Source of the DNA: an uncultured Eubacteriales bacterium
Lineage (GTDB): Bacteria > Bacillota > Clostridia > Christensenellales > UBA1242
Direction of reading: 5' to 3'
NCBI GenBank assembly: GCA_949841245.1
Contig: CATKYT010000005.1
Coordinates: 1-46,962 of the forward strand
Length of the DNA: 46,962 nucleotides
Shown here piece by piece: positions 1 to 46,962 of the stretch. The notes under the pieces are model-generated. The model had not been told where the DNA came from, made no database searches, and worked only from the letters and a program-made list of their open reading frames with translations. A program made the translations under genes and the position numbers. How positions within the stretch are numbered: the stretch's first letter is position 1; every line of letters starts with the position of its first letter.

Positions 1-126
1 CCCGCTTATAATCCAAATCCAAACAGGTTTATGATAGCACATTGGGTTTTGACTGTGACAAAAACTTTTTGGTTTAACTCCCAAAAAATTGCCATTTAAA
101 TCAAATGTGTCAAAAAATTCTTCCAT
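1..126 (-). CDS. NUDIX hydrolase N-terminus (partial, runs off window start)
   Basis: Reverse-strand reading from ATG at 126: MEEFFDTFDLNGNFLGVKPKSFCHSQNPMCYHKPVWIWIISG, resembling the start of IPP-isomerase-like NUDIX proteins; SD-like GGAG upstream. Not in the ORF track. Confidence 0.6.
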   Translation of the reverse strand, partial: MEEFFDTFDLNGNFLGVKPKSFCHSQNPMCYHKPVWIWIISG

Positions 127-144
127 GCTTTTCTCCAAAAAACT

Positions 145-966
145 TTAAACAACTATATTATTTTCAACAATTCTGTAAATTGTTTTGTGCTTTTTGTTTT
201 GACAAACAGATACATTTTCACCTTCATTAAAAAATTTATTACTGTAAGCAATCACTTTTTTTCCATCTAAATCAATTTTAATTTTATAAACAGTGCTTAA
301 AATTCGTGTTGTCATTTTGCTTTCCAAGTGATGTTTATATTCGTATTCCAATCTTGACATTGACCCTTTTGATATAGTTTTTTGAGCATATAAACAACAA
401 GCAATTACTTTTCCAGTTTGCAATGATTCAAATTCATCAATTTCAAATGGTTTAAGTGATTGTTTTTCACGGAATTTTGCCAACAACAAAACACCACAAA
501 TCAACAAAACTTGAGCTCCAAAAACAATTATGCCAGCAACTATATATTTCAAACAAATCAAAACAATGATTGCTGTAATTCCACTTAAAACCAATAAAAT
601 CAAAAACAAAATTTGCAATCTTTCCCAAATTGATGCCACCTTCCAAGCATGGCTTATATTGGCAAATTGATGAGTTCTTATATTTATATAATTGTCTAAG
701 CCTTGTGAATTATTAACTTCTTCCACCATTTCATTTTCAACTTTCTTTAAATCACTTCCATGCTTTTCAAGTTTTTCTTTGGTGTTTTGTTTTATAGTTT
801 TCAACAAATAAAAATCAATTAATATGACATACAATCCACAGCACACACCACCTAAAATAACCAGCCAAAGTATATTGTTAATTACACCAAAAGTAAGAAA
901 AACTATACTTTCAATCAGTATTGCAATTGCAATAAAAATAAGAAACTTTATCGAATTTTTTTGCAT
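145..966 (-). CDS. Multi-pass membrane protein, unknown function
   Basis: 273 aa ORF with several hydrophobic segments; SD-like GAGGTG before ATG. Confidence 0.7.
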   Translation of the reverse strand: MQKNSIKFLIFIAIAILIESIVFLTFGVINNILWLVILGGVCCGLYVILIDFYLLKTIKQNTKEKLEKHGSDLKKVENEMVEEVNNSQGLDNYINIRTHQFANISHAWKVASIWERLQILFLILLVLSGITAIIVLICLKYIVAGIIVFGAQVLLICGVLLLAKFREKQSLKPFEIDEFESLQTGKVIACCLYAQKTISKGSMSRLEYEYKHHLESKMTTRILSTVYKIKIDLDGKKVIAYSNKFFNEGENVSVCQNKKHKTIYRIVENNIVV

Positions 967-985
967 TTATCACCTCGTTTTTAAT

Positions 986-1744
986 CTAAACTTTATCGTT
1001 TTTATCTATATTTTGGTCTTGACTATTTTTTGTCAAAAATTCATCATTTTTAGGAGCACGCAACCAAAGAATGTTTTTAAAATCAAATTTAATTTTTCCG
1101 TTTTCTTTAATTATTCTGTTATAAATCCATAAAATGTAACCAATTGCAATAAAAATAACTACAAGTATGGTAACCCAAATTGTCACTCCGCCGTAACCAA
1201 GATTGTTTACATTAAGGAAGAAATAAGGATATTCAAAATTTGGAATACAAGCCCCTAAAATCATAATATACGCGACATAAATAAGTGGAATAATTGTGCT
1301 TAAAAGTGGAGCAAAAACAGAAACACTTTTTTTCTTTTCAAAAAGAATGTAATCCAGAATAAAAAGCACTGGTGCAATTACATGATAAGAAAGATTGCCA
1401 AGATTACGCCAAAAATCGGCTGAAAAAGGGTCACCTAACAAAATAATGTAAACAAGAAAAGTAACAAGAATCATAACAGTTGTTATAAATTTCAAGTTAT
1501 GTATTTTTTCATTATAACCTTCTTTTTCTCCTGCAAAAACTCTTTTCACATTGTGATAAAGCACAATAACTGATACCGCAAAAACAAAATAATTGGAAAT
1601 GTTTGTGTAATACTTTAAAAATTCCCAAGTAACATCGTTTGCACCTTGCCCAACATAAAAAATATCAAATGTCAACAGCACGCCCAATGCTGAAATGCAG
1701 CAAAGCACAATTCTGTAAATCATTTGAGTTGTTAAATTTTTCAT
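986..1744 (-). CDS. Pr6Pr-like integral membrane protein
   Basis: 252 aa with about 6 hydrophobic helices and motifs such as YTNISNYF and YHVIAPVLFILDYILF; GGAGTAAGA-ATG. Confidence 0.6.
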   Translation of the reverse strand: MKNLTTQMIYRIVLCCISALGVLLTFDIFYVGQGANDVTWEFLKYYTNISNYFVFAVSVIVLYHNVKRVFAGEKEGYNEKIHNLKFITTVMILVTFLVYIILLGDPFSADFWRNLGNLSYHVIAPVLFILDYILFEKKKSVSVFAPLLSTIIPLIYVAYIMILGACIPNFEYPYFFLNVNNLGYGGVTIWVTILVVIFIAIGYILWIYNRIIKENGKIKFDFKNILWLRAPKNDEFLTKNSQDQNIDKNDKV

Positions 1745-1777
1745 TCTTACTCCTTAAAATCAAATTTTAAAATTTAA

Positions 1778-1851
1778 TGGAGCGGGCAACGGGAGTCGAA
1801 CCCGTCTCTTAAGCTTGGGAAGCCCATATACTACCGATGTACTACGCCCGC
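1778..1851 (-). tRNA. tRNA-Gly(TCC) with encoded CCA
   Basis: Minus strand GCGGGCGTAGTACATCGGTAGTATATGGGCTTCCCAAGCTTAAGAGACGGGTTCGACTCCCGTTGCCCGCTCCA; acceptor stem, anticodon loop CTTCCCA and T-arm GGTTCGACTCC all present. Confidence 0.95.
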
Positions 1852-2098
1852 AAAACTGAAATATTTTCAAGAAGTTTGAATTTTCTTTCAACACGATTGC
1901 AAAACAAAAATTATTTCAGCATTTCTGCCATTTTCTTGTGTTATACTCTAAGTTTTTCCATTTCTTCATTATAAAGATAGGGAAATGACACAAAGTGTGC
2001 CAAATCCTTATCATTTAAAAAATCAACATTTCACAATCATTTAATTGTAAATAAAGTAAATTTAAACTTTCAGATTGAAAATAAATCATTTATAAACT

Positions 2099-2494
2099 TC
2101 ATTCTTGAATGTTTGGTGGTGTAACAATTGGTCCTAAGATTGTGTGAGTAGTAAGATTTGTAATGTTGTTTGAAACATAAGCAGTCAAAATGCGAACAGG
2201 TTGACTGTTTTTAATGTATTCCTTTGGTGAAGAAAGTTTGGCAAATTCAATAGAATCAACAGGAATGTCAATGCTCATTGCAACAGACAACTTCATGATG
2301 TTTGCAGGGCTGATATTAAGTTTTCTTTCCAAAGTTACCTTGACAATTTCTTCTGTGATTTTTCTTACTTCAATTGTGTCTTCTGGTTTAATGTTTATCA
2401 TTGCGCTTTGTTGTGGAAGTGTCATTTTTTCAAACACAACTCTTTCAAGCATAGGTTTAACCAAATGTGGTTTAATAATGTTTTCTTGTTCCAT
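2099..2494 (-). CDS. SecB-like export chaperone family protein
   Basis: About 131 aa from ATG at 2494 with SD AGGAGA; the C-terminal pattern ILTAYVSNNITNLTTHTILGPIVTPPNI is SecB-like. Tentative. Confidence 0.45.
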   Translation of the reverse strand: MEQENIIKPHLVKPMLERVVFEKMTLPQQSAMINIKPEDTIEVRKITEEIVKVTLERKLNISPANIMKLSVAMSIDIPVDSIEFAKLSSPKEYIKNSQPVRILTAYVSNNITNLTTHTILGPIVTPPNIQE

Positions 2495-2575
2495 AATATT
2501 TCTCCTGAAATATATATTAACATAATAAAAATAAAAAAACAACTAAGAGAAAAAATTTACAAAAAAAAGAACGAA

Positions 2576-3961
2576 TTAATCGTTCTTTTTATCTTTATCT
2601 GAATTTTCTTCATCCAATCTGTCAAGATATTTAATTTTTAAATTAACCTTTTTAACTCTGTGTCCGTCAATTTCTGTGACTGTGAAAAGCATGTCAATTT
2701 TGTTTTCTGTCAAGTTTCCTTCATCATCCAAAATTTCGTCTACAGTGGAATATTTATATTCCATTCCAATTTCAGGGACATCTTCGGAAAGTTCAAACAA
2801 GAAAGAGTTAACTGCTTGATATGGATTTTCTGGCAGATGTTCAATTTCAAGATTGTCAAACAAAACATCAACAGCCATGTCAGCATCAACAGTGTATTCA
2901 TCGTCACCAACAAGTTCCAAAAGTGGTTCTTTTTCGTCTTGGTCAGTTTCATCAAAAATTTCGCCAAAAATGGTTTCAATACAGTCTTCCATTGTCACAA
3001 TTCCTGAAACACCACCATTTTCATCCAACACAACTGCTAAATGTTTCTTGGCTTTTTGCATTTCTTTAATCAATGTGTCAACATTGGTGTTTTCTGCCGT
3101 GAAAAGTGGCTTTGTCATGATTTTCTGGATAAGAATTTTGTTTCCAGACGCTTTTGCATTGAAATAATCTTTAAAGTTTAAAAGTCCAACGACATTATCT
3201 GTGTTATCTTTATAAATAGGAATTCGGCTGTATAAGTGTTCTGTAAAAGCTTTTTCAATTTCTTCGTTTGTGGCATTTACATTCAAGAAAACAACATCCA
3301 CTCTGTGAGTCATAATGTCATGTGCTGTTGCTTCTTTCATTTTAAAAGTGCCTTGCAATATATCTGCTTCATCTTTTTCCAAAACACCTTCTTCTTGCAT
3401 GGTGTCAATGATGCTTTCCAGTTCACTTTCTGTCATTGTAACATTTGATGGGTCATCTTTGTGTCGAGTAAACAATTTTTGAATGCCATAAAAACAAATG
3501 ACAATTGGATAGGAAATTTTAAGGAAAAGATAAAGAATTAAAGACACTTTGATGGCAAACTTTTCAGGATGAATTTTGGCAATTGCTTTCGGCAAAATTT
3601 CACTTATAATCAAAATAATGATTGTCATCACAACAGTGTTTAAAATGTTTAAAAGTGTTGCTTCTTCAATAAACTGAGAAAGAAGCGAAGCACAAATTGT
3701 GGTTGCCAAAATGTTGACAAAGTTGTTGCCAACCAAAATAGTTGTCAAAAGTCTGTCAGAATGTTCTGATAAATAAAGAGCCTTTCTTGCACCTTTAACT
3801 TTGTTTTCTGCCATTGACCTTATACGGATAAGATTCATATAAGAATATGCAGTTTCACTTGCTGAAAAGAAAGCAGAACATGCCAAAAGAAAAACGATAA
3901 CAACAATTAAGACCACATGAACTGATGAAAATTGTGCCACTAAAAGTGTGCTCGGGTGCAT
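2576..3961 (-). CDS. Hemolysin/CorC-CNNM family protein (DUF21 + CBS pair + CorC_HlyC domain)
   Basis: 461 aa; SASETAYSYMN, TTILVGNNFVNI, MTHRVDVVFL, LAVVLDENGGVSGIVTMEDCIETIFGEIFDE. Confidence 0.92.
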   Translation of the reverse strand: MHPSTLLVAQFSSVHVVLIVVIVFLLACSAFFSASETAYSYMNLIRIRSMAENKVKGARKALYLSEHSDRLLTTILVGNNFVNILATTICASLLSQFIEEATLLNILNTVVMTIIILIISEILPKAIAKIHPEKFAIKVSLILYLFLKISYPIVICFYGIQKLFTRHKDDPSNVTMTESELESIIDTMQEEGVLEKDEADILQGTFKMKEATAHDIMTHRVDVVFLNVNATNEEIEKAFTEHLYSRIPIYKDNTDNVVGLLNFKDYFNAKASGNKILIQKIMTKPLFTAENTNVDTLIKEMQKAKKHLAVVLDENGGVSGIVTMEDCIETIFGEIFDETDQDEKEPLLELVGDDEYTVDADMAVDVLFDNLEIEHLPENPYQAVNSFLFELSEDVPEIGMEYKYSTVDEILDDEGNLTENKIDMLFTVTEIDGHRVKKVNLKIKYLDRLDEENSDKDKKND

Positions 3962-4055
3962 TATAAAAACTCCTTTAAAAATAATTTTTGATGTTATGCA
4001 TTATAACACAAAATTTTACTTTTGTCTAATAATTTATGTTTTAAAACAAAATATA

Positions 4056-4084
4056 TTGACAAAAAAGCATTTTTTTAGTATAAT
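4056..4084 (+). promoter_or_regulatory. Sigma-70-type promoter for the 4117 ORF
   Basis: TTGACA-17 nt-TATAAT. Confidence 0.8.
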
Positions 4085-4116
4085 CACAAAGTTTTTAAGC
4101 AGTTTTAGGAGAATAA

Positions 4117-4530
4117 ATGATTTATTTTAATGTAGATATGTTGGTTTCCATTTATATGTGTGAAACCGAAAAAAATTACATATGCATTGCCGACCTTGAA
4201 AAATTGACCACTCATGTAAATGAAAATATTTTTAAAGACAATTTAAATTTGACTGTTTTCTCATCAGAATTTTTTGTCGCCCAAATGCTTGACACACATC
4301 GTGACTTGTTTAAGAAAGAAAATGACACAATTCAACTTAAAGATGGAATTACTGCAACCAAACTTAAAAGAAGATTGACAAACTTTCTTGATGAACAGAA
4401 AGTTGTTGCACCTTTAAGAAAATATGTTCGAAGTTTTGAAAACAATTTAAACCAAAAGACAAAACCAGTTCAAACAAAAGTTGAAGCAAAAGAAACTCAA
4501 CCTAAGGTTAAAGAAAATGACAAACTGTAA
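4117..4530 (+). CDS. Hypothetical protein
   Basis: 137 aa, GGAGAATAA-ATG, consensus promoter upstream; overlaps the next gene by 14 nt. Confidence 0.75.
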   Translation: MIYFNVDMLVSIYMCETEKNYICIADLEKLTTHVNENIFKDNLNLTVFSSEFFVAQMLDTHRDLFKKENDTIQLKDGITATKLKRRLTNFLDEQKVVAPLRKYVRSFENNLNQKTKPVQTKVEAKETQPKVKENDKL

Positions 4531-5356
4531 TCTTTGCCCAAGGCATTGCAATGTAGACAGAAATGTTGAAAAAGGATTTTGCAATGAAAACAAAACCTTG
4601 CGCATTGCCAAAATAATTGAAAATTTTGAATGGGAAGAACCTTGCATCACAGGAACAAAAGGAACTCTTGCCATTTTTTTCTCAGGTTGTAATTTGCGTT
4701 GTGATTATTGTCAGAATCATGAAATTTCAAGTGGGAATGTTGGAAAAACATATTCGATAGAAGAATTTTGCAAATTTATTGAAGAAAAACAAGGCAAACA
4801 TTCTTCTATAGATTTGGTTACCCCAACACATTTTTCATCCGCATTGAAAGATGCATTTTCCAAAATGGACATCAAAATCCCTGTTGTTTGGAACACAAAC
4901 GGTTTTGAAACAGAACAAAACATTGAAGAAGTAAGTGAATTTGTCGATGTTTTTTTAACAGATTTTAAATATTCTGATGACGAAATTGGCAGACAGTTTT
5001 CAAAATGCCAAAACTATTTTTCTATCGCTTTGCCAGCAATTAAAAAAATGTGTGACTTAAAGAAAGATGTTTTTAAAGATGAATTAATGCAACAAGGCGT
5101 TTTAATTCGTCACCTTGTTTTGCCTGACCATTTAGAAAATTCCATTAAAGTGTTGGATTACATCAAAGAAAATTTTGCCGAACGAAAAATAAGCATCATG
5201 AGCCAATTTACTCCAAATGGCAAAAGTAAATTAAATCGAAAACTTAAACCAATTGAATATAAAATGGTTTTGGCACATTTAGAAAAACTGGGGCTGAAAA
5301 ATGGCTATTTTCAAGACTGCAACAGTGCCAATGACATTTTTGTTCCAAAATTTTAG
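4517..5356 (+). CDS. PflX-like radical SAM protein (pyruvate formate-lyase activase-like)
   Basis: CNLCPRHCNVDR...EEPCITGTKGTLAIFFSGCNLRCDYCQNHEIS; CxxxCxxC cluster motif. Confidence 0.88.
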   Translation: MTNCNLCPRHCNVDRNVEKGFCNENKTLRIAKIIENFEWEEPCITGTKGTLAIFFSGCNLRCDYCQNHEISSGNVGKTYSIEEFCKFIEEKQGKHSSIDLVTPTHFSSALKDAFSKMDIKIPVVWNTNGFETEQNIEEVSEFVDVFLTDFKYSDDEIGRQFSKCQNYFSIALPAIKKMCDLKKDVFKDELMQQGVLIRHLVLPDHLENSIKVLDYIKENFAERKISIMSQFTPNGKSKLNRKLKPIEYKMVLAHLEKLGLKNGYFQDCNSANDIFVPKF

Positions 5357-5424
5357 ATTGCATTTCATTTTGTTTGACATAATTATTAAAAAAAATTATA
5401 ATCATATTAATTAAGGAGAGCAAA

Positions 5425-5721
5425 ATGATTAAGTCAGAAAAATTCTCACTTACACTAAGCATTTTCTTTTGTATAGCAACCTTGGTGTTTGTTTTACTTT
5501 ATTATTTTAATGTTTTTTCTCAACTTACCACTTTTCTGACAAGCATATATGTTTTATATTTCATTGGTCTTGCTGTGCTTTACAATGGCACTTTCAATAA
5601 AACTCGCGGAAACAATGTTGCCAGCAAAATTTGTTACACAATAAGTTCACTGTTCATTCTTGGTTCAACAGCTTTGCTTATATATGGTTTCATAAGTGGA
5701 CAAATAAGTTTATTCTATTAA
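5425..5721 (+). CDS. Small membrane protein
   Basis: 98 aa, three hydrophobic segments, AAGGAGAGCAAA-ATG, terminator downstream. Confidence 0.7.
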   Translation: MIKSEKFSLTLSIFFCIATLVFVLLYYFNVFSQLTTFLTSIYVLYFIGLAVLYNGTFNKTRGNNVASKICYTISSLFILGSTALLIYGFISGQISLFY

Positions 5722-5723
5722 AA

Positions 5724-5750
5724 ATAATCACCTTCTTGGTGATTTTTATT
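5724..5750 (+). terminator. Rho-independent terminator
   Basis: AATCACC-TTCTT-GGTGATT followed by a T-rich tract. Confidence 0.75.
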
Positions 5751-5766
5751 TTATTAAATAAGTATA

Positions 5767-5795
5767 TTGACACTTGTTTTGATTTATGCTATTAT
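5767..5795 (+). promoter_or_regulatory. Promoter of the 199-aa ORF
   Basis: TTGACA-17 nt-TATTAT. Confidence 0.8.
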
Positions 5796-5807
5796 TAATC
5801 AGTAAGC

Positions 5808-5816
5808 GGGGGGGGG
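5808..5816 (+). repeat. G9 homopolymer at the RBS position
   Basis: GTAAGC-GGGGGGGGG-AAAAAA-ATG. Confidence 0.95.
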
Positions 5817-5822
5817 AAAAAA

Positions 5823-6422
5823 ATGAATTTTAAAGAATTAAGACAAACTGCTGAATATTATGAATATCTTAAAATGCAGAAAAATGCCGACTTAAAAACT
5901 AAAAAACAATTAGTTTATCTTAAAAATGAGTTAAACAAATATATACATCTTTTTTATATTTCTCCAAAAGAATATAAAAATGCTTTAACAGAATATTTTA
6001 AATCTTTGGGAAAAACAGTGAAGTTTATAACCGAGGAAAAAACTAGTAAATATACTGTTACTGAACTTTACATAATTTCTATATTTGCAGAAAAATTTAG
6101 TCCAAATCCAGAAAAAAGATATACATGGAAAACACAGGAATTTGCAAAAAATGAAGAAAGAAGACCTTCAAAAGTTAATCTTGCGTTTGAATTATTTTAT
6201 TGCCAAGGTAAAACTTCTCTTTTTATTGAAAATAAAGGTTTAAAAGAAGTTTATTGGAATTTGGTAAAAGAAAATTGCAAACAAAAATTTAGGTTACAAG
6301 GATTAACACATATAAATTCAAAAACTGGTAAACGCGAATATGATAAATTTAATCCTAGTAAAACAGATTTAAGTAATTTACAAAAACCAGATACATCAAA
6401 CATAAACATTAAAATTTCATAA
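5823..6422 (+). CDS. Hypothetical protein (orphan)
   Basis: 199 aa, own promoter and terminator. Confidence 0.75.
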   Translation: MNFKELRQTAEYYEYLKMQKNADLKTKKQLVYLKNELNKYIHLFYISPKEYKNALTEYFKSLGKTVKFITEEKTSKYTVTELYIISIFAEKFSPNPEKRYTWKTQEFAKNEERRPSKVNLAFELFYCQGKTSLFIENKGLKEVYWNLVKENCKQKFRLQGLTHINSKTGKREYDKFNPSKTDLSNLQKPDTSNINIKIS

Positions 6423-6427
6423 AATAA

Positions 6428-6457
6428 TAAAACATCTTTTATTAAGATGTTTTTTTA
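6428..6457. terminator. Rho-independent terminator
   Basis: AAACATCTT-TTATT-AAGATGTTT then T-run. Confidence 0.75.
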
Positions 6458-7033
6458 TAATCTCTTTGTTGTGTCTTTATCTACAAAACAGAAATGTTCA
6501 TTTTTTACTTTTACGCAATATGTTTTATTTTCTGTGAGAAACTTACCGCGATAAAATATTTTTGCAGACTTAACTTCGCTTTGCCCCACTTCTTTATATT
6601 TAATGTCATAGAAACTGTAACCCATGATGTTTAAAAGTGGATTGATGAAATAAAGAGAATTGTTTATATAAACAATGCCAATCATGATAAGCACCAAAAT
6701 ATACACACAATAGGCACTTACAAAAGAAAGTTCCAGCGGAATGGCAAAGAAAACAAAAAGAGAAAAATAACCTAAGAAATGTTTATCTGTGATGTTTTCC
6801 TTTGAAATTATTTCAATTTCCACAGATTTTTCAGAAGAAAAGTTGATATTCCATATAAGTCCAACAACCCCCAAAATAATCAAAGCCAAAAGTGTGGAAA
6901 AATTTAAAGTATTTAAAATGTTGAAAGACAAATTATTGTTGATTATTTCCACAATAAGTTTGACAAACACCAAAATATACATTGGCACAAAAGCACTTAT
7001 ATAAAGCAATAAATTTTTAAATAAATTTTTCAT
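6455..7033 (-). CDS. Membrane protein, unknown function
   Basis: 192 aa, about 4 hydrophobic helices; no obvious SD. Confidence 0.6.
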   Translation of the reverse strand: MKNLFKNLLLYISAFVPMYILVFVKLIVEIINNNLSFNILNTLNFSTLLALIILGVVGLIWNINFSSEKSVEIEIISKENITDKHFLGYFSLFVFFAIPLELSFVSAYCVYILVLIMIGIVYINNSLYFINPLLNIMGYSFYDIKYKEVGQSEVKSAKIFYRGKFLTENKTYCVKVKNEHFCFVDKDTTKRL

Positions 7034-7247
7034 AAAGTTATTTTGCGAAAAAATATTAAAAATAATTAAATAATTAAATAAATTAATTTAAAAATAATTA
7101 ATTATTATTTTTGAAATAATTATTATGCCCTATTTTAGGCGTTTCCAGCGATTTTTAAATTAATTTATTTTTTGTTTAAAAATTAAAACCTTTTTATATG
7201 TTTAATTTATTAAATAATATTTATAATATATATTATATTAAATTGTT

Positions 7248-7275
7248 TTGAATTTATTTTTCTTTGTGATAAAAT
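7248..7275 (+). promoter_or_regulatory. Putative promoter of the giant surface protein
   Basis: TTGAAT-16 nt-TAAAAT, followed by GGAGAGG-TGTT-ATG. Confidence 0.6.
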
Positions 7276-7298
7276 AATTTTGAAATGGAGAGGGTGTT

Positions 7299-10200
7299 AT
7301 GGAAAAAAAATTCAATATAACCAAAACTGTCTTTTACATATTTTTCGCATTTTGCTTTTTAGGTGCGGGAATTTTTTGTTTAAATAAGACATTAATTTTT
7401 GAAAGTGCATCAGCAGAAGTCGTGGAAAGTGAACTTGACAACAGAGAAACTGTTGATTACTTTTCCGTGCGAGAAAAAACACCAAGTGGTTCTGGCACAG
7501 AAATTAACCCTTTAACAAATGACACATTCCTTTATTCCAACAACAATGCTTTAAGCATATCTCTGCTTTCAAATGGAAACGAAGTAAACACTGGTGACAA
7601 CTTTTTATATTACGAAAATGTTTACTATCCAGATCCAACAAACAAAAACAATTTTCAATTTTACAGAAACATTGAAGTCAACTTAGAAATCAATGGCAAA
7701 AAGAAAGATTTAACAAGTTACAATTTCATCACAAGCACATCATCTGTTGCCTTCCCAAATGAGCCTACATCCAATCCTCAAAAGTTTGAAATACTGTTCA
7801 ACAACACAGGTGCAGAAAGCAATGCAATTAAAATTGTTGATGAAAACAACAAACTCATTGAAGAAGGTGTCTATAAACTCAGAATTCATTTCACTCGTTT
7901 CTACACCACAAACGGAGAAAATGATATTTCAACAACAACTTTTGAATCAGAAGGCGTTGACATAGAATACAGTTTTTACATGTTTGATAAATCTTCTTAC
8001 ATAATCAACAACAACCCAGTCATCAAAACATTTAATTTTGATAAATCAATTGTTACATCAAATTCCATAACAGAAAACTCAACTGGTTTCTATCTTTACA
8101 GCAACTATTCTTCAGAAAACGAAGCAAACAAAATTCCTTATATTGAATTTGACCACACACGCTTTGAACTTGACATTGCAAAAACACTTCAAGACAAAAC
8201 CACAACAATGCAAATAAGTTTTGCAGAAGATAAAAATGAAAATGGAATTGCAGTTTCAGAAAACAACTTTGCTTACACACAACTTTTCAAAGATGAAAAT
8301 GGTCAATCTAAATGCCGAGTGTTCTTTACTGAACTTGGAAACTATACAATTAAATTTAAAGCAATTTTTGTTTATGAAGAACAAAACTCCGAAGGTCAAG
8401 TCGCAAAAAGACAACTGCACAACATTGATGCAGTTACAGGACAAGCCAAAACTGCTTTGGTTTATATGTATGGCTATCAACTTGCCTACACCGATCACGA
8501 CAAGCCAACCAATTCAGATGGTTCTCATCAAACGAGTGAAATGAAAGATTATGACTTTACTGCAAATGAATTTTATAATGGTGCTGATATTACAAGCGGA
8601 TTTTTAAATTCAAATGAAAACTTTTCGCAATCTAATTTAAGTGCCACATTCCAAGAAGCCAACATCATTAATTACATAAACAACAACAAATTGTCCCCTG
8701 TAAAAACAGACCAAACACCTGTTTGGCTTAACGGAAACGCAACTTTAAATCCAAACATGAGTTATGTTTTCACAACTAAGAAACAAGCAGGTTATACTCA
8801 ATATGGAAACACAAAACTTTATGATGGCACAGCAGAAGGTTCACAACTTTATTTAATGGAAAAATTTAATGGCTCATCACTCAGCACAACAGGCACTTAC
8901 ATCTATGTGGTTGCCTATACATTCAACAACTATCGCTTACACGCCAATCAAATTTCAGACACCACTGTTTTCTATCAAATTTTCTATTTCCAAATTTATA
9001 AATCTAAAGCAAGCATAAGTCTTAAAACAGCAGAAACTAACAAAGATGTTTCTTCAACAGAATTTTATAATGAAAGCATCATCTTGACTGACACAACAAA
9101 AGAAGAATCATATAATCAAGACATTGAAATTTTAATCTATGCAAAAGATTATGAAAATGGTGGTTTCCTTTCAAACTTTGGTGGAGAAAATGGAATATTA
9201 CTTTCCGAACTTGACACCGACCATGACAATGTTGTTATTTTGGAAGACAGTGCACACTATTCAATTTGGCTTTACCAAAAAAGCACAGGCATTACATCCA
9301 AAAATGAAGATTATTATTTCACAATCGACAAATATGAAATCAACTATGACGACATTAAAGCAAGAACTGTTAAACAACAAACCAACGGAACAGATTATGA
9401 GATAATTTCTGATGTAAATGGATTTGCCACAAATGAAAACTTTGCACTGTCTTGGCAAGAAAAGAAAAGTGGAGCAAAAACAACAGCATATTATAAACGC
9501 TTCTCTTTGGAAAATTACAATTTCTATAAAGAAAGCACTACAGCAACTCAACTAAGCACATTCTTGCAAAACCACAATTCCCTTCCTGTCAATCATGCAT
9601 TGAACATGTCAACAGAAGGAACTATTTGGAATAAACTTGGAAATGTCACCGACAATGGAAACACTTTAAACAAAGACACAGTTTCAGGAACAGGAAATTT
9701 TGTGCTTTCAGCATCAGGTCTTTATTTGGTGGACATCTATGATGAAGCAGGAAATCACACTGTAAAAGTTTTCTTCCTTGATTCAACAACTCCAATCTTT
9801 GCAGTAAGTGATGGCGTAACTTACAGCATTCCAAGCAGTTCAATTTATATTACTCAAAGCCAAAATCTTTATTGGGGTCAAAATAAACTTATCAGATTAA
9901 TCAATTTCAATTCTTTCAATTTCAATAATGTTAAACTTGACAGCAACAACGAATATTACCTTGAAGGTTCAAACAGATTTGTTAAAGATGTGATTTCAGA
10001 ATATGAATTCTATAAATCTAAATCCAAAGACGAGAACAAAAATGACATTTACAGCATGGAAATCTTTGAAGCAATGTATAAACTCTATCAAGACCAAAAC
10101 AAAGATGATAAGCCAGATTATTTGGAATATTACACTTTCTATTCTGACACCATGACGGAATATAACGGAATCTATCTTAAAATTCCAATTAGCAATGTTT

Positions 10201-13200
10201 CTTATTTCATCGACAGACAACACTCTCAATATACAAAACAAACTGATGTTTATGAAGCACATATTGGCAACGAAGAAGAAATGACTTACAGGGTTCTCAT
10301 CAGAGACATGTCAAACACAAAAAAAGCTGTTGGCTATGCTGATGATGCACAAATTCAATATACCAACTATTTCAGTGCAAAACAGACAATCATAATCAGT
10401 TTTGATACATCAGAATTTTTTGTAAACTTTAAAAATGCCAATGGCGAAACCGAAGTTTTGTCATCAAACACAAATGAAGAAGACAAAGAAAACTCTGTAA
10501 AAACAACCTATCTAAGCCCATCCAGCATGAATAAAGAATTCAGTGTTTCATTTATTCCAACAACAGTGATTGCTGGTGCTGGTGGAGAAAGTTCCAAAAC
10601 AATTCAAATAGACACCGTTGAAGCCAAGTTTTATAAAGCAGGAAAAGAATCCAAAGTTGAAAAGAACGGCATTACCTATTACTATTATGAACTTTCAGAC
10701 AGTTATTCCATCATTCCAATCTATCAATTTAACAATGTTCAAAACACAAGCAAAATAAGTGAAGTAATCAATGCCACCGACGGAGTTACAGCTGCTGGTA
10801 AATATGAAATCACCAGAAAATATTATTTCAATAATGACGCTGTTGACACAGAATATTATTGCAATGAAAATGATTTTATCACCCGCACATATGTCTTCTA
10901 TGTTGACCGTTATGGCGTTGTAACCAATCCTGTTTACAGCGAATTTGATAATAAGCATTCTGAAAGCATGGTTGGTGGAGATATATTTGTCACACTTTAT
11001 GACAACGGAACAAATGCAGACTTACTTGTTTCCTTCCCTGATTCATTTAATGGAAACCAAAATGGCAATTCCATTTACAACACAGGAAATTTAAACATTA
11101 CAAGTCCAATCTTTGAAACCAACAAACTTCCACTTAAATTGTATATTCCACAAATGAAATATACAAAGTCCGTTTCAAAAAATGATTTAACAAACGGTTA
11201 TGACTTCTCAGTTGACATTAATGACGCAATGAATCAATTTGCCAATAACGATATCATTTCAGAATATGTGTTGTATGCAGAAATATATAAAGACAATTTA
11301 AAAACCTTATATGCTGCAACAACAACAGATTTAAACAACCCAACTTTGGACAGCACTTTGGCAACAGCAACGGAAAACGGCTTCTTGACATTTTATCACA
11401 GAAACAACAACACTGTGGAGCAATTGAATGGTTTAAGTGAAGCAGGAACTTATTATGTTCGAATTTATCAAGGTCGTTTTGGAAATGAAATCGGCGAAAA
11501 CAGTTTCAATCAATTCCTGACATTCTATTTCACAATTGAAGAATCTGCGCCAGATTTCACTGTAAGAACAACCAACATGGCAGATTTAAATTTTGATGCC
11601 AACGACACAACAAATGACTATTCTGTTCGATATCACACCAATCAGTCCAGACTTGAATTAGTTTGGGATGAAGGCTCTACTTATATGGCGGACATTGACA
11701 AAGCAAACATTATGTTTAAGTTTAAAGGCAGTCGCCAAGAAATCAATGCAAAAACAATTTTCCCAGACATTGAAAACCTTAAACCAGTAAATGGAAAATA
11801 TGTTTTGGAAATCAATTTGGCAAGCCTTGGAAATTACAACATCTATTCACATGACAACTATGTTGACATCACAATGCAATATATAAATCATGATGATTTG
11901 CTTTACAGCAAAGTGACAAAAAGAATTTATGTTGACCTTTCTGCTCCACTTACAACAATAAATTCCCTTGTGACAAAAGTGACAAGCGGAACAATTGGTG
12001 AAAGTGGTGGTGCTTCCCGCTTAAGCGAAAGAATGCTTCGTTCTCGCTTCCAAGCAGATGGCAGAACCTTGGCTACTAATGATTTAAACACTTGTTACAA
12101 TGTTTCAATTTCCACAGAACCTTTTGCTTATTATTCTTATAATGTAACCAATAAAACTGGAAATGATTTTGCTCAAACATTGCTGACAAATAAAGATTAC
12201 ATGACTTATGTTCGTGCGTTCAGCAAAACAGGAAGCAATGCAAAATATGCTTCAACACAAAATCAAGAAACTGCTCCTGGCGATTTCCGAGCAAGTAATT
12301 TCACTGAAATAAGTCAATTTATAAGTGAAAAGGGTGGTTTTGAAGTAGGAACTTATTATGAAATTGTGGAAACAGACTTGGCTGGAAATATGACAATTTA
12401 CACAGTTTATGTGACAAGTTATAATGCAAATGAAAATGCCGACCAAGAAATTATTGCCTTTATAGATGGTTCAAATCAAAACTCAGCATATACAATATCT
12501 GATTTTACAGAAGCACAAAACTATTATAAAACAGACACAATGCACAACATATATTCAAAAAGAGGATTTAATCTTCAAAACATCAATTATTTTGGAGATG
12601 TTTGGTCACAAATCTACATCAGAACACGAAATGCACAAAATCAAGTAAACACCTATTACATCAATTTAACGCCTTGGGGATATGCTTACGACCTTGTCAA
12701 CCAAACTCATATCACAATGGTGGATTTAAGAAATTTAATTGATGGTTCAGTAAATTCTACTTACAAACACCTAGTTCAAATATATGACAGATTAAATTCA
12801 CAAACAGAAAACTTCTACATCAACATAAACAATCAAAGTTTGCGTTATGAACTTACAAAAGAAGAAAACAAAGAATATTTAACCATAACTTCAAACCCTT
12901 CAAATGAGCAGATTAAAAACCCTGTAACGGCAGAAAAAGCATTCTTGACACAACTTACCATCACCGCAATTTTGCCTGACACAAACGAAACTATTGAACT
13001 TTATAACAAAACAAATAAACTTGGTTTTTCAGAACTTTGGACAAGCAATGAAAACATTGAAGTTAAGGCAGACACAAATTTAAGAACACTTACATTTAAT
13101 GTTAGAGATTCAATTGGCTTTGCCGACAACACCAGAATAAATTACACATTTACAGACAACTATGGTGGAGTTTATAAAGAGATTCATCTATACAACGAAT

Positions 13201-15641
13201 CGATTATTTCACAAGAAATCACAGTTCCACAGGGCAAACATCTTTATTCTTATGTTGAAGAAGACACAGGCAGAATTTACTATCTGACAGACAGCACAAT
13301 CCAATTCAACTATAACCCTAGACGATATGTAGTTAAAGTGTTTGATTTAGAAAACGGAAAGCCAACAACAAATCTTTTCAATGCAACTTTTAAAGAAACA
13401 CCATCTAATGGCATTTCTGTAATGACCATCACAACAACAAAAACCAACCTTTATGATGATGGTTTCATAATTGTTTGTTACAACGCTTACTCCACAGATG
13501 AAACAGAAGACATCACCCAGACAAATCCAGTTAAAACAATTTACTTTAAACTTTACAACATGTTGCCTACACCAAATGAAACTAACAACATCAACGAAAT
13601 TGGTCAGTTTAAATTTTTGGACACTAATGGCATCAACATAACTAATGAAATTGTTTCTGGTCAAGCAAGTGGCGAAACAGGTTATTATTCAGAAGTAAGA
13701 TTGCAATACAACAGCAACATCAGCATGGAAATCCCAGTTGTTTACTCTTACAGTAAAGATAAAACCAATTGGACAGAAATCACATCCAACACCATAAGTT
13801 TTAAATGTGAAGACGAAAATGCTGAAACTTATTACATCAAAGTTTGGTATAAAGAAAAATTTATCGAAAACTATTATTCATCTGGTTATGTATTCTCATT
13901 TGTTCCAGAAGAACAAATCTTTGAATTTACATTGACATCACTTACTCAAACTTACTGGATTGAAAACACATTAACTGGCGAAATCATCAATAAAAGCGAT
14001 TATGTGTTTGAAACAACAAGCGGAAGTTACACACACTATATTGTCAACCTTTCTTACTTAAACAGCAGTTACATCAAAATAAACACCAACAGCGAACAAC
14101 AAATCACTTACACGAAGATTGGTGAAATTCAAGATGAAACAGCAGAAAGTGTTTGGACCTACATTTACAGAATTTCCAACTTGAAAAACGGAGTTCCACC
14201 AGAAAACATTTCCGCTTATGAAGTCAATATTGCAATTTCATTTATTCCACCAACTGACAAAATTGTAACAGAGTTTTACACTTATGATGAAACCACAGGA
14301 AAAATGAACACCAACAACAATTTGGCAAATCAACTTTCAAAAGAAATAATTGTTTTGCAATCATCATCGTTAAATCAAATTGAATTACAATGGTCAGAAT
14401 ATTATGGAATTAAACAAAACAAAATCAATCTAAAAATATTCAAAGATGGAATTGAACTTGCTCCAACCGTTTACACCAGATATTCAAACGATAAAAAGAA
14501 AACTTACAGTTATGTCTATCTGACACATTCAGGGAAATATACAATTTCATTTAAAGACACTTCTGGAAACGAACATCGTTTCAGCAATGCAACAGTTGGG
14601 CAATATAAAGAATTTACACTTACTTTTGTCAAAGATGTTCCTTTCAATGTCACCTACACAAATCTTATGACAGGCGATCGCGAAACAACAATTCCAATTC
14701 GCGAAGCAATTTACAATGGTTCTGTAACCCTGAAAATTGATTCCAGTGTTCTTTCAAGTTACTACACTTACAGTTGCAATGTAATAAGAAATGGCAGAGA
14801 ATACACAGGCTTTGTGGCTGACACAAACACTTGGACTTATACTTTCAACGAAACAGGTTATTATCAAGTGACTTTTTCAGCAACAACAGCAACAACAGAA
14901 TCAGCAATCCGCACTGAAACCTATCAATTTACAATCTTGGATGAAGATGAATACAAATATTCTTACATCGTAAATCCATATTCAAATTATTACATTGAAA
15001 AGGTCATTAAAGATGGCGTGGATGTGACTGAAAGTTTGACTCAGACATTGTCTGTTTCAAAGATAACAGTAAATGGAAAAACCTATATGAAAGCACTTCC
15101 ACTTTCATACATTGATGAAAAAACTGGCGAAGGAACATATTACATCACAATAAATTCCAACAACAAACTTTATAAAGCAGATTCTGAAATAACAAGTTGG
15201 ACATTCAAAGTTGTTATAAAACCTTCTGACACAGTTCCAATCATCATTTCTCATGAAAATGGTTCTTCCACAACTGACAATATTACAATTGCTCTTAACA
15301 CTCAAAACATCTATGAACAACTTGGCAGAGTGACTTTGGTTGTTGTAAGATTTAACAATAACAACCAACAATACATTTACTATCAAAGTGAAATTTCTTC
15401 AACAAGCAATGGAGTGCTTAATACAAGCATTGATGATACAGGAACATATTTAATTCAAATTTACTCAGGTCGCATCGAAAATGGCTCACTTTCAGGAAAT
15501 AATCTTATATTCAGTTATAAAGTTATCCGCAATGAACCATTCAATGCAGCAACAATAATAATTATTGTCGTTTCAGTAATCGTGGCAGTTGCAATCATCT
15601 TCCTTATCATCAAACTTAGAAAGAGAATTTCAGTTAAATAG
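7299..15641 (+). CDS. Giant secreted, membrane-anchored surface protein with Ig-like repeats
   Basis: 2780 aa; N-terminal signal-like helix (TKTVFYIFFAFCFLGAGIFCL); many beta-rich segments of the type GTYYVRIY..., AGKYEITRKY, SGKYTISFKDTSGNE; C-terminal TM (IIIIVVSVIVAVAIIFLIIKLRKR); no LPXTG. Confidence 0.88.
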   Translation: MEKKFNITKTVFYIFFAFCFLGAGIFCLNKTLIFESASAEVVESELDNRETVDYFSVREKTPSGSGTEINPLTNDTFLYSNNNALSISLLSNGNEVNTGDNFLYYENVYYPDPTNKNNFQFYRNIEVNLEINGKKKDLTSYNFITSTSSVAFPNEPTSNPQKFEILFNNTGAESNAIKIVDENNKLIEEGVYKLRIHFTRFYTTNGENDISTTTFESEGVDIEYSFYMFDKSSYIINNNPVIKTFNFDKSIVTSNSITENSTGFYLYSNYSSENEANKIPYIEFDHTRFELDIAKTLQDKTTTMQISFAEDKNENGIAVSENNFAYTQLFKDENGQSKCRVFFTELGNYTIKFKAIFVYEEQNSEGQVAKRQLHNIDAVTGQAKTALVYMYGYQLAYTDHDKPTNSDGSHQTSEMKDYDFTANEFYNGADITSGFLNSNENFSQSNLSATFQEANIINYINNNKLSPVKTDQTPVWLNGNATLNPNMSYVFTTKKQAGYTQYGNTKLYDGTAEGSQLYLMEKFNGSSLSTTGTYIYVVAYTFNNYRLHANQISDTTVFYQIFYFQIYKSKASISLKTAETNKDVSSTEFYNESIILTDTTKEESYNQDIEILIYAKDYENGGFLSNFGGENGILLSELDTDHDNVVILEDSAHYSIWLYQKSTGITSKNEDYYFTIDKYEINYDDIKARTVKQQTNGTDYEIISDVNGFATNENFALSWQEKKSGAKTTAYYKRFSLENYNFYKESTTATQLSTFLQNHNSLPVNHALNMSTEGTIWNKLGNVTDNGNTLNKDTVSGTGNFVLSASGLYLVDIYDEAGNHTVKVFFLDSTTPIFAVSDGVTYSIPSSSIYITQSQNLYWGQNKLIRLINFNSFNFNNVKLDSNNEYYLEGSNRFVKDVISEYEFYKSKSKDENKNDIYSMEIFEAMYKLYQDQNKDDKPDYLEYYTFYSDTMTEYNGIYLKIPISNVSYFIDRQHSQYTKQTDVYEAHIGNEEEMTYRVLIRDMSNTKKAVGYADDAQIQYTNYFSAKQTIIISFDTSEFFVNFKNANGETEVLSSNTNEEDKENSVKTTYLSPSSMNKEFSVSFIPTTVIAGAGGESSKTIQIDTVEAKFYKAGKESKVEKNGITYYYYELSDSYSIIPIYQFNNVQNTSKISEVINATDGVTAAGKYEITRKYYFNNDAVDTEYYCNENDFITRTYVFYVDRYGVVTNPVYSEFDNKHSESMVGGDIFVTLYDNGTNADLLVSFPDSFNGNQNGNSIYNTGNLNITSPIFETNKLPLKLYIPQMKYTKSVSKNDLTNGYDFSVDINDAMNQFANNDIISEYVLYAEIYKDNLKTLYAATTTDLNNPTLDSTLATATENGFLTFYHRNNNTVEQLNGLSEAGTYYVRIYQGRFGNEIGENSFNQFLTFYFTIEESAPDFTVRTTNMADLNFDANDTTNDYSVRYHTNQSRLELVWDEGSTYMADIDKANIMFKFKGSRQEINAKTIFPDIENLKPVNGKYVLEINLASLGNYNIYSHDNYVDITMQYINHDDLLYSKVTKRIYVDLSAPLTTINSLVTKVTSGTIGESGGASRLSERMLRSRFQADGRTLATNDLNTCYNVSISTEPFAYYSYNVTNKTGNDFAQTLLTNKDYMTYVRAFSKTGSNAKYASTQNQETAPGDFRASNFTEISQFISEKGGFEVGTYYEIVETDLAGNMTIYTVYVTSYNANENADQEIIAFIDGSNQNSAYTISDFTEAQNYYKTDTMHNIYSKRGFNLQNINYFGDVWSQIYIRTRNAQNQVNTYYINLTPWGYAYDLVNQTHITMVDLRNLIDGSVNSTYKHLVQIYDRLNSQTENFYININNQSLRYELTKEENKEYLTITSNPSNEQIKNPVTAEKAFLTQLTITAILPDTNETIELYNKTNKLGFSELWTSNENIEVKADTNLRTLTFNVRDSIGFADNTRINYTFTDNYGGVYKEIHLYNESIISQEITVPQGKHLYSYVEEDTGRIYYLTDSTIQFNYNPRRYVVKVFDLENGKPTTNLFNATFKETPSNGISVMTITTTKTNLYDDGFIIVCYNAYSTDETEDITQTNPVKTIYFKLYNMLPTPNETNNINEIGQFKFLDTNGINITNEIVSGQASGETGYYSEVRLQYNSNISMEIPVVYSYSKDKTNWTEITSNTISFKCEDENAETYYIKVWYKEKFIENYYSSGYVFSFVPEEQIFEFTLTSLTQTYWIENTLTGEIINKSDYVFETTSGSYTHYIVNLSYLNSSYIKINTNSEQQITYTKIGEIQDETAESVWTYIYRISNLKNGVPPENISAYEVNIAISFIPPTDKIVTEFYTYDETTGKMNTNNNLANQLSKEIIVLQSSSLNQIELQWSEYYGIKQNKINLKIFKDGIELAPTVYTRYSNDKKKTYSYVYLTHSGKYTISFKDTSGNEHRFSNATVGQYKEFTLTFVKDVPFNVTYTNLMTGDRETTIPIREAIYNGSVTLKIDSSVLSSYYTYSCNVIRNGREYTGFVADTNTWTYTFNETGYYQVTFSATTATTESAIRTETYQFTILDEDEYKYSYIVNPYSNYYIEKVIKDGVDVTESLTQTLSVSKITVNGKTYMKALPLSYIDEKTGEGTYYITINSNNKLYKADSEITSWTFKVVIKPSDTVPIIISHENGSSTTDNITIALNTQNIYEQLGRVTLVVVRFNNNNQQYIYYQSEISSTSNGVLNTSIDDTGTYLIQIYSGRIENGSLSGNNLIFSYKVIRNEPFNAATIIIIVVSVIVAVAIIFLIIKLRKRISVK

Positions 15642-15647
15642 TTTAAA

Positions 15648-15677
15648 AGAAACGAGTATAAACTCGTTTCTTTTTTT
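15648..15677 (+). terminator. Rho-independent terminator
   Basis: GAAACGAGT-ATAA-ACTCGTTTC then TTTTTTT. Confidence 0.85.
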
Positions 15678-15764
15678 GACATTTTTGTTTTAAAAATTAT
15701 TAATTAAATCTTTATATTAATTTATAGCAGTTAATTTTAAAATTATTTTTATATAATAAAAATA

Positions 15765-15794
15765 AAAAAGACTGATTAAATCAGTCTTTTTTTA
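15765..15794. terminator. Terminator hairpin (bidirectional)
   Basis: AAAAAAGACTGAT-TAA-ATCAGTCTTTTTTT. Confidence 0.8.
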
Positions 15795-15803
15795 TAATGA
15801 CAA

Positions 15804-18800
15804 TTATTTCTTTTTAAGTTCTTTGTCAAGTTTAACTTTTGAAACAACAAAGTAAACAATAACACCAACAAGAACAAGAACAGAAAGAACAATTAAGACA
15901 ATTCCAACAATTTGATAAACTTCTGTGTTAGATTGAGTTTCTGTTGTAACTTCAAACTTGAATGTTTCAGTAGTTGTTGGGCCGTCATCTCTTGTTACAG
16001 AAACTGTAATTGTATATGTTCCAACTTGAAGGTCATCAACATAATATTTACCGTTTCTTTCTTCTGCCAAGTTTTTGTTGTCAGCATCAGCAACAACTTC
16101 AATTTTTGTTGTGCATTGGTTTTTGTCCATATTTGTTACAGTAATCAAACTTGGGTCAAGAACAAGTTGTTCACCAACAGTGTATTTCTTGTCTGAATCA
16201 AAGAATTTATCATCAAATTTCAATTTAGGAGCAGTAACATCACCGATAACAATTGTTACAACTTTAGATGTTGCAGAATTGCCTTTCTTATCTTTTACAG
16301 AATAAGTGATTGTATAAGTTCCATCTGGATTGCTTCCAGCACCAACATTGATTTTATATTCTCCGCCTTTAATGGCATCTTTTCCATCAAATGTTGCAGA
16401 TGGAGCAGAATTTCCATTAGCCAATGTTCCTGTTACACGAATGCTTGCAGAAGATTCATCAAGTCCGCTTGCATCAGTTGCTTCAAGTCCAAAGATTTTC
16501 AAAGAATAAACATCACTGACAGCATTTGCTTTAAGTTCTTCAATTGAAAGTTTTGGAGAATAAAGTTCTTCATAATAATTTTCTTTAAACTTAGGTCCAG
16601 TTGTGTCAGTTACTGAAATTGTGTAAGTGTCACTTTCAAGTCTGTAAGCCATAAGTTCGTTGTATAATGTTTCAGCAGAAATTCCAATAACACTTGTAAA
16701 GTCTGTTGCAACAATGCCATTTTTAGTTATAACTATATTGTTATTTTCATCTTTTGACACATTGTAAATTGTGCTTCCAGATGTAACTTTGTAACTTCCA
16801 TCAATAAGAGTTTCAACCTTAATGCCACTCTTAGTAGTTCCACTTCCATCAACGGCTGTGTTGATAAGTTCATAATAAGTGCCATAGTCATATTTGTTTG
16901 TTGTGTCATTCCATTCTAATTCGTTATGATATTTAAACATGTGAACATTGTATGCAGTCATTTCTGCTGTATAAACGATGTCATAAGTTCCTGTCTTAGA
17001 TGGTTTAAACACACTGCCAAGAGTTCCTACATTTACAGAACCATAATTTTCTTTAACAGCTCCATTTTCATCAACACCAACAACAACATAGTTGACAGCA
17101 TCTAAACTTGCTTGTTGAGCATCAGACAAATCTGACAAACTGTTAAGGTAATCATATTCGTCTTTTGTCATGCTTTTAGAAATATTGTAACTTACTGTAG
17201 GAGTTGGAATATTGATTTCTGGGTTGTCGTCAAGTTGGTAAGAACCACTTTCCAAAGAAGCAGCAAGAGATGGTGCTTGATTGATAGTTCTTCCACTTAC
17301 TGTATATTTCAAGAATGCAACGATTGTTCTGTTTTCAGAGTCTTTAAGTGCAACACTTACTCTGTATTCACCAGCAGAAACAGCATCAAATTTACCAGCA
17401 TTTAAAATGTAAAACATGCCCATGCTCATATTTTTGTCAGTTTCATAAACAGAAATGTTTGTGTCACCATCTACATAATAAGCATTAACATCATAAGTCA
17501 CATAGTTAATGGCATCATCAATTGCTTTAAATTCTGGGAGAGTAATTGTGTCGCCTTGATTGTAAATGAAATTGTTGTCATCTTCAATCTTTAAGTCATT
17601 TGTAAATCTTACAGGATTTTCATCCTTAATATTTTCAATAGCAACTTCTTTTGCATACATATTCAAATTGCCATAGTCATCATAAACATAAGAAACAACT
17701 TGGAGTAAGTTTGCATTTTCAGGAGCCTTTTTCAAATCAATTGAATAAGAAGTGCTGTTGTCAACTGTTAAATCAACATAACCTGTTCCATTAAATTTGG
17801 CATATTTATCTACCAATAAATTAACTGGGTCGCTGTCATCTTTAACTTCTTTTTCTTCCAAATCATCAAACACATCTGTGATGTCAACATTTGAAAGTTT
17901 AACAGGTTCATCATCTTCTGAGAACACATCAAGCACAGTTGTTGTTCCACTTGTTTTGTTTAAATAACGATACAATGTTACAACATTCATGTTTGTATCT
18001 CTTGTGTCAGAAGCAGTAGGTTTGTCAATTTTAATTGTTGTGTTTGGAACATATTTGTCTGCAAGAGTAGTTGAAAATCTGATTGTAGGAGCATCATTAT
18101 CAACACCAGAAGAAACCATCATGCTTTCTGTCTTAGTGTTTTTGTTGCCCGCTTTATCAGTTGCTGTGTAACGGATGTAATAAGATCTTGCACCCATACC
18201 ATAATATTTTGTTCCACCAATTTCAGTAACTTGTGATGTAGTTGCACCAAATGTTTCATTGCAATCAACATATGCAAGACCTAAATCTGATAAAGTTTTT
18301 CTTACATTTGCATCTGTCAAACTTTTTGTAAGCAATGATTTGAATGAATTGAAGTCAGTAACAGATGAAACTTGTTTGTTGATTATTGTGCCAAAATAGT
18401 TATACATATTTAAAGCGTTTGCATTGTCAACAACAATCAAATAGCCATTATTTTGAAGCCAAGCAAGTCTTTTTTCATCAGCAGTTTTGCCTGTTGTAAG
18501 GTCAGAATCGGAAACAAATGCATTTGCATCTGCTTTTTCTGCTTTCTTAACAGCCTTGTTGATGAGATAGTTGTTTGTCAACATGCTTCTCCAAGCACTG
18601 TCACTGTCAGCATCACTTCCGCCATAATTGAAAATCAAGTTAAATTCGTCATAGTTATCAATTGTAAGTTTAACTTCATCGCCTGTCAATATTTGACGAG
18701 TAAGTTCGCTTTCACTTGCAGTTGAAACATTGTCTTTTATGCCAATTGCATAAACCACAACACTGTTTGGAGCATGACGAGAAGCCAATTTCCAACTTTC

Positions 18801-20159
18801 ATCTTTAATTTCTTCTGCTTTTACAGAAGCATCATAAATCAAAATTGTTGGAGCAGTTTTATCTTCTACATTGTCAAAGTAATAGTCACCTGTGTTGCTT
18901 GAAACTGTGTTTCCATAAACATCTTTAACAGTGTAAATAAATGAATAGTAACCATTTGCCAAAGGCTTAAATTTTGTTGGTTCTTTCAAGATGTCGCCTT
19001 CGAAAACATCTTCATAACCGCTTGTTTTATCTGTTAAAGCCACATAACCACTTGTTGCAGAATTTGAAGAATACTTCACTTGAACTGTATAATAAACATC
19101 AACTGCTTCATTTGCAGGGTCAGTATTTGATGATGTTGCACCAGTTGCAACTGGAAGTGTGCTTTCAACACCTGTTTGGTGTCCTGTTCTTGTCCAAGAT
19201 GAACCAAGTTTCAATGTCAAAGCATAATTCTTTTTATAATGTGGGTCAGAAGAAGCATAAACTGTGGTTGTCTTAGTTGCAGAAGAAACAAATTGATAGT
19301 CAACTTTTTCAGTGCTCTTTTTGTAATAAGAATATCTTACAGTGTAGTCATCAGCGCCAAAACTTGCGTAAGCACCACTTCCGTCTAAGATTGCTCTTTT
19401 AATATAAAGTTTTCCGTCATCACCTTTAAGGTCATTTCCTTCAATCTTTCCACCAGCAATACCACCATAAACACTTACAACGACAACATCTTCTTTTGTT
19501 GCTTCTGAAAGGCTTGTAACAAATTCAACATCTTCTGATTTTAATTCTTTGCCGTCTTCGTCAGTTACATAAGGAGTTGGAAGTGCAACATCTTTTCCAC
19601 TTGCAAGCAATGACAAATCAATAATGCTTGGCAAGAATGTGCTTTGATTATCTTTAAAACCAATTGTTGCCGCTGCAACAACACTTTCAACATTGATGCT
19701 GTATGTGTTTTTGTAATCTTTGCCATCTGAACCAGTGTAAGAATATTCATAAGTAACAGTGTAAGTTCCTAAATTGTTGGCAGTGAATGCTTTGCCAACT
19801 TCAAAAGAATTTGATGCCGATTCATCAGTAAAGTCAACTTCCATTCCATTATATGTGACTGAAACAGAAGACTTAATATTGCTGTCATTAATGTCACCAA
19901 CAATCATATCCTTTTCAGCGCCAATATATGCTTTTGGAATGATATAATCAGAGCCTTTGTTGACTGTTGTTTCATAACCTTCATCTAAAGACATAAAATA
20001 GCAATTTGCAGGATTAAATGTATATGCATTTGCAGAAAGTTTGCCATTAACATAAGCAACAAGTTCTGAAACTGGGAAATACAAAACTGTCATAGCAAAA
20101 GCCATAACAAAAAGCAATCCCCTTAAAAGATATGAATGAGTTTTTCTTTCAACTTTCAT
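15804..20159 (-). CDS. Large secreted, membrane-anchored surface protein with Ig-like repeats
   Basis: 1451 aa; signal-like N-terminus (LLRGLLFVMAFAMTVLYFPVSELVAYV); repeated GTYTITYSVKDKKGN-type segments; C-terminal TM (VGIVLIVLSVLVLVGVIVYFVVSKVK). Confidence 0.88.
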   Translation of the reverse strand: MKVERKTHSYLLRGLLFVMAFAMTVLYFPVSELVAYVNGKLSANAYTFNPANCYFMSLDEGYETTVNKGSDYIIPKAYIGAEKDMIVGDINDSNIKSSVSVTYNGMEVDFTDESASNSFEVGKAFTANNLGTYTVTYEYSYTGSDGKDYKNTYSINVESVVAAATIGFKDNQSTFLPSIIDLSLLASGKDVALPTPYVTDEDGKELKSEDVEFVTSLSEATKEDVVVVSVYGGIAGGKIEGNDLKGDDGKLYIKRAILDGSGAYASFGADDYTVRYSYYKKSTEKVDYQFVSSATKTTTVYASSDPHYKKNYALTLKLGSSWTRTGHQTGVESTLPVATGATSSNTDPANEAVDVYYTVQVKYSSNSATSGYVALTDKTSGYEDVFEGDILKEPTKFKPLANGYYSFIYTVKDVYGNTVSSNTGDYYFDNVEDKTAPTILIYDASVKAEEIKDESWKLASRHAPNSVVVYAIGIKDNVSTASESELTRQILTGDEVKLTIDNYDEFNLIFNYGGSDADSDSAWRSMLTNNYLINKAVKKAEKADANAFVSDSDLTTGKTADEKRLAWLQNNGYLIVVDNANALNMYNYFGTIINKQVSSVTDFNSFKSLLTKSLTDANVRKTLSDLGLAYVDCNETFGATTSQVTEIGGTKYYGMGARSYYIRYTATDKAGNKNTKTESMMVSSGVDNDAPTIRFSTTLADKYVPNTTIKIDKPTASDTRDTNMNVVTLYRYLNKTSGTTTVLDVFSEDDEPVKLSNVDITDVFDDLEEKEVKDDSDPVNLLVDKYAKFNGTGYVDLTVDNSTSYSIDLKKAPENANLLQVVSYVYDDYGNLNMYAKEVAIENIKDENPVRFTNDLKIEDDNNFIYNQGDTITLPEFKAIDDAINYVTYDVNAYYVDGDTNISVYETDKNMSMGMFYILNAGKFDAVSAGEYRVSVALKDSENRTIVAFLKYTVSGRTINQAPSLAASLESGSYQLDDNPEINIPTPTVSYNISKSMTKDEYDYLNSLSDLSDAQQASLDAVNYVVVGVDENGAVKENYGSVNVGTLGSVFKPSKTGTYDIVYTAEMTAYNVHMFKYHNELEWNDTTNKYDYGTYYELINTAVDGSGTTKSGIKVETLIDGSYKVTSGSTIYNVSKDENNNIVITKNGIVATDFTSVIGISAETLYNELMAYRLESDTYTISVTDTTGPKFKENYYEELYSPKLSIEELKANAVSDVYSLKIFGLEATDASGLDESSASIRVTGTLANGNSAPSATFDGKDAIKGGEYKINVGAGSNPDGTYTITYSVKDKKGNSATSKVVTIVIGDVTAPKLKFDDKFFDSDKKYTVGEQLVLDPSLITVTNMDKNQCTTKIEVVADADNKNLAEERNGKYYVDDLQVGTYTITVSVTRDDGPTTTETFKFEVTTETQSNTEVYQIVGIVLIVLSVLVLVGVIVYFVVSKVKLDKELKKK

Positions 20160-20215
20160 AAGTTCAAATCTCCTGTTTGAATTTTTAGATATATAAGTAA
20201 ATATATAACTAAATA

Positions 20216-20244
20216 ATTTTAACTTAATTTTACTGATAAGTCAA
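20216..20244 (-). promoter_or_regulatory. Promoter of the 1451-aa surface protein gene
   Basis: Minus strand TTGACT-17 nt-TAAAAT; the -35 lies in a 7-bp inverted repeat. Confidence 0.65.
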
Positions 20245-20411
20245 ACAAATTGACTTGTTACCAGCAAAATTTAAAACTATTTTGCGAATAAGCAATCATT
20301 ACTATGCGTAAGTTTTATCACTATTCTTGTCGAAAAAGGTAATTGACAAGATTTTGCCAAAATAGTTATATTTTAATAATGACTGAAAGCAGGACTAAGC
20401 CTGCTTTATCA

Positions 20412-21095
20412 TTAAATAGTGAAGTTAACTCTGACACCAGGTCCCATAGAAGAAGCCAAAGTTACACTTTTGATGTATTGACCTTTTGCTGCTGCTGGTT
20501 TTGCTTTTACAATAGCGTCCATAACAGTTGAAAAGTTTTCCATCAATTTTTCTTTTCCAAAACTTTTCTTTCCAATAATTACATGGATATTGTTTGTTTT
20601 GTCAAGTCTGTATTCAACTTTTCCGGCTTTAACATCTTTAATTGCCTTAGTAACATCAGGTGTAACAGTTCCGCTTTTTGGGTTTGGCATCAAACCTTTT
20701 GGTCCAAGAATTTTTGCAATTCTGCCCACAATACCCATCATGTCAGGAGTTGTGATGCAGACATCAAAATCCAACCAACCACCGTTGATTTTAGCAACCA
20801 TTTCTTCTGCGCCAACAAAATCAGCGCCTGCTTTTAATGCTTCGTCAGCCTTGTCACCACGAGCGATAACAAGAACTTTAACGCTTTTACCTGTTCCGTT
20901 TGGAAGAACAACAACACCACGAACTTGTTGGTCTGCATTTCTTCCGTCAACACCAAGTCTTACATGAAGTTCAACACTTTCATCAAACTTAGCAGTTGCA
21001 GTCTTTATAACATTTTCAACAGCAGATGAAACATCATAAGATGCTGTTTTGTCAAAACTTTCAAGAGTTTTTGTATATCTTTTACCTTTATTCAT
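20412..21095 (-). CDS. rplA: 50S ribosomal protein L1
   Basis: 227 aa; [21 protein letters not shown]...[36 protein letters not shown]. Confidence 0.98.
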
Positions 21096-21107
21096 ACTTC
21101 ACCTCTC

Positions 21108-21533
21108 TTAGTCCACAACTTCAACGCCCATACTTCTTGCAGCACCAGCAATCATAGACATAGCACTTTCAATTGAAGAAGCGTTAAGGTCAGGCATCTT
21201 AGTTTCAGCGATTTTTCTAATCTGCTCTTTTGTAATTTTTCCGACTTTTTGTTTGTTTGGTTTTGCAGAACCTTTTCCAAGACCAATTGCCTTTTTAATA
21301 AGGACTGCAGCAGGTGGAGTTTTCAATTCGAATGTGAAACTTCTGTCTTCATAGATAGTAATCACAACAGGAATGATAAATCCTGCCTGAGAAGCGGTTT
21401 TGTCATTGAATTCTTTAACAAAGCCTGCGATGTTGATACCATGAGGTCCAAGAGAAGAACCTACTGGTGGTCCAGGGGTGGCTTTGCCCGCTTCAAGTTG
21501 CAATTTAACCATTGCTTTAACTTTCTTTGCCAT
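21108..21533 (-). CDS. rplK: 50S ribosomal protein L11
   Basis: 141 aa; [35 protein letters not shown]. Confidence 0.98.
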
Positions 21534-21652
21534 TTTTCCCTCCTAATGTGGTGTAATTTGAGCCATGGCTTGACTCTCCCACAAAATTAAAGCCTTTTAA
21601 TGTCATACTCAGGACAAATATTTTAATGATTTACATCAAAAAATATCAAAAA

Positions 21653-21868
21653 TTAAATCATGCGAATAATATCTTCTTTTTTTGCAAGTTTTTCACAACC
21701 TTCATGAAGTGAATCCCAAAAAGGCTTTTCAGAAAGCGGTGGAGATGGTGGAAGATGATCGTGATCTCTTCGGCAGTATGCTTCTGTTATTTTTTCTAAT
21801 GTTTTAGAATCATAACCAAAAATTTTTTCTTCTGAACTTTTGATCTTTTCATATTGAGATCTATTCAT
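21653..21868 (-). CDS. Small ORF of unknown function between nusG and rplK
   Basis: 71 aa MNRSQYEKIKSSEEKIFGYDSKTLEKITEAYCRRDHDHLPPSPPLSEKPFWDSLHEGCEKLAKKEDIIRMI; AAGGGAGAAATT-ATG; about 10 nt from the nusG stop. Confidence 0.65.
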   Translation of the reverse strand: MNRSQYEKIKSSEEKIFGYDSKTLEKITEAYCRRDHDHLPPSPPLSEKPFWDSLHEGCEKLAKKEDIIRMI

Positions 21869-21878
21869 AATTTCTCCC

Positions 21879-22409
21879 TTATCCCTGAATTTTGTGAACT
21901 TGACTGAATTCAAGTTCCACATTATTTTCTCTGCCAAACATCTCAACGCTGACTGTAACAAGTCCACCTTCTGCATTTACAGAAACGATGTTTCCAATCA
22001 TTTTGTCAAGTGGACCTTCAATGATTTCCACTTTATCACCAACTTCAAGATCGGTTTCAACTTTGATTTTTTCCAGTCTAAGTTTCATAACTTCTTCTTC
22101 TGTCAAAGCAAGAGGTCTGCCCTTAGGTCCAACAAAACCAGTGATGCCACGAGTTCTTGTAACATTGTGCCAAAGGTCGTCACCATAAATCATTTTGACT
22201 AAAAGATAGCAAGGCATACTTTTTCTTGTAACCAATTTCTTTTTGCCATTTTTTTCTTCAATGACATCTTCTTCTGGAATAATGATGTCAAAAATTCTGT
22301 CTTGCAAATTAAACTTTTCAACAACTGTTTCAAGGTTTTCCTTTGCCACATTTTCATATCCTGAAAATGTGTGAAGCACATACCATTTTGGTTCTGGTGA
22401 ATGTTCCAT
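21879..22409 (-). CDS. nusG: Transcription termination/antitermination factor NusG
   Basis: 176 aa; KWYVLHTFSGYENVAKENLE...VGDKVEIIEGPLDKMIGNIVSVNAEGG. Confidence 0.97.
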   Translation of the reverse strand: MEHSPEPKWYVLHTFSGYENVAKENLETVVEKFNLQDRIFDIIIPEEDVIEEKNGKKKLVTRKSMPCYLLVKMIYGDDLWHNVTRTRGITGFVGPKGRPLALTEEEVMKLRLEKIKVETDLEVGDKVEIIEGPLDKMIGNIVSVNAEGGLVTVSVEMFGRENNVELEFSQVHKIQG

Positions 22410-22454
22410 AAAAATTTACTCCTTAAAATATTTCAAATAAAAGGTCTTTTTCAA

Positions 22455-22862
22455 TTATGATAAAAGTCCTGAAAGCCATCCAAGCAAAGTGTTTACGCCA
22501 AACAAGAAAACACCAAAGATAAGAACGAAAGCAATAACAATTCCAGTTTTCTTGACAACATCAGGAAAAGTTGGCCAAGTAACCTTTTTAAGTTCGGACA
22601 TAATTTCTTTAATTCGTCTGCCAAAACTCTTTTTTTCTTTGTCTTTCTTTTTGCTTTTTTTCTTGTCTTTAGACTTGTCTTTTTCTGGTTGTTTGCCAGT
22701 TTTCTTTTCGTCTTTTACCTTTTTGTCTTTTGCAGGCGCTTCTGTAACAACATTACCTTCATAAATATCGGTGCGCTTTTCTTCTGTCATTTGTTGAAGT
22801 TCCGCTTCCATGTTCTGTTGTTTAACAGGTTTTTGCTTTTTCTTAGCCTTTGACTTAGACAT
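22455..22862 (-). CDS. secE: Preprotein translocase subunit SecE (long charged N-terminus)
   Basis: About 135 aa; KEIMSELKKVTWPTFPDVVKKTGIVIAFVLIFGVFLFGVNTLLGWL; between rpmG and nusG. Confidence 0.92.
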   Translation of the reverse strand: MSKSKAKKKQKPVKQQNMEAELQQMTEEKRTDIYEGNVVTEAPAKDKKVKDEKKTGKQPEKDKSKDKKKSKKKDKEKKSFGRRIKEIMSELKKVTWPTFPDVVKKTGIVIAFVLIFGVFLFGVNTLLGWLSGLLS

Positions 22863-22879
22863 AACATCCTCCAAAAAAA

Positions 22880-23041
22880 TTACTTTGTTTCTTTATGCTT
22901 TGTGCGTTTATTACATCTTGGGCAATACTTATTGATTTCAATTCTTTCAGCATTAGCAGAAGTGTTTTTTTCGGTGGAATAGTTTCTTTCTTTACATTCT
23001 GTGCATTCCAATGTGATGATTTTGCGTTTTGGTGCTGCCAT
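22880..23041 (-). CDS. rpmG: 50S ribosomal protein L33 (CxxC/CxxC form)
   Basis: 53 aa [58 protein letters not shown] upstream; missing from the ORF track because of length. Confidence 0.95.
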
Positions 23042-23061
23042 TTTAAATCTCCTAACAAAAA

Positions 23062-23090
23062 AACTAACACCCTTTGAAAAAGTGTCAGTT
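23062..23090 (-). promoter_or_regulatory. 5' leader hairpin of the rpmG operon (9 bp plus U-tract)
   Basis: Minus strand AACTGACAC-TTTTTCAAAGG-GTGTTAGTT-TTTTT immediately before the rpmG SD. Confidence 0.6.
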
Positions 23091-23092
23091 TA

Positions 23093-23121
23093 AATATATC
23101 ATACAATGCCATCTAAGTCAA
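23093..23121 (-). promoter_or_regulatory. Promoter of the rpmG-secE-nusG-rplK-rplA operon
   Basis: Minus strand TTGACT-17 nt-TATATT. Confidence 0.75.
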
Positions 23122-23149
23122 GTGATTTTCCAAATATATTGAAAATATT

Positions 23150-24040
23150 TTAGTTGTCGCCCTTACCTGCTCCTTCTGAAATTAAAGGCAAATTAGAATT
23201 AACTGCTTTTTCATTCATTTTGATGTGAGCCTTGTTGCAAACAGCCCTTTTAAGACAAATAGCCAACGATTCGGCAGTTGAAACTTTTTGACTTTTATAA
23301 TTAGGCTTTTCTGCAATAGGAAATTTCCAAAATGAAACAGTATATGAGGCATAGTTTAATCTTTCATCAAAATTTTCAAATCCCTTATAATTGGAAATAA
23401 GCGGAAATTCCTCACATGAAGTAATTTCAAATGCATCAAAACTTTTTAAAAAATCAAAATATTTTTTTTCAATATATTGCTCATGAGATTTATTAAAAGT
23501 CAATTTATTTCCAATCTTTGATTTAAAAGCAGAAGAATAATGTTCATCAGCAAACGCTTCTTCCACCTTAACTCTTTCTTTGCTTAAAAACTGGTCAAAA
23601 AGTTCCAAAGTCATGCGAGTGATTACTTCTCCATAATTCAAGCAATTGGAATAATAAGGAAGATGAATGTAAAAGGTTTTTAAAACAGGAATATAAGATT
23701 GTTCATCTTTAACCTTATATTTTTGAATTAAAGATTTTTGTTTTTCGCTGTTTACATCCAATGCTGCAATTTTTTTGTTTTCATATAAAGGTTGCAATGA
23801 AAAAGATTTAAATTGTTTTTTCCCAACTATCACATTTATTGCTTTTGGCTTTTCTTTTAAAGTTAAATTTGTCCGAGAAGAAGCAAGTGGCATTCCTAAA
23901 ACAATTTTATTCTTTTCAGGAAAATATCTTTCATTGCCAGGTGTAATGTTTACCATCCCTTCTGAGCCTGCACGCATAACCAAAAGTTTTTCTCTTAAAA
24001 TTTCATAAACTTCTTTAAATTGTTCTTCATTTAATTTCAT
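23150..24040 (-). CDS. Hypothetical protein
   Basis: 296 aa from ATG 24040 with GGAGTAAAAAT before it. Confidence 0.75.
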   Translation of the reverse strand: MKLNEEQFKEVYEILREKLLVMRAGSEGMVNITPGNERYFPEKNKIVLGMPLASSRTNLTLKEKPKAINVIVGKKQFKSFSLQPLYENKKIAALDVNSEKQKSLIQKYKVKDEQSYIPVLKTFYIHLPYYSNCLNYGEVITRMTLELFDQFLSKERVKVEEAFADEHYSSAFKSKIGNKLTFNKSHEQYIEKKYFDFLKSFDAFEITSCEEFPLISNYKGFENFDERLNYASYTVSFWKFPIAEKPNYKSQKVSTAESLAICLKRAVCNKAHIKMNEKAVNSNLPLISEGAGKGDN

Positions 24041-24173
24041 ATTTTTACTCCGCATGGTATTTTATTCAAAATAAACACATTTGTCAACCCTTTTTACAAA
24101 AATAAAAACAAAAGCAAGGTTTGCTTTTATTTCAATCACATAAAAAAATCACAACAAATGCTGTGATTTAAAA

Positions 24174-24440
24174 TTAACCTTCAACAACTGCATCAATATA
24201 CATTGCAGTTTCATTTGGTCTGCATTTTTCAGCAAAAATTTCCAACCTTGTAGGGTCATTATATTCAGTTTCATATTTAAGAGCATAAGAAAAATAAACT
24301 TTTAAAATTTCTTTTGCATATAAATATGCTTCTGACATATTGTCACCTTTTGTGTATATTCCAAGGTCAGGAAAGAAAACTTGGAAACCATCTTCTTCTT
24401 TGACGAAAATAGCAGGATATAAAAACTGATATTTTTTCAT
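24174..24440 (-). CDS. HicB-like family protein (no HicA partner seen)
   Basis: 88 aa; YPAIFVKEEDGFQVFFPDLGIYTKGDNMSEAYLYAKEIL is the HicB partial RNase H-like fold pattern. Confidence 0.65.
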   Translation of the reverse strand: MKKYQFLYPAIFVKEEDGFQVFFPDLGIYTKGDNMSEAYLYAKEILKVYFSYALKYETEYNDPTRLEIFAEKCRPNETAMYIDAVVEG

Positions 24441-24510
24441 AAAAACTCCCAAACCACTTACTTATAGTTTGATTTTAACACAAAAATATAATTTTTCAAA
24501 ACAAAAATAA

Positions 24511-24541
24511 AAAAAATATCGCATTTTTGCGATATTTTTAG
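24511..24541. terminator. Rho-independent terminator
   Basis: AAAAATATCGCA-TTTT-TGCGATATTTTT. Confidence 0.8.
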
Positions 24542-24792
24542 CGTTCCATTGTTGGATCTTTAACTTCTACTTTTCCATCGTTTATTGGAAATTCAAAACC
24601 TTTATTATTGTTAAACCAACCTATTGGGGCTGTATTAAGGTCTTTATCGTTATGTTCAGTTTCTTTGATTCCTTTTAAATTAAGCCATTCTGAAAGATCT
24701 TCTGGTTTACAAGCACCAAAAACAATTGTTGTACCTTGTTTAACAGTTTCAGGTGCTTTAATTACAACACCTTCTTCTAACTTTGCTTTCAT
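24538..24792 (-). CDS. Small hypothetical protein
   Basis: 84 aa, ACGGAGG SD upstream, terminator downstream. Confidence 0.65.
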   Translation of the reverse strand: MKAKLEEGVVIKAPETVKQGTTIVFGACKPEDLSEWLNLKGIKETEHNDKDLNTAPIGWFNNNKGFEFPINDGKVEVKDPTMER

Positions 24793-24899
24793 AGTCAATT
24801 ACCTCCGTAATCTTTTCTTGATGACCTTATAATAACACATTTTTCTTTATTTGTAAATACTTTTTTGAAAAATTTTTTTAAGAAATTTTTGAACCAGAT

Positions 24900-26675
24900 T
24901 TACATCTTTTCCACACTGTCAATACCAAGTGTCCATAAAGCTTTTTCTAAACATGACTTAACTAAATTGCAAAGAGCAAGCATACTTGACTTTTTGTTTT
25001 GGTCATTCTCAGTCAAAATCTTATGATTGTTATAGAAAGTGGAAAATGCACTTGCAAGGTCAAAAGTTGACAAACAAAGGTTATTTAGCGAATATGTTTC
25101 ATAAGCAATTTGATAAGAAGAAATAAGTTTGATAAGAGCCAAAATAATGTTTCTTTCATCATCATTTTCCACTTCAACTTTTCCGCCTTTAAACTCACCT
25201 TTGACAAGCAAAGAGTTGATGCGTGCAATTGTATATTGAATATATGGTCCAGTTTTTCCGTCAAAAGACAAAAACTTTTCCATGTCAAAAACATAATCTT
25301 TTGCCACCGTGTTGGAAAGGTCCCCAAACTTCATTGCTCCAACACCTATTCGTCTTGCAAGTTCATTGTCACCCACGATGCCATTTTCGGCAAGTTTGGC
25401 ACTTGCACTTTCCACAAGCATATTTACAACATCTTTAAGTTTAACAACTCCGCCTGCTCTGGTTTTGAAAGGTTTGCCGTCACGACCATTCATTGTTCCA
25501 AATGCAACATGAGTAAGTTTTTGTTTTTCTGGCGAAATTCCAGAAAGTTTACAGCATCTGAACACCTGCTCGAAATGCACGCTTTGACGATTATCTGTAA
25601 TATAAACAATTTCATCTGGATTAAATTCTTTGTTGCGCATTAATATTGTGGCAATGTCAGTTGTTGCATACAAATCTCCACCATTATATTTCTTAATAAT
25701 CGCAGGTGGCATTGGATTTTTATATCGCTGTGGCTCATCTTCACTTTTCTTAGGAATAGGCACATGCTCGCCTTCACGAGCCACATCAACAACCAAAGCG
25801 CCTTCACTTTCACGAGCCAATTTTTTGTCAACAAAGATGTTTATGGCATTGTCAATGTAAGGGAAAGAATCACTTTCTCCTAAATACAACTCAAAAGTGG
25901 CGTTTAAAAGATTGTAATTTTTTTCAATTTCACAAACAGATAATTTTCTTATCTTATTATATATAGAAAAATAAGGTTCTTTTTTTTGTTGAATGAAAAG
26001 AGTGTATTCATCTGCCAACTTTTTAAATTCTTCATCTTCATCTTTGCGTTTGCTTGCTTTTGGATATTCTTCATTCAAAACATCAAGTGTAACATTTTTA
26101 AGTTCCAATTCAGTTAAATTAGCATTCTTTGCAAAAAACTGATCCAAAAATCCATCTTGATGAAGTTGCAAAATTGTCAATCCCATTTGAAGTCCAAAAT
26201 CACCAAGATGCACATCAGAAATCGTCTTGTCGCCCATAACCATGTGCAAACGCTTTAATGCTTCCCCAACAATTGGCGAACGCAAATGTCCCACATGCAA
26301 TTCTTTTGCCACATTTGCCCCACCATAATCAAAGAAAATAAGTCTTGGATTTTTCACTTTTTCTATACCAGAATTTTTATCTGTTAAAACAAACTCTGCA
26401 AAGTTTGAAAGTGCTTTATCTGAAACTTTAACATTAATAAAACCTGGCATAACGGCAGAAAATTCAAATTCATCATTTTTAATGTTTTCCACGATTTTTG
26501 TCGCCACATCTAAAGGTTTGCACCCTATACTTTTTGCCACAATCATGGCAAAATTACTTTGGAAATCACAAAGTTCTGGACGATTGGAAAAAGAAACTGC
26601 AAGCCCATCACAAGAATATCCCAACTTTTTGACAGCGACACTTAAAATTTCGGTTATTTGTTCTTTAAAATTCAT
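24900..26675 (-). CDS. argS: Arginyl-tRNA synthetase
   Basis: About 591 aa; DYGGANVAKELHVGHLRSPIVGEALKRLH, and GKTGPYIQYTIARINSLL. Confidence 0.97.
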   Translation of the reverse strand: MNFKEQITEILSVAVKKLGYSCDGLAVSFSNRPELCDFQSNFAMIVAKSIGCKPLDVATKIVENIKNDEFEFSAVMPGFINVKVSDKALSNFAEFVLTDKNSGIEKVKNPRLIFFDYGGANVAKELHVGHLRSPIVGEALKRLHMVMGDKTISDVHLGDFGLQMGLTILQLHQDGFLDQFFAKNANLTELELKNVTLDVLNEEYPKASKRKDEDEEFKKLADEYTLFIQQKKEPYFSIYNKIRKLSVCEIEKNYNLLNATFELYLGESDSFPYIDNAINIFVDKKLARESEGALVVDVAREGEHVPIPKKSEDEPQRYKNPMPPAIIKKYNGGDLYATTDIATILMRNKEFNPDEIVYITDNRQSVHFEQVFRCCKLSGISPEKQKLTHVAFGTMNGRDGKPFKTRAGGVVKLKDVVNMLVESASAKLAENGIVGDNELARRIGVGAMKFGDLSNTVAKDYVFDMEKFLSFDGKTGPYIQYTIARINSLLVKGEFKGGKVEVENDDERNIILALIKLISSYQIAYETYSLNNLCLSTFDLASAFSTFYNNHKILTENDQNKKSSMLALCNLVKSCLEKALWTLGIDSVEKM

Positions 26676-26705
26676 TTTATTCTCCAAGTAAAACTTAATT
26701 ATTAA

Positions 26706-26734
26706 ATTATAAAAAATAAAAATAATTTTGTCAA
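26706..26734 (-). promoter_or_regulatory. Promoter of argS
   Basis: Minus strand TTGACA-17 nt-TATAAT. Confidence 0.8.
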
Positions 26735-26754
26735 CCTATTTATCTTTCCAACAA

Positions 26755-26781
26755 AAAAGGCTGAAAAATCCAGCCTTAAAT
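26755..26781. terminator. Terminator downstream of recR
   Basis: AAGGCTG-GATTTTT-CAGCCTT then T-run on the minus strand. Confidence 0.75.
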
Positions 26782-27369
26782 TTCTTGTCTTTGTTCCAAT
26801 GCTTTTTCAAGTGTAACTTCATCAGCAAATTCAATATCACTTCCCATTGAAATGCCTTGTGCAAGTCTTGTAACTTTTACACCCAAAGGTTTTAAAAGTC
26901 TTGCAATATACATTGCAGTGGCTTCCCCTTCCACATTTGGATTTGTCGCCATAATTACTTCCTTGACGCCATTTTTATTGACACGAGCCAAAAGTTCCTT
27001 AATTTTTAAATCATTTGGACCTTTGTTTTCCAACGGATTGATTGTGCCAAACAATACATGATAAACTCCATCAAAACTTTTAACTTTTTCCATGGAAATA
27101 ATGTCTTTTGGTTCTTGCACAACACAGATAAGTTTGTTGTTTCTGCGTTGACAAATTGGACAAACATCACTTGAACTGTAATTTCCACATTCTTTGCAAA
27201 GTCTGACTTTATCCTTAACTTCCAAAATTGCCTTAGCAAAATTTTCTGCTTTGTCTTTGTTGTTTTCAATAATATAAAAAGCATAGCGTTGTGCAGTCTT
27301 TTTTCCGACCCCTGGCAACGCTCTGAAATATTCAATCAATCTTTCAATAGGCTCATCAAATTCGTTCAT
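26776..27369 (-). CDS. recR: Recombination protein RecR
   Basis: Starts MNEFDEPIERLIEYFRALPGVGKKTAQRYAFYI; Cys4 zinc finger CKECGNYSSSDVCPIC; Toprim region. Confidence 0.97.
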   Translation of the reverse strand: MNEFDEPIERLIEYFRALPGVGKKTAQRYAFYIIENNKDKAENFAKAILEVKDKVRLCKECGNYSSSDVCPICQRRNNKLICVVQEPKDIISMEKVKSFDGVYHVLFGTINPLENKGPNDLKIKELLARVNKNGVKEVIMATNPNVEGEATAMYIARLLKPLGVKVTRLAQGISMGSDIEFADEVTLEKALEQRQEI

Positions 27370-27526
27370 AACACTCCGTTTCGCCGCCAAACAAAATCGT
27401 GCTCTGTCCATCAAGTAAGTAAAATAATCCGCTGGCGATTTGCGGCGACTTTAAATTAGTTTTGTTCAAAGTTCCACATAAACAAAAAAACTTATATTTA
27501 CTTGTTTTCTTAAAGTAAGTGGCTTG

Positions 27527-27844
27527 TTACATTCCTAAATTAGGCAATTTTGTTTGTTCATCAGCAGTAATCTTTGAAATGCAATCATTTACAGCAGAAA
27601 CCACCAAATCTTCCAACATTTCCACATCTTCAGGGTCCACAACTTCTGGTTTAATTTTTACGCTTTTAACAATCTTATTGCCAGTCATAACAACTTCAAC
27701 CATGCCACCACCCACTGATGATTGATATTCTGTTGAATCAATTTCTTCACGAATTCTTTTCATGTCTTCTTGCATTTTTTGTGCTTGGCGCATAAGTTGT
27801 TGCATATTTCCGCCACCAAATCCACCACCAAATCCGTATCCCAT
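27527..27844 (-). CDS. YbaB/EbfC nucleoid-associated protein
   Basis: 105 aa; NMQQLMRQAQKMQEDMKRIREEIDSTEYQSSVGGGMVEVVMTGN. Confidence 0.95.
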   Translation of the reverse strand: MGYGFGGGFGGGNMQQLMRQAQKMQEDMKRIREEIDSTEYQSSVGGGMVEVVMTGNKIVKSVKIKPEVVDPEDVEMLEDLVVSAVNDCISKITADEQTKLPNLGM

Positions 27845-27845
27845 T

Positions 27846-28298
27846 TTAAAAATCTCCTTTATATTTATATTTTCTCAAAACATCAACTGCGTCATCTCTA
27901 AGTATGTTTACAATCTCAATTTTGCGATTTTTTATGTTTTCTGCCATTTTTTCTGACGAAATCATAACTTCTTCACATATATATTTATTACTGTCTTCTA
28001 ACCTTGCTCCAAAAACAATTTTATTAATGTTTTCATATAGTATTGCTCCCATACACATTGGGCAAGGTTCACAACTGCTGTAAATCGTACAGCCTTTCAA
28101 CTCTCCACAAAGAATTTTTTTATTTTTAGCATCTTGAATAGCAATCAGTTCTGCATGACAAAATGGAGTATCATTTTCTATTTTCCTGCTGTCGCTTCTG
28201 CCAATAATCCCCCCGCTGTTAACAATTATTGCACCATAAGGGTAAGTCGCAGATTTTGAAAGTTCAATTGCTATTTTCAAATAATCTTCGTCAGTCAA
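27846..28298 (-). CDS. CMP/dCMP-type nucleoside or tRNA deaminase
   Basis: 150 aa; CHAELIAI and SSCEPCPMCMGAILY zinc-binding motifs. Confidence 0.88.
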   Translation of the reverse strand: MTDEDYLKIAIELSKSATYPYGAIIVNSGGIIGRSDSRKIENDTPFCHAELIAIQDAKNKKILCGELKGCTIYSSCEPCPMCMGAILYENINKIVFGARLEDSNKYICEEVMISSEKMAENIKNRKIEIVNILRDDAVDVLRKYKYKGDF

Positions 28299-28310
28299 AG
28301 TTTGCTCCTT

Positions 28311-28649
28311 TTAATCTTCAATTTCAACTTTGTTTCCAAAGAAAGTTGTAATTTTTTTTATGTCTTTTTCCGTTTTTTGTTGTGCATTTTCAAATTTCAC
28401 AACTTCAAACTGTAAGTCCAGACCTTGCCAACGAATGGCACTTTCGATGTCTTTTCTCCCACTTTCCAAAACATCAATCAAAAAGTTGTCGCTGGATCGA
28501 ATGACCAATTTCCCATCTTCAATTTTGGCATTTGTGATGTCACCACATGCCACATGAAGTGAAACTTTTTTATGTTCTTTAAGATAAAGCACCACTTTTC
28601 CCCAAACATTGCTGGCTGAAACCTTGGTTACATCTTTTTCAATTTTCAG
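28311..28649 (-). CDS. dnaX: Shifted-frame C-terminal extension of DnaX (tau-like tail)
   Basis: Read in the frame entered by adding one A at the A9 run: ...VKKKLKIEKDVTKVSASNVWGKVVLYLKEHKKVSLHVACGD...TFFGNKVEIED. Confidence 0.7.
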   Translation of the reverse strand: MKIEKDVTKVSASNVWGKVVLYLKEHKKVSLHVACGDITNAKIEDGKLVIRSSDNFLIDVLESGRKDIESAIRWQGLDLQFEVVKFENAQQKTEKDIKKITTFFGNKVEIED

Positions 28650-29749
28650 TTTTTTTTTACATCAAAACCAAGCATAGCAGTCAAACAAGTTGTTTCCAAT
28701 AAAAGCCTAACTGAAAGGGTATATCTAAGTTCGCTTTCAGCGCTTGAAAACACTTGCATATAGCGAATTAAATCTTTTTCTTCAAACTTTTGTGCTTGCG
28801 ATTGATACAATCCAAAAACTTCGTCTGTCAAATTTAAAATTTCATTGGCATTTTCACAAGATTTGCATACAAGCAAATTTCTTGAATGCTTAGATAAATC
28901 TTTTGAAAAGACAGCCAAGTTTTTGCCTTCTTTTTCAATTTGGTCAATAAGTGCCAACACCCCACCAACATCTTTTTCTTGAATCTTGTCAAAGAAATTG
29001 ATAATTAAATCATGGTCGGTTGTGCCTAAAACACTTAAAGTCTTTTCTTTCGAAATTTTTCCTTGGCAATAAGATGCAATTGAATCTGCAATTGAAAGTG
29101 TATCTCTTACACTTCCTTCGCCTGCACTTGCAATAATTTTCAAACTTTCATCATCACATGAGATGTTTTCTTTTTCAAAAACCTTTGCCAAATGTTTGGA
29201 AAGTTCTTCTCTTGAAACAAGTCTGAAATCAAAACGCACACATCTTGAAAGAATGGTTTGTGGCAACTTATGCACTTCTGTTGTTGCCAAAATGAAAATT
29301 ATGTGAGCAGGTGGTTCTTCCAAAGTTTTAAGCAAAGCATTAAATGCACTGTCTGAAAGCATGTGAACTTCGTCAACAATATAAACTTTATATTTTGCGC
29401 CAACAGGCATAAACTTAACTTTATCTCTTATTTGACGAATGTCGTCAACTTTATTGTTTGATGCTGCATCAATTTCAATGATGTTGATGTCTGTTTCTTG
29501 CTCTAAACGCTTGCAATTTTCACATTCTCCACAAGCTGAACCATGCACAGGATTAAGACAATTAACAGACCTAGCAAAAATTTTTGCAACCGAAGTCTTT
29601 CCTGTTCCACGAGTTCCCGTAAAAAGATAAGCATGCCCAATTTGGTCATTTACAATTTGATTTTGCAAAGTGTGTGTAATGTGGTCTTGTCCAATTACTT
29701 CTTCAAAAGTTTTTGGACGATATTTTCTGTAAAGTGCAATATGGTTCAT
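28646..29749 (-). CDS. dnaX: DNA polymerase III subunit gamma/tau, zero-frame product
   Basis: MNHIALYRKYRPKTFEEVIGQDHITHTL, GTRGTGKTSVAKIFARSVNC, zinc CGECENC, DEVHMLS; ends GFDVKKN-stop at an A9 run. Confidence 0.95.
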   Translation of the reverse strand: MNHIALYRKYRPKTFEEVIGQDHITHTLQNQIVNDQIGHAYLFTGTRGTGKTSVAKIFARSVNCLNPVHGSACGECENCKRLEQETDINIIEIDAASNNKVDDIRQIRDKVKFMPVGAKYKVYIVDEVHMLSDSAFNALLKTLEEPPAHIIFILATTEVHKLPQTILSRCVRFDFRLVSREELSKHLAKVFEKENISCDDESLKIIASAGEGSVRDTLSIADSIASYCQGKISKEKTLSVLGTTDHDLIINFFDKIQEKDVGGVLALIDQIEKEGKNLAVFSKDLSKHSRNLLVCKSCENANEILNLTDEVFGLYQSQAQKFEEKDLIRYMQVFSSAESELRYTLSVRLLLETTCLTAMLGFDVKKN

Positions 29750-29762
29750 GCTTTCTCCAAAA

Positions 29763-30512
29763 TTAATATTTTTCTCTTGCAATCACTGAAAAGTTGTCAA
29801 CATCAAGGCAAGCTGCACCAATCAAAGCACCATTGACATTTTCAAGTTGAAGGATTTTTTTATAGTTGTTTATATTCACGCTTCCACCATAAAGGATGGT
29901 TGCTTTCTGGCTTGCTTTTTCAGAATAAAGATAAGCAATCTCTTTTCTGATTGTTTCAGCCATTTTCTTTATGTCACTGTTTGTGGCATTTTTACCTGTT
30001 CCAATCGCCCAAATAGGTTCATAAGAAATTATGACACTTTCAAGTTCGTTTTCATAAATTCCTTTAAGGTCTTCATCAAGTTGTTTTCTGACAAATTGAC
30101 AAGCCTGTTTGTTTGTGCGTGTTTGCAAATTTTCTCCAACACACAAAAACACTTTAAGCCCATTTGCAAGAGCAGTTTTAATTTTTTTATTGATTGTTTT
30201 GTCTGTTTCTTTAAATTTAGTTCTTCTTTCAGAGTGTCCTATGATTGTATAGGTCGCTCCCAAATCTTTAATCATGCTGGCACTTATTTCACCTGTGTAA
30301 GCACCTTTTTCTTCTTCGCTTATGTTTTGCACACCAAATTCTACATTGGATTTATCAAAAAGTTCTTTGGCAACAGACAAATGAGTATATGGCACACATA
30401 AAACAATGTCGTTCTTACTGCTTTTAACTTTTGTTACAAAAGTCATAGCATAAGACTTAAACTCACTTGGTGTTGTGTTCATCTTAAAGTTTCCGATAAT
30501 CAACTTTTTCAT
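29763..30512 (-). CDS. tpiA: Triosephosphate isomerase
   Basis: 249 aa; KKLIIGNFKMN, YTIIGHSERR, VIISYEPIWAIGTGK, ILYGGSVN. Confidence 0.97.
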   Translation of the reverse strand: MKKLIIGNFKMNTTPSEFKSYAMTFVTKVKSSKNDIVLCVPYTHLSVAKELFDKSNVEFGVQNISEEEKGAYTGEISASMIKDLGATYTIIGHSERRTKFKETDKTINKKIKTALANGLKVFLCVGENLQTRTNKQACQFVRKQLDEDLKGIYENELESVIISYEPIWAIGTGKNATNSDIKKMAETIRKEIAYLYSEKASQKATILYGGSVNINNYKKILQLENVNGALIGAACLDVDNFSVIAREKY

Positions 30513-30539
30513 AAAAATCTCCTTAAAATTATTTTAAAG

Positions 30540-31709
30540 TTACAATGTGTCGATTACTTCAATAGCCGGCAAAACTTTTCCTTCCATAAGTTTCATGCTT
30601 GCACCACCACCTGTTGATAAGTGGTTAATTTTATTTGCCACTCCACTTGCTTTGATGGCACTTACACTGTCGCCACCACCAACTATGGAATATGCCCCAC
30701 TTTTTGCAACGGCTTTGGCAATTTTTATTGTGCCTTTTTTAAATCTTGGGTCTTCATACATTCCAAGTGGACCATTCCAAATGATTTGCTTCGCTTTCAA
30801 GATTTCATTGCAGAAAAGACTTATAGTTTTATTTCCAATGTCCAGCCCAACCATATCTCCTTTAAGTTGAGTTGTTTTGATTGCCTTACCTTTTTCTTTA
30901 ACTATGGCAACATGGTCAACTGGAAGCAGAATTTTAACACCTTTTTCTTGTGCGGTTTTTAAAATTTGTTTAGCATTGTCAATTTGGTCAAGTGAAACAA
31001 TGGATTCACCAACATTGATGCCTTGTGCCTGCAAAAATGTGTAGGCCATGCCACCACCAATAATGATTGTATTCGCTTTATCCATAACATTGTTAATCAA
31101 ATTAAGTTTATCAGCAACCTTTGCCCCGCCAAAAATGGCTACAAAAGGATGTTTTGGTTGTTCAAATGCTTTTTCAAAAACTGACAATTCTTTTTCCACC
31201 AAAAAGCCGATTGCATTAGGCAATTTCAAAGCAACGCCATAGTTTGAAGCATGTTTTCTGTGAGCAACACCAAAAGCGTCATCAACATAAATGTCAGCAA
31301 GTGAAGCAAGTTTTGCCACAAAAGCATTATCATTTTTTTCTTCACCTGGGTCAAATCTAAGATTTTCCAGAACAAGCAAGTCACCATCTCTAAGTTTTGA
31401 AACAGCAGAGTTAACTTCATCGCCTGTCACTTTATTGCAAAATCTTACACGATTAGGAAAATATTTCATCAAGTTTACAGAAACTGGGAACAGCGACAAA
31501 AATTTGTCATAACCCTTAGGTCTGCCAAGGTGAGAACAAACAATCACTTTGGCACCATTTTGCAATAAATATGAAATGGTAGGAATTGCTTGCACAATTC
31601 TGTTGTCATCTAAGATGTCACCCTGATTGCTGAGTGGCACATTGAAATCACAACGCAAAAGAATGGTTTTTCCTTGAATGTTTTTTAAATCTCTAATCGT
31701 TCTTTTCAT
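30540..31709 (-). CDS. pgk: Phosphoglycerate kinase
   Basis: 389 aa; GKTILLRCDFNVPLSNQG, VCSHLGRPKG, GGGDSVSAIK, LSTGGGASMKLMEGK. Confidence 0.97.
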   Translation of the reverse strand: MKRTIRDLKNIQGKTILLRCDFNVPLSNQGDILDDNRIVQAIPTISYLLQNGAKVIVCSHLGRPKGYDKFLSLFPVSVNLMKYFPNRVRFCNKVTGDEVNSAVSKLRDGDLLVLENLRFDPGEEKNDNAFVAKLASLADIYVDDAFGVAHRKHASNYGVALKLPNAIGFLVEKELSVFEKAFEQPKHPFVAIFGGAKVADKLNLINNVMDKANTIIIGGGMAYTFLQAQGINVGESIVSLDQIDNAKQILKTAQEKGVKILLPVDHVAIVKEKGKAIKTTQLKGDMVGLDIGNKTISLFCNEILKAKQIIWNGPLGMYEDPRFKKGTIKIAKAVAKSGAYSIVGGGDSVSAIKASGVANKINHLSTGGGASMKLMEGKVLPAIEVIDTL

Positions 31710-31782
31710 AACTTATCCCCTGTTTATATATAGTTTACAACATTTCTTTCTGTAAATCAAACATTTTGAAATAAATTTTAAA

Positions 31783-32706
31783 TTATGCCTTATCGAAAGC
31801 ATCTTTCAAAAGTGCCAAGCAGGCATTCACATCTTCACAAGTGGCAAGTTTAAATCTCAATTCACTGCTCATTGGCAAACTTTTGGAATACCACAACAAA
31901 TGTTTTCTTAAATAAAGTTTAAGCCAATTTTCTTCAAAATGTTCGCGTAAAATGTCAATATGACGACAAACTTGTTGAAATTTATCCACTTTTAAATTCA
32001 GGCTTTTCAACTCAGAAAAAATCCAAGGTTGCCCCAAACTTCCACGACCAACCATAATTCCATCAACACCAGTTTCTTTCATTTCGGCAAAACTTTTTAA
32101 ATCAACTACATCTCCATTGCCGACAACAGGAATTTTAAGGCTGGCTTTAACTTTTGCAATTGCTTCATAATCGGCATGCCCACTGTAACCTTGTGCCACA
32201 GTTCTTGCATGAAAAGTAACAAAGTCCGCACCGCTTTCTTCGCACATTCTTGCAAATTCCAAAAAATTTTCTGATTTGTTGCCTTTTCTAAACTTCACAG
32301 AAAGCATTTTGTCTGTCGATTTTTTGCAAGTGGAAATAATTTTGCTGGCAAGTGGCAAATTATCCATCAAAGCACTGCCTTCGCCATTTTTGACAATCTT
32401 AGGTGCAGGACAACCCATGTTGATGTCAAAACTGTCAAACTTAGCAAGCAAGGGTGACTTAATCGCCTTTTCCAAATATTCTTCTTCATGCCCAAAAATT
32501 TGAGCAATTTTAAATTTTTCCGCATCGGTGGTCAATGTCATAAACCCAGTTTTGGTTGGATTATGCGCCATAGCCCGAGCAGACAACATTTCCGTTACAG
32601 TGGCATCAGCACCAAAGTTGGAAGCAATGTTTCTAAATCCAACATCAGTGACTCCTGCCATTGGTGCAAGAAACAAAGGGTAATTCTTAAAGTCTAAATT
32701 ATTCAT
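31783..32706 (-). CDS. dus: tRNA-dihydrouridine synthase
   Basis: 307 aa; FLAPMAGVTDVGFR, FDINMGCPAPKIVKNGEGSALM, GVDGIMVGRGSLGQPWIF. Confidence 0.95.
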   Translation of the reverse strand: MNNLDFKNYPLFLAPMAGVTDVGFRNIASNFGADATVTEMLSARAMAHNPTKTGFMTLTTDAEKFKIAQIFGHEEEYLEKAIKSPLLAKFDSFDINMGCPAPKIVKNGEGSALMDNLPLASKIISTCKKSTDKMLSVKFRKGNKSENFLEFARMCEESGADFVTFHARTVAQGYSGHADYEAIAKVKASLKIPVVGNGDVVDLKSFAEMKETGVDGIMVGRGSLGQPWIFSELKSLNLKVDKFQQVCRHIDILREHFEENWLKLYLRKHLLWYSKSLPMSSELRFKLATCEDVNACLALLKDAFDKA

Positions 32707-32740
32707 GATTTAATCATAACACAAAAATGCCATTCTTCAA
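32704..32740 (-). promoter_or_regulatory. Putative leaderless promoter of dus
   Basis: Minus strand TTGAAG-16 nt-TATGAT-TAAATC-ATG. Confidence 0.6.
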
Positions 32741-32746
32741 AACAAA

Positions 32747-32768
32747 AAAGCAAGTTTACACTTGCTCT
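32747..32768. terminator. Terminator after the HU-like gene
   Basis: AGCAAGTGTAAACTTGCT then TTTTT on the minus strand. Confidence 0.75.
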
Positions 32769-33042
32769 ATTTGTTTACTGCATACTTAAAATTTCTGTAA
32801 CCTTTAAAGTCCACCATCTTTTTAGGTTTGCAAATATAATAACGCTTTGTTTGTGGATTTAAAAATTTTCTTTCCTTCTTTTCCAACATGGCAAACTTAC
32901 CAAAGTTACGCAAAGAAATTTGCTCTCCTTTCGAACACACTTCCAAAATAGTGTCCTTAAATTCATCTAAAAATAAACTGCATTTGCTTTTAGATAATTT
33001 AGTTTTTCTTGACATAATAGTCACAAATTCTGATTTATTCAT
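32767..33042 (-). CDS. HU/IHF-family DNA-binding protein
   Basis: 91 aa MNKSEFVTIMSRKTKLSKSKCSLFLDEFKDTILEVCSKGEQISLRNFGKFAMLEKKERKFLNPQTKR; GGAGG SD. Confidence 0.88.
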   Translation of the reverse strand: MNKSEFVTIMSRKTKLSKSKCSLFLDEFKDTILEVCSKGEQISLRNFGKFAMLEKKERKFLNPQTKRYYICKPKKMVDFKGYRNFKYAVNK

Positions 33043-33080
33043 AAACCCTCCTGCAAAAATTTTTGCCAAAATAATGCAAA

Positions 33081-34628
33081 CTAAACAACATTAACCGCAC
33101 TTTTACGAGATTTAGGCAAAATTTTAAGCAAAAATGGCAAAGTAATCACCAAATATATGATTGCACCTAAAATTACTGCAAGAATGATGTTGACGATTAT
33201 GCTGAAATAATTGCAACTTATGAAAGTGTAAACCGCAAAAAACATCATGACCGTTCCAAGTGCCAAAAGGAAAAACTCAAAAAATGACACCGAAAACATT
33301 ATGGTTCGTTTAAGTTTAAAAATCGCCAAAACACAGACACTTGCAGACAAAACAATGTTCCCCAAAATTAAAGCATAAATGTTTATGGTTGGAATTGCTG
33401 AAAGGAAAAAAGACAAAAGTGCTTTCACACCACCACCTATGGCAGTGACAACTAATATGAACTTAAATTCTCCATTGGCAGAAAGCAACATCAAAAGATA
33501 TTGCATTAAAGCCGTAAAGACAACAGAAAAACCGCCATAAAGCATAAACTGGAATGCCGTGTCTAAAATTGGAGTTGTCATGTTTTGATAGACAAGAAAA
33601 ATAACTTGTCTTGAAATTGCCACCATTCCAAAAGTTGTTGGCAAAATTAAAAACAACAAAATTTTAAGACCGCGTTCTATGACAACTCTGCCACCAGTTC
33701 CCCGTGAAATTAAATAAGAAATGTTTGGCAAAAGTGTTGTTGTAACCGCCATGGAAATGATAAGCGGAAAATTTAAAATGGCACCAGTTATGCCTGTTTG
33801 CAACCCAAAAAGTTTGGTGGCAACTCCATTTGAAAAACCTGCCTGCATAAGCCTTGGCACAATGATAAGTCCATCAAATGCATTGACAAGTGGCAAAATG
33901 GAAGCCGAAAGCGTCAACGGAAAATATGCATTGTCATATTCTTTTCTGGCATATTTAATTGAACTTAATTCTTTCAATTTTTCATGGTCTTTGTTTTTAA
34001 TCAAAAACAAAATAAAAAGATAAATCACAGAGATAACTTCGCTTAAAGTTATGCCCACAAAAGCACCAAAGACACCTTCGGCAATGCCAATTTTGCCAAA
34101 ATAGAAAGCAAAAACCAAACCAAAAACAAACTTAAAAACTTGTTCCACAATTTGGCTTATTGCTGTTGGAAGCATGTTTTGATATCCTTGAAAATAGCCC
34201 CTAAGCACCGTAAGAGAAGCCCCAAGTGGCAAAATGATGATAAACAAAGAATAACTTTGATTGTTTCCTATGCCTTGAAAATTGCAAATGTAATTGCCAA
34301 AAATCATAAAAACAAGCCCTATTCCAATGCCCGTTCCAATGGCAATTAAAAGCGAGCGTTTTAAATAAATTGAAACTGACTTAGTGTCACCCCTGCCACG
34401 AGCCGTGCTTATAAGTTTGGAAAGCGAGTTTGTGACACCACCACAAGTGACAACCAAAGCGAAAGCATAAAGCGACATAATAAGTTGAAAAATGCCAATT
34501 CCTTCAATTCCCAACAAATTGGTAAGCGGAAGCCTGAATAAAGCACCCAAAGCCTTGCAAATTACACCACTAACCAACAAAATAATTGCTCCAACACTAA
34601 GAGAAGACATCTTTTTTAAATCTTTCAT
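33081..34628 (-). CDS. Polysaccharide/lipid flippase (MVF superfamily, SpoVB/MurJ-like)
   Basis: 515 aa, about 14 TM; GVICKALGALFRLPLTNLLGIEGIGIFQLIMSLYAFALVVTCGGVTNSLSKLIS. Confidence 0.88.
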   Translation of the reverse strand: MKDLKKMSSLSVGAIILLVSGVICKALGALFRLPLTNLLGIEGIGIFQLIMSLYAFALVVTCGGVTNSLSKLISTARGRGDTKSVSIYLKRSLLIAIGTGIGIGLVFMIFGNYICNFQGIGNNQSYSLFIIILPLGASLTVLRGYFQGYQNMLPTAISQIVEQVFKFVFGLVFAFYFGKIGIAEGVFGAFVGITLSEVISVIYLFILFLIKNKDHEKLKELSSIKYARKEYDNAYFPLTLSASILPLVNAFDGLIIVPRLMQAGFSNGVATKLFGLQTGITGAILNFPLIISMAVTTTLLPNISYLISRGTGGRVVIERGLKILLFLILPTTFGMVAISRQVIFLVYQNMTTPILDTAFQFMLYGGFSVVFTALMQYLLMLLSANGEFKFILVVTAIGGGVKALLSFFLSAIPTINIYALILGNIVLSASVCVLAIFKLKRTIMFSVSFFEFFLLALGTVMMFFAVYTFISCNYFSIIVNIILAVILGAIIYLVITLPFLLKILPKSRKSAVNVV

Positions 34629-34693
34629 AAAACAATTCTTGCCTTAAAACAAAGACACAAACCAAAAAACACAAAAAATTTTTAAAAAGGGTA

Positions 34694-34722
34694 TTTACAA
34701 ACACGCAAAAACATGCTATAAT
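34694..34722 (+). promoter_or_regulatory. Promoter of the 187-aa ORF
   Basis: TTTACA-17 nt-TATAAT. Confidence 0.75.
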
Positions 34723-34753
34723 GTGGACATAATAATGCAAAAGGAGAAATGTT

Positions 34754-35317
34754 ATGTACGAATATAATAACACAGACAATGTAAGATATGCAAGATATTC
34801 TATTATTGGAGATGTTTATTCCGATCCAGAAACATTTGTAGAACAGATAAATGGTGATACAGATAGAGAAATTTACGAAAAATATTTGAAAGATGCTTCA
34901 CAACATATTATTAATAACAAAATTTTTAAGAATGATCTTAAAGATTTGGTAGAAGGTGGGAATAAATTTATTAAATATGCAGGAAAGCCTATTGAAGTAA
35001 CCCCTGCTTATGTTGGCAAAACTATTAATAACTATATCTGGTCTATTGGAGTATTATCTGGAAAACTTAGAGAAAATCAATTACCTATTAATTTTGTTGA
35101 TGTAGATAACATTCTTAAAAAATATACAGATATAAAAAAAGGAACATCTTTAGCTGGAAATAAAAATCAAAAATATAAATTAAATTTTGCTTTTGAAGTT
35201 ATTGTTGCTATTAACAATGCCACATACAAAAATGAAGCAATATTAAAAGCAAATGGAATTACAGATTATAAATCTCGAGATATATATCTTAAAGAAATAA
35301 GCCCTAAACAAAAATAA
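34754..35317 (+). CDS. Hypothetical protein (orphan)
   Basis: 187 aa, AAGGAGAAATGTT-ATG, own promoter and terminator. Confidence 0.8.
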   Translation: MYEYNNTDNVRYARYSIIGDVYSDPETFVEQINGDTDREIYEKYLKDASQHIINNKIFKNDLKDLVEGGNKFIKYAGKPIEVTPAYVGKTINNYIWSIGVLSGKLRENQLPINFVDVDNILKKYTDIKKGTSLAGNKNQKYKLNFAFEVIVAINNATYKNEAILKANGITDYKSRDIYLKEISPKQK

Positions 35318-35319
35318 AA

Positions 35320-35352
35320 AAAAGCACAAATTTATTTGTGCTTTTTTATAAA
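35320..35352. terminator. Bidirectional terminator
   Basis: AAAAAAGCACAAAT-TT-ATTTGTGCTTTTTT. Confidence 0.85.
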
Positions 35353-36701
35353 GATCTTCCTTTATCTATTACTTCATTTTCTTTTGCTTCATTTTCTGAC
35401 GTAAATTTAAGTCCTTCTTCAACTTCTACACCGGCAGCACAATTTTGTGTTACTTCTTCTGAAATGGATTCTTCTTCAACTTCTACATTGGCGTTAGGTT
35501 CTTCTTCAACTTCTACACCGGCAGCCAAAGCTTGTGCTACTTCTTTAGGAATGGATCCTTCCTCTCTCTGTGTTGATTTTTCTTGAATTTTTTGTGCTGG
35601 TTGTGACTCTGCTTCCTTGATTTGGATTGCAGGTTTTTGTTGTTCTTTTGGTTCTGGTGATGGTTTAAAGCCAACTGGACTGGCAGCCATATCAAGTTTT
35701 TGAAGCCACTCTGGGTCTTCTTTCGCTTCTTTCTTTTTTTCTTCCGCTTTCTTTGCTGGTTTTGATTCTTCTGCTTTCTTAGAAGCAGATTTTTTTGCTT
35801 TTTTCTTTGGTTCTTCTTTCTTTTCTGCTTTCTTCTGTTCTTTATTTTCTTCTTTTTGCAAACCTTCAAGTGCCATAGGAACAAAAGTTTTGTCTTTCAC
35901 TCTTTTAAGTGGAGCACTGTATGCCTGCATATTTTTCAAAATTTCTTGATTAAGCAAAATTTGTTCCAACAATTTTTTCTTTTTCAATTCTCTGTCAAGC
36001 AAAAGTTTAAGTCTTGTGTAATCATGTGCAAGTGTTGGGTCATCTTTCAAAAACTTTTGCACCAAAGTGTTGAAGTCGCCAACTGCGTTGTAACCTTCTT
36101 CTCCTGCACCATTCAAAAGTGGAAGCATACGCAAAACATAAAGTTGTGACAAAATTTCTGTAAGTTCTTTATTAAACAAAAATTCTTGTTCTTGCATGTG
36201 CAAAACATTATAAAGTTTGTCATTTCTGTCTTTAATTTCTTCACCTTTATAAACATTCCATTCTTTGTAACTGTTTTCGTGGAAAAGTGGAGAATAAGGT
36301 TCAACAAAAGTGCCAAGATGAGTTTCATGTTTAATTATTTCATCGAAAGTGCTTTCAGTTTCAATCAAAAAAAGGTCTGCATTACAAAAACTTTCTGCAA
36401 TATCATAAACAATTTTGAAATTAAGAACAAACCCAGTCACTTTGGCACAGGAATAAACAATTCCATCGCGTTTATCTTGAAATTGTTTTGGGGTTTCAAG
36501 TAATCCTTGCAAAATTGTTTCATCAGAAATTTTATATTCATTTTTGTCATCATATTTTCCAAGCAAATGATTTGCAAGCACTTTTTGATAGTTTGCAATT
36601 TCATTGTATTCTTTTAAAACTGAACCAGCATCCAATTGTGGAGTGGTGTTTACCACAGGTTTGTCTGCTGATTTTTTTTGTTCTTCTGTTTTATTTTTCA
36701 T
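35346..36701 (-). CDS. Cytoplasmic protein with Lys/Glu/Ala-rich low-complexity region and acidic C-terminal repeats
   Basis: 451 aa; KEEPKKKAKKSASKKAEESKPAKKAEEKKKEAKEDPEWL, then AAGVEVEE-type repeats. Confidence 0.8.
   Translation of the reverse strand: MKNKTEEQKKSADKPVVNTTPQLDAGSVLKEYNEIANYQKVLANHLLGKYDDKNEYKISDETILQGLLETPKQFQDKRDGIVYSCAKVTGFVLNFKIVYDIAESFCNADLFLIETESTFDEIIKHETHLGTFVEPYSPLFHENSYKEWNVYKGEEIKDRNDKLYNVLHMQEQEFLFNKELTEILSQLYVLRMLPLLNGAGEEGYNAVGDFNTLVQKFLKDDPTLAHDYTRLKLLLDRELKKKKLLEQILLNQEILKNMQAYSAPLKRVKDKTFVPMALEGLQKEENKEQKKAEKKEEPKKKAKKSASKKAEESKPAKKAEEKKKEAKEDPEWLQKLDMAASPVGFKPSPEPKEQQKPAIQIKEAESQPAQKIQEKSTQREEGSIPKEVAQALAAGVEVEEEPNANVEVEEESISEEVTQNCAAGVEVEEGLKFTSENEAKENEVIDKGRSL
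35412..35558 (-). repeat. Imperfect tandem repeat within the 451-aa CDS
   Basis: CTTCTTCAACTTCTACA(C/T)(C/T)GGC occurs three times (near 35415, 35470, 35500); the flanks of the first and third copies are also similar. Confidence 0.75.
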
Positions 36702-36736
36702 GTAATCATTATACTATAACTTTAATTGATTTGCAA
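36699..36736 (-). promoter_or_regulatory. Putative leaderless promoter of the 451-aa gene
   Basis: Minus strand TTGCAA-17 nt-TATAAT-GATTAC-ATG. Confidence 0.65.
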
Positions 36737-36764
36737 GACTTTTTTTAAATATATTCAGCGTCTT

Positions 36765-37073
36765 TCATTGCTCCAAAAATGTCACACACAAAGGTTTTTC
36801 TTTAATGTCATTCAAAGTTATGCCATTTGCCACACATTTGCCATTGTCATTAAACAAACATCTTGCTTTGCAATCAATCTCTATTGTGGCTGAATCCCGC
36901 TGTGGAGCATATTCAGGCGGATTGTCTGAAAAGATGTATTTTGTTTTGTCAACAGGCGTGTTGCCTTTTTCATAATGTGAACATTCAATGTTTTTCTTAA
37001 TTAAAATACCCTTAGCCGTGCATGTGTATTTATTGTTGAATTTACAACCTGTTTTTCTGCATCTTATATCCAT
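36765..37073 (-). CDS. DUF1540-like Cys-rich protein (two repeats)
   Basis: MDIRCRKTGCKFNNKYTCTAKGILIKKNIECSHYEKG... and ATIEIDCKARCLFNDNGKCVANGITL; AAGGAGAAAGT-ATG. Confidence 0.75.
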   Translation of the reverse strand: MDIRCRKTGCKFNNKYTCTAKGILIKKNIECSHYEKGNTPVDKTKYIFSDNPPEYAPQRDSATIEIDCKARCLFNDNGKCVANGITLNDIKEKPLCVTFLEQ

Positions 37074-37118
37074 ACTTTCTCCTTGAAAAGCCTTTATGTT
37101 TTCTTTATTTCCAATTTG

Positions 37119-37147
37119 TTGACAAAAAATACACAATGATGTAAACT
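37119..37147 (+). promoter_or_regulatory. Promoter of rplI
   Basis: TTGACA-17 nt-TAAACT. Confidence 0.7.
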
Positions 37148-37165
37148 TAAAACAAGGAGATTAAA

Positions 37166-37609
37166 ATGAAAGTTGTTTTACTTAAAGATGTCAAAGGAAC
37201 AGGAAAAAAAGGAGATATAAAAGAAGTGGCAGATGGTTATGCCAAAAATTTCTTATTTAAAAATGGTTTTGCCAAATTGGCAGATAATTCTGCATTAAGT
37301 GAAAACAAAAATCAAAAAGACTCACAGGCTTTTCACAAACAACAAGAAGTGTTGCAAGCAAAAGAACAAGCAAAACAAATTGAAGGAAAAATTGTCACTC
37401 TTAAAATAAAAAGCGGAGAAAATGGAAGAACATTTGGCTCAGTGACAAGCAAAGAAATTTCTGAAGCACTTGAAAAAGTTGGCATAAAATTAGACAAAAA
37501 AAGAATCGATTTAAAAGAACCAATCAAAACCACAGGAACTTACACTGTTGTTGCAAAAGTTTATCCTGAGATTACAGCAAAGTTTAATGTAACTGTCATT
37601 GCAGAATAA
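37166..37609 (+). CDS. rplI: 50S ribosomal protein L9
   Basis: 147 aa; [36 protein letters not shown]. Confidence 0.98.
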
Positions 37610-37615
37610 AAAAAT

Positions 37616-37643
37616 AAATACATGCTTCTGCATGTATTTTTTA
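37616..37643. terminator. Terminator after rplI
   Basis: AAATACATGC-TTCT-GCATGTATTTTTT. Confidence 0.8.
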
Positions 37644-37811
37644 ATATAACTTTTTTCGATGTCCCCTGCAACTTGTCAGATTTCCAAGCGAACACAAAAT
37701 TTGATTTATAAGCGTGCAAAGTTGATGGATTTCTTCATCATCCAAACCACATGCAAGTTCCATTGCAATTGCTGTTGCAAACATCAACATTTCTTCTTCC
37801 GTTCTTTTCAT
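37641..37811 (-). CDS. Small hypothetical protein
   Basis: 56 aa MKRTEEEMLMFATAIAMELACGLDDEEIHQLCTLINQILCSLGNLTSCRGHRKKLY, in the gap between rplI and rsmA; below the ORF-track length cutoff. Confidence 0.55.
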   Translation of the reverse strand: MKRTEEEMLMFATAIAMELACGLDDEEIHQLCTLINQILCSLGNLTSCRGHRKKLY

Positions 37812-37835
37812 AGAATTTTATATTAAAAATGCCAA

Positions 37836-38618
37836 TTATTTGTTACAAAGTTTAAAAAGTTCAATAAATTCTTCCAAAGTGAAAACTTCTGCGCGTTTTT
37901 GCAAGGTTTGTTCGTCCAAAATGGATTTTAATTTTTCTTTTCCATAAACTGCACCTAAATTGTTGAGCAAAGTTTTTCTTCTCATGGAAAAACAGGCTTT
38001 AACAAATTCGGAAAACTTTTTCTTGTCAACATCTTTAAATTTATCTTTTTCTATTTTAATATGCAAAAGTGCAGAATCAACATTTGGTGCAGGATAAAAC
38101 ATTTGGCGTTTAATAATTCTGGTTATGCTTGGAGTGCCATAAAAATTTGTCATAACTGTAAGTATACCAAAATCTTTTCCACCTGATTTGGCACAAACAC
38201 GCTCTGCCACTTCTTTTTGAACCATAATTGTCAGGCTTTCAAGTTTTTCACTTTCTTCCAAAAGTCGAAAAATAATCGGAGTCGTAATGTAATAAGGCAG
38301 GTTTGCCACAACTTTAAAATTTCCATTAAAACGACTTTCAATTTGCTTCATATCTGCTTGCATGAAATCCGAAAACTCAAATTCCACATTTTCCAGTTTC
38401 AGTCCCAAAAGTTGAAATTGCAAATCTTTGTCAATTTCAAAAGAAATTACTTTTTTGCAACTCTGACTCAACATTTCAGTTAAACTTCCAGCACCAGCAC
38501 CAATTTCCAACACTTCATCATCACAAGTTATTTCCGCATCCTTTACAATTGCCTGCAACAAATTTTTATCGCTTATGAAGTTTTGTCCAAACTTCTTTTT
38601 AAAAACAAAATCATTCAT
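37836..38618 (-). CDS. rsmA: 16S rRNA (adenine-N6,N6)-dimethyltransferase
   Basis: 260 aa; KKFGQNFISDKNLLQAIV, VLEIGAGAGSLTEMLSQ, VVANLPYYITTPI. Confidence 0.96.
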   Translation of the reverse strand: MNDFVFKKKFGQNFISDKNLLQAIVKDAEITCDDEVLEIGAGAGSLTEMLSQSCKKVISFEIDKDLQFQLLGLKLENVEFEFSDFMQADMKQIESRFNGNFKVVANLPYYITTPIIFRLLEESEKLESLTIMVQKEVAERVCAKSGGKDFGILTVMTNFYGTPSITRIIKRQMFYPAPNVDSALLHIKIEKDKFKDVDKKKFSEFVKACFSMRRKTLLNNLGAVYGKEKLKSILDEQTLQKRAEVFTLEEFIELFKLCNK

Positions 38619-39415
38619 AGTCTAAACATCCTTTTTGCATTTTCAGTTGTAATTCTGGCAACTTCTTCAATCGAGACCCCTTTAATTCGCGCAATCGCGT
38701 CTGCAACATAAACAACATTCTTTGGTTCGTTGCGTTTTCCACGAAATGGCTCTGGCGACATGTAAGGGCAATCAGTTTCCAACATAATTCTTTCTAAAGG
38801 TAAAAACTTGATGACTTCTTGAACATTTTTGGAATTTTTAAAAGTAGCCACACCACCAAAAGAAAAAGAAAAACCAAGTTCCATTAAAATTTTGGCACTT
38901 TCAATGCTTCCACTGAAACAATGAAGTAAACTTTCCCTTTCCAATTTATTTCTTTTCAAAATTTCAATGGTATCCCCCATGGCATCACGGCTGTGTATCA
39001 CAACTGGCAAACCAATTAGATTTGCCAAATCAAGTTGACATTCAAACGCAAGTTTCTGTGCATGTTTAATTTTCTCGATTTCTTTCGCAGTTTTGTCTTG
39101 CAAATAGTGATAATCAAGACCAATTTCCCCCACAGCCACAACTTTTTTGCTTTCACATAATTTTAAAAGTTTGTGCAGTTTGTCTTTGTCAACTTCATCA
39201 CAAGCAAGGTCAAACACATCTTCGGGATGCACACCGACTGTGGCATATAGTTTTTTGTGTTTTTCTGCCAAACTCACAGATTTTTCAGAAGAAGCCAGAT
39301 CAACCCCTGCCGTTAAATAAAAGGACAAATTCTCGTCCGAATTTGCAATCACGTTTTCCAAATCTTCTTCAAACATCTCATCAACAAGATGTCCATGCAC
39401 ATCAATAAGTTCCAT
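38615..39415 (-). CDS. TatD-family DNase
   Basis: MELIDVHGHLVDEMFEEDLENV, GEIGLDYHY, VIHSRDAMGDTIEIL, LLHCFSGS, LETDCPYMSPEPFRGKRNEP; 4-nt ATGA overlap with rsmA. Confidence 0.95.
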   Translation of the reverse strand: MELIDVHGHLVDEMFEEDLENVIANSDENLSFYLTAGVDLASSEKSVSLAEKHKKLYATVGVHPEDVFDLACDEVDKDKLHKLLKLCESKKVVAVGEIGLDYHYLQDKTAKEIEKIKHAQKLAFECQLDLANLIGLPVVIHSRDAMGDTIEILKRNKLERESLLHCFSGSIESAKILMELGFSFSFGGVATFKNSKNVQEVIKFLPLERIMLETDCPYMSPEPFRGKRNEPKNVVYVADAIARIKGVSIEEVARITTENAKRMFRL

Positions 39416-39451
39416 AAACAAATTTTAACAAAAAAAAGACTTTAAAGTCAA
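39413..39451 (-). promoter_or_regulatory. Putative leaderless promoter of the tatD-family gene
   Basis: Minus strand TTGACT-18 nt-TAAAAT-TTGTTT-ATG. Confidence 0.6.
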
Positions 39452-39469
39452 GCCTTTCTTTTTATCTGA

Positions 39470-40506
39470 TTATTTATTTAAAATTGGCTCTTGTGGTTTA
39501 CTTAATCTAACATTAAGTTCGTCATATCTGACAACTTCATCAGTGCATAAATACTTATAGTCTAAAGGTAATTTATGTTTTTGTGAGTATTTTACCATTT
39601 TTCTCAACTCTTTAGTTGTGGTGTTCAACTGATGAGAAATTTTATAACATGTGTCATAATACTGTTTAATACTTCTCTTACAAATTTTAACTCTCTTATC
39701 GTTTTTTAACATTTTAAACATTTCATAGAAACTTTTTTCACTTAAATTTCCATGATTATGTAAGTCATTGTATTCATAAGTTTTGTTGCTGTCAACAATA
39801 TTTCCATTATATGAAATGCTGACAACTGGACCAATTGCAACAGTAGGAACTTTGTCACCTTTTAACCTGTAACAACTTGAGGCATAATCTAAGACAGGCG
39901 TTTTACATTTATAACAATTTTCTAAATTTTTGGCTCTTCCTTCATCAAAAATGGTAAAATTACACATTTTATCAATTTCAACTGTGAAATTTTTCACCAA
40001 TTTATCTATGTTTTGTTTAACTTTTTCTCTGTCAAAATGGTTGTCAATAGATTCAAGATGATATTTATCTAAACTAACAACGACTTGCAAAGCAAATTTT
40101 TTCTCGTTTCCGCTTGTAAGACCTGTTTTTTATAATCAATTTCAACATTTATTTTAGACTTTCTCTCATTTGTTTCTTTAACCACTTTCTTCAATTTATT
40201 TAACGCTTCAATATATTCATCTGAAACATTTGTGGCATTAGTAAAAACCAAACAACTAAAAACATCTGTCCCATTTTTTGTTAAAATTTCTGCAAGTTTG
40301 TTTATTCTGTCAACCACAAGAGAACTTTCTCCGCCAATAAACTGCAAACAATCCACAGTTGTAATTTCATCAAAAAGCTTTTCCATTATTTCATCTGACA
40401 TTACATGATTTTCTGCTTCACCACGACTACAATGTCCGCAATTAAGGTTACACTGTCTTGTAAGTTCCAATGCCAAATTTTGAATATGTATATTTTTATC
40501 TTTCAT
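39470..40506 (-). pseudogene. Radical SAM protein interrupted by a one-base shift at an A6 run (pseudogene or recoded/phase-variable gene)
   Basis: ORF 40069..40506 carries CNLNCGHC; ORF 39470..40090 continues in another frame. Adding one A gives ETRKKFALQVVVSLDKYHLES, joining both halves. Confidence 0.8.
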
Positions 40507-40525
40507 CTATCCCCCATTTACTCGC

Positions 40526-40555
40526 ATTTTAACACGGGGGGGGGGATTTTGTCAA
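40526..40555 (-). promoter_or_regulatory. Promoter with homopolymeric C10 spacer (candidate phase-variable promoter)
   Basis: Minus strand TTGACA-AAAT-C10-GTGT-TAAAAT; 18-nt spacer. Confidence 0.7.
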
Positions 40556-40601
40556 TACCCAAAATTAGTCTTTTTGGGACAGGCATTGCATACATTTTTG
40601 T

Positions 40602-41177
40602 ATGAACTCTTTTTGGATTTTTATGATGCTTTCCAGCATGCTTGTGCTTCTTATAACCAATCCAAGTGCCATTCTTGCCGAAATGATTGGTGCTTCTGCT
40701 GGCGCATTGCAACTTTGCATAGAACTTTGTGCCGTTTATGCTGTTTGGCTTGGAATAATTGAAATGGTTGAAGCCAGTGGTCTTGGTGAAAAATTGGCAA
40801 AACTGTTGCGTCCACTTATAAAAAAAATTTTTAAAATAGATGACCAAGAAACTCAAAAAATCATTGCATTAAATCTTTCTGCAAACATGCTTGGACTTGG
40901 CAATGCTTCCACCCCAACAGGCATTAAAGCAATGCAACGGCTTGATGATGGTTCTGGCAAAGCAACCTTTGCCATGATTATGCTTGTAGTTGTAAATGCA
41001 ACTTCCATTCAACTGCTTCCCACAACAGTTATTGGGCTTCGCTCCACAGCGGGGTCACAGTCACCTGCTGACATAATTTTGCCAACATTGATTGTCACTT
41101 TTTGCACCACCATCATCGGAATTATTCTTGTGCATGCCATAGACAAAACATTAAAAAAGTTGAGAAATAAATTATGA
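40602..41177 (+). CDS. spmA: Spore maturation protein A-like (nucleoside recognition/Gate domain)
   Basis: 191 aa; AVWLGIIEMVEASGLGEKLAKLLRPL, LSANMLGLGNASTPTGIKAMQRL. Confidence 0.88.
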   Translation: MNSFWIFMMLSSMLVLLITNPSAILAEMIGASAGALQLCIELCAVYAVWLGIIEMVEASGLGEKLAKLLRPLIKKIFKIDDQETQKIIALNLSANMLGLGNASTPTGIKAMQRLDDGSGKATFAMIMLVVVNATSIQLLPTTVIGLRSTAGSQSPADIILPTLIVTFCTTIIGIILVHAIDKTLKKLRNKL

Positions 41178-41680
41178 GCATCTTCATTTTGCCAGTTTTA
41201 TTTATTGCCTTGTTTATCTATTGCCTGTTTAAACGCATAAACACTTATGACCATTTTGTAAAAGGCGCCAAAGGTGCCATTAAACTGGTCATTGACATCT
41301 TTCCTTTCATTGCTTCCATATTGATTGCCGTGGCACTTCTTCGTGTCAGCGGGCTTACAGACCTTTTGGCTCAAATTATGTCACCTGTGTTTAATTTGCT
41401 TGGAATTCCAACCGAACTTTGTGAACTTGTTTTGTTAAGACCTTTCACAGGCAGTGGAAGTTATGGCATACTTGAAAACATTTTTAACACTTATGGGGCA
41501 GACAGTTATATTTCGCGTTGTGCTTGCGTTATTATGGGTTGCAGTGAAACAATTTTTTATGTTGCCACAGTTTACATTTCACAAACAAAAGTAAAGAAAT
41601 TACTTTATGCCATTCCTGTTGCACTTTTGTGTTCTCTGATTGGAACAATTCTTGCTTGTCTTATTTGCAAAGTTATGTAA
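41174..41680 (+). CDS. spmB: Spore maturation protein B-like (nucleoside recognition/Gate domain)
   Basis: 168 aa; YDHFVKGAKGAIKLVIDIFPFIASILIAVALLRVSG, RPFTGSGSYGILENIFNTYGADSYISRCACVIMGCSETIFYV; 4-nt overlap with spmA. Confidence 0.9.
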   Translation: MSIFILPVLFIALFIYCLFKRINTYDHFVKGAKGAIKLVIDIFPFIASILIAVALLRVSGLTDLLAQIMSPVFNLLGIPTELCELVLLRPFTGSGSYGILENIFNTYGADSYISRCACVIMGCSETIFYVATVYISQTKVKKLLYAIPVALLCSLIGTILACLICKVM

Positions 41681-41688
41681 AAACACTA

Positions 41689-41726
41689 TTGACAACAAAA
41701 AGAAAAAAATGTATAATTCAACTATG
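41689..41726 (+). promoter_or_regulatory. Consensus promoter positioned for leaderless transcription
   Basis: TTGACA-17 nt-TATAAT-TCAACT-ATG. Confidence 0.75.
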
Positions 41727-42671
41727 GAAAACGAAAAACAATTATTTAGATTTCATCCTTCTCTTAAAGAAAAATATTTTTGGAAAAATGTAAATTCAAA
41801 AATTCTTAACACAGACAATCCAAAATATTATATTTCTACACGATATGATGTTTTCAATGCTTTGGAAATTTTAGAAGCAGGCTCTGACAAACCAATTTTG
41901 TGTATCGAAGGTTTAAAGAAATTTATGAACAAAGCTGAGAATAAAAAATTGTTTGTTAAATACTATCAAGAAGTATATCATTATCTGCCCGAACAAATGT
42001 TTCGCATTTTTGCAATTGCAAATGATGAAAACCCTGAGTTTGAAAATGCACAACAACTTGCAAAAGTTTGTTTAAACCATTACATCGCAAATGGTGGAGA
42101 TACAGAGTTTATCAAATATGGAATTTATAAAGCAAAAATGGAATTCAATAAAAAAAGTTTAAAAAATAAAGTGATTGAATTCAATTCATTTACTTTGTTT
42201 AAACAGATAAAAACATTGGAATTTAAATCTTTATATTTAAAATCTCTTTATGACGATTTGTTTGATCAAGTAAAAAACATTGGAACACTTGAAGAATCAT
42301 TAAAAAAATATTATTCTTATTACAATGAAAATGTTTATAAAGATTTGGTGGAAAACATAAACAAAAATAAAATTATATTGAAAAACAATTTAAAAAATTT
42401 TGATGAAAACTCATTAAGCAATTTCATTAAAACAAAAAGAAACTTTTTAAAAGAACAAAATGAACAATTTATAAACGAAATCAATGAAATTGAATTAAAT
42501 GACTTTTGTGATGATGAAGAATATTTTAAAAAAGAAAGCCAAATTGAAATCAACGAAAAAAATCTTAAACTTTGTGACCTTTTTGAAAATATTGTCAAAG
42601 AAACAAATTTTAATGATGTAAAAGTTTCCAATTCCACACCAATTTCAAAGTCAACAAAACAAATAAATTAA
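41724..42671 (+). CDS. Hypothetical protein, charged and probably helical
   Basis: 315 aa from ATG 41724; the ORF-track start at 41640 lies inside spmB. Confidence 0.75.
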   Translation: MENEKQLFRFHPSLKEKYFWKNVNSKILNTDNPKYYISTRYDVFNALEILEAGSDKPILCIEGLKKFMNKAENKKLFVKYYQEVYHYLPEQMFRIFAIANDENPEFENAQQLAKVCLNHYIANGGDTEFIKYGIYKAKMEFNKKSLKNKVIEFNSFTLFKQIKTLEFKSLYLKSLYDDLFDQVKNIGTLEESLKKYYSYYNENVYKDLVENINKNKIILKNNLKNFDENSLSNFIKTKRNFLKEQNEQFINEINEIELNDFCDDEEYFKKESQIEINEKNLKLCDLFENIVKETNFNDVKVSNSTPISKSTKQIN

Positions 42672-42721
42672 AAACAGCGGTTTTGATTAAATAAAGAATT
42701 TATAATTACTTTACATCCGGA

Positions 42722-42757
42722 AAAAATGCTTTATCAAATCTGATATAGCATTTTTTT
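42722..42757. terminator. Rho-independent terminator
   Basis: AAAAATGCT...ATCA-AATC-TGAT...AGCATTTTTTT. Confidence 0.75.
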
Positions 42758-42835
42758 GTTGACAAGTGATGATTTTAAATTATTATTGTTCACATGGTTC
42801 AGAAGAAAATCCGTCACTAAGGCAAATATGTTAAA

Positions 42836-43078
42836 TTACTCTGCTTCCAACTCTTTTAAATCAAAAAGTTCATCAGCAAAAAATTCTGAAAGTGATATTT
42901 TAAACGCATTGCAAACTTTAACGATTGTTGAAAATCTTATGTCAGAATTAATTTCATTAAAAATATATCTCAAAGCAGAATGAGATAAACCAGTTTCTTT
43001 TTCCAACCTGTATTTCGACATCTTCTTTTCCATTAAAAGTTTGCTTACTCTAAGTGCAAACGCTTTATTCAAATTCAT
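42836..43078 (-). CDS. Xre-type helix-turn-helix regulator
   Basis: 80 aa; RVSKLLMEKKMSKYRLEKETGLSHSALRYIFNEINSDIRFSTIVKVCNAFKISLSEFF; AAAGGGGG SD. Confidence 0.88.
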   Translation of the reverse strand: MNLNKAFALRVSKLLMEKKMSKYRLEKETGLSHSALRYIFNEINSDIRFSTIVKVCNAFKISLSEFFADELFDLKELEAE

Positions 43079-43107
43079 AAAATCCCCCTTTCTATTGTGC
43101 AGAATAA

Positions 43108-43182
43108 ATAAGTGAAATATACTGCCCTTACACTTGACATTATAGTTAATTAAAAATATAATATAAGTGAAGTAAACTGCAC
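43108..43182. repeat. Pair of 20-bp direct repeats flanking a promoter (candidate operators)
   Basis: 43108 ATAAGTGAAATATACTGCCC and 43163 ATAAGTGAAGTAAACTGCAC, 17/20 identical. Confidence 0.8.
43134..43162 (+). promoter_or_regulatory. Consensus promoter of the SLOG-like gene
   Basis: TTGACA-17 nt-TATAAT. Confidence 0.85.
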
Positions 43183-43197
43183 CTATCAGGAGTTTTT

Positions 43198-43755
43198 ATG
43201 CAAGAAGTAAAATGTTCTATTATAGGCCATAGAAAAATAGAAGAATCCAACAAAGTAACATTATTGACAAAAAGAAAAATTTTCATGTTCATCACGAATT
43301 ATAATGTTAACACCTTTTTATTTGGAAGTAGAAGCGATTTTAATTCTATATGCTATGAAATTATAACAAACATTAAAAAAACATATCCCAATATTAAAAG
43401 AATATGTTATTCATGCAAAAACGAATATGTAATTTGTTCGGAAAAAGAAAAGACCCAACTTGAAAGCATGCTTAGAAAAGTAATTCATAAAGAAACATCA
43501 CTTATGATTTTTGAAGAAGAATTTGAATTTAAATCTAAATATACAGCAGGCAAAACAAGTTATATTGCAAGAAACAAAGCCATGATTGACGACAGTGATT
43601 ATTGTTTGTTTTATTTTGATGAAAATTATAAGCCACCCACCTATCGATATGCAAATGCAACTAAACAAACCAACAGCGGAACTAAAATTGCTTATAATTA
43701 TGCCAGACAAAAGAATAAAAAGATTGTCAATATTTGCGATTTGCTTGATATCTAA
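43198..43755 (+). CDS. SLOG/DUF1273-like Rossmann nucleotide-binding protein
   Basis: 185 aa; FLFGSRSDFNSICYEII, NKAMIDDSDYCLFYFDENY, NSGTKIAYNYARQKNKKIVNI; CAGGAG SD. Confidence 0.65.
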   Translation: MQEVKCSIIGHRKIEESNKVTLLTKRKIFMFITNYNVNTFLFGSRSDFNSICYEIITNIKKTYPNIKRICYSCKNEYVICSEKEKTQLESMLRKVIHKETSLMIFEEEFEFKSKYTAGKTSYIARNKAMIDDSDYCLFYFDENYKPPTYRYANATKQTNSGTKIAYNYARQKNKKIVNICDLLDI

Positions 43756-43771
43756 TTTTTGCATTTTGACA

Positions 43772-43786
43772 TATAATAAATTTATG
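43772..43786 (+). promoter_or_regulatory. -10 box positioned for leaderless transcription of the M14-like gene
   Basis: TATAAT-AAATTT-ATG; no SD; -35 not convincing. Confidence 0.5.
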
Positions 43787-44650
43787 GACAACAAAAATTT
43801 TAATAAGTTCATTTCAGAAAAATGTCAAGACTTAAAAGTGGAAACCATAGGAAAGTCTGTTTTGGAACAAGACTTGTTTGCTGTAAGTAAAGTTTTCAAT
43901 GAAAATTTTAAATGGGTTCTAATAACCGCAGGCATTCACGCCCGTGAACATCTTTCTTGTGATTTTGCTTGTTTCGTCACAGAAAAACTTAAACAACAAG
44001 ACAATTTAAACTTTAATGTCGCCATCATTCCGCTGATAAATCCAGACGGAGCAGACATAGCCATACATGGTGTTTCAAGTTATAAAAAGTCTTTAAGAGA
44101 AAAACTTTTAAAAATTAACAATGACAATTTTGATTTTTCCCTTTATAAAGCCAATGCAAACGGAGTTGATTTAAACAACAATTTTGATGCAAACTGGGAC
44201 AAAAAATTTACAGAAAAGTTTGCTCCTGCAAGCCAAGGTTTTTATGGTTTTTTGCCTATGAGTGAAACTGAAACACAAGCACTTGCAAATTTTGCTAAAA
44301 GCAAAAATTTATTTCTAACTTTAAATTTCCATCTTAAAGGTGAAGAAATTTATTTTGACTTTTTTCAAAACGACAAGCATTTTCAACGCGACAAAAAAAT
44401 TGCCAAAATTTTTGCTGAAAGCACTGGCTATGCAATTAAGCCTACTCAAAACACAAGCAGTGGCGGATTCAAAGATTGGTGTGTTTCCAAACTTGGCATT
44501 CCATCTTTGACAATCGAACTTGGTAATGACAGATTTTCTCACCCTTTCCCTAAATCTGAACTTAAAAACATCACAGCAAAACATGAAAATATTTTTGATG
44601 ACATAACAAAAAGTTTGGCTGTTTATGAAGCATATAAAAAAGCAGATTAA
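43784..44650 (+). CDS. M14-family zinc carboxypeptidase
   Basis: 288 aa; ITAGIHAREHLS (HxxE), LINPDGADIA, NGVDLNNNFDANW, LTIELGNDRFSHPFP. Confidence 0.88.
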   Translation: MDNKNFNKFISEKCQDLKVETIGKSVLEQDLFAVSKVFNENFKWVLITAGIHAREHLSCDFACFVTEKLKQQDNLNFNVAIIPLINPDGADIAIHGVSSYKKSLREKLLKINNDNFDFSLYKANANGVDLNNNFDANWDKKFTEKFAPASQGFYGFLPMSETETQALANFAKSKNLFLTLNFHLKGEEIYFDFFQNDKHFQRDKKIAKIFAESTGYAIKPTQNTSSGGFKDWCVSKLGIPSLTIELGNDRFSHPFPKSELKNITAKHENIFDDITKSLAVYEAYKKAD

Positions 44651-44661
44651 CTCTGCTTTTT
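44637..44661. terminator. Bidirectional terminator
   Basis: AAAAAGCAGA-TTAAC-TCTGCTTTTTT. Confidence 0.8.
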
Positions 44662-44665
44662 TCAA

Positions 44666-46717
44666 TTATAATTTAGTAGCAACATCCCAAGCACGCCAAA
44701 TAACTGTTCTTAAATTGCCAACTTCATAAGCATCTCCAATGACATGAACATGTTTGCTTTCTTTTGCCAAAGGAGCAGGATTATAACCAATGGAAACTAT
44801 GACACTGTCTGCTTTGATTTCAGTTTTCTCGCCGTTTTTATTTGAAATGATCACTGCGTTCTTTTTAATCTCATTGCAAAAACTTTCAAGATGAACTGGC
44901 ACTTTGTTTGTTTTAAAGAAATCTCTAAGGAAAGAAGAATTTGCCAAACACAAACCATTTGCCACCATTAAGTCTTGTTTTGCTTCCACAATAACAGGTT
45001 TTTTACCTTTTAAATAAAGGTCATAAGCAATTTCACAGCCGGTTGCGCCACCACCGATGACTACAACATTTTCACCTACTTCTTTTCCGTTTAAATATTC
45101 CACTGCTTCAATGCTGTTTTCAATGCCTGTAAGTCTAAGTTTCTTTGCAGTTGAACCTGTTGCAACAATAACTTCATCAGCATTAAGTGCTTTAACATCA
45201 GTAACTTCTGTGTTAAACTTGATGTCAATGTTCATCAATTTCATTTGACGGCAATACCAAGCAATCAAAGCACGGTCTTGCTCTTTAAAAGATGGAGCAG
45301 AAGCAGCCACAAAAACGCCGCCAAGTTTATCTGTTTTTTCATAAATAGTTACTTTATGTCCGCGTTTTGTCAAAACAATTGCCGCTTCCATGCCACCAAT
45401 TCCACCACCCACAATGGCAATATTCTTTTGTTTTTTCGCGGGTTTATAGTCATATTTTCCACCGTCCATAGTCTGTGGGTTTAAAGCACAACGAGACATA
45501 TGAATAGAATCTGACATCGCACATGCATTCGCCACACCTTTATAGTGACTCATAGCAAGACAGGCATTATGGCAACAAATGCAAGGTTTAATGTCTTCAA
45601 GTCTGTCATCAATAAGTTTAGTTACCCATTCTGTGTCAACTAAGAATTGACGAGCAACACCCATTGCATCAATATCGCCTTTCTTAATTGCAGCAGCCGC
45701 TGTTGCAGGTTCCATTCTTCCAGCACAAACAACAGGAATATCAACAAACTTCCTGATGTGAGCAACATCTTCCAAATTGCAATTTACAGGCATATACATA
45801 GGTGGATGAGCCCAATACCAAGCATCATAAGTTCCGTTGTCAGCGTCAAGCATATCATATCCCGCATCTTGCAAATATTTTGCTGCTTTTTCGCTTTCTT
45901 TCATGTCACGACCAACTTCCTTAAATTTTTCACCAGGCAATGCACCTTCACAAAATCCTTTCGTCTTGCTGACAACAGAATATCTAAGCGAAACAGGATA
46001 ATCTTCTCCACATGCTTTTTTAATTGCTTTAACTACATCAGTTGCAAAACGAAATCTATTTTCAAAACTTCCGCCATATTCATCAGTTCTGTGATTGGTA
46101 TATTCAGTGGTAAACTGATCAAGCAAATAACCTTCATGAACAGCATGAATTTCCACACCATCCACACCAGCATCCTTACACATCTTTGCAGTCTTAGCAA
46201 ATGCACTTACCATTTTTTCAATCTGCTTAACTTTAAGTTCTGGGCACATAACACCTTCAGCCCATCTTGAAGGAAGTTTACTTGGTGAAGCACAAAGATA
46301 TTGAATGTCAAAAATAGGTTTAACAACTTTTGCCAAGGCTTTATTTTTAAGCATAGGCACCATATTAGTTGGAATGGAAAAAGAACGACCAAAACCAGCA
46401 GTCAATTGAACAAAAAGTTTTGCCCCAGTTTTGTGAAATTCTTCCATCCAAGGTTTTAATTTACGAAAAGATTTCTTGCTTTTGTAAAGCCATTGTCCCC
46501 CAATCAAATTTTTCAATGGAGCAATTCCAGGAATAATTAATCCAACATTATTTTTTGCCAAATCCATTAAAAAGTCAGCAGCATCTTTGTCAAAGTGATG
46601 TGGTTCCATCCATCCGAAAAGTGAAGTTCCACCCATAGGACAAAGCACAATCCTGTTTTTAATTTCAACATTACCTATTTTCCAAGGCGTGAAAAGTGGT
46701 TCATATTTTTTATTCAT
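44666..46717 (-). CDS. NADH:flavin oxidoreductase / 2,4-dienoyl-CoA reductase-like (OYE TIM barrel + 4Fe-4S + FAD/NAD domain)
   Basis: 683 aa; FTPWKIGNVEIKNRIVLCPM, DGVEIHAVHEGYLLDQF, NHRTDEYGGSFENRFRF, CICCHNACL, IAIVGGGIGGMEAA. Confidence 0.93.
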   Translation of the reverse strand: MNKKYEPLFTPWKIGNVEIKNRIVLCPMGGTSLFGWMEPHHFDKDAADFLMDLAKNNVGLIIPGIAPLKNLIGGQWLYKSKKSFRKLKPWMEEFHKTGAKLFVQLTAGFGRSFSIPTNMVPMLKNKALAKVVKPIFDIQYLCASPSKLPSRWAEGVMCPELKVKQIEKMVSAFAKTAKMCKDAGVDGVEIHAVHEGYLLDQFTTEYTNHRTDEYGGSFENRFRFATDVVKAIKKACGEDYPVSLRYSVVSKTKGFCEGALPGEKFKEVGRDMKESEKAAKYLQDAGYDMLDADNGTYDAWYWAHPPMYMPVNCNLEDVAHIRKFVDIPVVCAGRMEPATAAAAIKKGDIDAMGVARQFLVDTEWVTKLIDDRLEDIKPCICCHNACLAMSHYKGVANACAMSDSIHMSRCALNPQTMDGGKYDYKPAKKQKNIAIVGGGIGGMEAAIVLTKRGHKVTIYEKTDKLGGVFVAASAPSFKEQDRALIAWYCRQMKLMNIDIKFNTEVTDVKALNADEVIVATGSTAKKLRLTGIENSIEAVEYLNGKEVGENVVVIGGGATGCEIAYDLYLKGKKPVIVEAKQDLMVANGLCLANSSFLRDFFKTNKVPVHLESFCNEIKKNAVIISNKNGEKTEIKADSVIVSIGYNPAPLAKESKHVHVIGDAYEVGNLRTVIWRAWDVATKL

Positions 46718-46896
46718 AACATCTCCTTATAATTAAGGATATAATTTCCAAAGAAAAATGTCAAATTATTAACAAACAAATCAACAATAAAAAGTCCAAG
46801 CCCACTTAAAATAGCAAACTTAATTAAAAATTTAAAAACAATTTGAAAGAGAAAGAAGAAAACCCAGTAAAGATTTTTAAATGTAAATTTGTGCAA
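46714..46896 (-). CDS. Possible small hydrophobic protein upstream of the oxidoreductase
   Basis: 60 aa Phe/Leu-rich ORF (TTG start) whose stop overlaps the next start as ATGA. Confidence 0.35.
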   Translation of the reverse strand: MHKFTFKNLYWVFFFLFQIVFKFLIKFAILSGLGLFIVDLFVNNLTFFFGNYILNYKEML

Positions 46897-46950
46897 AAGT
46901 TATAGAAAATTATTTGATGTATGTTATAATGTTTTTAAGGAGAAATGGTT

Positions 46951-46962
46951 ATGTTTGAAATT
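46951..46962 (+). CDS. Start of a gene running off the window end
   Basis: TATAAT-GTTTTT-AAGGAGAAATGGTT-ATGTTTGAAATT: promoter, SD and ATG present; too short to identify. Confidence 0.4.

Follow-up and report, generated by a model that had tools for sequence, protein, structure and literature searches.

Poly-C and poly-G promoter spacers as a candidate multi-locus switching system in uncultured, genome-reduced Clostridia

In the window (the whole stretch of 46,962 nt analysed here, from an uncultured member of the Clostridia), a homopolymer of ten C lies between the -35 and -10 boxes of the promoter of a radical SAM gene, the placement expected of a phase-variable promoter. This run is most likely a contingency tract, that is, a site of slipped-strand phase variation of promoter strength resembling that of porA and opc, and one that is used at many loci; the recurrent, slippage-prone promoter design very probably serves as an inbuilt switch, of the Neisseria type, for random expression. 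On a larger scale, and with less assurance, we favour the view that more than one hundred uncultured, genome-reduced species of Clostridia carry a multi-locus promoter phasome with C/G-tract spacers, in which many surface genes are expressed at random and near-identical promoter segments have been copied in places, and that a similar promoter class has arisen independently in Mucispirillum. The radical SAM gene is one among many controlled genes and not the point of the system.

In the proposed mechanism, the C10 tract would gain or lose single bases during replication through slipped-strand mispairing, and each change in length would alter the distance between the -35 and -10 boxes, raising or lowering the strength of a sigma70-type promoter. 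Loss of one C would shorten the spacer from 18 to 17 nt, as found in the related genome G001, and a stronger promoter would be expected; gain of one C would lengthen it from 18 to 19 nt, and a weaker promoter would be expected. Promoters of this design, with C or G tracts, stand before about a dozen genes in the organism's own genome and before many genes genus-wide, so that the combination expressed would be random from cell to cell. Many of the putatively switched genes encode lipoproteins, secreted proteins or envelope-modifying enzymes. Slippage is the mutational process that we infer, transcription is expected to change with tract length, and the benefit would presumably be a population of cells with diverse surfaces.

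The elements of the focal promoter are collected in Table 1. A GTGT precedes TAAAAT, and the TGT that abuts the box is similar to an extended -10 element; after TAAAAT comes GCGAGTAAATGGGGGATAG and then the ATG of the radical SAM gene at 40506 (minus strand). The C10 tract is the longest C/G run in the window, which has a GC content of 32.4% and only one other C/G run of at least 7 nt, a G9 at 5808. The tract is longer than composition predicts, as Markov models give about 0.02 or fewer runs of at least 10 nt per genome. An earlier note on this DNA had placed TTGACA and TAAAAT on the minus strand with the 18-nt AAAT-C10-GTGT between them, and had found a run of ten C striking for an AT-rich genome; the sequence bears out the former and the Markov expectation the latter. 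As for the G9 tract, the reading frame that it precedes (5823-6422) has a promoter of its own (TTGACA at 5767, TATTAT at 5790, spacer of 17 nt), and no Pfam match was obtained for the 199-aa product. Slippage of this G9 would alter the distance from the Shine-Dalgarno (SD) sequence to the ATG, a translational variant of the same idea.

Table 1. Sequence features of the focal locus and of the second long C/G run in the window
Feature	Position	Strand	Basis
-35 box TTGACA	40550..40555	-	sequence; conserved in G051 and G001 orthologues
C10 homopolymer in the -35/-10 spacer	40536..40545	-	sequence; orthologues C9 and CCCTCCCC
Spacer AAAT-C10-GTGT, 18 nt	40532-40549	-	sequence
-10 box TAAAAT	40526..40531	-	sequence; orthologues TAAAAT/TAGAAT
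SD-like GGGGG ahead of the radical SAM ATG	40511..40515	-	sequence
Radical SAM N-terminal part, 145 aa, CxxxCxxC motif, early end by frameshift	40069..40506	-	Pfam PF04055, E=6.3e-8
A6 run where the frame shifts, by comparison with intact orthologues	40126..40131	-	translations of both frames against G051/G001
Radical SAM C-terminal remainder, other frame, otherwise open	39470..40090	-	sequence
G9 in 5' leader, at the SD position of the reading frame 5823-6422	5808..5816	+	sequence

The earlier note took the radical SAM gene as the target of the promoter, and the gene is indeed directly downstream; what escaped that note is that its frame is broken and that the promoter design recurs across the genome and the genus. 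In this assembly the break lies about 380 nt downstream. Close orthologues in G051 (79%) and G001 (72%) have an unbroken frame of 346 aa. Neither an NCBIfam family above its curated cut-off nor a solved relative was found for the protein, and its name is therefore limited to "radical SAM protein". Since the C-terminal remainder is open and closely similar to G051, the break would be recent, a population variant (OFF) or an assembly error; with the gene frameshifted, the switch may have no product here. It is possible, if rather unlikely, that the focal tract is real while the locus is decaying in this species, leaving the switch a relic. The interruption at the A6 run of a frame that is intact in the orthologues would fit such decay, which the still open, G051-like rest of the frame and the fully conserved promoter speak against, and decay at this one locus would be compatible with promoter switching as the explanation for the genus. 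Between the radical SAM gene and tatD (39422-39475, minus strand) there are also a TTGACT and a TAAAAT, separated by an 18-nt spacer with a T8 run and overlapping a short palindrome; perhaps these form a promoter of tatD's own that contains an A/T tract.

Across the organism's own genome, pattern searches and inspection of sequence stretches identified 28 C/G runs of at least 8 nt in 1.0 Mb, against an expectation of 0.1-0.8 per 1.0-Mb genome under first- and second-order Markov models of the window; higher-order models predict more runs, though they absorb the runs themselves and so provide no fair null. Twelve of the 28 have a TTGAC within about 8 nt, where chance would give about 3% for each tract and about one in all (P ~5e-11). 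Most of these 12 also have, within about 30-70 nt, a -10 box, an SD sequence and a start codon. Which hexamer is the -10 box is ambiguous in some cases (L046, L052), and the best-matching one was taken for the orthologue counts. With 28 tracts, 12 of them of promoter type, the genome exceeds the figure of at least 10 candidate loci that marks a multi-locus phasome.

Most of the tracts outside promoters lie inside reading frames, where it is mainly the coding strand that has the G, and share the length range of 8-10. Two of them, L045:2019 (contig C6) and L058:7052 (contig C18), have an identical 40-nt context in large paralogous proteins. In L058 the G9 is in frame and 1859 codons are open behind a hydrophobic N-terminus, with another G9 some 40 codons into the gene; in L045 the G8 is out of frame, a stop follows five codons past the tract and the remaining sequence is open in a different frame. 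Judged from the sequence, this one clear on/off pair of paralogues shows, in the organism's own genome, the pattern that translational phase variation usually leaves. L055 holds a further out-of-frame coding tract.

Absence of mismatch repair, which is seen in some phasomes and is not required, was not found here: a MutS domain is present in the organism's genome and in the 18 other genus members tested. There is thus no sign of a general mismatch-repair defect, and loss of mismatch repair was rejected as the cause of the tracts. It is very improbable that the tracts arose as by-products of mutation in spacers under weak constraint and have no selected switching role. Within a promoter, constraint is lowest on the spacer sequence, and mutation rates are often raised in small genomes, both of which would suit such an origin; however, C/G runs of this length are expected less than once per genome, and by-product runs in an AT-rich genome should consist of A or T. 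Association with a TTGAC box and with secreted proteins, restriction to one genus within the order and the presence of MutS likewise misfit drift.

All tract-length comparisons made here are between species or between paralogues. The focal promoter carries C10 in the organism itself, C9 in G001 and CCCTCCCC in G051, giving spacers of 18, 17 and 16 nt, while GTATTGACAAAAT, a C tract and GTGTTARAAT are common to all three. Gene order around the radical SAM gene is kept in G051; in G001 the neighbouring genes and upstream sequence differ, yet the focal promoter is kept. Tract length thus differs between related genomes, at the level of species rather than strains, while the boxes are conserved. 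For the earlier note, a single invariant tract length would have counted against phase variation, and between species the three lengths (C10, C9 and CCCTCCCC) are not invariant; its underlying logic, that a change in homopolymer length alters the -35/-10 spacing, is supported by the comparative tests available.

Tract promoters have also lost the usual constraint on spacing. Among tract-free TTGACA/TATAAT pairs of the organism's own genome, 35 of 53 are spaced at exactly 17 nt, whereas the 107 tract promoters found across the genus whose -10 box is clear have, in all but one case, spacers of 13-20 nt with a mode of 16. In the sister genome G051, spacer length had changed in six of nine aligned tract promoters (L039, L042, L050, L238, L280 and the focal promoter); at L046 the tract had changed and the total spacer had not, and at L048 and L060 neither had. 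Conversely, none of 13 aligned ordinary promoters had changed, all being at 17 nt despite 48 substitutions (Fisher P=0.0011); the list of ordinary promoters allowed spacers of 15-19 nt, so that changes of up to 2 nt were detectable, and those with a lost perfect box would escape it.

Length differences are also found where the flanks are almost the same. One pair from the comparison with the sister genome, L238 and L269, is almost identical over more than 150 nt except for a difference of 1 nt at the end of the tract, and the promoter of a 244-aa lipoprotein (93-96% identical) has tracts of C9, C10, C8T and an interrupted CCAC7 in four species. Similarly, promoter copies within one genome whose flanks are nearly identical over about 100 nt have G8 and G9 in G044, where one copy is upstream of a leucine-rich-repeat-like gene, and G9 and G10 in G041; shorter copies with a shared core have G8-G10 in G111 and G9/G11 in G058. 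These multi-copy poly-G spacer promoters (L350-L356 in G111, L357-L361 in G058, L362-L367 in G041 and G044) share the same core within each genome, and some lie near contig ends, which suggests repeated promoter-gene cassettes. Sequencing or assembly artefacts, for example poly-G from two-colour Illumina chemistry, are an extremely unlikely source of the tracts. Poly-G is a known read artefact and homopolymer lengths can be miscalled, but independently assembled genomes of different species have the tract at the same promoter, flanked on either side by unique sequence, lengths cluster at 8-10 and do not run on, and the other families of the order are without the tract.

Genes downstream of the tracts are enriched for surface or secreted products, as is expected of a multi-locus phasome. 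A lipobox is present in 11 of 79 distinct downstream genes of the genus and in 6 of 273 background ORFs (P=1.5e-4), and a hydrophobic N-terminus in 31/79 and 44/273, respectively (P=3e-5); both figures rest on simple sequence rules rather than a trained signal-peptide predictor, on naive gene calls and on target loci that were partly selected through the motif. Targets with a family match include a lipoteichoic-acid-synthase-like protein with a sulfatase domain, a glycolipid glycosyltransferase, an acyltransferase and proteins that carry an Ig-like domain, choline-binding repeats or collagen-flanked surface repeats. A surface role is not obvious for other targets with a match, such as a NUDIX protein, a short-chain dehydrogenase and the radical SAM protein.

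Within the genus, the spacer-C pattern was found in 61 of 101 genomes and the spacer-G pattern in 50 of 101, with reversed-pattern controls near 0. In a 297-genome sample of the order, a stricter pattern was found in 5 of 13 members of the genus, in 0 of 9 genomes of the family's other genera and in 3 of 275 from other families (3/284 for the latter two combined). A design restricted to poly-C was rejected, poly-G spacers being common in the genus as well. An origin from phages or mobile elements was also considered; the strict motif occurs in only 5 stretches among 2.9 million viral contigs and is thus not a phage feature. Among the matches listed in the scan of genome contigs there are also single poly-C spacer promoters in unrelated genera (L114 in Histophilus somni, L128, L204, L219 and others), and the genes below them are predicted to encode secreted proteins or lipoproteins.

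Several Mucispirillum records were among the matches listed in that scan. Three Mucispirillum genomes (L281-L299) have about 9, 3 and 5 such promoters, mostly TTGACA-TT-C9-RTGA followed by a -10 box, with a 15-nt spacer. Lipoproteins are encoded by 13 of 19 genes downstream, compared with 10 of 65 background ORFs under the same simple rule. The tract is nearly constant at C9, with one C8/C9 orthologous pair. As in the genus described here, TTGACA-N2-C9-N4 and then a -10 box stand upstream of lipoproteins; unlike in that genus, the spacer is nearly always 15 nt and the tract nearly always C9, and the phylum is a distant one. Either this class has converged on the same switch, with a suboptimal spacing as its resting state, or it is a fixed promoter element.

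Near-constant length in Mucispirillum is the main reason that a second explanation stays alive for the tracts as a whole, in which the C/G tract is a fixed promoter element whose sequence, DNA shape or tract-binding regulator sets expression, with length held near 9, so that the genes would form a regulon and not a set of random switches. Tracts of the genus are 7-10 nt with a mode of 9, and C9, found in 70 of the 107 promoters, is a counterpoint to switching in that the commonest length fits a favoured length as well as it fits a slippage equilibrium. Flanks such as GTGT, GAG and ATGA recur within genomes, which is also in keeping with a fixed element, as is the near-uniform form in the three Mucispirillum genomes. 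We nevertheless consider a fixed element improbable: tract length differs among orthologous and near-identical promoters, some orthologues have interrupted tracts (CCCTCCCC, CCAC7), C as well as G tracts are used, and tracts outside promoters have the same 8-10 range.

If promoter switching by tract length is the correct reading, simple-repeat phasomes with many loci would extend beyond pathogens, with transcription as a main switching point. The richer members of this genus of small-genome, uncultured Clostridia have about a dozen promoter tracts per genome. The mechanism itself, tract slippage that alters promoter spacing, is known from porA and opc. What appears to be new is its place and scale: a multi-locus set with prominent promoter tracts in genome-reduced, uncultured Clostridia, and its parallel in Mucispirillum. 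Our literature search found no description for these Clostridia or for Mucispirillum; it was incomplete, with most subscription journals and all preprints outside it. Mucispirillum includes a named species from laboratory mice, and its promoters would offer an experimental route.

Among known systems, the closest in kind is promoter phase variation of porA and opc in Neisseria meningitidis (van der Ende 1995; Sarkari 1994; both as cited in PMC5084427), where, for example, Opc is raised when C11 becomes C12 (PMC3447861). Shared features are a promoter homopolymer of C or G, which in porA and opc governs spacing and expression through its length, surface-protein targets and lengths near 10; the candidate system described here differs in its many promoters per genome, its canonical TTGACA boxes and its Clostridia host. 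In Helicobacter pylori, the length of a T tract in the promoter region tunes sabA transcription stepwise, as a rheostat (PMC4081817). That is a T tract at one adhesin promoter, unlike the C/G tracts in the spacers of many promoters here. The tracts of the Campylobacter phasome are mainly coding-frame switches. In contrast, 12 of the 28 tracts in the present genome are promoter-associated, although coding tracts also occur here (L045/L058). Common to both systems are contingency genes with G/C homopolymers at many loci of a small, AT-rich genome associated with the gut (PMC6321876). Stochastic promoter switching is likewise found with the invertible promoters of gut Clostridia, such as pdcB and pdcC of C. 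difficile (PMC9286219), which switch by site-specific inversion, whereas the switch proposed here would operate by tract slippage.
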